Positions 1-52,822 of a stretch of DNA of 52,822 bases are shown piece by piece. The stretch spans positions 1-52,822 of the forward strand of contig JAHHGV010000053.1 in NCBI GenBank assembly GCA_019359695.1. The letters are read 5' to 3'. This DNA is from Brasilonema angustatum HA4187-MV1. Lineage in GTDB: Bacteria > Cyanobacteriota > Cyanobacteriia > Cyanobacteriales > Nostocaceae. The translations under genes and the position numbers were made by a program. How positions within the stretch are numbered: the stretch's first letter is position 1; every line of letters begins with the position of its first letter. The notes beneath the pieces were generated by a model. The model was not told the DNA's origin. It did no database searches and was given only the letters and a program-made list of their open reading frames with translations.

Positions 1-90
1 TCTGATTCTATCCCGAACTCAGGTGTGAAACGCTGCAGCGGCGACGATAGTAGGTGGGTAGCTGTCTGCGACAATAGCTCGATGCCAGGA
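1..90 (+). rRNA. rrf: 5S ribosomal RNA, 3' part (5' end outside the window)
   Basis: The first 90 bases carry hallmark 5S rRNA blocks: ATCCCGAACTCAG, GTGAAACG, GGCGACGATAGT, the loop around GGTAGC, and a 3' end of AATAGCTCGATGCCAGG. Roughly the first quarter of the molecule lies outside the window. The gene reads on the plus strand and is followed about 20 bases later by a strong terminator hairpin, as expected for the end of a ribosomal RNA operon. The window therefore begins at the tail of an rrn operon whose 16S and 23S genes should lie immediately upstream. The exact 3' end was set by analogy with other 5S genes and may be off by a few bases. Confidence 0.9.
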
Positions 91-109
91 TTTGATTTCA
101 ACTCATTAC

Positions 110-150
110 AAAAGGCAGTTGCTAAATCTAGCAACTGCCTTTTGTTCGTT
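110..150 (+). terminator. Rho-independent terminator of the rRNA operon
   Basis: A perfect 15-bp stem (AAAAGGCAGTTGCTA at 110-124 against TAGCAACTGCCTTTT at 129-143) closes a 4-base loop and runs into TTTTGTTCGTT. Position and shape fit the terminator of the upstream 5S gene. Confidence 0.9.
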
Positions 151-189
151 TATCTGGCATTCTGCCAACTGTCACAATCGATTTTCTAA

Positions 190-1169
190 TAAGTAGGTAG
201 GCGAAAAAATTTCAAACTATGTAACGAAAACTTAACTATAGGCATTAGAGTTAAATTTTACACGTTGCGTACTATAGTTTCCTTTTTCTCCCCTAGCTGT
301 AACACCATCAATGACCGCATAAGCACTCGTTGAACTCATCATCAAATATTTGCCCAGATAGCTGATCTTTTTTTAAGTGTTGCCACTCCAATTCAATTGG
401 AACCGTTGGGAGCAATATTTTGGTAAAAAGAAAATGTATAAACCCATGTGCTGCCACTTTTTCCATAACTGCTGAACTTCCTTGCATCTATGTATGGAAC
501 CGTTGTCTTGTACTATTACTTTCATACGTCCAGTTTTTTGGGCTTCAAGCGCTTCTTTCTCCATCATATGGATGTAAGATTTGCGATTGACACCTCCAAT
601 TACCAGAGCGTAAAAAAACTGATTAAAGGTTGAACAAAGCCAATAATACTTAATCTGCGACCACGACGTTTTTTTGCTCTAAGCGTTTTTGCTCACCCTT
701 AAAGTAATAGGTATAACCTGGTTCGCTCCATACACAAAACCCTGATTCATCCAAATATTTTAGGTTTATGTCTCCGGCAGCAGCAGATAATTCCAATATA
801 TCTAGGTCTGCTTGCTTGTTTGCTCGTGCTATCGGGTCTTGGTTGCCTTTGTGACTTTTCCTTGCTCGCTTCCAATTTACCACGCCAGTTGCTTCAAGTC
901 GGCAGAGCCGCCCAAGGCACTGGCTCCCCTTTTTTTGAGTACCCGTCTTAATCTGTCGGGACTCAGTTTTATTGAGCGTTAAGCGTTTGCGTAGCGCCCC
1001 CTTAGGGGCTAGCTAGGTCTGCCCTAGGCAATCGCTTTCTAATTTTTGGGCGAGTTGGCGACTGTTGTAAGAAAGAGGAAAACATAGTACAGAACATATT
1101 AAATTTCACTTTGGCTGCCGCCTTTAACTTTTCGTTACATAGTTAGAAATTTCCAGGCCGACTTACTTA
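190..1169. mobile_element. Degenerate IS630-family insertion sequence with terminal inverted repeats
   Basis: The two ends are imperfect inverted repeats of about 40 bp. The left end starts TAAGTAGGTAGGCGAAAAAA at 190. The right end, read on the minus strand from 1169, starts TAAGTAAGTCGGCCTGGAAA. Both continue into the shared block ACTATGTAACGAAAA. IS630 elements insert at and duplicate TA, and a TA dinucleotide sits at both borders (190-191 and 1168-1169), giving an element of about 976 bp. The interior encodes a broken IS630-type transposase on the minus strand. The element lies just downstream of the rRNA terminator. The same terminal sequence recurs in a non-coding element at 39132-39280. 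Confidence 0.85.
232..1077 (-). pseudogene. IS630-family transposase, frameshifted and disrupted
   Basis: Pieces of one IS630-type DDE transposase lie in order on the minus strand but in different frames. Near 1030-1077 there is an N-terminal fragment (YNSRQLAQKLE) followed by stops. At 650-883 is the middle part, with KSHKGNQDPIARANKQAD and LKYLDESGFCVWSEPGYTYY, which holds a conserved acidic motif. At 373-567 is the VIVQDNGSIHRCKEVQQLW / LYIFFLPKYC block with the second catalytic region. At 232-330 is the C-terminal tail AYAVIDGVTARGEKGNY. A repeat-like GC-rich insertion near 950-1030 and several frameshifts separate the pieces, so no functional protein is possible from this copy. The family call rests on these motifs and on the flanking TA and inverted repeats. 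Confidence 0.85.
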
Positions 1170-1818
1170 GAGTTATGTGGATGTATAACTGCGGAATATA
1201 GATCGCTTGAAAGCAAATTAGGGCTAGGAACATAACTGTATGCATAGTCAAAACCTTTTCTGCCAAGAATGAACTTGATTAGATATCTTTATGTGTTTTT
1301 TCCGTAGATATATAGAATTCATTCCGGATAACGGTTAAGACATAGTGAATAATATATCGTGTAAACTTTAGTGTAAGGTGTTGTGGTTAAGTAGGTCAGC
1401 CTAAAAAAACTTAAAATAGAAATTCTGCGATTGATTCGTTGCTAGTTAAATAATATGTATTCATTCTCTAGTGATGTTTTTTTCATTTGAATATTGAAGA
1501 AATTTAAAATCTTATTTATTATAATTAACTAAAAGAATAGAAATAAACTAGCCTATTTTTTGGTAGTTATAGAGCTTGAGTTATTGAAATCATGTTTCAT
1601 TTGCCAAGCATATGAAAGGACAACTAAAATGCGACTAAAAAGATGGGAATCTCCTCGGCAAGAAGGTAGAAATGACAAGGGAAGAGGGGGCTCGGCAAGG
1701 CAGAGACAACTTCAAAAACAACATCAAATGCTCCGGAAAAGACTTAAAGAAGGTAAAAAACTCGAGAAAGACAATCAAGCAGATAGTATAAAACAAGGGA
1801 AAAAGAAAAAACAAAGAC

Positions 1819-1862
1819 AGGGGGAAGATAAAATTCTCTTCCCCCTAAATTTTTTATTTTTT
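1819..1862 (+). terminator. Orphan Rho-independent terminator-like hairpin
   Basis: AGGGGGAAGA (1819-1828) pairs perfectly with TCTTCCCCCT (1837-1846) across an 8-base loop, followed by AAATTTTTTATTTTTT. This is a textbook intrinsic terminator on the plus strand. No recognisable gene ends at it, so it could end a small RNA or an unannotated short message starting upstream. Confidence 0.7.
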
Positions 1863-2108
1863 AGCAAAGACAACATAGTTTGTCATGGCACGCTACATAG
1901 GGTGTGAAAGTTGAATATAAAGAGTTATTAACTTGATAAAGCAATCATTTATGGATTTTGATCCAGCAAGTTTGTATCTTAAATAACAGTTCTTTTGTAA
2001 TGATTAAGCATCAAATATTATAGGCTTGATTGTCTGTGATCTCGCTGAGCAGATTTCAATGTATTTACTCATCAAATATTTCTTTCTTTAATACAAAAAA
2101 ATACAAAG

Positions 2109-2161
2109 TTAATGTAATTGAAATATGAAATTAATGTAATTAAAATATGAAATTAATGTAA
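2109..2161. repeat. 22-bp tandem repeat, 2.4 copies
   Basis: The units TTAATGTAATTGAAATATGA(AA) at 2109-2130 and TTAATGTAATTAAAATATGA(AA) at 2131-2152 differ at one base and are followed by the partial unit TTAATGTAA. The repeat is AT-rich and lies about 250 bp upstream of the first glycosyltransferase gene. No function is evident. Confidence 0.8.
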
Positions 2162-2408
2162 AGGTTAATAAAATATGCTTAAAGAAGTAGAATTTTAGAG
2201 TAGAGTACTATACAGGCTAATGTAAATAAATTCTTCATACCAGGGAAGTCGGCGATTTATAGTAAAAGCTACTGCATCTCCATGTGTTAACTTTCGACCG
2301 TGTACTAAAAGTTGAAACGAGTCAGTCCAGTGAGATAGACTGACACACTTCAAAGTTTGGAAAGGTCATAAAGATGATTTGTTCTCTGTTAGACACAAGG
2401 AGTGACTT

Positions 2409-3224
2409 ATGGTAGGAAGAGCTTTTCTACCGACTCAAAGAGTATTAGATTTTCCGATTACTGCCTTACGCTTAGATGATCAGATACGAACAATGTTGCG
2501 ATGGGCGATCGCACATGAAAGTAAAACTGTATGTGTTGCAAACGTACATATGCTGATGGAGGCATATTGGAATCCAGACTTTGGAACTGTACTGAAGAAT
2601 GCAGATCTTGTCACTCCTGACGGTATGCCTGTGGTGTGGATGATGAAACTTTTGGGGGTTAAATACCAAGACCGTGTAGCAGGAATTGATATTCTACAGG
2701 CATCGTGTGCGCTTGCTCAAAAACTGAATGTCAGCGTTTATTTCGTGGGCTCTCAAACAGAGATTCTTTCTCGGATGAGAGAAAGGTTAATTCAGGAATT
2801 TCCTAACCTGAAGATTGCAGCGATGGAACCTTTGCCTTTTCGTCCCCTGACATCAACTGAAGATAAAGCACTCATCGAAAGAATCAATTCCAGCGGTGCT
2901 GGTTTGGTGTTTGTCTGTTTAGGATGTCCCAAACAAGAAAATTGGATGGCTCAGCACAAGGATAGAATTCAAGCAGTCATGGTTGGGCTGGGTGGTGCTT
3001 TCCCAGTTTATGCAGGCCTCCATAAAAGAGCACCACGCATGGTGCGGGATTCTGGTTTGGAATGGCTTTATCGATGGATACAAGAACCCCGTCGCCTTTG
3101 TAAACGCTATACCAAGACTATTCCACCGTTTCTTTGGTTGGCTTTTAAGCAACTATTGACTTCAACTTCGTTAATCAGTACGCCATTCCATATTCGTGAA
3201 CGGTACTTAGGATGGAGAGATTAG
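2409..3224 (+). CDS. WecG/TagA/CpsF-family glycosyltransferase
   Basis: This 271-residue protein has the layout of the GT26 family, which transfers a sugar such as N-acetylmannosaminuronate or N-acetylmannosamine from a UDP-sugar onto a lipid-linked intermediate at the inner face of the plasma membrane. Visible motifs are VANVHMLMEA near residue 43, the conserved TPDGMPVVW near 68-76 with the candidate catalytic Asp, GCPKQE near 172, and the C-terminal GLEWLYRWIQEPRR block that binds membrane or helps oligomerise. Length is slightly above the usual 240-250. An AAGGAG site 6-7 bases before the ATG supports the start. It opens the plus-strand polysaccharide locus and may add an early sugar of the repeat unit. 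The exact substrate cannot be told from sequence. Confidence 0.9.
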   Translation: MVGRAFLPTQRVLDFPITALRLDDQIRTMLRWAIAHESKTVCVANVHMLMEAYWNPDFGTVLKNADLVTPDGMPVVWMMKLLGVKYQDRVAGIDILQASCALAQKLNVSVYFVGSQTEILSRMRERLIQEFPNLKIAAMEPLPFRPLTSTEDKALIERINSSGAGLVFVCLGCPKQENWMAQHKDRIQAVMVGLGGAFPVYAGLHKRAPRMVRDSGLEWLYRWIQEPRRLCKRYTKTIPPFLWLAFKQLLTSTSLISTPFHIRERYLGWRD

Positions 3225-3933
3225 TAGATTGCTAACTGTGGTGATATTAAAGTGGCTAACCTTTTGCAATAACAAAGTTCATTGCCAGCAGACATTGTGA
3301 CTAGCCAACAAGAACTTAGTTAGTATTTGATACCCACTCTTATCCATCGGGAACGATTGGCACACTAGCTTTGAGGACACAATTGCATTGTATTATCAGG
3401 AGACTTTCTGATGAAAATCTCCTGAGTATTAAGAAAACTCTTGAAGAGTGTCAGAAACCCTATATTTAAAAGCGGGGGTTTGGAAAGCCATATCTGACCA
3501 GACTAAGTGCCCTAAATACTACGTTCAAGGCAAGCGTTATAAAGATCGTGCCCTCCAGGCATAGGGCTGCAGGAGATACCCTGAAGGAGTGAGTGCTGAC
3601 ACAGCCATGATGAAGTTGGAAGCAATACCATTTTAAAAAATGTTTGCGACAGATACCCCACCCGCGCTCTTTGCGCACCCTTACGCCCCTTGTGGTGACT
3701 AATATCAGGGTTGGGGAGTGGCTTTGGCTTCATCTGTTGCATTCTTTTTTTTAACTGGTATAAGCACCCTGATCCATTGTCACAGAGACATACGAATCTA
3801 AAAAATCAAGCAATTTTTGATTGAATTTTGTAGCGATTTAAATTGCCCAAAGTTAAGCTATGTATGTAAGACAGAGTTTTCGAGCAAAATTTTAACCTGC
3901 GAAAACCTCTGTAGTTAAGAACAAACTAGGAAG
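3225..3933. other. Intergenic region between the WecG-like gene and rfbB
   Basis: About 700 bp with no credible coding region. Minus-strand frames at 3466-3742 have no start signal or family resemblance. The stretch around 3640-3730 is locally more GC-rich than its surroundings and looks like repeat-derived filler, but I could not pair clear terminal repeats. The final 100 bases are AT-rich and probably hold the rfbB promoter. Confidence 0.5.
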
Positions 3934-5007
3934 ATGCAAACTTTTTTGCTAACTGGTGGATTAGGTTTCATCGGTTCTAACTTCATCTTGAAAGCTAGAA
4001 AAAAACTTTGGGCTAATATTATCAATATCGACAAACTGACCTACGCAAGCAATCCTCAAAATCTAAAAGATTTACAGGATGATTCAGGATATCATTTTGT
4101 TCGTGGAGATATTGGTGATATTAAACTGATACTTCATGTTCTGGAGCAGTACCAACCAGATGCAATCATCAACTTTGCTGCTGAGAGCCATGTCGATCGC
4201 TCAATTCTCAATCCCCAAGATTTTATTCAAACAAACGTAGTTGGAACATTCCAACTTTTAGAAGCTAGCAGAGCTTACTGGGAAAAATTATCCCCGCAAA
4301 AGCGAGAGCAATTCCGTTTTTTGCACGTATCTACAGATGAAGTGTACGGCACATTAAGTCCAACTGATCCAGCCTTTCAGGAAAATACTCCATATGCTCC
4401 TAATAGTCCCTATGCTGCATCAAAAGCAAGTTCAGACCATCTCGTCAGAGCTTACTTTCACACCTATGGTCTCCCCACTTTAATAACCAACTGCTCAAAC
4501 AACTATGGTCCACGCCAGTTTCCCGAAAAACTGATTCCTCTGATCATTCTCAATGCTTTAAACGAGAAACCTTTACCAATCTACGGTGATGGAAAGAATA
4601 TCAGAGATTGGCTGTATGTTATGGATCATTGCGAAGCTCTTTACCTGGTTTTAAAAAATAGCTCTATTGGAGAGACCTATAATATTGGTGGTAATAATGA
4701 GCAAACAAACTTAACAGTGGTAGCGAAAATTTGTGCAATCCTCGATGAATTAGCTCCCAAACCAGGTTTGTGTCACTCGTCTTTGATGACTTTTGTGAAA
4801 GATCGCCCAGGTCACGACCGACGGTATGCAATAGATTGCAGTAAAATCGTCAAGGAACTGAGTTGGCAGCCAAAGGAGAATTTTGAGAGTGGTTTGCTCA
4901 AAACAATTCAGTGGTACTTGAGCAATTTAACGTGGGTTGAGCAAGTGCAATCTGGCGCTTACCAAAGTTGGATTCAGGAGAACTACGCAGACAGAGAAAC
5001 AGTCTGA
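3934..5007 (+). CDS. rfbB: dTDP-glucose 4,6-dehydratase
   Basis: A 357-residue short-chain dehydrogenase of the extended type. It converts dTDP-D-glucose to dTDP-4-keto-6-deoxy-D-glucose, the second step of dTDP-L-rhamnose synthesis, in the cytoplasm. The N-terminal Rossmann fold shows [10 protein letters not shown] (residues 7-16). AESHVDRS follows near residue 84, then the STDEVYG block, and the catalytic YAASK (Tyr-x-x-x-Lys) near residue 160. The C-terminal part has the family block [11 protein letters not shown]. Length is normal. It is first in a tight run with rfbA, rfbC and rfbD. The ATG at 3934 gives the canonical N-terminus ([12 protein letters not shown]). Confidence 0.97.
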
Positions 5008-5047
5008 TCAACAAAAGCCAAATCCTGAAATATCTGAGGAGTTAAGC

Positions 5048-6007
5048 ATGAGGGGCATTATTTTAGCTGGCGGTTCTGGTACGCGGTTGTATCCACTGAC
5101 TCAAGTGGTCAGCAAACAACTGATGCCTGTTTATGATAAGCCAATGATTTACTACCCCTTGTCTACTCTCATGTTGGCTGGGATTCGTGAAATTCTCATC
5201 ATCTCTACGCCCAGCCATCTGCCACTGTTTCAACAACTTCTGCACGATGGTAGCCAGTGGGGTCTTAAGTTTAGCTATGTTGAGCAACCAAAGCCTGAAG
5301 GAATAGCACAGGCATTCATTTTAGGTAAAGATTTTATCGACAACGACTCCGTATGCCTGATTTTAGGTGATAATATCTTCTACGGACATGGTCTAATTGA
5401 TGTACTCACTCGTGCAGCACAGTTGCGTGAGGGCGGACTAATTTTTGGTTATCGAGTTGCTGAACAAGAGCGATATGGAGTGGTTGAATTTGACGCAGCA
5501 GGTCAGGTCGTGAGTTTAGAAGAAAAGCCTAAGTTTCCCAAGTCTAACTATGCTGTACCAGGTATTTACTTTTATGATGCTCAGGTTTGTGAAATTGCAT
5601 CTCAACTTAAACCCTCAGCCCGCAATGAGCTAGAAATCACTGAGCTAAGCCAAGTGTATCTCCGTAGAGGACAACTCAAAGTTGAAATTTTAGGTCGAGG
5701 CTATGCTTGGTTAGATACGGGTACCCATGAATCTCTTCATCAGGCTGCTAGCTTTATTCAAACTTTGGAACAACGGCAAGGCTTGAAAATAGCTTGTATT
5801 GAAGAAATTGCCTACTGCCAAGGATATATCAATGCAGACCAACTCTATCAACTTGCTAAACCATTAGCTAACAGCAGCTATGGGCGTTATATAATGGATA
5901 TGATCAATGGTGATATCCGTACGACTCAAGTTCAGCAGGTCAATCCGGTGAGATCCGCCCATTACTTGAAGCAGGAATTTACAGAAACTAAGAAGGTAGG
6001 ACTGTGA
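5048..6007 (+). CDS. rfbA: glucose-1-phosphate thymidylyltransferase
   Basis: Makes dTDP-D-glucose from dTTP and glucose-1-phosphate, the first step of the rhamnose pathway. The N-terminus [16 protein letters not shown] is the nucleotide-binding signature, followed by [31 protein letters not shown] near residue 83, [10 protein letters not shown] near 109, and YAWLDTGTH near 220, all typical of RfbA. The open frame extends upstream to 4937 inside rfbB, but the ATG at 5048 has a GAGGAG site 6-7 bases before it and gives the canonical N-terminus. At 319 residues it is about 25 longer than usual, with a C-terminal tail ending in TETKKVGL. It overlaps the next gene by 4 bases. Confidence 0.96.
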
Positions 6008-6549
6008 AGGTTATACAGACCGAAATTCCTGATGTATTGCTGATTGAACCACGAGTTTTTGAAGATGAGCGTGGCTTTTTTTACGAAAGTTATAATGAAC
6101 AAGTTTGGCGAGAAAAGACAAATGTTGTAGAACACTTTGTACAAGACAATCACTCTCGTTCAGTGAAGAACGTACTACGCGGTTTGCACTATCAAATCAA
6201 GCAACCTCAAGGGAAATTGGTGAGAGTTGTGGTTGGTGAAGTGTTTGATGTCGCCGTGGACTTGAGAATGAGTTCTAAATATTTCGGTCAATGGGTTGGG
6301 GTTCATCTGAACGCTAAGGACAAGCAGCAACTATGGATACCAGCAGGTTTTGCTCACGGCTTCTTGGTGTTATCAGAATATGCTGAGACGCTTTATAAAG
6401 CGACAGACTATTACGCACCTGAATATGAACGTAGTATTTTGTGGAATGATCCTGATGTGGCGATCGCCTGGCCCCTCAAAGAAGAACCCATTCTCTCTGC
6501 CAAAGATAAAGCGGGTAAACTCCTCAAACAGGCGGAGGTCTTTGCGTGA
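6004..6549 (+). CDS. rfbC: dTDP-4-dehydrorhamnose 3,5-epimerase
   Basis: Epimerises C3 and C5 of dTDP-4-keto-6-deoxyglucose, the third step to dTDP-L-rhamnose. The 181-residue cupin shows the family signatures [26 protein letters not shown] near residues 45-62 with the catalytic His, [13 protein letters not shown], and [15 protein letters not shown] near 111-125. It starts with GTG at 6004, overlapping the end of rfbA in a GTGA arrangement that points to translational coupling. The same arrangement links it to rfbD. A HIP1 octamer lies within the gene near 6461. Confidence 0.96.
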
Positions 6550-7445
6550 CCAGAATACTCTTAACAGGCAGCACAGGTCAAGTTGGTTGGGAACTGCAAC
6601 GAACTTTGATGACTCTTGGAGAAGTCATTTCTGTGGGACATCAAATCTCCTCTTGTGGTCTACTCATGGATCTGTCTCAGCCTGACAGTATTCGTCATGT
6701 GATTCGTGAAGTTCAGCCTGACTTAATTGTAAATCCAGCGGCATACACTGCAGTGGACAACGCAGAATCAGAACCTGAATTAGCAATGGCTGTCAATGGA
6801 ACTGCACCTGGTGTGATTGCAGAAGCAGCCAAGCAGTTGGGAGCAGGAGTGATTCATTACTCAACAGATTACGTGTTCAACGGTCATCAAGCGACACCAT
6901 ACACAGAGCAAGACGAACCTGATCCGCAAAATATCTACGGAAAAACAAAACTAGCTGGTGAAAAGGCAATTCAAGCAGTTGGTGTGCCTTATTTAATCCT
7001 GAGAACAAGTTGGGTCTATGGCTTGAGAGGTAAAAACTTTTTGTTAACAATGCTAAAATTAGCACCAGAGCGTGAAGAAATAAGAGTTGTAGATGACCAA
7101 GTGGGAGCACCAACTTGGAGCCGGATGATTGCAGAATCTACAGCACAAATTCTCTCTCAAGGAAAACAGGATTTGATTGGTTTTTTGAGCAATAAGAGTG
7201 GGATATATCATCTGACAGCTACTGGTCAGACAAGTTGGTATGGCTTTGCAAAAGCGATTTTTGAACTTGACTCCAAACGCAGTGAGCATAAGCTAAAGAA
7301 CTTGGTAGCAATCCCCTCAGAGCAATATCCGACCCCAGCAACCAGACCAGCTTATTCTTCATTAGATACTCAAAAAATCTCTTGCAGATTTGGGTTAGCT
7401 TTGCCTACCTGGCAAAGAAATTTAGAATTGGTGCTTGGTTCATAA
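6546..7445 (+). CDS. rfbD: dTDP-4-dehydrorhamnose reductase
   Basis: Final step of dTDP-L-rhamnose synthesis: NAD(P)H-dependent reduction of the 4-keto sugar. The 299-residue protein has the Rossmann motif LTGSTGQVGWEL at residues 5-16, NPAAYTAVDNAE near 63-74, STDYVFNG near 106, and the catalytic YGKTKLAGE near 132-140. It starts with GTG at 6546, overlapping rfbC by 4 bases. It closes an rfbBACD run that supplies rhamnose to the downstream glycosyltransferases. A MITE-like element follows directly after its stop codon. Confidence 0.96.
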   Translation: MTRILLTGSTGQVGWELQRTLMTLGEVISVGHQISSCGLLMDLSQPDSIRHVIREVQPDLIVNPAAYTAVDNAESEPELAMAVNGTAPGVIAEAAKQLGAGVIHYSTDYVFNGHQATPYTEQDEPDPQNIYGKTKLAGEKAIQAVGVPYLILRTSWVYGLRGKNFLLTMLKLAPEREEIRVVDDQVGAPTWSRMIAESTAQILSQGKQDLIGFLSNKSGIYHLTATGQTSWYGFAKAIFELDSKRSEHKLKNLVAIPSEQYPTPATRPAYSSLDTQKISCRFGLALPTWQRNLELVLGS

Positions 7446-7451
7446 CGTTTC

Positions 7452-7568
7452 AGGACTTACGCACGAACAACGTAGTTATAGTCATTGCGACCGTTAGCGC
7501 AGCGGGCAAGGGAGGGCATAGGGAAGCAATCGCAACCCACTCTTTTTCGTAGCGCGTGCGTAAGTTCT
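7452..7568. mobile_element. Short inverted-repeat element (MITE-like), 117 bp
   Basis: The left end AGGACTTACGCACG (7452-7465) is matched by the right end, which reads AGAACTTACGCACG on the minus strand (7555-7568), one mismatch in 14. The interior holds GTCATTGCGA and AGCAATCGCAA, words that recur in many Nostocales intergenic repeats. It has no coding capacity, so it is a non-autonomous element or repeat. It occupies part of the 376-bp gap between rfbD and the ABC transporter gene. The rest of that gap (7569-7821) is AT-rich and shows no gene. Confidence 0.8.
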
Positions 7569-7821
7569 AGGTTTTAAAGAAATTTGATAATTAGCGCTAT
7601 TGCTTGTTCTACATTGCTGTCCGAGAACTAGCAGAAATTTCATGTCAGATGCATTGTAAAGATTAGATGAAGACGTAAAAAAGATACAAATACTTCCTGA
7701 TATTAAGGTCTGTGTAAAGAAGTAATAAGAGGAATGACAACGGTGTTTTCTCTGAATTTTCAAATCTTTTGGCTGCAAACAATCGCCCGTTATCTAATTG
7801 ATGCAATATACAGGTAAGTAG

Positions 7822-8661
7822 ATGAACACAAAAGAACTCACAATCGAGGCAGGTAGGGCTGAAAAGCAGTACTGGAAAGATTTGTGGACATACCGGGAAC
7901 TGTTCTACTTTCTTGCATGGCGTGACATTTTAGTGCGCTACAAACAAACGGCGATCGGACTCGCTTGGGCACTGATTCGACCGTTTTTGACAATGGTTGT
8001 GTTCACAGTTGTGTTTGGCAATATAGCTAAGCTTCCATCTGAGGGTGATGCACCTTACCCAATTATGGTATTTTCAGCGCTGTTGCCTTGGCAGTTCTTT
8101 TCCGGTGCGCTAACTGAGTGTAGCAACAGCTTAATTAACAACGCCAACCTGGTTTCTAAAGTCTACTTTCCTCGGTTGATTGTGCCGACGAGTGCAGTGA
8201 TTGTCAGCTTCGTAGACTTTTTGGTTTCTGGCATGATTTTACTGGCATTGATGGCATGGTATAACTTTGTGCCAGACTGGCGCATTCTAACTCTGCCAAT
8301 ATTTATTTTGATTGCGTTTGCAGCCTCAATTGGAGCAGGGTTGTGGTTAGCAGCATTAAACGTGAAGTATCGAGATTTTCGGTTCATTGTGCCGTTTATT
8401 GTCCAGTTTGGGCTTTATGTTTCACCTGTAGGGTTTAGCAGCAAGGTTATTGCTCAACGGTTTTCTGAACAGTTGCTGCTGCTGTATTCACTCAACCCAA
8501 TGGTAGGGGTCATCGACGGTTTCCGCTGGGCAATTTTGGGCGGAGAGTCGCAGATATATTTACCAGGGTTTGCGCTGTCTGTTAGTTTTGTGGTCGTGCT
8601 GCTATGGAGCGGAATCTGGTATTTCCGCAAAACGGAACGCAAGTTTGCTGACGTAATTTAG
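7822..8661 (+). CDS. ABC-2 type polysaccharide export permease (Wzm-like)
   Basis: A 279-residue integral membrane protein of the ABC-2 type. It forms the transmembrane channel that moves lipid-linked polysaccharide, such as O-antigen or teichoic-acid-like polymer, across the plasma membrane. The N-terminal YRELFYFLAWRDILVRYKQ amphipathic region and the following LAWALIRPFLTMVVFTVVFG segment are typical of Wzm/TagG. About six hydrophobic segments follow, with NLVSKVYFPRLIVP between the second and third and NPMVGVIDGFRWAILG near residue 230. The ATP-binding partner starts 15 bases after its stop, so the two are surely co-translated. Substrate is inferred from context only. Confidence 0.93.
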   Translation: MNTKELTIEAGRAEKQYWKDLWTYRELFYFLAWRDILVRYKQTAIGLAWALIRPFLTMVVFTVVFGNIAKLPSEGDAPYPIMVFSALLPWQFFSGALTECSNSLINNANLVSKVYFPRLIVPTSAVIVSFVDFLVSGMILLALMAWYNFVPDWRILTLPIFILIAFAASIGAGLWLAALNVKYRDFRFIVPFIVQFGLYVSPVGFSSKVIAQRFSEQLLLLYSLNPMVGVIDGFRWAILGGESQIYLPGFALSVSFVVVLLWSGIWYFRKTERKFADVI

Positions 8662-8676
8662 CGAGGAGTGGATGAC

Positions 8677-9951
8677 GTGTCTGATACAGTCATTAGAGTT
8701 GAAAATCTCAGTAAAAAGTACGTTCTGAGTCACCAGCAGACAGGGGGGAGTGCTAGCTATAATTCTTTACGTGACAAGATCACAGATGGGACAAAGTCTT
8801 TAGGTAAAAAATTACTGAAACCTTCTGCTCAGAAGACATCTAAGCCTACCCGTGAAGAATTTTGGGCGTTGAAGGATGTTTCGTTTGAAATCAAGCAGGG
8901 CGACAGGGTTGGCTTTCTTGGTCGTAACGGTGCAGGAAAATCGACATTATTAAAAGTTTTAAGCCGGATTATAGAGCCGACTAAGGGTAGAATTTCTATT
9001 AAAGGACGTGTCGCAAGTTTATTAGAAGTTGGTACAGGTTTTCACCCAGAGTTAACAGGTCGAGAGAATATCTTTCTCAATGGTGCGATTCTGGGTATGA
9101 GCAAAGTGGAGATTAAACGCAAATTTGATGAAATTGTGGCGTTTGCAGAAATTGAAAAGTTTTTAGACACGCCAGTAAAGCGATATTCATCAGGTATGTA
9201 TGTGCGATTAGCTTTTGCAGTTGCTGCTCACTTGGAACCAGAGATTTTGATTGTAGATGAAGTACTGGCAGTGGGAGATGCACAATTTCAGAAAAAATGC
9301 CTTGGCAAAATGGAAGATGTAGCAGCTCAAGGAGGGAGAACAGTTCTATTCGTCAGCCACAGTATGTCCGCTATTTCTCAACTATGCAGTAGAGTTGTCT
9401 TCCTTGAATCAGGAAAAGTCAATTACGTTGGAGATATACAACAAGGAATTGATTACTATCTTGCCAGTAATTCCTTACAACTATCTAACTCATGGACTGG
9501 TATTGAAGGTGACGAACATCTGAAACTATTCAAAGTTTGTGTGTACCAAGATGAAAATGGTAACTCGGAACTGCAAAATCACAAGGAAATAAGAGTTAGA
9601 TTAGAATACGAGCTTGCTAAAGATATACCTGACCTAATCATCGGAGTCAGTATCCATACAATCCGGAGTGAATTGTTAGCTCATAGTAGAATAGACGACT
9701 GCATTGCGTTTGATTCTAAGTACACTTCTGTAGGGTATCATGTGTCAGAATTAGTGATACCTGGTAACACACTTGCTAATGGCGATTTTCTTGTAAAACT
9801 TGATATAGGAATTCATAATGTGAAACAGATTATAAATAAGGAGCTAAGCTTTTCTGTTGTCAACGTAGAAGGTATTGGTAGGAAGTTCATAACATCAAAA
9901 TGGGATGGCATATTTAGACCTAACTGGAAGTGGATAATTCAGAACCCATAA
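8677..9951 (+). CDS. ABC polysaccharide exporter ATP-binding protein (Wzt-like) with C-terminal substrate domain
   Basis: Energises the permease encoded just upstream. The ATPase domain spans about residues 1-245, with Walker A GRNGAGKST near 82-90, signature YSSGMYVRLAF near 168, Walker B EILIVDEVLAVGD near 190 and the switch His in FVSHSM. The remaining 180 residues form a separate beta-rich region resembling the Wzt carbohydrate-binding domain, which in characterised systems reads the non-reducing end of the finished chain. I chose the GTG at 8677 (VSDTVIRVENLSKKY) because GAGGAG at 8663-8668 lies 8 bases before it. An in-frame GTG at 8668 overlaps that site. The next 118 bp are non-coding. 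Confidence 0.93.
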   Translation: MSDTVIRVENLSKKYVLSHQQTGGSASYNSLRDKITDGTKSLGKKLLKPSAQKTSKPTREEFWALKDVSFEIKQGDRVGFLGRNGAGKSTLLKVLSRIIEPTKGRISIKGRVASLLEVGTGFHPELTGRENIFLNGAILGMSKVEIKRKFDEIVAFAEIEKFLDTPVKRYSSGMYVRLAFAVAAHLEPEILIVDEVLAVGDAQFQKKCLGKMEDVAAQGGRTVLFVSHSMSAISQLCSRVVFLESGKVNYVGDIQQGIDYYLASNSLQLSNSWTGIEGDEHLKLFKVCVYQDENGNSELQNHKEIRVRLEYELAKDIPDLIIGVSIHTIRSELLAHSRIDDCIAFDSKYTSVGYHVSELVIPGNTLANGDFLVKLDIGIHNVKQIINKELSFSVVNVEGIGRKFITSKWDGIFRPNWKWIIQNP

Positions 9952-10069
9952 AGAATTAATGCGCGTCTTTGTTCTCAACTTCATTAAGTTTATCTACACC
10001 TAATTCTTGCCAATAAAAAAAGTAGGTACTGTCATTCACTATTAATTTAGAAGTAGCTCAACAACATCC

Positions 10070-11245
10070 ATGACTCTGACAACCTTAACTCTTACAACCT
10101 TTGAAAAAGCTAAAAGAAAAATTGGTTCACTAAAGAGAAATTTAATCTCGGTCAATCGCTCATTAACAATTCCCTATGAAAAGGCTCTCTTTCTCATGTT
10201 TGAGCAGCCTAAAGTGTATAAGAAAGAGGCGTTGTACTTCCATACGGAGTATCTTCCTTTTAAACAGATTGCGTGTAGAAGTTGGGATCCTTGGATTCTC
10301 AAAGATAAGAATGTCTACAGAATGTTTTTTTTACTAGGCAATAAGTTTGCAGAGCCTTTTTGGGTAGCAGGAAGTATTGGATACTCTATCTCGTATGACT
10401 TAAAGAACTGGATTTATCAAGGAGTTGCTCTCAATATAGATGATAGGTATGAATGGCAAAATGGAAGACTCCTTGCAGGTTCTTGCTACGTAGAAGATGG
10501 TTTATATTACCTATTCTATTCTGCGTCCCCTAAATCTCCAAGGCTTTTTGAAGAGAAAATAGGCTTGGCTATTTCAGAAGATAGTAAAAACTGGTTTAAA
10601 TTGCCTGAGCCTTTAATTGTTGCGGACAATATAAATTATAGTTCTGCAAAAGAACTAAATCCTTTCCTTATGCCAAAGCCAGAGTTTGAACACTGGCACT
10701 TTCGAGATCCCTATCTGTACAAATGTCCTTCTAGCGAGCTTTATTATATAATTTTCTCTGCTTCAGCGGCTTATGGTCATGAAAGTTACAGGGGTTGTGT
10801 CGGAATAGCTGTTTCAGAGCATATTCAAGGACCTTATACTCTTATGGAACCTATTCTCTATCCAAAAGTTGAAGGGACAGATGAAGGTATTTTCTTTGAG
10901 ATAGAAAGACCTCAAATCATCTTTAAAAACAATCAATATTATTTATTTGGATCAGCTTGGTTAGGAACATTAAATCCTAAAGTTATTGACATATATTCAA
11001 AGGCTGGAGCAAACGATTTCTCTTTGTACTGTTATGTTGCAGATAAGTTGACTGGTCCCTATTTGCCTATTTCATCTGTTCCTGTAGTTCCAGGAAGTAA
11101 TAGAACAAAGCTTTATGGTACTAATCTTATGCAAGATGACTCCGAAAATTGGTTTGCCTACGGTTGGTATCCTAATTCTTTTGCTTGTGAAGTAACACCG
11201 AAATACCAAGTGCAATGGGATGAAACGGCTCCAGCAATCAAGTGA
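10070..11245 (+). CDS. GH68-like (levansucrase/beta-fructosidase superfamily) protein
   Basis: A 391-residue protein with the five-bladed beta-propeller features of clan GH-J/GH43-type enzymes, closest by eye to GH68. A candidate nucleophile Asp73 lies in SWDPWIL. EWQNGRLLAGS near 128 resembles the GH68 EWSGSA block. HFRDPYLY holds the transition-state Asp213, FEIERPQ holds the acid/base Glu279, and DKLTGPY near 337 matches the GH68 'LTGPY' element. All three catalytic positions are therefore filled. Unlike secreted levansucrases it shows no signal peptide; the N-terminus is basic and soluble. Sitting between the exporter and glycosyltransferases, it may build or trim part of the surface glycan, or act as a glycosyltransferase-like enzyme. 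Activity is unproven. Confidence 0.7.
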   Translation: MTLTTLTLTTFEKAKRKIGSLKRNLISVNRSLTIPYEKALFLMFEQPKVYKKEALYFHTEYLPFKQIACRSWDPWILKDKNVYRMFFLLGNKFAEPFWVAGSIGYSISYDLKNWIYQGVALNIDDRYEWQNGRLLAGSCYVEDGLYYLFYSASPKSPRLFEEKIGLAISEDSKNWFKLPEPLIVADNINYSSAKELNPFLMPKPEFEHWHFRDPYLYKCPSSELYYIIFSASAAYGHESYRGCVGIAVSEHIQGPYTLMEPILYPKVEGTDEGIFFEIERPQIIFKNNQYYLFGSAWLGTLNPKVIDIYSKAGANDFSLYCYVADKLTGPYLPISSVPVVPGSNRTKLYGTNLMQDDSENWFAYGWYPNSFACEVTPKYQVQWDETAPAIK

Positions 11246-11295
11246 TTATCACGGAAAATTATGTAAGAAAAACTTAGGTTTATATTGGCGATGCT

Positions 11296-12366
11296 ATGAA
11301 GTTAAAACTTTCACAAGTTCCCATGAAGTCGAAACTACCTCAAAAGATTGAATACCCTCAGATTGAACCTATACCTGAAGGTACACACCGTCCTTTGTGG
11401 TCAGTGATGATTCCAACTTACAACTGTGCTAACTATCTCGCTCAGACTCTTGAGAGTGTTCTGTCCCAAGATCCCGGACTAAAACACATGCAAATAGAGG
11501 TTGTCGATGATTGCTCAACTAAAGATGACCCAGAAGCAGTAGTAAGAGAAATTGGTAAAGGGCGTGTATCTTTCTATCGTCAACCTCAAAATGTAGGTGC
11601 AATTCGTAACTTCAATACCTGTATTCAGCGTAGTGTAGGACAGTTTGTTCACATTCTTCATGGTGATGATTTTATTGCACCAGACTTTTATTCATCCTAT
11701 GCAGAACTTTTGCAATCACATCCAGACGCTACCTTAATAATTAGCCCTTCAATTTCTGTTGATGAAAAGAATCAGCATATCCACACTGAGTCACCACTTC
11801 CAAACATAGATGGAAGAATAACAGACTTTCCAACAATTCAGGCTGTGAGAAATGCGATTCATACGCCTACTGTGATTGTACCTCGCAAAGTTTATGAGCA
11901 GATTGGCGGTTTCTATCTGCCACTGAGCCATACTGCTGATTGGGAAATGTGGTTCAGAGCAGGTCTGTATGGCAAGGCGGTTACCCTAGATAGGCAAGTT
12001 GCTTATTATCGTGTTCATTCAGGAAGTGATACAAGCCGACTGGCGCTTACAGGTAAAAATATTTGGGAGGGCAAATACACAGTTGATATGTGTATGCATC
12101 AATTACCTGAAAAAAATCGTACAGAGATTGAAAAAAATAAATATTCTCACATAGCAGAGCTAGCTCGTTACTTCTATGAAGAGTTAGCAAAGAGAAAAAT
12201 ATGGAAAGGTAGCTTAATTCATGCAGGTTGGAATTTAAAACTATCTCCTCGTAAATCTGCTATGAAAGTCTATTTCAAGGCTTTGGCTCGGTATGTGTTG
12301 TACGGAATTTTTAAATTTGAAGTGCCATTAATTAAACTTAAAAAAGATATCTCTAGTCCTACTTAG
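11296..12366 (+). CDS. Glycosyltransferase family 2
   Basis: A 356-residue inverting GT-A enzyme. WSVMIPTYNCANYLAQTLESVL near residue 35 is the family N-terminal motif, IEVVDDCST near 70 starts the nucleotide-sugar site, and LHGDDFI near 120 is the DxD-equivalent metal motif. TADWEMWFRAG near 217 corresponds to the acceptor-side ED/DW region. The last 80 residues are basic and may touch the membrane. It sits 50 bases after the GH68-like gene and 32 before the next glycosyltransferase. Donor and acceptor sugars are unknown; rhamnose and galactofuranose are candidates given the precursor genes nearby. Confidence 0.9.
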   Translation: MKLKLSQVPMKSKLPQKIEYPQIEPIPEGTHRPLWSVMIPTYNCANYLAQTLESVLSQDPGLKHMQIEVVDDCSTKDDPEAVVREIGKGRVSFYRQPQNVGAIRNFNTCIQRSVGQFVHILHGDDFIAPDFYSSYAELLQSHPDATLIISPSISVDEKNQHIHTESPLPNIDGRITDFPTIQAVRNAIHTPTVIVPRKVYEQIGGFYLPLSHTADWEMWFRAGLYGKAVTLDRQVAYYRVHSGSDTSRLALTGKNIWEGKYTVDMCMHQLPEKNRTEIEKNKYSHIAELARYFYEELAKRKIWKGSLIHAGWNLKLSPRKSAMKVYFKALARYVLYGIFKFEVPLIKLKKDISSPT

Positions 12367-12398
12367 ATGAATTGAAATATACTAACTATCCCTAACCT

Positions 12399-13679
12399 AT
12401 GAAAATAGCTATTGTTAGCAAGTCAGATAGAAATGGAGGTGGAGCAAGTAGAGTTGCTGAAGATCTTGCAACCTGGTTAAATGATGCAGGTCACCCAACT
12501 GACCATTTGATTGCCTTTAACTTCAAAGAACCTCTTTCATTCCAGCGCAGTCTCTACGCACAACGTATTAGATTCAAGGTTTGTAAAAAAATTCATGAAA
12601 AGACGAAGGAATACGGTTTCCCTGAGTTGTTTCCTGTTGAATACTGGTTTAACTTAAGCAGAATTCTCGATAATTACGATGTTGTCCATTTTCATGATTT
12701 ATATACTGCCATATCTCCGCTCACTCTCGCTCTAACTTCTCGACGCAAACCCACTTTTTTCACGGTACATGACTGTTCTCCATTTACTGGTGGCTGTGTG
12801 TACCCAATGGGGTGTGATAAATTTACTAGCGATTGTCATAAGTGTCCTCAATTACCTGAGGGGAAAAATAAAGAGAAAATACCTGATCATACAAGAGAAA
12901 TTCAGACAATTAAACGATGGATTGCGAGTAAATTCAATATTCGCTACATATTTCCAAGTCATTGGATGCTTCAAGAGGCTCAACAGGCTCTTAAATTTAA
13001 AATTTCACCTGTTGTTATTCCAAATGGTCTTAATTTGCAATGTTTTCCTTCTGTGAAAAAGGTTGATGCAAAAAATAGTTTAGGTATTCCAGAACACCGC
13101 AAAGTAGTTGTTATTTCAGCACACGGTCTGTTTGATCCCCGTAAGGGCGTAAAGTATGCAATTACAGCCCTTCAAAGTGTGCGCGATTTGTCTCCAATAG
13201 TTCTAGCTGTAGGACATTGTAACGATGAGTTGAGGCAGGCATTGGAGGGAGTTGAGGTCAGAGAAATGGGTTTTATTTCAGACCCTAACTTTTTGGCTCA
13301 AGTTTACTCTGCAACAGACGTTATGCTTTTCTGTACCCTTGCTGATAACCTGCCACTTACTGTTCTTGAAGCAATGGCCGCATCTACTCCAGTCATTGGT
13401 TTTTCCACAGGGGGTGTTCCAGAGATGATCCAGACTGGACGCAACGGTATCCTAGTTGAACCTACTAACCAACAGGCACTAAACCAAGCTCTGCGCCAAG
13501 CATTGCTGTCCAGTGATTTAGAAGCAATGGGTCAGCAGGCAAGAAGAGATGTTGAAAATTACTTTTCAAGGGCTGTATGTGTTGAGAAGCATCTGCAACT
13601 CTATCAGAATTTTGAGCATTCATTGTCGAAAATTGACCTACAGTCTGTTGTACCGACTGAACCTGCAATAAACAGATAA
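12399..13679 (+). CDS. Glycosyltransferase family 4 (WcaC-like)
   Basis: A 426-residue retaining GT-B enzyme. The N-terminus MKIAIVSKSDRNGGGASRVA carries the glycine-rich acceptor-domain loop. A cysteine-rich segment FTVHDCSPFTGGCVYPMGC followed by CHKCPQLPEG (residues 123-153) is characteristic of colanic-acid WcaC-type enzymes and could bind a metal. The C-terminal donor domain begins near residue 225 (VVVISAHGLFDPRKGVKYAI) and has the E-x7-E motif in LEAMAASTPVIGFSTGGVPEM near 325. It probably adds one sugar of the polysaccharide repeat unit in the cytoplasm. Confidence 0.9.
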   Translation: MKIAIVSKSDRNGGGASRVAEDLATWLNDAGHPTDHLIAFNFKEPLSFQRSLYAQRIRFKVCKKIHEKTKEYGFPELFPVEYWFNLSRILDNYDVVHFHDLYTAISPLTLALTSRRKPTFFTVHDCSPFTGGCVYPMGCDKFTSDCHKCPQLPEGKNKEKIPDHTREIQTIKRWIASKFNIRYIFPSHWMLQEAQQALKFKISPVVIPNGLNLQCFPSVKKVDAKNSLGIPEHRKVVVISAHGLFDPRKGVKYAITALQSVRDLSPIVLAVGHCNDELRQALEGVEVREMGFISDPNFLAQVYSATDVMLFCTLADNLPLTVLEAMAASTPVIGFSTGGVPEMIQTGRNGILVEPTNQQALNQALRQALLSSDLEAMGQQARRDVENYFSRAVCVEKHLQLYQNFEHSLSKIDLQSVVPTEPAINR

Positions 13680-13731
13680 GTCAAGTCTTGGGCTTTTTGT
13701 TGAATCCCCTAACAACATTGGTGGAATCTTA

Positions 13732-15783
13732 ATGAAAGACATAGTTTATTCTTTTGACGTATTTGACACATCCCTGGTTCGGATTTGGGCTAGACCAACC
13801 CACCTCTTCTTGGAAGTAGGCAATCAACTACAAAAAGACAATTTGATTCAGGTTTCGCCAGAATCTTGGTGTCACCTAAGAATAGAGGCTGAAATAACTG
13901 CAAGAAAGACTGCATTAACTGATGAAGTAACACTAAAAGAAATATATACACATCTTGCTCCTTCCTTAAACTGGTCAACCGATGAAGTGGAAAAGGCAAA
14001 ACAGAAGGAGATAGAAATTGAGCTATTGAGTTTACGTCCAGTACCAGCAACTCAAAAGAAAATTCAATCGCTCCAGCAAGCAAACCAACAAGTAATCTTT
14101 ATTTCAGATAACTATCTTTCTGAAGAAGTTATTCGGACTTTCTTGAAAGAAAACAATGTCTGGACACCGGGCAGTACTTTGTATGTTTCATCAGAGGTAG
14201 GGGTTCAGAAAGAATCTGGCAAGTTATTTCAACACTGTTTGGTAGAAGAATCGCTCAAACCATCTCAGTTGTCTCATGTTGGAGATAACCAACACGCAGA
14301 TGTCAAAGTTCCTAGAAAACTTGGTATTCCATTTGAATTTTTTACTCAAACCCACCTCAATCGATACGAGGAACGAATAGCGGACAGCACTGGGCTGCCG
14401 TTAAAATTTAGATCTCTCCTAGCTGGGGCTACCAGACTTACCCGTTTGCAGTCTCAAGAAACGAGTCTTGATAAACAAGTTATTTGGGACACGACAGCGA
14501 GTGCGATCGCTCCGATCTTATTCGGTTTCGTTCACTGGTGCTTAGTAGAAGCGCAAAAAAAAGGAATTCAAAGACTATACTTTGTCGCCAGAGATGGGCA
14601 AATATTGCAAAAAATTGCTCAAGTTATCTGCCGGAATTGGGGATTTAAAATCGACTGCCGCTACTTATACGGTTCTCGTCAAGCATGGCATTTGCCTGCT
14701 ATCCAAGAGATTGGCGAAGCCGAGCTTGACTGGATTTTGTTTGGCACTGAGGCTGGCAGTCAGTTTTATTCAATTCGTTCTATTTGTGACCGGGTTAACA
14801 TATCACCGGATCAAATTAAAGATATCTTGAGTCTCTATGATTTTCCAGCAACAAAATGGGATCTGAATCTTCAGCAACACGAACGTGAATTACTAAAGCA
14901 GATTTTCACTCACAAGGAGGTTACTGAAGTTATCATCTCAACTGTAGCGACCTATCGTAAGAAGGCGATTGGCTACTTCCGTCAGGAAGGAATAGGCGAT
15001 GAAGTTCCCTTTGGTTTGGTGGATGTTGGCTGGACTGGACGCATACAACGCTCTTTTAGTAGATTACTTGACATTGGTGGTCTGTATCCAGAATCAGGCG
15101 TTTTTGGTTTTTACTTTGCCTTTCAACATCGGGTTAAGCCATTTCAAAATGATCGTTTACAGGCTTATTTCTATGATGTATGTGCACCGCGTGCTCGCGA
15201 TTTTATCTCCAAGTACACTTGCTTGTTTGAGCTTTTCCTTACGGCGGATCATGGTAGCACAATGAGCTACGAGCGATGTGGTGAGCAGTATATTCCCGTA
15301 CTTCGTTCCCCAAAAAATGAACAAGCGATTAATTGGGGATTATATGTCATGCAAGACGCTGCTGTTGAATTTGCAGAGCAAATTACAACACACCTGAGTG
15401 AGCAAGAATGTACAACTGATCTTTTACTGCAGGGAACTGAAATTTTAGCAAAAGAAATTGTCCTCAATCCTTCCCCTCACGAAGCCCAAGTGTTTGGCTC
15501 CTTCGCAATCTCTTCAGATCAAACTGAAAATGCCTTCTATGAAATAGCACCCATTTACAGCTTAGCCGACTGGTGGAGACTACTGCTTTATGATAGGCAA
15601 CCACATCATGTAGATGTATGGTTTCCTGCGTCAGTTGCCAGAAGTAACGCCATTGTAAGAAAAATCTACAAATTGAGTAACAATAGCAACAACAGAATAA
15701 TCCTTACAATTCGGAAAATTTTGGGCAAATTTAAACGTTTTTTCCTAAAAAAAATAAAACTACTTAATATTAGCTTTCAATAA
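13732..15783 (+). CDS. HAD-superfamily protein of the COG5610 type, two-domain
   Basis: A 683-residue protein. Residues 1-210 form a HAD-type domain: motif I YSFDVFDTSLV with Asp9 and Asp12, motif II in VIFISDNYLS near 121, and the acidic motif HVGDNQHADVK near 185. A second domain from about residue 250 contains RLYFVARDGQILQKIA and VDVGWTGRIQRSF, signatures seen in the uncharacterised C-terminal half of this family. Relatives occur in polysaccharide loci beside glycosyltransferases, but their reaction is, to my knowledge, not settled. The C-terminus is very basic (KRFFLKKIKL), suggesting membrane contact. It lies between a GT4 gene and the UDP-galactopyranose mutase gene. I infer a role in glycan assembly without a defined reaction. 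Confidence 0.75.
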   Translation: MKDIVYSFDVFDTSLVRIWARPTHLFLEVGNQLQKDNLIQVSPESWCHLRIEAEITARKTALTDEVTLKEIYTHLAPSLNWSTDEVEKAKQKEIEIELLSLRPVPATQKKIQSLQQANQQVIFISDNYLSEEVIRTFLKENNVWTPGSTLYVSSEVGVQKESGKLFQHCLVEESLKPSQLSHVGDNQHADVKVPRKLGIPFEFFTQTHLNRYEERIADSTGLPLKFRSLLAGATRLTRLQSQETSLDKQVIWDTTASAIAPILFGFVHWCLVEAQKKGIQRLYFVARDGQILQKIAQVICRNWGFKIDCRYLYGSRQAWHLPAIQEIGEAELDWILFGTEAGSQFYSIRSICDRVNISPDQIKDILSLYDFPATKWDLNLQQHERELLKQIFTHKEVTEVIISTVATYRKKAIGYFRQEGIGDEVPFGLVDVGWTGRIQRSFSRLLDIGGLYPESGVFGFYFAFQHRVKPFQNDRLQAYFYDVCAPRARDFISKYTCLFELFLTADHGSTMSYERCGEQYIPVLRSPKNEQAINWGLYVMQDAAVEFAEQITTHLSEQECTTDLLLQGTEILAKEIVLNPSPHEAQVFGSFAISSDQTENAFYEIAPIYSLADWWRLLLYDRQPHHVDVWFPASVARSNAIVRKIYKLSNNSNNRIILTIRKILGKFKRFFLKKIKLLNISFQ

Positions 15784-15844
15784 AGCTAAAGCAGTAATGA
15801 AGTTTCAAACCCCAAATTACATCAAGCAAGGATAGATAAATCAC

Positions 15845-16972
15845 ATGAAATTTGACTGGCTAATCATAGGCGCTGGATATTCAGCCTGCGTAATAGCTGA
15901 GCGAGTTGCTAATGAACTAGGACAAAGAGTACTAATTGTAGAAAAACGGGATCACATTGGCGGTAATGCCTACGATTACTACAACGAGCATGGCATCCTA
16001 GTTCACAAATACGGGCCCCATATCTTTCACACAAAATCTAAAAAAGTTTGGGATTATTTGTCTCAATTTACTGAGTGGAGACATTACTATCACCATGTGC
16101 TGGGAGTTGTGGAAGGGAAGAAAGTTCCCATCCCTTTTAATCTCAATTCCCTTTACGCTCTTTTTCCGCCAAAATATGCAGAAAAGCTGGAGAATTTGCT
16201 TTTAGAAAACTTCGGTTTTGGGGTTAAAGTACCCATTTTAAAACTGCGTGAAAGTGCTAGTGGTGATCTCACCTTCCTAGCTGAATACATCTATGAAAAT
16301 GTTTTCCTCCGCTACACGATGAAGCAGTGGGGTGTGAAACCAGAGGAACTAGATCGGGGAGTCACAGGACGTGTTCCAGTTTATATCAGCCGAGATAACC
16401 GTTATTTTCAAGACCCCTACCAAGCAATGCCCAAGCTTGGCTACACCGAAATGTTCCGCAAAATGCTGGCTAACCCCAACATTAAGGTAATGCTGAACAC
16501 AGATTACCGCGAGATTATTAACGACGTTAAGTTTGATCGGATACTTTGCACCGGACCAATTGATACCTTCTTCGATTATATGTATGGCGAATTGCCTTAT
16601 CGCAGCCTACGCTTTCACTTCGAGACTTTGGATCAAGAGCAGTATCAAGAGGTTGGTACAGTCAACTACCCCAACGACTACGATATTACCCGCATTACAG
16701 AGCAGAAGTATTTGTCAGGACAAACCTCACCCAAAACCACCTTGGTGATGGAATATCCCCAAGCTTATGTACCAGGGAAAAACGACCCTTATTACCCTAT
16801 CCTCAATGAGGAGAACCGTGAGCGTCTTGAGCTTTATCTCAAGGAAGTAGAGAAACTCAGCGGTTCAGTACTTTTTGCCGGACGACTTGCAGATTACAAG
16901 TATTACGATATGGATCACGCAGTCCTGCGAGCACTTGGTGTATTTGAGAAAGAGATAGCAACCTCCGCGTAG
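15845..16972 (+). CDS. glf: UDP-galactopyranose mutase
   Basis: Flavoenzyme that interconverts UDP-galactopyranose and UDP-galactofuranose, the donor for galactofuranose residues. The FAD-binding Rossmann motif IIGAGYSACVIAERVA is at residues 7-22, followed by EKRDHIGGNAYDYYNEHG. The substrate-binding region shows GPHIFHTKSKKVWDY near 58-72 and FLRYTMKQWGVKPEEL near 157-172, with the conserved Trp and Arg. The C-terminal GRLADYKYYDMDHAVLRAL matches the family. Length (375) is normal. The next gene is a galactofuranosyltransferase-like protein, so the polysaccharide very probably contains galactofuranose. Confidence 0.96.
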   Translation: MKFDWLIIGAGYSACVIAERVANELGQRVLIVEKRDHIGGNAYDYYNEHGILVHKYGPHIFHTKSKKVWDYLSQFTEWRHYYHHVLGVVEGKKVPIPFNLNSLYALFPPKYAEKLENLLLENFGFGVKVPILKLRESASGDLTFLAEYIYENVFLRYTMKQWGVKPEELDRGVTGRVPVYISRDNRYFQDPYQAMPKLGYTEMFRKMLANPNIKVMLNTDYREIINDVKFDRILCTGPIDTFFDYMYGELPYRSLRFHFETLDQEQYQEVGTVNYPNDYDITRITEQKYLSGQTSPKTTLVMEYPQAYVPGKNDPYYPILNEENRERLELYLKEVEKLSGSVLFAGRLADYKYYDMDHAVLRALGVFEKEIATSA

Positions 16973-17117
16973 AAATGAAAAGTCACATCTGAAGAAACAA
17001 GGTCATAAGCTTCTATGATTTTTGGAAAGCCAAGATTTGTAAGTTAAAAATAGCGACAAATGGCTGAGCCAGAACTTTATTTAATCTGGGTACAGCATCT
17101 ACCAAAAAAGATGAGAT

Positions 17118-18992
17118 ATGTATAAACTCGGCAGGAATTCAATGAATATAATCAGCAGAATTCAATTTACCAATACACCTGATGCCTCTGACTTGTATAT
17201 GAAATATAGTGAGGGTGCATCTCTAAAATTCTGTGAAGAATATGCAGAGATTACCCTTACTAAAAATGGTGTTTTGTCTTTCAACACCTACTTCAATTCA
17301 TTTTATGAGACATTTTATGCCAAATATACGGAGCTTGAGTCTCTGTATTACCTATTAAAGCTTGAGGGTGATTTTCAAGTCTCGCTCTACAGAGAGCATT
17401 ATGAACAAGAGAATAGAGAGCTTATTCATAAGGAGAATTTCGAGAACTGCCAACTACAAGAGCAAATTAAAATCTTGCTCCCTGATTCCTGGCGGAGTGA
17501 GGATGCTGGCAGAGTTTACCTGGAAATCATGTGCTTGAGTGAGCGGGGTTCTTTTGCGGAGGGATGTATAGCAACTGCTCAAAATCCGGTTAGGGAAGTA
17601 TCTTTGGGTATCATCAGCTGCACATTTAAGAAAGAAGCGTACATTAAAAAGACAGTAGACGCTATTTTGAAAGATGATTTTTTACAAGACAAAAAGCTTA
17701 AAATATTTGTTGTTGACAATGGAAAAACCTTAAATAAAGATGAGTTTCCAGAGCAACAGGTTGAACTAATTCTTAATAGAAATGTAGGTGGAAGTGGTGG
17801 CTTCACTCGTGGACTCATTCAGGCTTTGCAGGAAGATGTTTTTACCCACTTCCTATTTATGGATGATGACATTCTGCTAGAGACTGAATCTATTTACAGG
17901 CTCTTCCCCTTGTACGAATATGCGAAGCAAGACTTCGCCGTAGCTGGTAGTATGTTCGATTTGTATAAAAAGCATATTTTGTATGAAGCAGGGGCATTGT
18001 ACGCTAAATGCTTCGACGGTGATGGAGATTATATGTATAATCCGTTCACAATTGCTCCTTTGAAGAACAATCTTAATCTCGAAAATACTGCTAATACCAA
18101 TCTTTTACTATCAGAGGAGAACCCAGACTACGGAGCATTCTGGTTTTTCGCATTTTCCAGAAAAGCTGTTGACGAAATAGGGCTGCCAATGCCATTCTTT
18201 ATCAAACTAGACGATATAGACTTTAGCTTAAGGATTAAAGAACACTTTGGTAGTCCAATAGTACCTTTTCCAGGAATAGCTGTTTGGCATGAACCTTTCT
18301 ATGGAAAGAACCCCGTTTGGGATAATTACTACATTATTCGCAACCACCTGATAACGCATTCCATGCGTAATTCATTGAATTATATGGATGCAGTCAAGTT
18401 TTTGACAAAAAGCCTGCTGCATAAGTTGTTTATATTTGACTATAATTCTGCAGAAATGTTGCTCAAGGGTTTTGAGGATTATATGAAAGGACCATTGCTG
18501 ATGGAAAGCAGCGATCCAGAAATGCTACACGCCAGTATCGTAGGACTAAGCAAAAGCCACAAGAGTCAGAGTATACAGTCTAATTCCTTACTAAAGAGCG
18601 AACCTCCCAACAACTCAGGTGCTAAAAAGACCAAAGACCCTGCTTTCAAGAAACTGCTTGGTCTACTGACTCTCAATGGTCATTTGCTCCCAAGCTTTTT
18701 GTTGAGTAAGGATGATGCAATTTTGTGGATTACTTCTGACAATATGGAGTGGTGGCCCAAAGTATTTACGAAAAAACGAGTTTTGATTTTCAGGGAAGGC
18801 AACAACTCTATTTCCCAGAATGAAATGAGTAGACCAGTGGGTATTGGAATTTTCATCAAATGGCTTCAAATCATTCTTAAAGGTGGTATTAGGTGGTCAT
18901 CTGTCAGTTCAGAATGGAGAAATGCTGTCAAGCTTTTGACCTCTACTGAGTTTTGGACAAAGTATCTCAAGCTAAATGAGCAAAGTTCATAG
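17118..18992 (+). CDS. Galactofuranosyltransferase, GlfT2-like
   Basis: A 624-residue protein with the three-part GlfT2 layout: an N-terminal beta-sandwich-like domain (residues 1-160), a GT-A domain starting at LGIISCTFKKEAYIKKTVDAI (163 onward), and a helical C-terminal part. The metal motif FLFMDDDILLE (Asp249-251), RNVGGSGGFTRG near 221, DDIDFSLRIKEHFG near 366 and the metal-binding WHEPFYGKNP near 390 all match GlfT2-type enzymes. It transfers galactofuranose from the UDP-Galf made by the preceding Glf. An alternative ATG at 17142 (MNIISRIQF), preceded by AGGAA, may be the true start and removes 8 residues. Confidence 0.9.
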   Translation: MYKLGRNSMNIISRIQFTNTPDASDLYMKYSEGASLKFCEEYAEITLTKNGVLSFNTYFNSFYETFYAKYTELESLYYLLKLEGDFQVSLYREHYEQENRELIHKENFENCQLQEQIKILLPDSWRSEDAGRVYLEIMCLSERGSFAEGCIATAQNPVREVSLGIISCTFKKEAYIKKTVDAILKDDFLQDKKLKIFVVDNGKTLNKDEFPEQQVELILNRNVGGSGGFTRGLIQALQEDVFTHFLFMDDDILLETESIYRLFPLYEYAKQDFAVAGSMFDLYKKHILYEAGALYAKCFDGDGDYMYNPFTIAPLKNNLNLENTANTNLLLSEENPDYGAFWFFAFSRKAVDEIGLPMPFFIKLDDIDFSLRIKEHFGSPIVPFPGIAVWHEPFYGKNPVWDNYYIIRNHLITHSMRNSLNYMDAVKFLTKSLLHKLFIFDYNSAEMLLKGFEDYMKGPLLMESSDPEMLHASIVGLSKSHKSQSIQSNSLLKSEPPNNSGAKKTKDPAFKKLLGLLTLNGHLLPSFLLSKDDAILWITSDNMEWWPKVFTKKRVLIFREGNNSISQNEMSRPVGIGIFIKWLQIILKGGIRWSSVSSEWRNAVKLLTSTEFWTKYLKLNEQSS

Positions 18993-19007
18993 TCTGAGGA
19001 GCAGTAT

Positions 19008-20126
19008 ATGCAAAATTTACAAACTAACACACTTCAGGCGATCGCACTCCCCCCACTTCCCGACAACCCATTAGTCTCAGTCATAGTTCCAAACTACAAC
19101 TACGCCAAATACATTGGCGAAACTCTAGAAAGTGCGCTTCGCCAAACCTACCCTCATTTTGAAGTCATAGTCTGTGATGATGGCTCCACCGACAATTCCT
19201 GTGATATCATCGCCAACTTTGTTCGCAAAGATTCCAGAATTAAGCTGGTTTGCAAGCAAAATGGGGGTGTTGCTACAGCATTAAATGCTGCATATCAAGA
19301 AAGCAAAGGTGAAATCATTTGCGTATTAGATGCAGATGATATTTGGCTGGATAACAAGTTGCAAAGGGTTGTGGAGGCATTTAAGTCTCAGCCTAAGTTT
19401 GGCTTCGTGATTCACAATGTAATTCAAATTGATGGTCAGGGGAACTTGATAAATTCAACCCCTATGTTAAAGCAATTAGCTTCAGGTTGGATGGCATCTT
19501 ACGCTCTGGAAAATGGTGGATGGGTTGACAACATTCCTCCAGCCTCCGCGCTCAGTGTCCGACGGGAAGTTGGTGAGTTGATATTTCCACTCAACGAAGA
19601 ATTCAAACGTAACGCAGATAGTATTATCTTCCGTCTAGCTCCATGCATAACAGAGATTGGATCTGTACCAGAGGTGCTGAGTCAGTTTCGCTTGCATGGA
19701 GCAAACATTACCAGTCTATTAACTTTGACTGTAGATTCTCTTGAGCGTGAGCACCTAATTATCGCACGTTTACACCAAGAGCAAAAACAGTTTCTTAAGA
19801 AATTCTACGGAACAGAAATCGCACAGAAGCTGACAGATTGGCAGTCCAGCCTCCTAGTACGCCACAATCTTTATTTAATTGCTCGTCTCAAAGGTGCATC
19901 TAAGGCAGAAAGCACAAAGGCACATCAGCAGCTTGTGACTCACCCCAAATTTAATGCTCAGTTTGGTAGTTCCATACCTCAAAAGTTACTACTACAATGG
20001 GGTGAGTATCTACCTAAGCCAGTTTTTTCCGCGTTGTTCGATCTGGTTTACGGATCGAGTCGGCTTAAGCGTTTCGTGAAATTGCTATTGAGGGGAAAGC
20101 TGATTGCCAGTCGGACACAGGGGTAA
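19008..20126 (+). CDS. Glycosyltransferase family 2
   Basis: A 372-residue GT-A enzyme. VSVIVPNYNYAKYIGETLESALRQT near residue 23 and EVIVCDDGSTDNS near 54 are the family start motifs, and VLDADDIWLDNKLQRV near 106 is the DxD region. WVDNIPPASALSVRREV near 175 resembles the acceptor-side block. It follows the galactofuranosyltransferase by 15 bases, with GAGGAG (about 18995-19000) before the ATG. The C-terminal 100 residues are basic and partly helical. A HIP1 octamer lies near its start. Sugar specificity cannot be told from the sequence. Confidence 0.9.
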   Translation: MQNLQTNTLQAIALPPLPDNPLVSVIVPNYNYAKYIGETLESALRQTYPHFEVIVCDDGSTDNSCDIIANFVRKDSRIKLVCKQNGGVATALNAAYQESKGEIICVLDADDIWLDNKLQRVVEAFKSQPKFGFVIHNVIQIDGQGNLINSTPMLKQLASGWMASYALENGGWVDNIPPASALSVRREVGELIFPLNEEFKRNADSIIFRLAPCITEIGSVPEVLSQFRLHGANITSLLTLTVDSLEREHLIIARLHQEQKQFLKKFYGTEIAQKLTDWQSSLLVRHNLYLIARLKGASKAESTKAHQQLVTHPKFNAQFGSSIPQKLLLQWGEYLPKPVFSALFDLVYGSSRLKRFVKLLLRGKLIASRTQG

Positions 20127-20284
20127 TCCAAATTCATCTAGATTTGCACTAGGGGCGCTCTAGCTGAGTTAAGAATTTCAATTTGTATAACAAGTCATTT
20201 TGTATTCCAAGCAACTGAAGCCATACCTGACCACAGATTGACTTATAGCGTCAAGTACTTCAACAAAACACAGGTGAGCATACC

Positions 20285-21010
20285 ATGAGCTACAAAAGCA
20301 CGACCGACAGACTGTTTGAACAATACAACACTTATATTCAAAGGCCTACGATTGAGAACAGCCGTTCCAAAAAATTGATTTATCAATATTTTCAGCGTAT
20401 TCTCAATCCGTGGCTACCAGTGGATCGTTCAGCCAGGATTCTAGATGTAGGCTGTGGCGAGGGAGCTTTAATAGCATTCTTGAAGGAGAAGGGATATACA
20501 AACTTGTCAGGATTCGATATTTCGCCGCAAAATGTAGCCATTTGCCATCGATTGGGGTTCAAGTTTGTGCAACAGTTGGATGTACTGCAACTGAAACAAG
20601 ACCCTCGTGCAGAGCGATATGATGTCATATTTGCAATCGATATTTTGGAGCATTTACCAAAACAAGCAGCAGCCCAATTTCTGGAGCAGATCCGAAAGCA
20701 ACTCAAACCAGGTGGCTATGTCGTCGTTCAAACCCCCAACATGGGCAGCGTATTTGGCTGTCTCTATCGCTACGCTGACCTTTCGCACGAGTTCGGTTTA
20801 ACAGAACATTCTGCTGTGAGTCTTTTGACGATTGCTGGATTTGCTGCTGAAAAGGTAGAGATCAAACCATCTTGGAATGCATCAACATTTCTCGGGTATC
20901 TGCGGGAAGCTTACTTGCGTGTTCTACATCAGGTGATCTTCTTGGCTGAAGGAGCTGGTTGCCCTAAGATCCCAACAAAAAATCTCTTGATGCGGGCATT
21001 TAATTCATAA
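20285..21010 (+). CDS. Class I SAM-dependent methyltransferase
   Basis: A 241-residue enzyme with the Rossmann-type SAM fold. ARILDVGCGEGALIAFLKEKG near residue 54 is motif I, LSGFDIS carries the acidic residue that binds the ribose, and YDVIFAIDILEHLP near 115 and LKPGGYVVVQTPN near 142 are motifs II/III. Relatives in O-antigen loci methylate sugars, sometimes capping the chain end to set its length. That role would suit a locus with a Wzt that carries a chain-end reading domain, but it is an inference. The 158-bp gap upstream contains no recognised element. Confidence 0.87.
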   Translation: MSYKSTTDRLFEQYNTYIQRPTIENSRSKKLIYQYFQRILNPWLPVDRSARILDVGCGEGALIAFLKEKGYTNLSGFDISPQNVAICHRLGFKFVQQLDVLQLKQDPRAERYDVIFAIDILEHLPKQAAAQFLEQIRKQLKPGGYVVVQTPNMGSVFGCLYRYADLSHEFGLTEHSAVSLLTIAGFAAEKVEIKPSWNASTFLGYLREAYLRVLHQVIFLAEGAGCPKIPTKNLLMRAFNS

Positions 21011-21048
21011 AAAGCAGACGGAACAAAGCATCCGTGTAAATCCTCATT

Positions 21049-22323
21049 ATGCTCAAGCCTAATTCTCCCATAAAGACAGCTTCACCCCTACGCGTACTTT
21101 TTGTCAGTCATGCCTACGTGGTTGGTGTGAATCAGGGAAAGCTGAATGCGATCGCCCAAAGGGCGGCTCCCTCTGGGAGCATCGCCTCCTCCGGGGCAAA
21201 GCCCATCGCCCAAACTAACAAAGCTGAAGTTGGTTTGCTAGCTCCTAGCAACTGGAAAGCATTAGAGTGGAATCGGCTACTTCCACTAGAAACACCCTAC
21301 CCTAATATCAAAACTTATTCAGCGCCTGTTTTATTTACAGGTCGAAGCGGCGCGCACCTATATGCGCCTTGGAAACTTGCTCAGGTACTCAATGAGTTTC
21401 GACCAGACGTGGTGCAGGTTGAAGAAGAAGTTTTTTCCCTTTGTGCGTTTGAGCTAGCAATTTGGAGCAGACTCACCAGCAAACCCCTAGTCGTCTTCGG
21501 TTGGGAGAATATGGAGCGCCGCCTACCACTTCCACGCCACTGGGTTCGCCAATTCGTCTTAAGTACGGCAAAGTTAATTATTGCTGGTAATCGTGATGGT
21601 GCAGAATTATTGCGTCAATGGGGCTACACCGGGTTAGTGGAAGTTATGCCCCAGATGGGAGTAGATACTCAGTTATTTGCTCCTAATTTTCATGGCGGCG
21701 CTAGGCGATCGCCTGAACAAAAAAACGAAGAATTTCACATTGGTTTCCTCGGGCGGTTGGTACCTGAAAAAGGTATTGACATCATATTTGCCGCAGTCCG
21801 CCAACTCCAACAGCAAGGACTCAACTGCCGAATTATCCTCTGTGGCTCTGGTTCAGGTGAAGAAGTTTTGAGACAAGAGGCACAAAAGCAACAAATTGCC
21901 GATCTAGTCACTTGGCAAGGAGCAGTACCTCACCATAAAGCCCCAGAACAAATCAGCAAGTTTGATGTCCTCGTTTTACCATCACGCACAGCCGCAACCT
22001 GGAAAGAACAGTTTGGTCATGTGCTGATTGAAGCAATGGCAATGGGTGTACCAGTGATTGGTTCTAGTTCTGGCGAAATTCCCAACGTCATTGGGCGACC
22101 CGATTTAGTGTTTCCAGAAGGAGATGCTCAGGGACTAGCGGCAATATTGGAGCGCATGATCCGCGATCGACAGTGGTGCGAAGAAACTGGACGCTATGGC
22201 ATGACCAGAGTGTATCAGCATTACACGCACGAACGGATTGCAGAGCGGTTGCTTAACTTATGGCAAAAGTTACTGGAGCCAAACAATGCGGCATATGCGA
22301 TGAGACACGAAAAGCTCATATAG
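21049..22323 (+). CDS. Glycosyltransferase family 4 with an in-frame repeat insertion
   Basis: A 424-residue GT-B enzyme. The acceptor domain starts at LRVLFVSHAYVVGVNQGKLNAIA (residues 14-36), the donor domain at FHIGFLGRLVPEKGIDIIFAA near 227, and the donor-site E-x7-E region is LIEAMAMGVPVIGSSSGEIPNV near 326. Between NAIA and QTNKAEVGLLAP there are 18 extra residues rich in Ala/Ser/Gly. They are encoded by a GC-rich palindromic repeat flanked by a 10-bp direct repeat, described separately. The insertion lies in the loop after the first strand and helix, where an enzyme of this fold could tolerate extra residues, so the gene may well be functional. Confidence 0.9.
   Translation: MLKPNSPIKTASPLRVLFVSHAYVVGVNQGKLNAIAQRAAPSGSIASSGAKPIAQTNKAEVGLLAPSNWKALEWNRLLPLETPYPNIKTYSAPVLFTGRSGAHLYAPWKLAQVLNEFRPDVVQVEEEVFSLCAFELAIWSRLTSKPLVVFGWENMERRLPLPRHWVRQFVLSTAKLIIAGNRDGAELLRQWGYTGLVEVMPQMGVDTQLFAPNFHGGARRSPEQKNEEFHIGFLGRLVPEKGIDIIFAAVRQLQQQGLNCRIILCGSGSGEEVLRQEAQKQQIADLVTWQGAVPHHKAPEQISKFDVLVLPSRTAATWKEQFGHVLIEAMAMGVPVIGSSSGEIPNVIGRPDLVFPEGDAQGLAAILERMIRDRQWCEETGRYGMTRVYQHYTHERIAERLLNLWQKLLEPNNAAYAMRHEKLI
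21151..21214. repeat. 54-bp in-frame repeat insertion flanked by 10-bp direct repeats
   Basis: ATCGCCCAAA occurs at 21151-21160 and again at 21205-21214. The 54 bases from the first copy to the second equal 18 codons, so the reading frame is kept. The interior contains the near-palindromes GGGCGGCTCCCTCTGGGAGC and CTCCTCCGGGG, typical of small palindromic repeats around HIP1 sites in cyanobacteria. Removing one unit restores a smooth glycosyltransferase N-terminus. Confidence 0.85.
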
Positions 22324-22373
22324 CAGTGCCTTAAATCTAGCTTTGATGATGTTTTGAGGGTAAAAGATTACCA

Positions 22374-23510
22374 ATGCGTGTAGTGATTGCGCGGATGATG
22401 CCTGAACCTAGCATGGATGTCTATGCTGATGGCATAATTTCAGGACTGCGATCTGTCCGACCAAACTGGGAGATTGTTGATCTCAAACCGCAACCTGTTG
22501 ACAGAAAAAGTCGTTCTCTGTTACTCAGAGTTTGGAAATACTACGAACGTTTCTGGCGCTTTCCTCAACAAGTGCAGCAGCAAGTCGCCGATATATTTCA
22601 TATCATCGACCCTAGCGAGGCGCACATCACTTATTGGTTAAAAAAGAAAAATAAAGCTGTTGTCGTCACCTGTCACGATCTCGTCAACTTTTACTGTCAC
22701 AATAATCTTCAAGGCTCAGTGGAACTGCCCTTCCTCAGTCGTGGTATGTGGATACACGCTGTCAAAGGTATGAAGTACGCCGATCATGTCGTCGCTGTTT
22801 CTTCTGCAACAGCCAAAGATACGACTCAAATAATGGATATTGAACCTGCACGTATTTCTGTAATACCCAATGCAGTTGAAGCAGCATTTCAACCATTACC
22901 CAAAGAACAAGTTAAGTCTTTACGGCAAAAATATAGAATTTCACCAGAAACAGTTTGTTTACTGAATGTAGGCTCCAATCATCCGCGTAAGAATCTTTCT
23001 ACCATTCTCAAAGTCATAGAAACTTTGCAGCAGCGAGGCTTGTCTATCCACTTGTGGAAAGTGGGTGCAGACTTTACAGATGAACAAAAAACCTTCATCC
23101 AAACCCAAGGGCTAGAAAATCATATCAGCTACTTAGGCAAGCCAGATAAATCTACCCTAATTCAAATTTATAACGCCGCTGATATGTTAATAGCGCCTTC
23201 ACTCCATGAGGGATTTGGCATAACCCTTCTAGAGGCAATGGGTTGCGGAATTCCAGTTATTACCTCAAAGGTTTCAGCCATGCCTGAAGTAGTAGGAGAA
23301 GCGGGATTATTAGTTGATCCAAACGACTATCAAGCAATTGCAGATGCAGTGTGTCATCTTCACAATCATCCTGATTCTTATCAGGAATTAGTAAGCAAGG
23401 GAATTGCAAGAGCTAAACTGTTTACCTGGGAAAAAGCAGGTAAACAAATTGCTGAAATTTATGAGAAAGTTCAGGCTTGTAAAGAACTTAAAGGAGTTGC
23501 GAAAACTTAA
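22374..23510 (+). CDS. Glycosyltransferase family 4
   Basis: A 378-residue GT-B enzyme resembling mannosyl/rhamnosyl transferases of the GT4 group. [15 protein letters not shown] near residue 103 is the acceptor-domain HD motif, [12 protein letters not shown] near 142 marks the interdomain region, and [20 protein letters not shown] near 201 begins the donor domain. [22 protein letters not shown] near 277-298 holds the E-x7-E motif. The start at 22374 is about 50 bases after the previous gene. The IsrB element and its omega-RNA candidate begin just beyond its 3' end. Confidence 0.92.
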
Positions 23511-23659
23511 GGAAATAGAGAACAGGAAACAGAACTTTTTTAGTCTAAAAAACTACTTTGATATGCTCCATAATTCAGAAAAAATCGCTTGTGACAGTGC
23601 TGGACGCGGAATGTAGGTAGTAAAACTTAATTTTTTCGTTGTTCAATCTATTCTAAAGA

Positions 23660-23878
23660 GGCGCTCTAGATGTCACTAACCCAGGGCTAAAAGCTACTGG
23701 GCTTGCAAGAGGGGAAATAACCACTTCCTGAATCAAGTTAAAAAAGTGTCTAGCTATTTCAACTGAATTGCCTGGGTGTGGTAGCCCAAAACACGTTAAA
23801 AATGCCTCCCTAGTTTTTAATCTCTGTGGCAGTCAGTAGCGAAGGGATATATAAACCTAGCAATAGGACTTATTGTAA
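23660..23878 (+). ncRNA. Candidate omega-RNA of the IsrB system
   Basis: The 220 bases directly before isrB are non-coding and rich in potential helices: CCCAG...CTGGG at 23680-23701, GGGTGTGGTAGCCC in the middle part, and purine-rich single-stranded spacers such as AAGAGGGGAAATAACCAC. In IscB/IsrB systems the guide RNA is encoded directly upstream of the nuclease gene and its 5' guide segment is copied from DNA just outside the left end of the element. Position, length and direction fit. By this logic the guide would lie at roughly 23640-23665 (near GTTCAATCTATTCTAAAGAG). The boundaries and fold are inferences from reading only. Confidence 0.55.
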
Positions 23879-24928
23879 ATGTTTGTTCCAGTAGTTGACC
23901 AAAACAACCGTCCCTTGATGCCAACTACCCCTAGCAGGGCAAAGCGTTGGATTAAGTCAGGTAAAGCTACACCATTTTTTAAAAAAGGAGTATTTTGTGT
24001 TCGGTTGAATCAAGAGCCATCTAATAGAAACACGCAACCAGTAGCGGTTGGAATCGATCCAGGGAGTAAGCGTGAAGGCTACACAGTAAAGTCACAGGCA
24101 CACACTTACTTAAACATTCAAACTCATGCTGTTGATTGGGTGAAAGACCATGTAGAAGTTAGGCGTAACATGCGACGCGCTAGACGGTTTCGCAACACTC
24201 CATGCCGACACAACCGTAAAAATAGACTTGTAAACAAGCAAAAATTACCGCCATCCACTAAAGCCAGATGGCAATGGAAATTACGAGTTTGCAAGTGGTT
24301 GACGCTGATATTCCCTGTCTCTACTTTCGTAGTTGAAGATATTAAAGCAAAAACTTGGAAGGGTGCAAAGAGGTGGAACGTTATGTTTAGTCCACTCGAA
24401 GTTGGTAAAAGATGGTTTTATTTAGAGCTAGAAAGGATTGCTAATCTAGAAACCCGAACTGGCAACGATACTTACGAAATGCGTTTAAGCTTAGGTTTGA
24501 AAAAATCTAAAAACAAGCTATCTAACAAGTTTGATGCTCACTGCGTTGATTCTTGGGTGCTGGCTAATTGGTTTGTAGGTGGACATGCTAAGCCGGAAAA
24601 CACTCAACTACTTGAGATTGTCCCATTAGAATTTCATCGTCGTCAACTTCATCGACTGCAACATGCTGCTGGTCATATTAGGTCTCGATATGGCGGGACA
24701 ATCAGCGCAGGTTTTAAGCGCGGTTCAGTCGTGAAACATCCTAAATTTGGGTTCTGTTACGTGGGTGGTTGGCAAGAATCACCGACTAAAAAAGACCCAG
24801 ACAGAAAAACAATTAGCTTGCACAGTCTTAAAACTGGTAAGCGATTAACACAAAATGCAACTACCAAGGAATGTATTTTCAAATCTTACGGCTCATGGAG
24901 AATATCTACGGCAGTTAAAACTGCCTGA
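23879..24928 (+). CDS. isrB: IsrB: HNH-less IscB-type RNA-guided nickase
   Basis: A 349-residue protein with an N-terminal PLMP domain (RPLMP at residues 11-15), RuvC-I VAVGIDPGSKREGY with Asp60, an arginine-rich bridge helix at 92-116 (EVRRNMRRARRFR), RuvC-II FVVEDIKAKT with Glu153, and RuvC-III KFDAHCVDSWVLANW with Asp219/His221/Asp224. RuvC-II and RuvC-III lie only about 65 residues apart with no HNH domain between them. That separates IsrB from IscB (about 500 residues) and predicts a single-strand nickase guided by omega-RNA. All RuvC acidic residues are present and the frame is intact, so the protein looks active. The C-terminal 120 residues, with KRGSVVKHPKFGFCYVGGW, fit the TAM-interacting region. 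No strong ribosome-binding site precedes the ATG. Confidence 0.88.
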   Translation: MFVPVVDQNNRPLMPTTPSRAKRWIKSGKATPFFKKGVFCVRLNQEPSNRNTQPVAVGIDPGSKREGYTVKSQAHTYLNIQTHAVDWVKDHVEVRRNMRRARRFRNTPCRHNRKNRLVNKQKLPPSTKARWQWKLRVCKWLTLIFPVSTFVVEDIKAKTWKGAKRWNVMFSPLEVGKRWFYLELERIANLETRTGNDTYEMRLSLGLKKSKNKLSNKFDAHCVDSWVLANWFVGGHAKPENTQLLEIVPLEFHRRQLHRLQHAAGHIRSRYGGTISAGFKRGSVVKHPKFGFCYVGGWQESPTKKDPDRKTISLHSLKTGKRLTQNATTKECIFKSYGSWRISTAVKTA

Positions 24929-24940
24929 GTCGTGTTTCCT

Positions 24941-24961
24941 CTCAGCGCTAAAGCGACTGAG
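24941..24961 (+). repeat. Right-end hairpin of the IsrB element
   Basis: CTCAG and CTGAG pair around CGC-TAAA-GCG with a bulged A, 13 bases after the isrB stop codon. A second palindrome, GGCAGTTAAAACTGCC, spans the last isrB codons (24910-24925). The first has the form of an IS605-type right-end hairpin. Confidence 0.65.
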
Positions 24962-24985
24962 TTTCCACACTTTCCACGAGGTTTT

Positions 24986-26278
24986 ATGAAAATTCTGATG
25001 TCCGCCTACTCGTGTGAACCAGGTAAGGGATCTGAACGCGGCGTGGGCTGGAATGTTGTTCGGGAAGTCGCTAAATATCACGAAGTTTGGGTTTTAACTC
25101 GATTTGACGAAAGTGGGGAAGCAATTGAAGCCGAGCTAGCTCGTAACCCAGTGCCTAACTTACACTTCGTATATTTCAATCTTCCCATATTCGGTAGTCT
25201 CTGGCGCTGGGGGTCAAGCGGTGCGATGCAAATCCACTACTATCTTTGGCAGATCCAAGCATACTTTGTAGCCCGCCGTCTACATCGTGAAATCGGCTTT
25301 GACATCATACAGCACGTAACTTTTGTCAAGTATTCAAATCCTAGCTTTCTTTCACTGCTGCCAGTTCCTTTTGTATGGGGACCTGTTGGTGGCGGCGAAT
25401 CAGCGCCAAAAGAGTTTTGGCGAGATTTTAGCTGGCGTGCAAAAACTTACGAAATTATCAGGGACTTTGTTCGCTTTTTAGGGGAACTCGATCCGTTTGT
25501 GCATCTGACTGCTAAAAAAAGTGCTGTCGTTAGCGCTACAACTGAGGATACGGCTAAGCGACTGTATAGAATGGGTGTAAGTAATGTGCAGGTTTTATCT
25601 GCAATAGGGCTGACGAAGGAAGAAATAGCCCATCTTGCTGAGTACGCGATGCCAGACGCTTTGCCAGTAAGGTTTATTAGCATTGGTAGACTGTTGCATT
25701 GGAAAGGGTTTCATCTAGGACTACGTGCTTTCGCCCAGGCAAACCTGCCTGATGCCGAGTACTGGATTTTGGGAGACGGTTCGGAACGCGATCGCCTTCA
25801 CACCCTTGCTCAAGATTTAGGAATTGCTCAACAGGTAAAGTTCTGGGGCGAGCTACCCCGTGAAGAGACTTTGGCAAAACTAGGCGAGTGCCATGTGTTA
25901 GTTCATCCCAGCTTACACGATTCTGGGGGGTTGGTGTGTATGGAGGCAATGGCAACAGGGCGTCCGGTCATTTGTCTGGACTTGGGAGGACCTGCTTTGC
26001 AAGTTACTGAGGAAACTGGCTTCAAAATTTCTGCAAATCATCCGGATCAGGCAGTCGATGACTTGTCTAAAGCAATGATTAGTTTCGCTAAAGATCCAGA
26101 ACTACGCCTACGTATGGGTCAAGCCGGACAGAAGTTAACCACAGAGGCTTTTAGTTGGCAAGTTAAGGGAGAACGTTTGGCTGAGGTTTATGAAGAAATT
26201 GTAGCTCGGAAAGAAAAAATAACGAAGCAGCCTGAATTGCGATTGCGCGGAACGCACACGCCAAAGGCGTATCGCTAA
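24986..26278 (+). CDS. Glycosyltransferase family 4 with repeat-derived C-terminus
   Basis: A 430-residue GT-B enzyme. MKILMSAYSCEPGKGSERGVGW at the N-terminus is typical of a cyanobacterial GT4 subgroup. RFISIGRLLHWKGFHLGLRAF near residue 232 starts the donor domain, and HPSLHDSGGLVCMEAMATGRPVI near 310 has the E-x7-E motif. The open frame extends upstream to 24932 into the IsrB right end, but the ATG at 24986 has GAGG 4-5 bases before it and gives the family N-terminus. The last dozen residues (LRLRGTHTPKAYR) come from a common intergenic repeat word, GCACACGCCAAAGGCGTATCG, so the original stop was probably overwritten. Confidence 0.9.
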   Translation: MKILMSAYSCEPGKGSERGVGWNVVREVAKYHEVWVLTRFDESGEAIEAELARNPVPNLHFVYFNLPIFGSLWRWGSSGAMQIHYYLWQIQAYFVARRLHREIGFDIIQHVTFVKYSNPSFLSLLPVPFVWGPVGGGESAPKEFWRDFSWRAKTYEIIRDFVRFLGELDPFVHLTAKKSAVVSATTEDTAKRLYRMGVSNVQVLSAIGLTKEEIAHLAEYAMPDALPVRFISIGRLLHWKGFHLGLRAFAQANLPDAEYWILGDGSERDRLHTLAQDLGIAQQVKFWGELPREETLAKLGECHVLVHPSLHDSGGLVCMEAMATGRPVICLDLGGPALQVTEETGFKISANHPDQAVDDLSKAMISFAKDPELRLRMGQAGQKLTTEAFSWQVKGERLAEVYEEIVARKEKITKQPELRLRGTHTPKAYR

Positions 26279-26311
26279 GTACATTCAAAGAAAGAAAAAT
26301 AACGCCCTAAT

Positions 26312-27439
26312 ATGCATATCCTAATTGCTGCTTTACACAGACCTACAAAACCAACTGGTGTTTGTAGACACGCTGCAAATCTTGCTAAATGTCTTGCAGA
26401 TAATGACAAAATTAGCAAAATTACTTTGGTGCTAGGAGTATGGCAAAAAGATTACTTTGAAACAGCTTTTTCTCTATCTTCCGAAAAAATTAAATTAGTG
26501 CTCGTCGATATTAAAAATAGCTCAGTTTATAGAAATATGTGGTTTTTATTTGGTCTCCCAAAAATCGCCAAACAACTCAATTCTGATATCGTGCATCTTT
26601 CATTTCCACTTCCCTTCATTCGCTCACTTTTTTCCTGTCCTGTCGTAGCCACTATTCATGACTTGTATCCTTATGAATACCCAGAGAATTTTGGCTATCC
26701 TAATGTTATCTTTAATAAGTTATTCTTGCAAGTATGTATAAATAATAGTGATGGGCTTTCTTGCGTTTCTAAAATCACTTTAAAATGCCTAAAAAAATAT
26801 TTTTATTATATTGAAAATAGCAAACAAAAAACGACTGTAGTTTATAACTACGTAGATTTTGGTAATGTAATTTCAAGAGTTTCAAATAGTATCAAGAATA
26901 GTATTGAAGCTCCGTTCTTGCTCTCTGTTGCTCAACATCGGAAGAATAAAAACCTAGATATATTAATACAAGCATATTCTCTCCTGCTCAAGCAGCATCA
27001 ACTAAAAGATTCAACTCAACTAATTATTGTTGGCAGTTATGGTCCAGAAACAGAGAATATTCAATCTTTAATTCAAGCGCTTGACCTCCAAAAACAGGTC
27101 ATTTTGCTTTCCTCTATTGAAGATGAAGAACTATGCTGGCTATACAAAAACTGCGAGCTTTTCGTTATTCCATCATCTACCGAAGGGTTCTGTTTTCCCT
27201 TGGTGGAAGCATTATCCTTTTCATGTAAGGTAGTTTGTTCAGATATTCCCATCCTTCGAGAAGTTGGCTCCTCAACCTGTCACTACTTTGATTTAAAGCA
27301 TGATCCTGTCAAAAATCTTTCAGAAGGCATGGTTTCTACTCTCTCTCAACCTTCTACCGACACTTCATTCATGGATTCACGCTTTTTGAAACCAAATATA
27401 GCCCAGCAGTATTTAGACTTATACAATTCAATAAGATGA
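26312..27439 (+). CDS. Glycosyltransferase family 4
   Basis: A 375-residue GT-B enzyme. TGVCRHAANLAKCLADND near residue 15 corresponds to the acceptor-binding loop, VVATIHDLYPYEYPENFG near 110 is the HD motif, and FLLSVAQHRKNKNLDILIQAY near 202 starts the donor domain. PSSTEGFCFPLVEALSFSCKVVCSDIP near 287-313 holds the E-x7-E motif. Base composition is more AT-rich than in the flanking glycosyltransferase genes, which may point to a separate origin. It is the last glycosyltransferase before the polymerase/ligase-like gene. The 292 bp that follow are AT-rich and show no feature. Confidence 0.9.
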   Translation: MHILIAALHRPTKPTGVCRHAANLAKCLADNDKISKITLVLGVWQKDYFETAFSLSSEKIKLVLVDIKNSSVYRNMWFLFGLPKIAKQLNSDIVHLSFPLPFIRSLFSCPVVATIHDLYPYEYPENFGYPNVIFNKLFLQVCINNSDGLSCVSKITLKCLKKYFYYIENSKQKTTVVYNYVDFGNVISRVSNSIKNSIEAPFLLSVAQHRKNKNLDILIQAYSLLLKQHQLKDSTQLIIVGSYGPETENIQSLIQALDLQKQVILLSSIEDEELCWLYKNCELFVIPSSTEGFCFPLVEALSFSCKVVCSDIPILREVGSSTCHYFDLKHDPVKNLSEGMVSTLSQPSTDTSFMDSRFLKPNIAQQYLDLYNSIR

Positions 27440-27731
27440 TTGAACTCTTGCACTTGACTTGTTATTGGTGTTTTTGGAGCGTTCCGTACCCCAAAAAAGA
27501 CTAGAGGTAATATCCAAAATGGCTTAGATTTATTTCCTCAATATATTTGAGTATGTAAACAGATAGATACTTCCAAAAAATTAGCTTATTAAATATCTAC
27601 AGTTAATAGCAAGAGTTTCGGGTAAAGTATAATTAATTTCCACTCCTATGTCTATTAATAATAGGGAACACAATTTCAAGATTTTTAGTCTGGTTATATT
27701 TGTAACAAGGTCATTATTTTAAGTTTAAAAT

Positions 27732-29141
27732 ATGTCCGTGAACCGTGATCCATCAATTCGACCAAAGCAGGGAATAATTAGAAATTCAACATTGTTCCTT
27801 CTAGGGTTTGCTACTGCTTTTTTTCCTCGCTTACTGTCAAGCTATGGTGCTCCCTCAGCAATCAATTTTGTTCATTTTCTAGTGATACCAACGGTTGTTG
27901 GAATAGCGATATTTACAACTGAGCTTAAAGATCGTAAGCAGATTGCAATGATTGGAGAACTGGTTTTCGGAATAGGGATACTGCTTGCATGCATGACTGC
28001 CAGTGCTCTGCTCAATCAGGCAGGTATTATAAATGTTTTTGTAGACCTGATATTGCTAGCGGAACCCTTCATATTTTTACTAGCTATAATGGCTGTTCCT
28101 GTAGGCAGTAAAAATATAACAAAAATTAAACATTGGTTATTCGGATTCGCCCTATTTAATTTGCTATTAGCCCTTGCTCAGTCGATTCTCCTCCCTCTTG
28201 GAATTTACCCGAAACCACAAGGAGGAACCATACAAGACAACATTGTAGGTGTGTTTGGGGGAGGAGGAGGAAATGCAGGCAATTATGTGTCTTGCACGAT
28301 TTCGCTATATTTCGCCTTATATTCTTTTAACATTTTCAAGACGGTTCCTCTCTGGGTTAAAATCGCTGGATTATTAGCTACCGTGTATCAAATACAGGTT
28401 TCCGATTCCAAACAAGTGTTTCTCGCCATTATGGGAGGGTGGCTCATTTTAGTTATCGTCAAATCGAAAGATCTGAGAAAATTATTATTGTATCTGATCC
28501 CTTTTATTTTGATAGTTGCCCTATTTTTCTGGGCTATAAAAAATCTAGATCTTGAATTTTTGGCAGCCTATAAAAACTGGCTTGATCGAGATATCTGGGG
28601 ACTAGACGGGGAAGCTGCTCGAATCAAGCTGACAGCATTTCGACTCATTCCCTCTTATTATAAAACGCCATTGAACTGGTTGTTGGGTCTGGGTCCAGGT
28701 CACACAGCCGGTCGTTTAGGAGGATGGGTACTGCGAGATTACGCGAAGATGCTAATGCCTCTAGGTGCTACTGTTCATCCTGTAAGTGCTGATATTTGGC
28801 AGGCCATCAACGCTAGCTACCTTCCGCAAGAGTCTACTGTATACTTCCCACTATTTACATGGGCAGGGATCTGGGGAGATTTAGGATTCGCCGGCTTGGG
28901 AGCCTACTTATACCTTTGCTCTATTGTGTGGCGCAGGATTTGTGCGGATGACTTTAGCAAGTTTTTGCTACTTTCCACTGCCGTTTTTGGGTTGATCCTG
29001 ACTCAGATGGAGGAACCGGGACACATGCTTACGGTAGCGTGTTTGCTCGGTTTACAATGGCATGAAAGGCAGTTGAGAGTGCGATCGCGTTATCATCCCG
29101 CACACCCAACCGATGCAGACACTCGGGTACAAATAAGCTAA
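27732..29141 (+). CDS. O-antigen polymerase/ligase-like membrane protein
   Basis: A 469-residue hydrophobic protein with about 10-12 predicted membrane segments and a large loop around residues 310-370. That loop contains LNWLLGLGPGHTAGRLGGWVLRDYAK, the position of the periplasmic loop in Wzy and WaaL proteins. Such proteins polymerise repeat units or join them to lipid A-core or another acceptor. A glycine run (VFGGGGGNAGNYVS) precedes the sixth segment. Because the locus also has an ABC exporter, ligase rather than polymerase is possible; sequence alone does not separate these. It ends the plus-strand locus. A HIP1 octamer lies near its 3' end. Confidence 0.75.
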   Translation: MSVNRDPSIRPKQGIIRNSTLFLLGFATAFFPRLLSSYGAPSAINFVHFLVIPTVVGIAIFTTELKDRKQIAMIGELVFGIGILLACMTASALLNQAGIINVFVDLILLAEPFIFLLAIMAVPVGSKNITKIKHWLFGFALFNLLLALAQSILLPLGIYPKPQGGTIQDNIVGVFGGGGGNAGNYVSCTISLYFALYSFNIFKTVPLWVKIAGLLATVYQIQVSDSKQVFLAIMGGWLILVIVKSKDLRKLLLYLIPFILIVALFFWAIKNLDLEFLAAYKNWLDRDIWGLDGEAARIKLTAFRLIPSYYKTPLNWLLGLGPGHTAGRLGGWVLRDYAKMLMPLGATVHPVSADIWQAINASYLPQESTVYFPLFTWAGIWGDLGFAGLGAYLYLCSIVWRRICADDFSKFLLLSTAVFGLILTQMEEPGHMLTVACLLGLQWHERQLRVRSRYHPAHPTDADTRVQIS

Positions 29142-29156
29142 AGCTAGCAACTTGGG

Positions 29157-29336
29157 TTAGTAGTTAGTAGAAACACTGCCTTGTTTCAGGTTCTTCACTT
29201 GCGCTAGATGTTTTTCCGTGTAAATCCTCTGATTCCCTAAGGTTCTTTCTGGTATCACTCGATTCTCACTTTCCCATCTACGCAAAGTAGATGTAGAAAC
29301 ACCTATTAGTTTTGCAAATTCTCCTACCTTCCACAT
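29157..29336 (-). pseudogene. IS607-family TnpA fragment: MerR-like helix-turn-helix domain only
   Basis: A 59-codon frame on the minus strand encodes MWKVGEFAKLIGVSTSTLRR and continues with WESENRVIPERTLGNQRIY. This is the DNA-binding N-terminus of the serine recombinase of IS607 elements. The catalytic recombinase domain, normally another 130 residues, is absent: the frame stops after KNLKQGSVSTNY. It is therefore a truncated transposase or a stand-alone regulator derived from one. A 35-base palindrome lies immediately upstream. It sits between the converging polysaccharide and lasso-peptide gene sets. Confidence 0.75.
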
Positions 29337-29340
29337 CCAA

Positions 29341-29375
29341 AAACTTACTCATACTAAAGAAGTACAAGTAAGTTT
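29341..29375. promoter_or_regulatory. Palindrome upstream of the IS607 TnpA fragment (operator or element end)
   Basis: AAACTTACT (29341-29349) pairs with AGTAAGTTT (29367-29375), and TACT pairs with AGTA inside, leaving a 5-base loop. It lies 4 bases upstream of the ATG of the minus-strand HTH fragment, so it could be its operator or the remains of the element's left end. Confidence 0.6.
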
Positions 29376-29409
29376 AACAAACTTTTTTGCTATTTAATTT
29401 AGCTCTGTT

Positions 29410-30552
29410 TTATTTTTCGCCACTCTTCAACCAGTGGAAAAAAGATTGGATGTAAAGAACTTTATCTTGCAAGCGTTCCCTCACCTGAATATGGTAGAGA
29501 GTTCTGCCCATAAATCTATCTGAAGTCCTGACTGGATCAAAAAGTTGATTGTAAACCTGGGGGACGATCGCACTTACCATCGGTTCAGCTTTCACCTGCT
29601 GCCAAATTTCTGTTGGTAAGACAACTCCTAAAAGATCATGTGCCAAGAAAAGCCCCAAAAACAGCATCCGTCTACAGCCAAATGCGCTAGCTTGTTTGAG
29701 GACTTTTTCCCAATTTAGATCCGGGTGTTTGTGAACGAGTGTAGCAATATCGCACAGCCATGATAGCCTTTCCCACATATGTCTAGACCCATGTACGCAT
29801 AAAATTGGTAGCCAATCTTCTAGAGGCAGGTAGGATAGAGTTGTGCCAGCCAATGAGAATGGTTCCAAGTCTTGCCACAAGTGTTTAGGTTCAATGGGAG
29901 TGATGTACTTTGGTGCAATTCGCCAATGAATTTCTAGAAAAATTTCCTTTTCATCATGAATAAAGTCATAGGTATGCTCAGTTTTTGCTTGCAGATAGGC
30001 AATTTCTTCTGCATAAGTCATTTCAATATTGGGTCGATATCCTTGATCAAGCAGTAGTTTCTTAACTGCAAAAATATCTTGCACTTCGACAATAATATCT
30101 AAATCACCAAATTGCCGCAAAGCTACATCACCGTATATTAAGGTAGCCAAAACTGGCCCTTTGTAAGGTACTGCTACAATCCCTTGGTCCTTCAAAAGAT
30201 CCAAGAGTTTGACGAGTTCTCCAGTCAAAAACAAGTTACGCCCAGCGAGCGTGTGGAAAAGGGTGCGGAGTTGATTTAGAGCAAACTCTGGTACGATCTT
30301 AGGACACATGGTGTTGAGGCGAGTGTACAGCAGAGATATTACACCGTGTCCATATGCTGTTTGAATTAGGTATTCCCAGTCAATGTTTTCTTTAACCAAA
30401 GCTTTGATGCGTTCGCCCCCTTGGAGCAGCTCCTCCGGAGCATCGCTAATAGCATCATCAACCTGTGGGCGCACGCAACAAAGAAGTAGCTCTATCTCCA
30501 AACAGATTTTTTTTTCTGAAATCCAGGTATTTTGTTTAGATATAGTTTGCAT
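29410..30552 (-). CDS. Nucleotidyltransferase-fold protein of the lasso-peptide type (NTP_transf_5)
   Basis: A 380-residue protein with the polymerase-beta-like signature VPYKGPVLATLIYGDVALRQ followed by FGDLDIIV near residue 145, where the GD and DLD acidic residues would bind metal. HWRIAPKY and RLSWLCDIATLVHKHPDLNW match the family called 'uncharacterised nucleotidyltransferase'. Homologues sit in lasso clusters of the paeninodin/pseudomycoidin kind, where one is linked to adding sugars to a phosphorylated peptide. It is the last gene of the minus-strand cluster. Near its N-terminus, SDAPEELLQGGER is encoded by a palindromic repeat (GCTCCGGAGGAGC), probably an in-frame insertion. Function here is inferred from context. 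Confidence 0.75.
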   Translation of the reverse strand: MQTISKQNTWISEKKICLEIELLLCCVRPQVDDAISDAPEELLQGGERIKALVKENIDWEYLIQTAYGHGVISLLYTRLNTMCPKIVPEFALNQLRTLFHTLAGRNLFLTGELVKLLDLLKDQGIVAVPYKGPVLATLIYGDVALRQFGDLDIIVEVQDIFAVKKLLLDQGYRPNIEMTYAEEIAYLQAKTEHTYDFIHDEKEIFLEIHWRIAPKYITPIEPKHLWQDLEPFSLAGTTLSYLPLEDWLPILCVHGSRHMWERLSWLCDIATLVHKHPDLNWEKVLKQASAFGCRRMLFLGLFLAHDLLGVVLPTEIWQQVKAEPMVSAIVPQVYNQLFDPVRTSDRFMGRTLYHIQVRERLQDKVLYIQSFFHWLKSGEK

Positions 30553-30644
30553 TTTTGTTAATTAATGTAATTAATGTTCATTTTTTATATTCAGCCTGCT
30601 ATCGATGACCTTTCTGGTACTTCCGCAGGCTATGACTTCAGTAA

Positions 30645-31271
30645 TTATTTTTTGTCTCCCATTATTAGGTAACTGCCATAAATATGCAGATAAGGAAAAT
30701 GATTGCCAAGATACCGTGTCACCTTACCACTGCCACACACTCTAATGTGGCAATACCCCATCATCTTCAGCTTCAACTTCAAGGCATCATGAAAATGCTG
30801 GGAAACATGGCTAGTGTCATCTAAAACGCTTTCTCCACGAATTTTCTTCTTTATGTCTAAAGGATTAGGGGTTGTAAGCATAAATCTGCCGCCAACTTTC
30901 AAAACCCGAAAGATTTCCGCAAGCGTCTTGTCAACGTCCATTGGGTATATGTGTTCAATAAATTCTCCAGCAACAACGACATCGAACGTACGGTCATCAC
31001 AAGGAATTTCTGTTGATAATCCGTAAATGCCTCGTTCATATGCTTGAGGTAGCCTATCCAACCTATCCTTGACGCAATCTAGCCCAAAAATTTGCAGACT
31101 TTTATTGAGACTTTTTAATACTTGACCACCTCTTCCAGTATTGCATCCTATATCAAGTACAGTAAGGATATTCATAGGAAAAAAGCGATAAAACTGGCGG
31201 TAGCGTTTCTCTGTGAAAGGGTCGGTCTCGCTAACGATTTGTTGTGCATTTAATTCTTCATATGTAACCAT
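30645..31271 (-). CDS. Class I SAM-dependent methyltransferase
   Basis: A 208-residue enzyme: LTVLDIGCNTGRGGQVLKSLN near residue 32 is motif I, IFGLDCVKDRLDRLP carries the acidic loop, and FDVVVAGEFIEHIYPMDVD near 100 and LKVGGRFMLTTPNP near 125 complete the SAM site. The ATG at 31271 is preceded by GGAGG with 8 bases spacing. A longer frame from a TTG at 31286 overlaps that site and is less likely. It lies between the phosphoribosyltransferase fusion and the nucleotidyltransferase, so it may methylate the lasso peptide or an attached sugar. It could also belong to the neighbouring polysaccharide locus. Confidence 0.83.
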   Translation of the reverse strand: MVTYEELNAQQIVSETDPFTEKRYRQFYRFFPMNILTVLDIGCNTGRGGQVLKSLNKSLQIFGLDCVKDRLDRLPQAYERGIYGLSTEIPCDDRTFDVVVAGEFIEHIYPMDVDKTLAEIFRVLKVGGRFMLTTPNPLDIKKKIRGESVLDDTSHVSQHFHDALKLKLKMMGYCHIRVCGSGKVTRYLGNHFPYLHIYGSYLIMGDKK

Positions 31272-31424
31272 CTTTACATCCTCCAATTAGTAATTGACAG
31301 CAAACCAGGGGTTTATTTGATTACTTTTAATTTGTCAATCAGTGACATCAGAAAGTAAAGCAATGTCTGATGACAAGCCGCGTCGCGTTTACACATTTGT
31401 AAATTGCGACACACTTTTTCAGAG

Positions 31425-32654
31425 CTAGCGATCGCATTTAACCAGCAAACCCTGAGCGTACAACTCATCTATAAATGTCTCCACATCACACCGGAGTGTG
31501 GTTTCCTCAACGTCGTAGCTGCTTAATACTGACATGACAACTTCTTCTATATCGCCATGCTCAACAACCGCTTGCCAAATATCAGCAGCTACACCAGTCA
31601 AGCAAAAGCTTTCTTGAGTTGCCAAATTACCAATTACAATCTGTCCCTCATACTCTCCAAAGATGACTTGTGATTCTGGTTGAATGAGTCCTTTACTCTC
31701 CGGCTGAATCTGGATAATTGGAGGTTCAGTAGCAGCTTTGAGTCGATTTTTTAAGCAGATTTCTGGAGGAATCAAAAGCCAGCAACCCTCTATCCTTTCA
31801 GTCACAGGGTTCCAAAAAAAGCGATCTGGCTCATTCCAACTGAAACAGACATGGTCAGTTTTTCCAACCCAATAGCGGAAACCGCTGAGGTTGAAGAGCG
31901 AGTGTTTCTGCCAAGCTTGGTAATCATCGCCCAACTCTTCAGGTGCGTAGTCATAAACATCCTGTGCACTCACACAAGCGAGGACGCGAGGTTCACTAGT
32001 TGCGATGCACGAACGTAGCTCCGGATGAGAGTACAGATGGGCAAAAATGACCTTCTGCGGGGAGTGGGATTGCAAAAATCCGTATAACCGCGAACCAGTA
32101 TACACGCAGTCATCCACAACTACCCAAGGTACATCCGGCGATTGAGGTGGCTGCAATTGCTCGCTCGTTAGTCCTAAACAATAAGCCAGCATTCCCAGTA
32201 CAATCTGTCCCCCGCGAGGAATGGCAGTGAAGTGAAAGCGTTTCAGTTCCTGATGACCAAAGCGATCAATTAACTGACAAGCCAAGCGCTGACAATCCAG
32301 TTCAGCTTGACGATAGCTGACATAGCGCATCTGAGCTAGATCCCGATTTAAGTTTTGCAACTGTGTCCCAATTCGGAATTTAGCAACTTCATCAAAGCAG
32401 CCCAACACCGCTAGTACAGGTTGGGGAGTCGGTCGAGCAATCAATACACTTGGAGGCATTTCTGCCCAACTAGGACTGCTGGTAATGGCTTGACTTAACC
32501 TACACAATGCCTCAGCAGGTTCAGCTATTTGGAGTTCACGACTATAGTGAGCTAAAGATTCGGCAGCAATTGGAATGCTATAGATTTTCGGCAACTGAGC
32601 CGCCGGGGAAAGTGATTGTGTTTTACTAGCTTGAGAGAGGGTTTCTTGCCACAT
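31425..32654 (-). CDS. Phosphoribosyltransferase fused to a C-terminal RRE (PqqD-like) domain
   Basis: A two-domain protein of 409 residues. The front part contains a type I PRTase core: FTAIPRGGQIVLGMLAY near residue 143 and the PRPP-binding loop WVVVDDCVYTGSRLYGF near 177-193 (DD-x3-TG). The last 80 residues read GEYEGQIVIGNLATQESFCL, then TGVAADIWQAVVEHGDIEEV and a final IDELYAQGLLV, the PqqD/RiPP recognition element fold. The fusion would bring a leader peptide to a phosphoribosyl-transferring site. I chose the ATG at 32654, just after the exporter stop; an in-frame ATG at 32702 would overlap the exporter gene by 41 bases. I know of no described member with this architecture in a lasso cluster; the substrate is unknown. 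Confidence 0.8.
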   Translation of the reverse strand: MWQETLSQASKTQSLSPAAQLPKIYSIPIAAESLAHYSRELQIAEPAEALCRLSQAITSSPSWAEMPPSVLIARPTPQPVLAVLGCFDEVAKFRIGTQLQNLNRDLAQMRYVSYRQAELDCQRLACQLIDRFGHQELKRFHFTAIPRGGQIVLGMLAYCLGLTSEQLQPPQSPDVPWVVVDDCVYTGSRLYGFLQSHSPQKVIFAHLYSHPELRSCIATSEPRVLACVSAQDVYDYAPEELGDDYQAWQKHSLFNLSGFRYWVGKTDHVCFSWNEPDRFFWNPVTERIEGCWLLIPPEICLKNRLKAATEPPIIQIQPESKGLIQPESQVIFGEYEGQIVIGNLATQESFCLTGVAADIWQAVVEHGDIEEVVMSVLSSYDVEETTLRCDVETFIDELYAQGLLVKCDR

Positions 32655-32661
32655 AGAGTCT

Positions 32662-34479
32662 TCATCGATACTGCTGGGCTTGGGTTTCAAACAAGTGGGC
32701 ATAAGTAGCGCTCAACTGTATCAGTTCGTCATGAGTGCCACTTTCAACAATTGAACCATTTGCCATCACATAAATGCGATCCGCCATTTTGACGGTTGAT
32801 AAGCGATGGCTAATCAGAATGGCAGCTTGATTTTTGATCAGTTGGCGGAACTTTTCAAATACCTCGTATTCAGCCTTAGGGTCCATCGCACTGGTGGGTT
32901 CGTCCAAGACAATCACCTGGGAGTCCCGGAGAAATGCCCGTGCCAATGCGACTTTCTGCCACTGACCAATGCTCAGTTCTTCTCCTAGCTCAAACAATTT
33001 GCCCAGGATGGTGTCATAACCTTGGGGTAAATGAGTAATAACATCATCAGCACCAGAACGACGGGCAGCGGCAATTATGCTTTCCCGGTGCGGTGGTAAG
33101 TCGATGTTGCCTAACCAAATGTTCTCTTGCGCTGTGAAGTGGTACTTGGCATAATCTTGGAAAATTACGCTAATTTCCCGACGTAATTCGGCAATTTTAA
33201 ATTGGCTGAGGTCAATGCCATCAATAGTGATACTTCCAGAGGTTGGAGCGTATAATCTGCATAAGAGTTTAATGAGGCTAGTTTTACCAGAACCGTTTTC
33301 TCCCACCAACGCTACGACTTCCCCAGGTCGAATAATCAAGTTAATATCCTTAAGTGCCTGACGGGTAGTAGTAGAGTATTGGAAACTGACATGATTAAAG
33401 ACGATGCCAGTTTGCATCGGTCGGGGGATAGGCACAGGATGTAAAGGCTCAACCAATTTGGGTTTCAGGTCAAGGAATTCATAAAGGTTAGCGAGAAATA
33501 GGTTGTCTTCATACAAACCAGACACACTACTCAATAGACCTTTAATATCGTTCTGTCCACGTTGCAATGCTTGGTAATACAAGACAAGATCCCCTAGTTT
33601 GAGCACACCTTGGATAGCTTGATTGACGATGAAGGCAAGGACAGCAAACATTAAAATTGCTGCTACAGCTTGAGCAGCAAAGTTAGCCAGAGAACGTGCG
33701 GTGAAAATGGCTAGACTTTCTTTATATATTTGTCGTCGGATACGGAGATACCATTGACTGAAGTAGGAGCCTAAATTAAACAAGCGAATCTCTTTAGCGA
33801 ATTGGTCTGATGTCAGCATCCAAGCTAAGTACATCGACTGCCGTTCTTGAGGTGTGACTTTACGCTGCCAACGGTACAAAACACGAGTGTATTTTACTCT
33901 TACCAGCATAGAGGGGAGACCAGCAACAAATAACATTAAGGCAATTCCCCAATGAAGTGACAGCAGTAAGCCAACCATCGCCAGCAAAGAAATACTATTT
34001 TGTCCCACCTGTGCCAAACGATTCAAGATTTGGGGAGGGCGGTAAGGAGCTTCTTGTTGAGCGCGTTGCAGGGTATCGTAGTATTGGGGATTTTCGTAGT
34101 ATTCTAGATCAGCTTCTATTGATTTAGCCTGGAGAATACCCTGCATATAGTCACTCACCCGCTGCGAGTGGGCGGTATTGACCAGTTCTGTTAAGGAGTT
34201 GCAAAGCGTAGTGACCAGGGTGACTACACCTGCTAGGACAATTAAGAATAATACCTGACCAAAGGCTGCTGCTTTGTCAGCTGTGTTGAGGCTGGCAGCG
34301 ACTGTATCGACGATGAGTTTAGCAAGATAGATTGTTAGTAAAGGTAATATACCTTGGATGACCAAGAGGACGACGCGAGCGATCGTCCAACCTTGACTGC
34401 TTTGCCAAACTAGGCGCAATGCAGGCAAAAAGCGTAATGTGTTCTGGAGTTTTTGTTTTAATATTTTGCCTGCTTGCAT
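32662..34479 (-). CDS. Lasso-peptide ABC exporter (permease-ATPase fusion)
   Basis: A 605-residue half-transporter that probably exports the mature peptide and acts as a homodimer. Residues 25-310 carry about six membrane segments, including LLVIQGILPLLTIYLAKLIVD and VLFLIVLAGVVTLVTTLCNS. The ATPase domain begins near 355 with Walker A VGENGSGKTSLIK near 388, signature LSIGQWQKVALARAF near 504 (LSxGQ form), and Walker B SQVIVLDEPTSAMDP with the catalytic Glu. No N-terminal C39 peptidase is present, consistent with a separate B2 leader peptidase. It follows the kinase gene and leads into the PRTase fusion gene. Confidence 0.9.
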   Translation of the reverse strand: MQAGKILKQKLQNTLRFLPALRLVWQSSQGWTIARVVLLVIQGILPLLTIYLAKLIVDTVAASLNTADKAAAFGQVLFLIVLAGVVTLVTTLCNSLTELVNTAHSQRVSDYMQGILQAKSIEADLEYYENPQYYDTLQRAQQEAPYRPPQILNRLAQVGQNSISLLAMVGLLLSLHWGIALMLFVAGLPSMLVRVKYTRVLYRWQRKVTPQERQSMYLAWMLTSDQFAKEIRLFNLGSYFSQWYLRIRRQIYKESLAIFTARSLANFAAQAVAAILMFAVLAFIVNQAIQGVLKLGDLVLYYQALQRGQNDIKGLLSSVSGLYEDNLFLANLYEFLDLKPKLVEPLHPVPIPRPMQTGIVFNHVSFQYSTTTRQALKDINLIIRPGEVVALVGENGSGKTSLIKLLCRLYAPTSGSITIDGIDLSQFKIAELRREISVIFQDYAKYHFTAQENIWLGNIDLPPHRESIIAAARRSGADDVITHLPQGYDTILGKLFELGEELSIGQWQKVALARAFLRDSQVIVLDEPTSAMDPKAEYEVFEKFRQLIKNQAAILISHRLSTVKMADRIYVMANGSIVESGTHDELIQLSATYAHLFETQAQQYR

Positions 34480-34578
34480 ACTTTAAATTTATACCAAAAC
34501 AAAATATTAAGAGGTTAAATGGCTGCTGCGAGTGTTGAATCTAAAGTTAGATTATAGAAAAAAGTTATTTTTGACAAT

Positions 34579-35493
34579 TCAGCGAGTATAAACACCCTGT
34601 TTAATATCTTCCTCGATCAACTTCACTAGATCTGGAAGAGCGTCCAAAGAAAATTGCCGTCGCAGTCGGCACACAGATATTTGCTTAACTAGTTTCTGGC
34701 ACTGGTCAAAATGTGTCTTGGTAAAGTCTGGAGTTTGTAATAAATTGACAGCGCGGGAATAGCGCACCAACTCCATGAAGGCATTTGCAGGATGCAACGG
34801 TTCTTCAATGCTATGTTGAGTTCCTTTGTCCAGCACGTAAAGACGCTTTAATGGCAGGGGTTTTTCGCAAAAACCTTCGGAAAAGCGGTAAACCAGCTTT
34901 TCCGTCATTGAGTGTAACAACGGCAAATTTTCCGGAGTATGCCCTAAAGAAGTGGCGGCATCAGACCATAATTTAACCTGGGGAAATCCAGGAAAGACGA
35001 TGGGTTCGTCAGTATCCATCTTGACAGCCATCACATCATCCGTAAAAATACTGTATCCTTTAGTATGGAATGCCTCGGCTAGCGTTGACTTACCCCATCC
35101 AGAATGACCTAAAAATGCTATTGCTCCACCTTTAACAGCAATGCTACTGGCATGAAGAACAAGCAGTCCTCGTTGCCTGAGCAGTACTGCAAGAGCCGGT
35201 CCGAGAATAAAAGGACGCAGCAAATCCTCATCAATTCCTGGGTCTGGTTCGACAACAATCTTGTGTCCAAACTCTACCAAAAACCTTCCCACTGTTGAGT
35301 TTTCTAACTTTAAAAATCCTACTAGCCTTAAGCCACCATCAGCAGCTTCACTTTCAAAGTCGCCAATCTGCCCCTTGGAAATGACTACATCTGGCTGTTG
35401 CCTAGTAATTTCTGGCATTGTTTCACCAGGCATCAATTCAGGAAAAGCCAGTTCTGAGTGAATATAGAGATTATAGGCAGAGTAAGCAAACAC
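34579..35493 (-). CDS. HprK-like kinase of the lasso-peptide type
   Basis: A 304-residue protein related to HPr kinase/phosphorylase. LVLHASSIAVKGGAIAFLGH begins near residue 111, with the P-loop GHSGWGKST at 129-137, and FTDDVMAV at 150-157 matches the acidic motif of HprK. The proteins called ThcoK and PsmK in other lasso clusters have this layout and phosphorylate the C-terminal Ser of the precursor. Here the predicted precursor ends in Cys-Ile rather than Ser, so the target must be another hydroxyl residue or the protein has a different job. It follows the precursor gene after a 288-bp spacer with two hairpins and a MITE-like element. Confidence 0.85.
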   Translation of the reverse strand: MFAYSAYNLYIHSELAFPELMPGETMPEITRQQPDVVISKGQIGDFESEAADGGLRLVGFLKLENSTVGRFLVEFGHKIVVEPDPGIDEDLLRPFILGPALAVLLRQRGLLVLHASSIAVKGGAIAFLGHSGWGKSTLAEAFHTKGYSIFTDDVMAVKMDTDEPIVFPGFPQVKLWSDAATSLGHTPENLPLLHSMTEKLVYRFSEGFCEKPLPLKRLYVLDKGTQHSIEEPLHPANAFMELVRYSRAVNLLQTPDFTKTHFDQCQKLVKQISVCRLRRQFSLDALPDLVKLIEEDIKQGVYTR

Positions 35494-35530
35494 CTTTTAG
35501 TCACCTTTTTGCTTGTTCGGGAAGAATTGA

Positions 35531-35583
35531 AGAGAATAGCTATGAAGATTCATAGCTATTCTCTTAGGAGAAATTAGCTCCTA
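35531..35583 (-). promoter_or_regulatory. Paired hairpins between lasso precursor and kinase genes
   Basis: A perfect 16-bp inverted repeat, AGAGAATAGCTATGAA (35531-35546) against TTCATAGCTATTCTCT (35549-35564) with a 2-base centre, is followed by TAGGAG/CTCCTA (35565-35583). Transcripts leaving the precursor gene would meet both. They could protect or attenuate the message so that precursor mRNA exceeds downstream mRNA. No T-run follows, so it is not a standard terminator. Confidence 0.5.
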
Positions 35584-35595
35584 CAAAGAAGACTT

Positions 35596-35698
35596 ATACC
35601 AATCCGCTTTCTAAAACGTAATTTAGATTTTGGCAGTATCCTTAAAACTGAGGTACTTAAGGCATTTCAGTTTTACGGTTTAGATTACAGTTTGGTAT
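35596..35698. mobile_element. Small inverted-repeat (MITE-like) element inside the lasso cluster
   Basis: The left end ATACCAATCCGCTTTCTAAA (from 35596) is imperfectly repeated in inverse form at the right end, which reads ATACCAAACTGTAATCTAAA on the minus strand (to 35698). The match extends over about 25 bases with roughly 70% identity. The element is 103 bp long and has no coding capacity. It lies between the precursor and kinase genes. Confidence 0.5.
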
Positions 35699-35780
35699 TA
35701 GAGTTGCAAGGGCGTTAATTGCTGTTTGCTCATACCTTATAAAGGAGGCTACAGCATACCTTGAACTCTTAGGCTGCTTC

Positions 35781-35963
35781 TTAGATACATTGCCCGTTCT
35801 TTTTGACACAACCATCAAGTGAACCAGTACCACTTTGAAGAGGAACACTAGCCATTGGCGGTCCAAAATAGGTATCTTTTGCACTAGAGTCAAAGCTAAA
35901 AGCTGTGATCTTGCTCACGTTACCGTGGTTGGTAAGTCTAGGCGCTGCGTAAGTTTTTTTCAT
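35781..35963 (-). CDS. Lasso peptide precursor
   Basis: A 60-residue peptide. The leader has the RRE-binding pattern Y-x2-P-x-L-x3-G: KKTYAAPRLTNHGNVSKIT, with Tyr5, Pro8, Leu10 and Gly14, and the conserved penultimate leader Thr20. Cleavage after Ala21 would give a 39-residue core beginning FSFDSSAKD, in which Asp30 (core position 9) can close a 9-residue macrolactam ring with the N-terminus; Asp25 at position 4 is too close. The tail is long, with Pro-Pro, Gly-rich segments and two Cys (GCVKKNGQCI) that could form a disulfide. The ATG at 35963 is preceded by AGGA at 9 bases; a TTG nine bases earlier is also in frame. A phenylalanine at core position 1 is unusual. Confidence 0.88.
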   Translation of the reverse strand: MKKTYAAPRLTNHGNVSKITAFSFDSSAKDTYFGPPMASVPLQSGTGSLDGCVKKNGQCI

Positions 35964-36066
35964 TGTTTTCAATCCTGTTGTGAAGTATTGTGTATTTGCG
36001 TAGATGCACCCAATTTTAATATGAGTACGTATAAAGATTGAGCGTAATTTATACTTCTAACTAATT

Positions 36067-38103
36067 CTATTGTTTGAGTTGGGTGTGATCTAGCCAAAAA
36101 GCCAACATGGCTACTTGCCAGAACACTAAGTCTGTTACGCTTTCAGAGGACTGAATGTCCTTTATAGATATTAATTCTTCATAGATTTTACGTAGGGCTT
36201 TGACATCCACATAATCAGTGATCGAATGTAAATGATTTTGCATCACTCGATCCAAATGCTCCCGATTATGTTCCAATAGTCCATACAAAAAGCTGGAACT
36301 CATATCGCCTTTGCTGCGACGCCACTGCACTTGTTCCGGTAGAACATTTGACATGGCACGACGCATAATAAAGCGAGACCAACTTTGGCGAAACTTTTGT
36401 TCAGGTGGTAGAGACAAACAGAATTCAATCAACCGCTTATCCATAAAAGGGTGGCGCGTCTCAATGGAAAATGCTGCGGAATACTGGTCTGAGACTTCTA
36501 GAGCTTGTGTCAATACGCCCGAAGTTAGACCCCGCCAGTGCTGTTCTCTTTCGGTAAGGGGTTGATTAGACTGTGAATTCTTGAGAACTTGAATACGCTT
36601 TTTTAGATTGATATGCTTGGCAAATTTACGCTTGACGATTTGGTTGCGGTCATTATTTGCCGGTTGATTGTGTCCGCGCAGCAATTGCCAAGCCTGTCGT
36701 ATTGGTTGAGGAAGCAAAGGCTTAAAGCCGTGGTGCACGAAAAGCGATCGCCGTGAGACGTTAAAGTATTGCAGGATCTGATTGATTTGTCTGGCAAAAG
36801 TAACCCATCTCCCAGAGCGTGCTAGTTCTTCGAGATACGTAAAAGCATAGTATTGAAGAATTTTACGTGGTGAAACACTAGCAAGCTTGTGTAAATCATC
36901 GACTTCCTTTGCGAAAGTTGACCATTGTCCTTTTCTGACCAATTCAGTAAGATAAGCCTCGCCATGAGACAAGGTATTATCACCGTCAAAGCCGTCTAAG
37001 ACAACGCGAACCCCCTCTTTGTGAGTTGCTTCATTCAATCCCCAAACCAAAAAATGTGTAGGTGCAGGAATCGCTCCATCGTGATATTGGAAAATTTTAT
37101 CTAAGTTTGATAAGGGACCTTGTTGGTCGGCATGAACATAATGGGGAATCATGCCACCCTGGGCAAGAACAGCTTCAATAAACGGGCGCTCATCGCATTC
37201 GGTAACTGCATCAAAGATATTTGAGAAGGTGTGCAATGAGCGATTATTGCCTTCTTGCATCAGTAGTTGCTGTGCCGTACAGGTGACAGAGGACGAGTCT
37301 AGCCCACCACTAAGATGCGAACCGACTGGAAAGGCACTACGTAGACGACACCGGACTGCCTCGGTAAATATTTCCCGTAATGCTGAAGCATATTCCTCAT
37401 CAGAACCCAACCGCAACTCACGGCAAGGATCTAGTGACCAATAGGAACCAATTTGGATTCCTTTGGCACTCAACGTCATGTAACTGGCAGGAGGAAGTCG
37501 GTATATGTGCTGATAAAATGTAATAGACTTATCGTTGAAGATTGCTGCTAAATAATCAGCGACTTTCACTTCATTAAGTTGGTGTGGTATCTCCTGCAAA
37601 CACAATAAAGCTTTAATCTCAGAGCCAAAAGCAAAAATTCGACCTGTTTGATAGTAATAGTATAAAGGTTTGACGCCCATATGGTCGCGAGCGCAAAAAA
37701 GCATTTGATTTCGCTTATCCCAAATGGCAAACGCAAAGTCTCCTAAGAGGTGTTCTGGGCAGGACTCACCCCATTTTTCGTAAGCCGCCAATATTAACTG
37801 GCTATCCGTGATTTTTTCGGATGGGCACTTATCAAATTGTAACACATGGATAAGTTCATCCCGGTTATCTATTCGACAATCTGCTGTAATGGCTAAATCA
37901 CCTGTCTGGTTAATCAATGGCAGTTTTTCTAGCAGAGATTCCGGTGTTGTCCACAGCATCCGATGCCCTAAACCGACAGATCCGTCAACCCAGATGTCTG
38001 CACCATCATGTCCCCGGTGAGCAAGAATATCGACCATCCGTCCCAAATCTTCTCGATCTACAGGGCGATTATCAAGGTAGTAAATTCCCATAATGCCGCT
38101 CAT
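36067..38103 (-). CDS. Lasso peptide macrolactam synthetase (asparagine-synthetase-like, C protein)
   Basis: A 678-residue homologue of asparagine synthetase B. It is expected to adenylate the acidic side chain of the core and form the isopeptide bond with the core N-terminus. The N-terminal glutaminase-like domain begins MSGIMGIYYLDNRPVDREDL: the catalytic Cys2 of true glutaminases is Ser here, as expected for a cyclase that needs no ammonia. The synthetase domain has the PP-loop VGSHLSGGLDSSSV near 255, VVLDGFDGDNTLSHG near 375, and FSIETRHPFMDKRLIEF near 560. It overlaps the B2 gene by 4 bases and precedes the precursor gene by 94 bp. Confidence 0.93.
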   Translation of the reverse strand: MSGIMGIYYLDNRPVDREDLGRMVDILAHRGHDGADIWVDGSVGLGHRMLWTTPESLLEKLPLINQTGDLAITADCRIDNRDELIHVLQFDKCPSEKITDSQLILAAYEKWGESCPEHLLGDFAFAIWDKRNQMLFCARDHMGVKPLYYYYQTGRIFAFGSEIKALLCLQEIPHQLNEVKVADYLAAIFNDKSITFYQHIYRLPPASYMTLSAKGIQIGSYWSLDPCRELRLGSDEEYASALREIFTEAVRCRLRSAFPVGSHLSGGLDSSSVTCTAQQLLMQEGNNRSLHTFSNIFDAVTECDERPFIEAVLAQGGMIPHYVHADQQGPLSNLDKIFQYHDGAIPAPTHFLVWGLNEATHKEGVRVVLDGFDGDNTLSHGEAYLTELVRKGQWSTFAKEVDDLHKLASVSPRKILQYYAFTYLEELARSGRWVTFARQINQILQYFNVSRRSLFVHHGFKPLLPQPIRQAWQLLRGHNQPANNDRNQIVKRKFAKHINLKKRIQVLKNSQSNQPLTEREQHWRGLTSGVLTQALEVSDQYSAAFSIETRHPFMDKRLIEFCLSLPPEQKFRQSWSRFIMRRAMSNVLPEQVQWRRSKGDMSSSFLYGLLEHNREHLDRVMQNHLHSITDYVDVKALRKIYEELISIKDIQSSESVTDLVFWQVAMLAFWLDHTQLKQ

Positions 38104-38555
38104 AGCTTGACTCCTTCGAGAGATGGTAGTGGGATAAAGCGTGAGAGATCCGGAAGATTGCCGATCGCAACCCGTCCCTGATACTCAATCCAAGCATGAG
38201 CCTCTAATTGTCCTCCCTGTTCTTTAGCAACACCTATACGTAGTTCAGAGGAGTAATGATAGCGGTTCATGAGAAATTGAGTCGTCAAGGCGCGAGCCAG
38301 ACACTTAACACCACCAGGCATATAGCGTGTTGCTACGTTAACAGCCCAAACTATCTTGCCTACAGAAATTTGACTTTTATGAGTCTCAAATGGAAAACGA
38401 ATATTTTGCTTATTTATCTTTTGCAAGAGATTTAGTAAATTCCCAAAGGCGAGGAAAAACAGCCCTAACCTAATTGCTCCCAGCAGGATAAAAGTGATTG
38501 CTAAAAAATAGCGATCGCTCCCAGAAAGTTTCAGAAAGTTACGCAACCGTTTCAT
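38100..38555 (-). CDS. Lasso peptide leader peptidase (B2, transglutaminase-like)
   Basis: A 151-residue cysteine protease homologue. After one or two N-terminal hydrophobic stretches (YFLAITFILLGAIRLGLFFL at 16-35) it has YMPGGVKCLARALTTQFL near 77-94 with the catalytic Cys, and LEAHAWIEYQGRVAIGN near 116 with the catalytic His. This is the pattern of lasso B2 proteins that cut the leader. It overlaps the end of the B1 gene by 17 bp and the start of the C gene by 4 bp, so translation is coupled. It should act with the separate RRE protein encoded just upstream. Confidence 0.92.
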   Translation of the reverse strand: MKRLRNFLKLSGSDRYFLAITFILLGAIRLGLFFLAFGNLLNLLQKINKQNIRFPFETHKSQISVGKIVWAVNVATRYMPGGVKCLARALTTQFLMNRYHYSSELRIGVAKEQGGQLEAHAWIEYQGRVAIGNLPDLSRFIPLPSLEGVKL

Positions 38556-38853
38556 TGTTAACTTTAACCAGATCTACAGCTTTCAGTTCTTCCAGCAGTG
38601 CCAAAATATCTCTCATGCAAACTTTTGGTTCTACTTCATATTCTTCCAAAAGCGTCTGTTTAATATCATTCACCACCTTGGGTTGTTGAATGATATTCCA
38701 AATTCTTGCTCCTATTTCATTTAGTCCGTGGTAAACTCCCGATTTGAGATTCAGAATGACTGCTTCGCCACCAAGATCAGAAGATATCTGCTCTACAGCA
38801 GCTACTACTATCGACGACTCTGAGATCTTATAGTTCAATGATTTTGAGGTCAT
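38539..38853 (-). CDS. Lasso peptide RiPP recognition element (B1, PqqD family)
   Basis: A 104-residue PqqD-like protein. SDLGGEAVILNLKSGVYHGL near residue 25 forms the expected beta strands, NEIGARIWNIIQQPKVVNDI near 45 is the first helix, and LLEEYEVEPKVCMRDILALLEELKAVDLV completes the winged-helix fold. In lasso systems this protein grips the YxxP leader motif and delivers the precursor to B2 and C. It is the first gene of the minus-strand operon, so the promoter should lie in the AT-rich stretch at 38854-39130; AAGGAA occurs about 14 bases before the ATG. Confidence 0.9.
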   Translation of the reverse strand: MTSKSLNYKISESSIVVAAVEQISSDLGGEAVILNLKSGVYHGLNEIGARIWNIIQQPKVVNDIKQTLLEEYEVEPKVCMRDILALLEELKAVDLVKVNNETVA

Positions 38854-39822
38854 GATTACAGGGATTTCCTTTTGATGCTTGATTTTTTAAAAAATTTATT
38901 TTTGTAATTGATTTTCAAATCAGTCAATGCACTGGAAATCTCTCAAAAGGTACATTAATTCTAAAGACTTTGTGTAACTTGAAATCATTAAGATGAGTGA
39001 TTGACACACAGCAACTAACTCTACCCTATTTTATAGGGTTTTACTTGTCTAGTACACTACCCAAACTATACCAATTTCTTGAGTTTCCTAAGCTTTACTC
39101 TGATAAGAAAAACTATCACAGTCTTAACTGTTAAGTAGGTGAACGGAAAAATTTTTCAGTATATTATTGCGAGTAGAACGTAGACCCGGGAGGGGGCTTC
39201 CCGCTTTCTTAGCAATCGCAATAGTTTTGACCACTTTATATTTTGTTACGTAGTTAGGTTTACTTGTGCCTACCTACTTATAAATTGTCCCTGGTCTCAA
39301 AACATGCAATAATCTAGATCACAAACTGGATTTTTTATCTGCAGTGGTAGATGGCTTTTCCAACAAACTTAATTGTACTCAAGTTTGTATATGCTTATTT
39401 CAACGAATGCTTACCTGACATTATATGATAATTAATGCCAAAAAATACTAGTTTTTTTCATAAAATTCATAAAAAAAACACAATACTGTTAAGTATGTGT
39501 TAATTGAGATATCTAATCTTTGCAATGACTCAAAAGAGCCTCTCCATTTCAAAAAAACTGTATGTTTACCGACATAATTATCGCCTTTTTATTTTCTATG
39601 ACAACAAATAAACTCTCACCTTTGCCTTGGAATTTTGGAAAGAATTTTAAAGTTCAATGAAAGGAGTCAACATTCAGAATTGGTAGAGTTAGGAGAACTC
39701 TACTCATAAAGCGATAGAGTTTCAATCTATTGACAGTTCCACAGACATGATATATCGGTGCGCACATGGAAAGACGCGCCGTGGGCTTTCGGTTTTAAAT
39801 CCTGGAAAAATGAAAATCTCTA
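38854..39822. other. AT-rich intergenic region upstream of the lasso operon
   Basis: About 970 bp without a credible gene. It should contain the lasso operon promoter on the minus strand. Visible features: a hairpin ACCCTAT-TTT-ATAGGGT followed by TTT (39024-39043), the 149-bp MITE at 39132-39280, and a small hairpin TAGAGTT/AACTCTA at 39684-39702. A GC-rich word (GGAAAGACGCGCCGTGGGCT) occurs near 39767. Confidence 0.55.
39132..39280. mobile_element. MITE derived from the IS630-type element
   Basis: 149 bp with ends that match those of the IS630 element at 190-1169. The left end begins TAAGTAGGTGAACGGAAAAA. The right end, read on the minus strand, begins TAAGTAGGTAGGCACAAGTA and continues to AACTACGTAACAAAA. 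TA dinucleotides lie at both borders. The interior has no coding capacity and carries the word ATTGCGAGTAGAACG plus a GC-rich palindrome (CCCGGGAGGGGGCTTCCCG). It was presumably moved by an IS630 transposase in trans. Confidence 0.75.
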
Positions 39823-40143
39823 CTATTCAAAATCAACTTCTTGAAGTAAGGCTATCCACATATCGGGTGGCTCAGAATAGTAATCAATGTCCTCAACCTG
39901 ATATCGACAAGTATTAGATTTGTTACATAAAATGATATAATCCCCGCGTTGGATACCTGTACCAAGTCCAGTCATATAACCTTTTGGCTGATTATCAATC
40001 GATTCAAATATATAGTCACGTCCACTAACATATTGTGTATAGTCATAAGTTTTACTATGCTTGTTTTCTGTCTTCCTTAACAGAAAATTATAGAATGACA
40101 AGAAAATAATATTAAGGTTGATGGCTGACCTGATACGAGACAT
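39823..40143 (-). CDS. Small hypothetical protein
   Basis: A 106-residue open frame. The C-terminal two thirds (from YDYTQYVSGRDYIFESIDNQ, then a run of Gly and Lys, to YQVEDIDYYSEPPDMWIALL) look like a compact beta-rich domain with real-protein composition, and I have the impression of a conserved cyanobacterial family. The first 30 residues (SRIRSAINLNIIFLSFYNFL) read like non-coding DNA, so the 5' end may be broken or the start lies further in. No ribosome-binding site supports the first ATG. No function can be proposed. It lies alone between the MITE and a repeat-rich stretch. Confidence 0.45.
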   Translation of the reverse strand: MSRIRSAINLNIIFLSFYNFLLRKTENKHSKTYDYTQYVSGRDYIFESIDNQPKGYMTGLGTGIQRGDYIILCNKSNTCRYQVEDIDYYSEPPDMWIALLQEVDFE

Positions 40144-40559
40144 AAGCTATTGGCAAACAAATAAAGGCGATCGGATTTTTAGGGGCGGCACGTTTGCGGG
40201 GGAAGTACCCTGTGCAAAGCTGCCTTGACAATGCTTCACCTCTATTATTAGGGCGATTGCGCAAAGCAACAGACGCATAAAGGCGTATCGCCAAGCGATC
40301 AGTTGGCATAAGTTGCTGGATTTTTACACGTTTAGACCCAAGCCTCTGGGCGAAGAAGGGCGATGCGGAAGCTGCCGCCGCCAAGAGCGTTAAGCGTAGC
40401 TCTGCCGTAGGCGATCGCCCTATCTTAATCATTGTGGATACCCACATTGCCTAGGGTGCGTCTGACAAGCAAGATACCATAAGCTAATGGTTCGCTACAA
40501 TAGTGCAGGTGTCCACCAAGCGGTGTTTTATCTACCCACGTACATCCATAAGAGAATCA
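40144..40559. other. Repeat-rich intergenic region
   Basis: Composed of degenerate palindromic repeat words common in cyanobacterial intergenic DNA: GCATAAAGGCGTATCGCC near 40276, GGCGATGCGGAAGCTGCC near 40359, GTTAAGCGTAGCTCTGCCG near 40390, and a HIP1 octamer near 40411. The open frame on the minus strand across 40112-40447 is made of these repeats and is not called. The last 100 bases probably hold the promoter of the ureohydrolase gene. Confidence 0.6.
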
Positions 40560-41603
40560 ATGAGCCATCAACTCCAAGAGTACAATCCCAGTGGCATAGG
40601 TCAAATTAATGGCAACCTTTTTGCTTTACCATTTGATTACGAGTCTGCAAACCTGATTATCTTTGGTATACCCTGGGAAGTGACCGTTTCCTATGGCGCA
40701 GGCACTGCCCAAGGACCACAACGGGTTCTGGATGCTTCGCCGCAACTAGATTTGTTCGATTTCGATAATCCTGATGGATGGAAACAGGGAATTTTCATGG
40801 TAGAAATTCCCCAGGATATTTTAGAGAAGAACGAATACTATCGCATTTTAGCGGCAAAAATTATCGAGCGACTCCAACAAGGTAAATCCCTGACAGATAC
40901 ACCAGATTTAACACCTGTGTTAGCAGAAATTAATCAAGCTTGTCAACAGGTAAATCAACGGTTGTTTGAACAGTCTAAGCAAGCAATTGAAAATGGTAAA
41001 CGAGTTGCTGTGATTGGTGGGGATCACAGTTCACCGTTAGGTTACTTCCAAGCATTAGCAGCCAGCTACGCAAACTATGGCATTTTGCACATAGACGCAC
41101 ACGCAGATTTACGCGATGCCTATGAGGGATTTGAGTTTTCCCATGCGTCCATCATGTTCAATGCGATGAAGCTACCACAAATTTCCAAGTTAGTGCAGGT
41201 AGGCTTGCGTGATATTTGTCATGATGAAGTGCAAATGATTAACCAATCTCATGGTCGAATTGTCGCTTATTATGACCCAGCCATGAAACAAAAGCTATAT
41301 TCGGGAACGACTTGGATGGAGTTGTGTCGAGAAATTATCAGTCATTTGCCTGAATATGTTTACATTAGCTTTGATGTAGATGGTCTAGATCCAAAATACT
41401 GTTCAAGTACAGGAACTCCTGTTCCGGGTGGACTGGAATTAGAGCAAGCTTTTTGTTTGTTTCGTGAATTGGTAAATAGTGGTAGAAAAATTATTGGTTT
41501 TGATCTGTGCGAAGTTGGTGATGCTGAGTGGGATGGTAATGTTGGTGCGCGGATTGTTTTCAAGCTGGCGAATTTGATGGATTTATCTGTGCGACGATCA
41601 TAA
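40560..41603 (+). CDS. Ureohydrolase family protein (agmatinase/arginase-like)
   Basis: A 347-residue binuclear-metal hydrolase that releases urea from a guanidino compound. Metal-binding motifs are VAVIGGDHSSPLGY near residue 151, GILHIDAHADLRDAY near 176, and YISFDVDGLDPKYCSSTGTPVPGG near 272-295. IPWEVTVSYGAGTAQGPQRVL near 40 is the family N-terminal signature. The ATG at 40560 gives the expected N-terminus; the frame extends upstream to 40503 without support. Substrate is uncertain: agmatine, arginine or, since some cyanobacterial 'agmatinases' are guanidine hydrolases, guanidine. It stands outside any obvious operon. Confidence 0.9.
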   Translation: MSHQLQEYNPSGIGQINGNLFALPFDYESANLIIFGIPWEVTVSYGAGTAQGPQRVLDASPQLDLFDFDNPDGWKQGIFMVEIPQDILEKNEYYRILAAKIIERLQQGKSLTDTPDLTPVLAEINQACQQVNQRLFEQSKQAIENGKRVAVIGGDHSSPLGYFQALAASYANYGILHIDAHADLRDAYEGFEFSHASIMFNAMKLPQISKLVQVGLRDICHDEVQMINQSHGRIVAYYDPAMKQKLYSGTTWMELCREIISHLPEYVYISFDVDGLDPKYCSSTGTPVPGGLELEQAFCLFRELVNSGRKIIGFDLCEVGDAEWDGNVGARIVFKLANLMDLSVRRS

Positions 41604-41744
41604 TTTGCAGTGTATGAGTCTGCTTTCTTTAAGTAATTAGGCAAGGCTCAGTCCCCAAGGGGTATCGCCACATCATCTGATATGATAGGCTCTGTTGACT
41701 ATTCAATAACGTTAAGCTATCCGAAGTTCCGTTAATTTTTAGTC

Positions 41745-42590
41745 ATGCCTGATCAAAAAGAACACATAGCCACTCTCACAAAACAATTTGTTCCATCATA
41801 TCGATTCATTCGCACAGATAAATCCACAATTAGTAGAAGCCATGTCCTCCAAACAGAACTAAATAGTAGCTCAATTAAAGTGCTGAGTTGGAACATTGCT
41901 AAGAGAAATTATGACAAAATTTGGATGAAAGATTTTTTAGCAATTCTTGAGCAGTACAAACCAGATCTTGTGTTTATGCAAGAATTTAGCTTGAAAATAA
42001 ATGCCGAACATGCTGCTCAATTGAAAGAAATGAGTTGGGATTTTGCCCCTAATTTTATCGATGCTCATCATCAGACTTATTCTGGAATTTTAACAGCAGC
42101 GAAAATCAGTCCAGTTAGCTGTAGATCGATTTTGACAAAACATCATGAACCTATTGTTAAAACTCCTAAAGTTTCCCTAATTACTGAGTATCCGCTCTCT
42201 GATAAACAAGAGACTCTCCTCGCTATTAATAGTCATCTGATCAATTTTGTGGATTTAAATAAATTCAAAACACAACTGCATGAGTTAGAGTTTGCCCTAT
42301 CTACACATCATGGTTGTGTGATATTTTCAGGAGACTTCAATACCTGGAGTCGAAAAAGAGCAGTTCTCCTTGAAGAAGCGGTTACTCGGCTGGGGTTAGC
42401 ACCAGTTGTTTTTGCACCGCATGAAAGCAAGAAAATTAAACGATTCCTGTTGTCACCTCCTTTAGACTATATCTTTTACCGAGGATTCAGCGAAAAGAAA
42501 GCTAGTGCTAAGGTGCTAGATCAGATTTGTTCATCTGATCACAAGCCATTGCTGGCAGAATTTTCTTATACAGATATAGATACCCAATAA
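41745..42590 (+). CDS. Endonuclease/exonuclease/phosphatase (EEP) family protein
   Basis: A 281-residue Mg-dependent hydrolase. IKVLSWNIAKRNYDKI near residue 44 carries the Asn of the active site, DLVFMQEFSL near 77 the metal-binding Glu, HGCVIFSGDFNTWSRKR near 187 the GDFN catalytic pair, and SSDHKPLLAEF near 265 the final SDH. Members of this family cut DNA, phospholipids or phosphoinositides. The next gene, 8 bases downstream, is cardiolipin synthase, so a lipid or phosphodiester substrate at the membrane is plausible but unproven. Confidence 0.88.
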   Translation: MPDQKEHIATLTKQFVPSYRFIRTDKSTISRSHVLQTELNSSSIKVLSWNIAKRNYDKIWMKDFLAILEQYKPDLVFMQEFSLKINAEHAAQLKEMSWDFAPNFIDAHHQTYSGILTAAKISPVSCRSILTKHHEPIVKTPKVSLITEYPLSDKQETLLAINSHLINFVDLNKFKTQLHELEFALSTHHGCVIFSGDFNTWSRKRAVLLEEAVTRLGLAPVVFAPHESKKIKRFLLSPPLDYIFYRGFSEKKASAKVLDQICSSDHKPLLAEFSYTDIDTQ

Positions 42591-42597
42591 AATCGAG

Positions 42598-44046
42598 ATG
42601 CTTGTTGATAGTGGTGTTTTAGCCCTTGTCAGTGGAATTATAGTAGTTGTTGTTCATGCTTTGGGGATTTTGCATGCTGCTCATGCGGTGATGACTGTGC
42701 GTTCTTCTAGTGGGGCGATCGCCTGGGGGATTTCTCTGATCACCTTTCCCTGGCTAGCCATTCCATTGTATTGGATTTTAGGCAGGACTAAATTTCATGG
42801 ATATACCGAAGCCCTACGCTCAGTTTACGCACAACACTATAGGCTGGTTCAAGAAGCTTACGGTGAAATTGCTAAATTTAAAATTGCACCACCCCAAAAG
42901 TTAGCGCAGCTGCAACCAATAGCTGAAGCGTTGACAGCAATTCCCTTCACATCAGGTAATGCAGCTCAATTGCTGATTGATGCCCAGCAAACTTATGAAG
43001 CGATGTTGAGTGCGATCGCACAAGCAACCGATTATATCTTGCTAGAATCCTACACCGTCAGTGATGACCAGGCAGGTAACGAGTTTAAGCAAGCGTTGAT
43101 TACCAAGGCAAAGCAAGGAGTACGCATCTACTTTCTCTACGATGAAATTGGTTCAAAAAACTTATCTCGCTCTTATATTAAGTCTCTACGCAACAATAAC
43201 ATTCAAGTAAGTGCATTCCACACCACTAGAGGCAAAGGCAATCGTTTTCAGCTCAATTTCCGAAACCATCGTAAAATTCTGGTGGTGGATGGTGAAACAG
43301 CATTTGTCGGTGGTTTGAATATAGCTGACGAATATTTGGGAAAAAATCCCCGCCTAAGTCCTTGGCGTGACACTCACATGATGTTGCAAGGTCCGAGTGT
43401 ACACAGTCTGCAAAGTGTTTTTATACAAGATTGGTACTGGGCGACTCGAAAAATTCTGGAAGTTAACTGGCAGATTAAAGCTAATCGGGAAGCTAACCAA
43501 ACCGCGTTAGTGCTTTCCACTGGACCTGCGGATCAATTACCAGTTTGTAACCTTTTCTTTATCAATGTAATCAATCAAGCTCAGACTCGCTTGTGGATTG
43601 CTACTCCTTATTTGGTACCAGATGAATCAACTCTTCAAGCTTTGAAACTGGCAGCAATGCGCGGTGTAGATGTACGTATTATCTTACCAAATCGACCCGA
43701 TCACTTATTCGTTTATCTGTGTTCTTTCTCGTACTATGCTGAGATACAGGCAATAGGTGGTATTAAGCTGTACCGCTACAAAAATGGGTTCATGCACCAG
43801 AAAATCATACTTATTGATGACGACATGGCAGGGGTAGGAAGTATCAACTTGGATTATCGTTCTTTCTTCCTTAACTTTGAAGTGATGGGCTTTGTTGCTG
43901 ATTCTCACTTTGTTGAAAGTGTGGAGAAAATGTTACAAGATGATTTGGCTGCTTCTGTTTCTGTTGATTTATCTGAATACCATAAAAAACCTTTCTGGTT
44001 CAAGTTAGCCGTGAGAGTATCTCGGTTGCTAACGCCATTGCTTTAA
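42598..44046 (+). CDS. cls: Cardiolipin synthase
   Basis: A 482-residue phospholipase D-superfamily enzyme that condenses two phosphatidylglycerol molecules to cardiolipin at the plasma membrane. Two N-terminal membrane segments (ALVSGIIVVVVHALGILHAA and AIAWGISLITFPWLAIPLYW) anchor it. HKD motifs occur as NHRKILVVDGETAFVGGLN near residue 223 and MHQKIILIDDDMAGVGSINLD near 401. Length is normal. It starts 8 bases after the EEP-family gene and is probably co-transcribed. A HIP1 octamer overlaps the second membrane segment. Confidence 0.93.
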   Translation: MLVDSGVLALVSGIIVVVVHALGILHAAHAVMTVRSSSGAIAWGISLITFPWLAIPLYWILGRTKFHGYTEALRSVYAQHYRLVQEAYGEIAKFKIAPPQKLAQLQPIAEALTAIPFTSGNAAQLLIDAQQTYEAMLSAIAQATDYILLESYTVSDDQAGNEFKQALITKAKQGVRIYFLYDEIGSKNLSRSYIKSLRNNNIQVSAFHTTRGKGNRFQLNFRNHRKILVVDGETAFVGGLNIADEYLGKNPRLSPWRDTHMMLQGPSVHSLQSVFIQDWYWATRKILEVNWQIKANREANQTALVLSTGPADQLPVCNLFFINVINQAQTRLWIATPYLVPDESTLQALKLAAMRGVDVRIILPNRPDHLFVYLCSFSYYAEIQAIGGIKLYRYKNGFMHQKIILIDDDMAGVGSINLDYRSFFLNFEVMGFVADSHFVESVEKMLQDDLAASVSVDLSEYHKKPFWFKLAVRVSRLLTPLL

Positions 44047-44093
44047 GTCGATTTGGGAGTACAGTAGTGAAAGCAAATCCCATTGGAGGAGTC

Positions 44094-44351
44094 ATGAAAG
44101 CTATTGAAATCATGGGAACTGTGGATGAGCAAGGTCAACTTTCCCTAGATATACCCTTGAGTGTGGACAAGCATACCCGTGTCAGAGTCATTGTACTGCT
44201 TGCTGAAGAAGCTGATAAAGAAAACAACCACGAAGAAGATGAGGAAATATCTGAATCTGCCGCAGAAAGTTTTCGTCAGGGTTGGTATGATGCAATGACG
44301 GGAAATACTTTACCCGTGTCTCAACTGTGGGAAGGAATTGATGCAGAATGA
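44094..44351 (+). CDS. Putative antitoxin of a RelE-type toxin-antitoxin pair
   Basis: An 85-residue acidic protein starting MKAIEIMGTVDEQGQLSLDI, with a short AbrB-like beta region and then a highly acidic tail (EEADKENNHEEDEEISESAA). This small antitoxin type is common in cyanobacteria beside RelE-like toxins. The ATG at 44094 follows GGAGGAG closely; an in-frame GTG at 44067 would add nine residues. Its stop overlaps the toxin start by about 11 bases. It probably binds and neutralises the toxin and represses the pair's own promoter. Confidence 0.75.
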   Translation: MKAIEIMGTVDEQGQLSLDIPLSVDKHTRVRVIVLLAEEADKENNHEEDEEISESAAESFRQGWYDAMTGNTLPVSQLWEGIDAE

Positions 44352-44721
44352 TTCACCTTTGATTCAGGTTGAGGTAACTGGCAAATTCAAGCGCAATTTG
44401 CGGATTTTGGCGAAAAAGTACCGCAGTATTCGCAATGATATCCAGCCAATTATTGAACAACTTCAATCTGGAGAGTTACCAGGCGACCAGATACCAGGAG
44501 TAGGTTATACCATTTTTAAGCTAAGACTAAAAAATAGCGATATCCAAAAGGGTAAGAGTGGTGGATATAGGCTGATATATTATCTCAAAACCAGTACAAA
44601 GATTATTTTAGTTACTATCTACTCTAAATCTGAGCAGGAAGATATTGCAGCAGAGGAAATTCAGCAGATATTGGCTGAGTTTGAGCCGGAAGAAAAGGAC
44701 AAACAAGTAGATAGTGACTGA
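44341..44721 (+). CDS. RelE/ParE-superfamily toxin
   Basis: A 126-residue basic protein. FKRNLRILAKKYRSIRNDIQPII near residue 13 forms the two RelE helices, PGVGYTIFKLRLKNSDIQKGKSGGYRLIYYL near 52 is the beta-sheet core with Arg and Lys in active-site positions, and TKIILVTIYSKSEQEDI near 85 ends the fold. RelE-type enzymes cut mRNA in the ribosome. I take the ATG at 44341 rather than the TTG directly before it; AAGGA lies four bases upstream. It overlaps the antitoxin gene, the classic operon layout. Confidence 0.8.
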   Translation: MQNDSPLIQVEVTGKFKRNLRILAKKYRSIRNDIQPIIEQLQSGELPGDQIPGVGYTIFKLRLKNSDIQKGKSGGYRLIYYLKTSTKIILVTIYSKSEQEDIAAEEIQQILAEFEPEEKDKQVDSD

Positions 44722-44860
44722 TGATAGTCATCGCCAGTCGTGTTTTTACAAATGTGAGATCGCACCCTGAGTGCAGAACACAGTGGACTTTGCCCAATTG
44801 CACTTTTACAGTGTAATCAAAATTAATTTATGATGTGACTTCGTCTTTCATTGTTGAAAA

Positions 44861-46684
44861 TTATGGATAAAAAACTTTGAGCGCAATATCTATAAGTAAA
44901 TTTTTATGATTTTTGATTTCTTGTTCACCCCAAGTTTGATTTCTTGCTATATTTCTAGTCAATAATACTGATGATGCTTGATAAAGAGACCTTTTTGCAT
45001 CGAAAGGATCATTTCCGCCTATAGTATTCTGCGCGGGGTCTAAAATAGTCAGATTTCCCAATGTATTTTTCAGAGGTTCCAACTTTTCGTCTCTAAACTT
45101 CTTACTTGTATTTTGTGGATATATATGTTCAATTGAAGTTCCGGCAAAGTCATAGACTCTGCTTTTATCTTTACATAACGGAGTTTCTGTAGCTCCAGCT
45201 TGATACCATTCGTAATAATATTCTGTAGTCATTAAGTAATATTTAAGGGGTTTATTACTTACTCCAGAGTCTTTATACTCTAACATTTCAAGACCAGTCT
45301 TAAATGTGATATCTGATGCTTTAGAATTAATTAGCTTTTGTAACTTTTGCCTTAATCCTGAGACATTATAAGAGCTTGGATTCTCCCGGATAGCAAGCGA
45401 TTCTTCATAATAAATATTTTTTAATGATGTGGCGTGCTGATTACATATTATTTTATATCTGAAATAAACCCTTTCTACAATCTGCACTATTTCCGAAAAA
45501 ATCTTATGTTCAAGTTGTGAAGCGGCTAGAAAGAGTGGTACAGATAAAGTATGGTCAAGTTCTTTCAAAAGAATATTTAAGCGAGTTCTATCCCAATTAG
45601 TGATTGGTTGTTTTGATGGATATAGCCATTGTCCTTCTAGCAATTTTCTACACTTCAAGATATCTTCATGTATATTTTTGACTGTTTGATATACTTGTTT
45701 AGATTCAGAATATGTAAAATTTTCTGTTTTATGTTTTTTATGTTCTGGAAAAAAGCTATCAAGAAGTGTGTCAAAAAATTCATCTTGTTTAGCTCTTTTA
45801 CCCTGATAGGATTCATAAATCCAGTTCAAATAATTTGCTGTTTTTGATGGAGAATCGGCAAGGATATTGTCCCAGAAGATTTCACAACTATCCTGACAGT
45901 CTTTGAATCCTTCTAAAATCTCTAAAGTATTTGCTTTTAATAAATCGCCAACTGTTAAATTGGTTCCTCTATCATTAATAACTTGAAATAATCTAAATGC
46001 ATCATCTTTACTATCAGTAACCATGTATAGTATGGTAAAGTCATTATCTATAATATTTTGTATTATTTCAATATCGTCCATCTTTCCTTCTAACTTTGAT
46101 GGATTGATTATATTTCGTACTGCTTTTAGTATAGTTTGGTAGGCGCGATTAATCTTTTCATGAGAATCTCTTGAAGGAGATGGATTCATCTCACGAATAA
46201 GTTCTTTATAGAACGGATGATCCACTCTGGATAGTCTCATAACTTCGACAGAATTTACTTTTCTTTGAACTTCCTGCCGAAACTCTATAAATCTTTCAGA
46301 GAGATCTTTTATCCGTCCCTCCAAAATGAACTGATTATTTTCATCTTTTGAATGCTTTACTTGTTCAAGTAACTCCTTATATATCTTAATTAAACAAGAC
46401 ATTAATAGCGTAAATGTTGAAATTCTTTGTTGTCCATCAATAATTTCATATTCGTGTTGATTAACAGCTCCTGCAACAGGATATCTAACGCAGAGCACCC
46501 CTCCAAAAAAATGATTAACAGGCGTATGTGATTTTCTTCTCTCAAAACAGTTTTTCAAATCTTTGATAAAATCTTCAACAGATTCAGCTTCCCATGCATA
46601 AGCTCTTTGATACTTGGGGATAAAAAACATCGGTCTGTATTCAAAAATTTTCCCCACAGAAGTGTATGCAGGCTCCATCTTCAT
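44861..46684 (-). CDS. DUF262/DUF1524 protein, GmrSD-like nuclease
   Basis: A 607-residue protein with an N-terminal DUF262 domain: RPMFFIPKYQRAYAWEAESV near residue 16 and YEIIDGQQRISTFTLLMSCL near 74, the ParB-like NTPase-type DGQQR motif. The C-terminal DUF1524 HNH domain contains TSIEHIYPQNTSKKF near 525 and LGNLTILDPAQN near 553. GmrSD proteins are type IV restriction enzymes cutting glucosylated hydroxymethylcytosine DNA, so an anti-phage role is likely, but many DUF262 proteins are uncharacterised. I chose the ATG at 46684; the frame opens further upstream at a TTG (46738). The neighbouring toxin-antitoxin pair and ROCO-TIR gene suggest a defence-rich stretch. Confidence 0.85.
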   Translation of the reverse strand: MKMEPAYTSVGKIFEYRPMFFIPKYQRAYAWEAESVEDFIKDLKNCFERRKSHTPVNHFFGGVLCVRYPVAGAVNQHEYEIIDGQQRISTFTLLMSCLIKIYKELLEQVKHSKDENNQFILEGRIKDLSERFIEFRQEVQRKVNSVEVMRLSRVDHPFYKELIREMNPSPSRDSHEKINRAYQTILKAVRNIINPSKLEGKMDDIEIIQNIIDNDFTILYMVTDSKDDAFRLFQVINDRGTNLTVGDLLKANTLEILEGFKDCQDSCEIFWDNILADSPSKTANYLNWIYESYQGKRAKQDEFFDTLLDSFFPEHKKHKTENFTYSESKQVYQTVKNIHEDILKCRKLLEGQWLYPSKQPITNWDRTRLNILLKELDHTLSVPLFLAASQLEHKIFSEIVQIVERVYFRYKIICNQHATSLKNIYYEESLAIRENPSSYNVSGLRQKLQKLINSKASDITFKTGLEMLEYKDSGVSNKPLKYYLMTTEYYYEWYQAGATETPLCKDKSRVYDFAGTSIEHIYPQNTSKKFRDEKLEPLKNTLGNLTILDPAQNTIGGNDPFDAKRSLYQASSVLLTRNIARNQTWGEQEIKNHKNLLIDIALKVFYP

Positions 46685-46848
46685 ATGAATCACACCTATA
46701 TTAACTGTATTTAATAGTTTATACGAATAGTCGCTCAATAAAAACTTATACTAGTTGAAGTGCAGCAAACTCTACCGTTGTAAGATGCCTTAAAAAACAA
46801 AACTCCTCACTACTCAATATAATCTTAGGTCTTACGCCTCAACTCAAT

Positions 46849-47679
46849 CTAATCTCTCACCCATTGCACCGGATCTAGTTGATAGTAACGTTGCAGTAGT
46901 TCATAAAGTGCCGGATGCTTCTTCAGCAATTGCTGGGGTTTTTCAAAGAATGTTTCAGTCGCCACGGCGAAAAATTCTGCGGGATTAGTTGTGCCATAGC
47001 TATCCATTACGGTCTTTACGCCTCGTTGAACATCATTGCACAGCTGTTGATATTCTTGTGCCATCACCTGCGCCCAAATGGGATAGTCTGAATTTCGTTG
47101 CAAAATAGGAACCCCCTCAGCTTTCCCATCCTCTTGATCCAATTGGTGGGCGAATTCATGAAGCACAACGTTATGTCCATCCCTCCAGTTTTGAGTGTCT
47201 TGTTGCACCTGTTCCCAAGATAATATAACTTGGTCATGAGTCCACGATTCTCCCAGTCTTGCCACGCGCCTTTCCTCAACAATATAATTGCCGGTGGCAA
47301 TCGTTTCATTAACAAAATAAGTGCTGGGATAAATCAGAATTGAACGAAGTTTAGGGAAGTATTCTCCTCGCTCGTTAAGCAAGAGCAAACAGGCTACAGC
47401 AGCGATCGCCAATTTCATCTCCTCCGTTACCTGCAATCCTGCACAGCCAATGAATTGTTTTTCCGCTAAAAATACTTGAATATGTCCTTGAACCTGTCGG
47501 CGTTCAGCGGGAGAAAGATGGAGATAAATGGGAAGATTATTCTCAATAATCGCATTCCAAAGTGGCGGGAAAGGACGATGTTTAAGACGGTTTCTTCGTT
47601 GTTTAACTAGGGTGGGACTGACTAAAATCCCAGTGATAATCAGCCCAATGATCACAAAAACAATAATTGTTTGAACCAT
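46849..47679 (-). CDS. mtfA: MtfA-family zinc peptidase
   Basis: A 276-residue relative of MtfA (Mlc titration factor A), a zinc aminopeptidase. One N-terminal membrane segment (QTIIVFVIIGLIITGILVSP) suggests it is anchored to the plasma membrane, unlike soluble E. coli MtfA. The metal-binding HExxH motif is VVLHEFAHQLDQEDG near residue 176, and FAVATETFFEKP near 240 supplies the third ligand Glu. Family blocks FIGCAGLQVTEEMKLAIAAVACLL near 75 and YPSTYFV near 117 are present. It lies between the GmrSD-like gene and nudC, separated from nudC by an inverted array of octamer repeats. Confidence 0.9.
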   Translation of the reverse strand: MVQTIIVFVIIGLIITGILVSPTLVKQRRNRLKHRPFPPLWNAIIENNLPIYLHLSPAERRQVQGHIQVFLAEKQFIGCAGLQVTEEMKLAIAAVACLLLLNERGEYFPKLRSILIYPSTYFVNETIATGNYIVEERRVARLGESWTHDQVILSWEQVQQDTQNWRDGHNVVLHEFAHQLDQEDGKAEGVPILQRNSDYPIWAQVMAQEYQQLCNDVQRGVKTVMDSYGTTNPAEFFAVATETFFEKPQQLLKKHPALYELLQRYYQLDPVQWVRD

Positions 47680-47693
47680 TGATTTTTAAGAAT

Positions 47694-47891
47694 TAGGGGT
47701 GTAAGGGGGTAAGGGTGTAGGGGTGTAGGGGATGAGTGTAATTTGGGGGCACCAAGCCACCACTAACCTATTGACCACCCTTACGCGTTCACCAGTCGCC
47801 TGGGCGACTGGCTCTCCCGTTGGGCATTGCACAAAAATATAATCCCTTCTTACCCCTTACACCCCTACACCCCTACACCCCTACACCCTTA
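47694..47891. repeat. Inverted arrays of a TGTAGGGG octamer with a central hairpin
   Basis: On the plus strand, copies of GGGTGTAG at 47694-47731 face copies of CCCCTACA at 47851-47891, so the two arrays are inverted relative to each other about 120 bp apart. Midway lies a perfect 9-bp hairpin, CCAGTCGCC (47792-47800) against GGCGACTGG (47803-47811), with a 2-base centre. The repeats resemble the short tandemly repeated sequences known from heterocystous cyanobacteria. The whole block fills the gap between nudC and mtfA. Confidence 0.85.
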
Positions 47892-47898
47892 GTTTCGC

Positions 47899-48711
47899 TC
47901 AAAGTACAAAGGAGTCGATAAGCTTGCGAGCAATACTCAACCTAGGAGGAACTTGTGGTAAGTTGTGCTTACTAAACCAGGCAGCATCTACCAACTCTTG
48001 CGGTTCGATAACGATGTCACCACTTGCATAAGTGGCTGTGAATCCAATCATAAGTGAGTTGGGAAATGGCCAAGGTTGCGAGCCAAAATAGCGAATATCT
48101 TTCACCTCAATCCCCACTTCCTCGCGGACTTCGCGCACCACCGTTTCTTCTAATGATTCTCCTGGTTCCACGAAGCCAGCTAGCACGCTGTACATTCCCG
48201 GTGGAAACCGAGGGGCGCGAGCCAATAAGAGTTCTTCGCCGCGAGAAACGAGAACGATAATCGCAGGCGAGAGGCGAGGATAATTCACTAATCCACACTT
48301 GGGGCAACGTTTGGCACGCTCATGGGATAATTGGGTTGTCGGAGTCGCACAGTGCCCGCAGTATTGGTGAGTGCGATCCCATTCCACGATTTGGATCGCA
48401 CGACCACTCAGCGCATACAACTGTTCATCCAACATTCCGTACAATTCGCGCAATCCCTGCAAAACCATGCCATCGGGGACGATCGCATCCTTGGGCAGTT
48501 CTGCCGAGTAACAAGGTTGACCATCCAGGGTGCCAAGGAATTGGGTTCGCACTGGCTCTAAGCCAATTTCTGTTAGACTGATTAAATTGGGAATTTGGCT
48601 GACGTTTCCTTCGGAGCGAACCAGCAATTTATTGCCAACAAAGGCAAACCACCAGGAAGGTTGAGATTGTACTGTGGCTGGAGTAATGCCAGGGATAAAG
48701 GTTTGATGCAT
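47899..48711 (-). CDS. nudC: NAD(+)/NADH diphosphatase (Nudix hydrolase with zinc ribbon)
   Basis: A 270-residue Nudix enzyme that hydrolyses NADH to NMNH and AMP and can remove NAD caps from RNA. The zinc ribbon is YCGHCATP near residue 117 plus RCPKCGLVNYPRLSPAIIVL near 134. The Nudix box follows as GFVEPGESLEETVVREVREEVG near 177-198, and the NudC-specific SQPWPFPNSLMIGF block is near 211-224. I chose the ATG at 48711 (MHQTFIPGITPA); the frame continues upstream to a GTG at 48756 with no support. All catalytic residues appear intact. Confidence 0.94.
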   Translation of the reverse strand: MHQTFIPGITPATVQSQPSWWFAFVGNKLLVRSEGNVSQIPNLISLTEIGLEPVRTQFLGTLDGQPCYSAELPKDAIVPDGMVLQGLRELYGMLDEQLYALSGRAIQIVEWDRTHQYCGHCATPTTQLSHERAKRCPKCGLVNYPRLSPAIIVLVSRGEELLLARAPRFPPGMYSVLAGFVEPGESLEETVVREVREEVGIEVKDIRYFGSQPWPFPNSLMIGFTATYASGDIVIEPQELVDAAWFSKHNLPQVPPRLSIARKLIDSFVL

Positions 48712-48828
48712 ATCAGTAGAACACAATTGCCTTGATCGTATCACCGCCGCTCTCACCCAAAACCATACTTTGCCTCATCACCAATCTGAATCTCTGTTCA
48801 ACTTGAAACTTTTAAACTTTTTGAACAC

Positions 48829-49431
48829 TTGAACTACTTTTCTCAGCACCAAGACGCCTTCCCAATCACTTACCTCAACGACTTGCGAGGAGAGATTTTA
48901 GCGTCCCCCTATTTTGCAACCAACAACCTTAACCGCGACTTTGTTGACACAAAGGGTTTTTCTGTGGTATTCCAGCGTTCAGAAATTGCGGAAGTAGAAC
49001 GGCGCTTTCCTTTCTTCAAGCCCTATCTCGACCAGGCGCTAGAGCCGAACTGCAACGCTTTCTATCTTAACCCGCTGCTGCTCAAAGAAGGCTCCCGCGT
49101 CGATCCGCATATTGATCGCTCCCTGCGATCTTACTGCAAAACGATTGAGCCTCCTGTGGTGGTTAGTGTTCTTTATGTGCAAGTACAGCCAAACTTGCAA
49201 GGCGGAGAACTGGTGCTGCGCCGCCACAAACAGCAAGTCGGGCAGATTAAACCACGAACTAACACGTTACTGTATTTTCAAGGCGATCTGACTCATTCGG
49301 TGAATGCTGTTAAAATCACAGGGACTCGTCTAAGCTTAGTTTGTGAACAATACAGTTTGAGTGAAACTGAACTGCAAGATATTCCAGCGTTCACAGTGGA
49401 GTCTAGAGCGGTTAAGGTTAAGCGGAAATAA
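48829..49431 (+). CDS. 2OG-Fe(II) oxygenase superfamily protein
   Basis: A 200-residue prolyl-4-hydroxylase-type fold. The iron-binding triad is visible as HID in SRVDPHIDRSLRSYC near residue 89 and the distal His in FQGDLTHSVNAVKITG near 150, followed by TRLSLVCEQY with the 2-oxoglutarate-binding Arg near 162. Substrate unknown; cyanobacterial members are largely uncharacterised. No ATG is available: the frame starts with TTG at 48829 and an in-frame stop lies a short way upstream, so either TTG is used or the 5' end is altered. No good ribosome-binding site is visible. Confidence 0.83.
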   Translation: MNYFSQHQDAFPITYLNDLRGEILASPYFATNNLNRDFVDTKGFSVVFQRSEIAEVERRFPFFKPYLDQALEPNCNAFYLNPLLLKEGSRVDPHIDRSLRSYCKTIEPPVVVSVLYVQVQPNLQGGELVLRRHKQQVGQIKPRTNTLLYFQGDLTHSVNAVKITGTRLSLVCEQYSLSETELQDIPAFTVESRAVKVKRK

Positions 49432-49858
49432 GGAACTTGCCCATCTACTGTAAGGTATGGTTGGACGTAAATTATAAAGCGATCGCCTATTTCATCACTA
49501 CCATATGGACAGGCTGTAGCTTCAATCATATTGCTTAAACTTGGGAGGCGATAGCCCAAAGGGCTGACGCTAGCCCCGATAGGCGTAGCCGTGCCGTTAG
49601 GCATAGGGGGCGCTAGCTCCCAAAGGGAGCGCACTCTCGGACCCAAACGCGTATCGCAATGTTTTTTTGCAATAAATAATCAATTCATAGCTAATATCAT
49701 GTCCTGCTCAATACTTACGATATGTCATTGCGAGTGGAACGAAGTGAAACGAAGCAATCTCAAGCACTTGCGTTCGCGTAGCGTGTCCGTTCGCGGCGGA
49801 CATAGTGACGTTTATTTATGTCCACCGACTTAACTAAATCGCACTCACTAAATACCAT
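49432..49858. other. Repeat-rich intergenic region
   Basis: Contains palindromic repeat words (GGCGATAGCCCAAAGGGCTG near 49546, GCGCTAGCTCCCAAAGGGAG near 49610) and a copy of the ATTGCGAGTGGAACGAAG repeat near 49726. Its far end (near 49815-49835) reads TTAAGTCGGTGGACATAAAT on the minus strand, similar to the IS630/MITE termini elsewhere in the window. I see no gene here; a minus-strand frame at 49293-49646 overlaps the oxygenase and repeats. Confidence 0.55.
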
Positions 49859-52822
49859 TTACTGAAACGTTGCTTCTTTTTTAATCTTTTCGCAGATGTC
49901 CACCCAAGCTCCATCTTGCTCTGCCTCACTCAAGCTACTTAGAGGCTTCTTGGGATCGTGCGCTGCTTGATACTTTTCAATTGCTGTTTCTTTGTAACTG
50001 CTAAAACGCAACGGGATCCAAAAAATTGTGACTCCTGCTCCAGCCTTTTCTAATAGAAGTGGTAATTCATTTTTATTGATAAAGTTTGATGCTAAAAAAT
50101 TAGGACTCACCAGCAACAAAGCAACTTTTGCAGCGGCGAGAGCTTTGGAAATTTCATCTCGCCACACAGCACCAGCCTGGATTTGGGTATCATCCCACAG
50201 TTGCAAATCCTTTTCTCTAATTAATGGTTCTAGATGAGTTTTGAGGTCGTCAAACCACTTTTGATCTTTATGACTATAGCTGATGAAAACGAGGTTTCTG
50301 GTTGGGGTCAACAATGCTTTTTTCTCTTGTTCCAGTTCCTGTTGCAACGGTGCTGCTTGAGACTTGAGTTCTCTATCTACAGCGAAGGGTTGATGCATAA
50401 CATCATCAATCAACCTTCGGATCTGGATTCTTTGATAGCTGTTCTCGCAGTCAACCTCGTCTATACCAGCGTTCAAGCGCTTATACAGTGCGTTCAATTT
50501 GTAGGGATGAGGCGTCTCACTTGCTTGACAGCTTGCGCAATTGCAGGGAACATAGGTTTCATACTTCAAATGCTCGAAAGACTTATGGATTTTTTCGAGT
50601 TCGTGGGTGACAACTGCTAGCAGTTCTTTCTTGCGGTTTCCGGCGACACGAATTTTAATTTCCCTTTGATTATAGTTTTCAATCACTTCGGCACGGATTT
50701 GGTCTTTATTGAGAACAACGCCGTTTTTCCAGACGAGTGTTTGTTGTTCAATCCAAAAGTGTGTCTCAACAATGAAGCGGGTGAGGATACCTTTGGGCAT
50801 GAATTCGTATTCATAGCGCAAAATCAGGTTGTTGGTTTCGTCCCAAGTGTAGTCGGGTTGGTTAGCACAAAGCAATTGAGGTGCAATATAAGTGCCAGGA
50901 CGATTGGGAATTTTGTAGCAGAGTTTGAACCGCATCATCAACTGCAGCAGTTCATCTTGCATATCGGCATGTTCAACTTTATTCCAGATATTAAGAAGAT
51001 CATCCTGGGTAAAGCGCCCCTGATTTTGCCTAACGGTATCATTGTCCAACACTTTGTAGACAGCAGTAGTACCCCATTCCGGTTTGAGGATGAGATAGTG
51101 TTTGAGTGTAGAATCGTCTTGCAAGTGAAGACATACACCTAAATCATGCAGATAGCCACTGAGTTGGAGTTTGTCCTTTTTTGTAGTAAATCCATGTTTC
51201 TGACAAATAGCGAGATATTCTTCCAAGCTAATATATTCACGGGGGTCGTGTTCTAAAGCTTCCCGAACTTTAACCCAGGTTTTGGGGAGTTCTGTTCCTA
51301 CATGGGGTAACTTTTGAATGTAATACTTAATATTATTAAGGATTTCTGGAAGACCACGATTAGTCGCAAGATTTGTAGTGAGTGTTTCTTTAAAATTAGT
51401 AAACTCACCCCGTAACTCCCGTTCGTTGATTTCTCGTTTACGCTCCTGCTTTTCGTTTTTGATAATTAACAAAGGACTGTTACCGCTCAGTAACTCTACC
51501 ACTTTTAGCCAGTAGTAAAAATCTGTATCTTCTTTACGAGTATCTGCGACCACAACATAAAGGGAGCGTTTGGTGAGGAAAAATTGGTGGGTAGCATGAT
51601 AAATTTCCTGACCGCCAAAATCCCATATATTAACCTGAAACTCTCTGCCAGTTAAGAGTGGAAATTTCCATTGAATAACATCAATACCTTCGGTAGAGAT
51701 TTCATCCTGTTGTAGCTGATAATTTTGGTCTTGAATTTTTTTTGCTAACGTAGTTTTGCCCGCTCCAGGTTCTCCCACAATAAGTAATTTGGCTTCGTAG
51801 AGGTAATCGGTTTCTTGTTCTAGCTGTTGCCTGTAAAAGTCTAGAATTTCTCTAAATTCTTTTCTTCGAATTTCTGGTGGAAGTGACGTTAGGGGATTGT
51901 CATCAAGCCTAAGGTCTCTGATTTTAGTGAGTAGTCCAATTTCCTTTGGCAGTGCGCTGAGTTGATTCCTGCTGAGGTCGAGCGATTCCAGGTTGGTGAG
52001 TTGGACAATTTCCGCTGGCAGTGCGCTGAGTTGATTCCTGCTGAGGTCGAGCGATTCCAGGTTGGTGAGTTGGACAATTTCCGCTGGCAGTGCGCTGAGT
52101 TGATTGCTCATGAGGTTGAGCGATTCCAGGTTGGTGAGTTGTCCAATTTCCGCTGGCAGTGCGCTGAGTTGATTGCTCATGAGGTCGAGCGATTGCAGGT
52201 TGGTGAGTTGGACAATTTCCGCTGGCAGTGCGCTGAGTTGATTGCTCATGAGGTTGAGCGATTCCAGGTTGGTGAGTTGGACAATTTCCGCTGGCAGTGC
52301 GCTGAGTTGGTTGCTCATGAGGTTGAGCGATTGCAGGTTGGTGAGTTGGACAATTTCCGCTGGCAGTGCGCTCAGTTGATTGTAGCTGAGGTTGAGCGTT
52401 TGCAGGTTGGTGAGTTGGACAATTTCCGCTGGCAGTGCGCTGAGTTGATTGTAGCTGAGGTCGAGCGATTCCAGGTTGGTGAGTTGGACAATTTCCGCTG
52501 GCAGTGCGCTGAGTTGATTGTAGCTGAGATCGAGCGATTGCAGGTTAGTGAGTTGTCCAATTTCCGCTGGCAGTGCGCTGAGTTGATTGCTCATGAGGTT
52601 GAGCGATTCCAGGTTGGTGAGTTGTCCAATTTCCGCTGGCAGTGCGCTGAGTTGATTGTCCCAGAGGTCGAGCGATTGCAGGTTGGTGAGTTGTCCTATT
52701 TCCGCTGGCAGTGCGCTGAGTTGATTGTTCCAGAGGGCGAGCGTTTGCAGGTTGGTGAGTTGTCCTATTTCCGCTGGCAGTGCGCTGAGTTGATTGTCCC
52801 AGAGGTCGAGCGTTTGCAGGTT
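49859..52822 (-). CDS. LRR-Roc-COR-TIR protein (ROCO family), 5' end outside the window
   Basis: At least 987 residues; the N-terminus lies beyond the window edge. From N to C: 14 visible leucine-rich repeats of 23 residues (consensus NLxxLxLxxNQLSALPAEIx), a Roc GTPase domain with P-loop IVGEPGAGKTTLAKKI, the switch region VNIWDFGGQEIYHATHQFFL and VVADTRKEDTDFYYWL, a COR domain, and a C-terminal TIR domain (RNLVFISYSHKDQKWFDDL to about 130 residues further). The usual NKxD guanine-specificity motif is altered (IIKNEKQER). In the TIR domain, Glu in NFINKNELPLLLE sits where NAD-cleaving TIRs keep their catalytic Glu. A Cys-rich patch (CNCASCQAS) lies in the COR-TIR linker. Role unknown; a sensor-effector in stress or phage defence is possible. 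Confidence 0.92.
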   Translation of the reverse strand, partial: NLQTLDLWDNQLSALPAEIGQLTNLQTLALWNNQLSALPAEIGQLTNLQSLDLWDNQLSALPAEIGQLTNLESLNLMSNQLSALPAEIGQLTNLQSLDLSYNQLSALPAEIVQLTNLESLDLSYNQLSALPAEIVQLTNLQTLNLSYNQLSALPAEIVQLTNLQSLNLMSNQLSALPAEIVQLTNLESLNLMSNQLSALPAEIVQLTNLQSLDLMSNQLSALPAEIGQLTNLESLNLMSNQLSALPAEIVQLTNLESLDLSRNQLSALPAEIVQLTNLESLDLSRNQLSALPKEIGLLTKIRDLRLDDNPLTSLPPEIRRKEFREILDFYRQQLEQETDYLYEAKLLIVGEPGAGKTTLAKKIQDQNYQLQQDEISTEGIDVIQWKFPLLTGREFQVNIWDFGGQEIYHATHQFFLTKRSLYVVVADTRKEDTDFYYWLKVVELLSGNSPLLIIKNEKQERKREINERELRGEFTNFKETLTTNLATNRGLPEILNNIKYYIQKLPHVGTELPKTWVKVREALEHDPREYISLEEYLAICQKHGFTTKKDKLQLSGYLHDLGVCLHLQDDSTLKHYLILKPEWGTTAVYKVLDNDTVRQNQGRFTQDDLLNIWNKVEHADMQDELLQLMMRFKLCYKIPNRPGTYIAPQLLCANQPDYTWDETNNLILRYEYEFMPKGILTRFIVETHFWIEQQTLVWKNGVVLNKDQIRAEVIENYNQREIKIRVAGNRKKELLAVVTHELEKIHKSFEHLKYETYVPCNCASCQASETPHPYKLNALYKRLNAGIDEVDCENSYQRIQIRRLIDDVMHQPFAVDRELKSQAAPLQQELEQEKKALLTPTRNLVFISYSHKDQKWFDDLKTHLEPLIREKDLQLWDDTQIQAGAVWRDEISKALAAAKVALLLVSPNFLASNFINKNELPLLLEKAGAGVTIFWIPLRFSSYKETAIEKYQAAHDPKKPLSSLSEAEQDGAWVDICEKIKKEATFQ
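51926..52822 (-). repeat. Tandem 69-bp repeats encoding LRRs, 13 units to the window edge
   Basis: The block is exactly 897 bp, or 13 x 69. Each unit carries the near-invariant TTTCCGCTGGCAGTGCGCTG (plus-strand reading); units differ at only a few bases, mostly at the two variable residues after LxL and at GQLT versus VQLT. The last unit is more divergent. The near identity at synonymous sites points to recent duplication or gene conversion. Confidence 0.95.

Follow-up and report, generated by a model that had tools for sequence, protein, structure and literature searches.

The window, that is, the whole 52,822-nucleotide stretch of DNA that was analyzed, contained a lasso peptide cluster in which one gene encoded a phosphoribosyltransferase (PRTase) domain, as predicted by a structural model, joined to a C-terminal RiPP recognition element (RRE). 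The features of the cluster and of the fusion protein are listed in Table 1. The cluster met the criteria for a lasso cluster: the precursor, the leader peptidase B2, and the cyclase scored above their NF cut-offs, and B1 was recognized via PF05402. The initial annotation had placed the fusion in a lasso cluster with a separate RRE, and this held, with B1 being the separate RRE. The true start of the precursor was probably the ATG at 35963, and the start of its core was inferred because of the Thr at position -2. In the case of the fusion, the initial annotation had given a span of 31425-32654. The open reading frame (ORF) held; position 32654 was its second ATG (Met17), and the first ATG was at 32702. 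The two starts were about equally plausible, the 32654 start because several homologues start near that point.

Two other genes in the cluster were considered as partners of the fusion. The methyltransferase was dropped as a recurrent partner, with no homologue called in any other locus of the related-locus scan described below. The NTP_transf_5 protein, which belongs to the family (PF14907) that we take to include PsmN, was rejected as an obligate partner because it was missing within 9 kb in 3 of the 14 loci with 9 kb on both sides. Elsewhere in the window, positions 23879-24928 (+) encoded an RRXRR protein (PF14239, 123 bits). IscB/IsrB proteins begin with a region of this kind.

Table 1. 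Features of the lasso cluster and of the PRTase-RRE fusion in the window
Feature	Position	Strand	Details
B1, stand-alone RRE	38539..38853	-	PqqD, 67 bits; NF033536, 78 bits, just below the cut-off of 80
B2, leader peptidase	38100..38555	-	NF033537, 110 bits (cut-off, 33)
C, lasso macrolactam cyclase	36067..38103	-	NF033535, 1063 bits (cut-off, 525)
Lasso precursor	35781..35972	-	NF033528, 40 bits (cut-off, 33); YxxP leader; inferred core FSFDSSAKDTYFGPPMASVPLQSGTGSLDGCVKKNGQCI with internal G-S
HprK/PEPCK-fold kinase	34579..35493	-	His-Lys-Asp-Asp set H114, K135, D152, D153
ABC exporter, MsbA-like	32662..34479	-	Overlaps at its end with the first PRTase start codon
PRTase-RRE fusion ORF	31425..32702	-	425 aa from the first ATG
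RRE domain of the fusion	31428..31685	-	Residues about 340-425; PqqD Pfam match, model, TbiB1/TfuB1 fold matches, pocket mapping
PPi loop PRGG	Residues 162-165 of PRTase-RRE
PRPP loop VVVDDCVYTGSR	Residues 194-205 of PRTase-RRE
Motif W278-x-G280...F287-x-W289..P292	PRTase-RRE
Leader-pocket positions of the fused RRE	F366, L368, V371, I375, V392, Y396, V398, D406, F410, L414, L419
SAM methyltransferase	30645..31286	-
NTP_transf_5 protein (PF14907)	29410..30552	-	207 bits; nucleotidyltransferase-like, of a kind frequent in kinase-type lasso clusters

The Pfam PqqD profile (PF05402) matched residues 359-420 of the fusion with 41.2 bits (cut-off, 23.4). The Pribosyltran profile (PF00156) matched residues 194-231 with 18.7 bits, and because this was below the gathering score of 26.3, the PRTase assignment was weak from sequence alone. 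A search of PDB sequences with the fusion matched only the RRE half. An AlphaFold2 model of the fusion was built from a 27-row alignment that consisted of the window protein and proteins from 26 of the 36 homologous loci; L037, L038, L047, L058, L062, L064, and L066-L069 were left out as near-copies, cut sequences, or sequences with unclear starts. The model had a mean pLDDT of 89.4 and a pTM of 0.83. Residues 340-425 were modeled as strands followed by three helices, which is the winged helix of an RRE, and Foldseek searches against the PDB matched this part to TbiB1 (with leader; TM by target, 0.83-0.89) and TfuB1 (0.88). The middle part was matched to XGPRT with a TM by target of 0.51-0.60 and an rmsd of mostly 5-9 Å. 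Hence, the PRTase assignment of the middle region stood on a predicted structure whose match was modest.

These results showed that the gene is a real fusion of an XGPRT-fold PRTase and a C-terminal RRE within a complete lasso cluster, with both folds being predicted by the model. The initial annotation had described a PRTase and a C-terminal PqqD/RRE-like domain in one chain, and this held on the basis of Pfam for the RRE and predicted structure for both domains. It had also proposed that the idea would fail if the C-terminal domain did not fold as a PqqD-type winged helix. That check was passed, as an RRE winged helix was predicted and the leader-contact residues were kept.

Among the 27 aligned sequences, in which identity fell as low as 30%, residues P162, R163, G164, and G165 of the PPi loop, D197, D198, and G203 of the PRPP loop, and R205, which follows the PRPP loop, were invariant. 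W278, G280, F287, W289, P292, and the RRE tryptophan W376 were also invariant. Thus, the sequence features of a class I PRTase (the acidic pair and [ST]G of the PRPP loop, and the PPi loop) were present in 27 of 27 sequences, and the Rossmann-like fold criterion was met by the modest XGPRT match. The flexible loop II that lies between the PPi and PRPP loops was the criterion not met. Specifically, the spacing from PRGG to DD was 29-39 residues (median, 31) compared to 48 in E. coli gpt, and the model had no strand between the helix at residues 164-176 and the strand at residues 193-200; we therefore concluded that the mobile loop II was absent.

The fold of E. coli gpt (XGPRT) resembled that of the fusion, and the PPi and PRPP loops of the two proteins could be aligned. 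The differences were in the regions that surround these loops. The second Asp of the gpt motif DDLVDTG (DDxxDTG; Asp92) is what we take to be the purine contact in 6-oxopurine PRTases. At this position, the 27 fusions had Leu (17), Tyr (4), Phe (4), or Ile (2), and the purine-contacting Asp criterion for a 6-oxopurine PRTase (XGPRT/HGPRT) was not met. In addition to lacking the loop II region and this Asp, the fusion differed from XGPRT in having an invariant Arg after the PRPP loop and an added RRE. We infer from the sequence and the model that the PRTase domain is no ordinary purine enzyme, and that an open active site without a purine contact would suit a large acceptor. It is possible that the domain is degenerate or non-catalytic, given the missing loop II stretch and the score under the Pfam cut-off.

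The leader contacts seen in crystals of PbaB1 and LppB are described in PMC13381572. We transferred these contacts via a HMMER alignment of 9x90_B, and the offset, which was calculated by hand, was consistent with every PbaB1 residue named in that paper. LppB D70 forms a hydrogen bond with the leader Tyr, and its position was occupied by Asp or Glu in 26 of the 27 fused RREs and in every one of the 22 stand-alone B1s. Seven of the ten hydrophobic contact positions were hydrophobic in 27 of 27 fused RREs, and the other three were hydrophobic in 26, 25, and 20 of 27 (the domain mean was 50%). The Phe/Leu divider position was occupied by Phe or Leu in 25 of 27 fused RREs, and the PbaB1 E75 position was not kept (Thr, Arg, and others). 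Both the fold criterion for an RRE (three strands and three helices) and the leader-contact criterion were met. As inferred from the model and residue conservation, and without binding data, the fused RRE looked able to read a YxxP leader.

The fused RRE shared its fold and leader-pocket residues with stand-alone lasso B1 RREs (TbiB1, TfuB1, and PbaB1), but it was joined to an enzyme and was placed on its own side of a tree branch. In this tree, the fused RREs formed one side of a 98/99-supported branch, and the 22 stand-alone B1 rows were on the other. The bootstrap had not settled and the deep forks were unresolved; a single origin of the fused RRE was consistent with the tree and is possible.

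A scan for related loci, in which one genome per species was used and the match list was cut at 80 stretches, yielded at least 37 loci, 36 of which had a PRTase ORF (the exception was L070). Brasilonema sp. CT11 and Halomonas ventosae are among the organisms with a related cluster. Based on record labels, the loci were from Cyanobacteria (several genera), Chloroflexota, Gemmatimonadota, Halomonas, Litchfieldella, Spirochaetes, Nitrospirae, Rhodothermaceae, Thermoanaerobaculia, Trueperaceae, and one archaeal MAG. The last of these (L045), a PRTase lasso cluster, was in a MAG labeled Methanospirillaceae archaeon, and a binning error is possible. A cyclase or B2 gene was found within 6 kb of the PRTase gene in 26 of 36 loci, and in 18 of the 20 loci whose contigs extended 3 kb or more to either side. 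Ten loci lacked both genes. Two of them (L056 and L060) had a lasso-type precursor, and five (L037, L038, L058, L066, and L068) were on short or cut contigs, although in L068 a stretch of 10 kb on one side held neither a cyclase nor B2. The remaining loci were L042 and L043 (Thermosynechococcaceae-type), which had only a kinase and a PRTase, and L064; L043 and L064 had no lasso genes despite long contigs. The genomes of the L042 and L043 pairs carried a cyclase, a kinase, and a precursor elsewhere (L097 and L088). In both pairs, a CHAT-domain protein was directly upstream of the kinase (L032 1-1212, equivalent to L042, and L033 8068-9762, equivalent to L043); the L033 copy matched PF12770 with 226 bits, and the L032 copy was identified by resemblance. 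In L064 (8567-10462, Chloroflexi), a different HprK-like ORF lay on the strand opposite to the PRTase-RRE, and 18.8 kb of sequence yielded no lasso gene calls.

A search for B2 in seven PRTase genomes was positive in four (G000, G080, G317, and G388) and found none in G242 (82% complete), G392 (the L064 genome), or G394 (the L059 genome); L059 had a cyclase beside the PRTase despite this result. In larger samples, scoring was limited to the first 4-11 candidates of each genome, so the genome counts are lower bounds. A search with the PRTase profile only was positive in at least 12 of 201 Halomonadaceae genomes, and a cyclase was near the PRTase in 12 of 12 (11 fetched loci and L054). The PRTase profile was positive in at least 2 of 200 Gemmatimonadota genomes and at least 1 of 251 Chloroflexota genomes, with the center genome included in each case. 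The sole new contig from these two samples was 4 kb long; its kinase overlapped the PRTase end, and there was no room for further genes. Thus, in the sampled genomes, the PRTase-RRE fusion was rare but widespread. The initial annotation would have been refuted if homologues of the fusion were mostly away from RiPP clusters, and this was not so, as 18 of 20 scan loci and 12 of 12 Halomonadaceae had lasso genes. No relatives of the fusion were found in searches of viral contigs and plasmids, and a phage or plasmid origin was without support because these searches were empty.

The modeled kinase had an HprK/PEPCK fold, and the four residues of its His-Lys-Asp-Asp set were invariant in a 29-row alignment. 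This set is reported for lasso kinases (review PMC9266682), and in this respect the cluster resembled those of paeninodin-type phosphorylated lasso peptides, whose criterion of an HprK-like kinase with His-Lys-Asp-Asp was met. A kinase was found within 3 kb of the PRTase in 27 of 36 scan loci, and in 19 of the 20 loci with contig flanks of 3 kb or more. In eight of the nine loci without a nearby kinase, the contig ended near the PRTase on the usual kinase side; the ninth was L064. Similar results were observed in the Halomonadaceae, in which the genomes with kinase-profile E values of 4.3e-99 or better were precisely the 12 with a PRTase; the best value among the other 189 genomes was 8.9e-46. 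Because the profile was built partly from such kinases, the score gap is informative and the E value is not. In one genome (G455), the kinase and the PRTase were about 23 kb apart.

The reverse relationship was different. In a sample of 388 cyanobacterial genomes, for which few first-look candidates were scored per genome, a kinase was present in at least 72 genomes and a full-length PRTase in 4, all of which were among the 72. Among 40 kinase loci that were retrieved in addition to the PRTase loci, none matched the PRTase profile, and no PRTase without any kinase was seen on long contigs. Thus, kinase clusters without a PRTase were common in the sampled genomes, and a PRTase without a kinase was not seen on a long contig. 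This one-way co-occurrence gave indirect support to the suggestion in the initial annotation that the PRTase uses a phosphate placed by the kinase; the chemistry is inferred.

We also compared the core peptides. To find precursors, we searched for the leader pattern and not for the core, and cores from L036, L040, and L060 were added by eye from translations. Matches without lasso-like features were removed by eye, and a simple script rule defined where each ring ended. This gave 29 cores from 25 of the 37 scan loci and the window. The L036 core was cut by a masked stretch, which left 28 visible ends. No precursor was found in L037, L038, L042, L043, L049, L051, L052, L058, L064, L066, or L068, and L070 did not contribute because it lacked a PRTase ORF. 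All 29 PRTase-associated cores had a Gly-Ser or Gly-Thr after the ring (tail-shuffle expectation, 15.1). A C-terminal Ser, the acceptor that is the paeninodin-type criterion, was absent from all 28 cores whose end was visible. In 12 of 12 further Halomonad cores, which were examined by eye in seven loci, the same Gly-Ser/Thr and lack of a C-terminal Ser were observed; no precursor was found in one other Halomonad locus (L130).

The control set consisted of 40 regions from 110 kinase places (four of the 110 were PRTase loci), and 35 of the regions, all cyanobacterial, yielded 43 cores. L076 and L082 were dropped because no core was found, L086 and L094 as near-copies of L084 and L090, and L103, whose two leader-like ORFs each have a C-terminal Ser, because no cyclase was found. 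L104 and L110 each had a pair of near-identical cores, of which only one was kept. L096 and L105 were kept though no cyclase was called, L088 and L097 were from the genomes of the orphan kinase-PRTase pairs, and PRTase-free second clusters in L035, L039, and L040 were placed in neither core set. Gly-Ser/Thr was found in 29 of the 43 control cores (expected, 18.4) and a C-terminal Ser in 13 (expected, 3.9). The PRTase-associated and control cores differed with Fisher values of 0.0004 for Gly-Ser/Thr and 0.001 for C-terminal Ser (computed with 0/29). The Fisher and shuffle values were not corrected for kinship, and since the 29 cores are related, they overstate independence; moreover, the controls were all cyanobacterial, whereas the PRTase-associated cores spanned phyla.

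The idea that the Gly-Ser motif is specific to PRTase clusters was rejected, since 29 of 43 control cores also carried it. From the core counts, we infer that Gly-Ser/Thr is a kinase-type motif that may mark the kinase alone, and that the PRTase accompanies only that type here. By inspection, no other potential phosphoribosyl acceptor outside the ring was common to all 29 cores. The PRTase-free cyanobacterial kinase clusters (L072-L111) had mainly two kinds of core, one with an internal Gly-Ser (often G-S-x-D) and one with a C-terminal Ser, and it is possible that these represent two acceptor classes for one kinase family. The results on the PRTase also suggest that an internal Gly-Ser/Thr accepts the phosphate in a large group of lasso peptides.

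On balance, we lean toward the interpretation that the fusion is an RRE-guided tailoring enzyme that phosphoribosylates the lasso precursor in series with the kinase; catalysis, the peptide acceptor, the acceptor atom, and the order of steps are inferred. The initial annotation had read the architecture as suggesting phosphoribosylation of a peptide or of a kinase-placed phosphate, and this was supported, with the reaction itself being inferred. In this interpretation, the RRE of the fusion would dock on the precursor's YxxP leader in the manner of B1, and the kinase would phosphorylate the Gly-Ser/Thr residue of the core first, which is the order that we favor. The XGPRT-fold domain would then use PRPP to place a 5-phosphoribosyl group on the core, either at the conserved Gly-Ser/Thr or beside it, with the phosphate (or, less likely, the hydroxyl) of the Ser/Thr acting as the nucleophile on C1 of PRPP. 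Finally, B2 and the cyclase would fold the lasso and the ABC protein would export it. We consider it as likely as not that the acceptor is the kinase-made phosphate on the Gly-Ser/Thr; the hydroxyl of the same residue is also possible. Both are inferences.

Parts of this scheme have precedents. As in the pseudomycoidin and paeninodin clusters (PadeK, ThcoK, and PsmK), the window cluster had an HprK-like kinase, a lasso B1, B2, and cyclase, and an exporter; it also had a nucleotidyltransferase-like protein, comparable to the nucleotidyltransferase homologue of pseudomycoidin, PsmN, which puts a hexose on kinase-made phosphoserine (review PMC9266682). It differed from these clusters in having the additional PRTase-RRE and internal Gly-Ser/Thr cores, with 0 of 28 ending in Ser. 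The LPP family (LppK, LppB, and LppN; PMC13381572) was also similar, as LppK is an HprK-like RiPP kinase that acts on an internal Ser, a discrete RRE reads a YxxP leader, and an NTP transferase, an MsbA-like exporter, and glycosyltransferase-rich loci are present. However, LPP clusters have a signal-peptidase-like protease, whereas the window cluster has a lasso cyclase and B2. In the case of the decaprenyl-phosphate phosphoribosyltransferase Rv3806c, a phosphate acceptor attacks PRPP (PMC10994848), but this enzyme has a UbiA-like membrane fold and is non-homologous, so it is a chemical precedent only. Enzymes of the BtrL/Neo17 type ribosylate an aminoglycoside hydroxyl using PRPP.

Other explanations should be considered. 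It is possible that the PRTase modifies the precursor at a site independent of the kinase-made phosphate (another Ser/Thr hydroxyl, Asn, His, Lys, or Arg) and that the kinase targets a different residue or the ribose. RRE targeting is compatible with any core residue, many cores hold further Ser/Thr residues, and BtrL/Neo17 is a precedent for transfer from PRPP to a hydroxyl. However, the 29 tails shared no out-of-ring acceptor besides Gly-Ser/Thr, and an independent site would not need the kinase to be present wherever the PRTase is seen on long contigs.

We regard as unlikely a non-catalytic PRTase fold that would bind PRPP or a nucleotide and serve as a regulator of, or a scaffold for, the kinase. 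Regulatory roles exist for some PRTase folds. The missing loop II, a ppGpp-bound protein (5vog) among the Foldseek matches, and the usual presence of the kinase within 3 kb (27 of 36 loci) are in keeping with this explanation, but no variation was seen in the PPi loop, the acidic pair, or the W-x-G...F-x-W motif across all 27 sequences at identities down to 30%, which seems to be beyond the needs of ligand sensing. Even less likely is an enzyme that acts on a small molecule (a purine or another base) and has a vestigial RRE. The fold was nearest to XGPRT, and L043 and L064 were without lasso genes on long contigs, but none of the 27 sequences kept the purine-contact Asp, which was replaced by Leu, Tyr, Phe, or Ile, and the RRE retained its leader pocket.

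The interpretation that we favor, phosphoribosylation of the precursor in series with the kinase, also has a bolder form, which we consider less likely than not: a conserved route to a Ser/Thr-O-phospho-(1)-ribose-5-phosphate pendant on lasso peptides. The kinase would set the phosphate, the RRE-guided PRTase would couple ribose-5-phosphate from PRPP, and the NTP_transf_5 protein, where present, would extend the pendant, perhaps to a nucleotide- or sugar-phosphodiester. If true, this would be, to our knowledge, the first case in which a class I PRTase phosphoribosylates a peptide, and an ADP-ribose-like mark would be built from the bottom up.

In the open-access main texts that we searched (supplementary files and subscription journals were outside the scope), we found no RiPP pathway that uses a PRTase, which agrees with the initial annotation, in which no described example was known, and nothing that combines a phosphoribosyltransferase with an RRE. 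A term search for "phosphoribosyl" was negative in a 2026 review (PMC13352647), two RRE surveys (PMC12710340 and PMC7470986), and PMC13381572. One paper retrieved with lasso peptide and phosphoribosyltransferase (PMC11705953) concerned only HisZ in the sections bearing on it. PRPP is a central metabolite, yet no RiPP enzyme was found described as its user. A leader-guided PRTase conserved together with a kinase in several phyla would extend the known peptide modifications by a new class. It would also account for a set of unannotated proteins that carry a PqqD-type domain, and it would provide a means of coupling ribose phosphates to peptides.

We searched the 25 largest groups of unassigned ORFs for a phosphatase or another third enzyme that recurs, and none emerged. 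These groups were mainly polysaccharide genes, with a few unidentified ones and, in six Halomonad loci, chromosomal neighbors that these loci have in common. Polysaccharide-type genes (glycosyltransferases, a sugar transferase, a Wzy-like protein, and UDP-glucose dehydrogenase, named partly by resemblance) adjoined many PRTase lasso clusters. They were found in 15 of 38 loci (window 24932-29141, L034, L036, L038-L041, L048, L050, L054, L055, L057, L059, L063, and L065) and in 5 of 11 Halomonad loci. LPP clusters have also been described in loci of this type (PMC13381572). An enrichment of exopolysaccharide genes relative to the controls (7 of 40) was not accepted because the control loci were shorter and the comparison was unfair. 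Four loci (L047, L048, L061, and L063) had two cyclase genes close to one PRTase. In one Halomonad locus (L136 9465-10675), the PRTase was in two overlapping frames and may be broken or mis-sequenced. Finally, a PRTase lasso cluster with a Nodosilinea label (L041) contained a protein-arginine-methyltransferase-like protein with PrmA and PRMT_C matches (L031 10948-12093).
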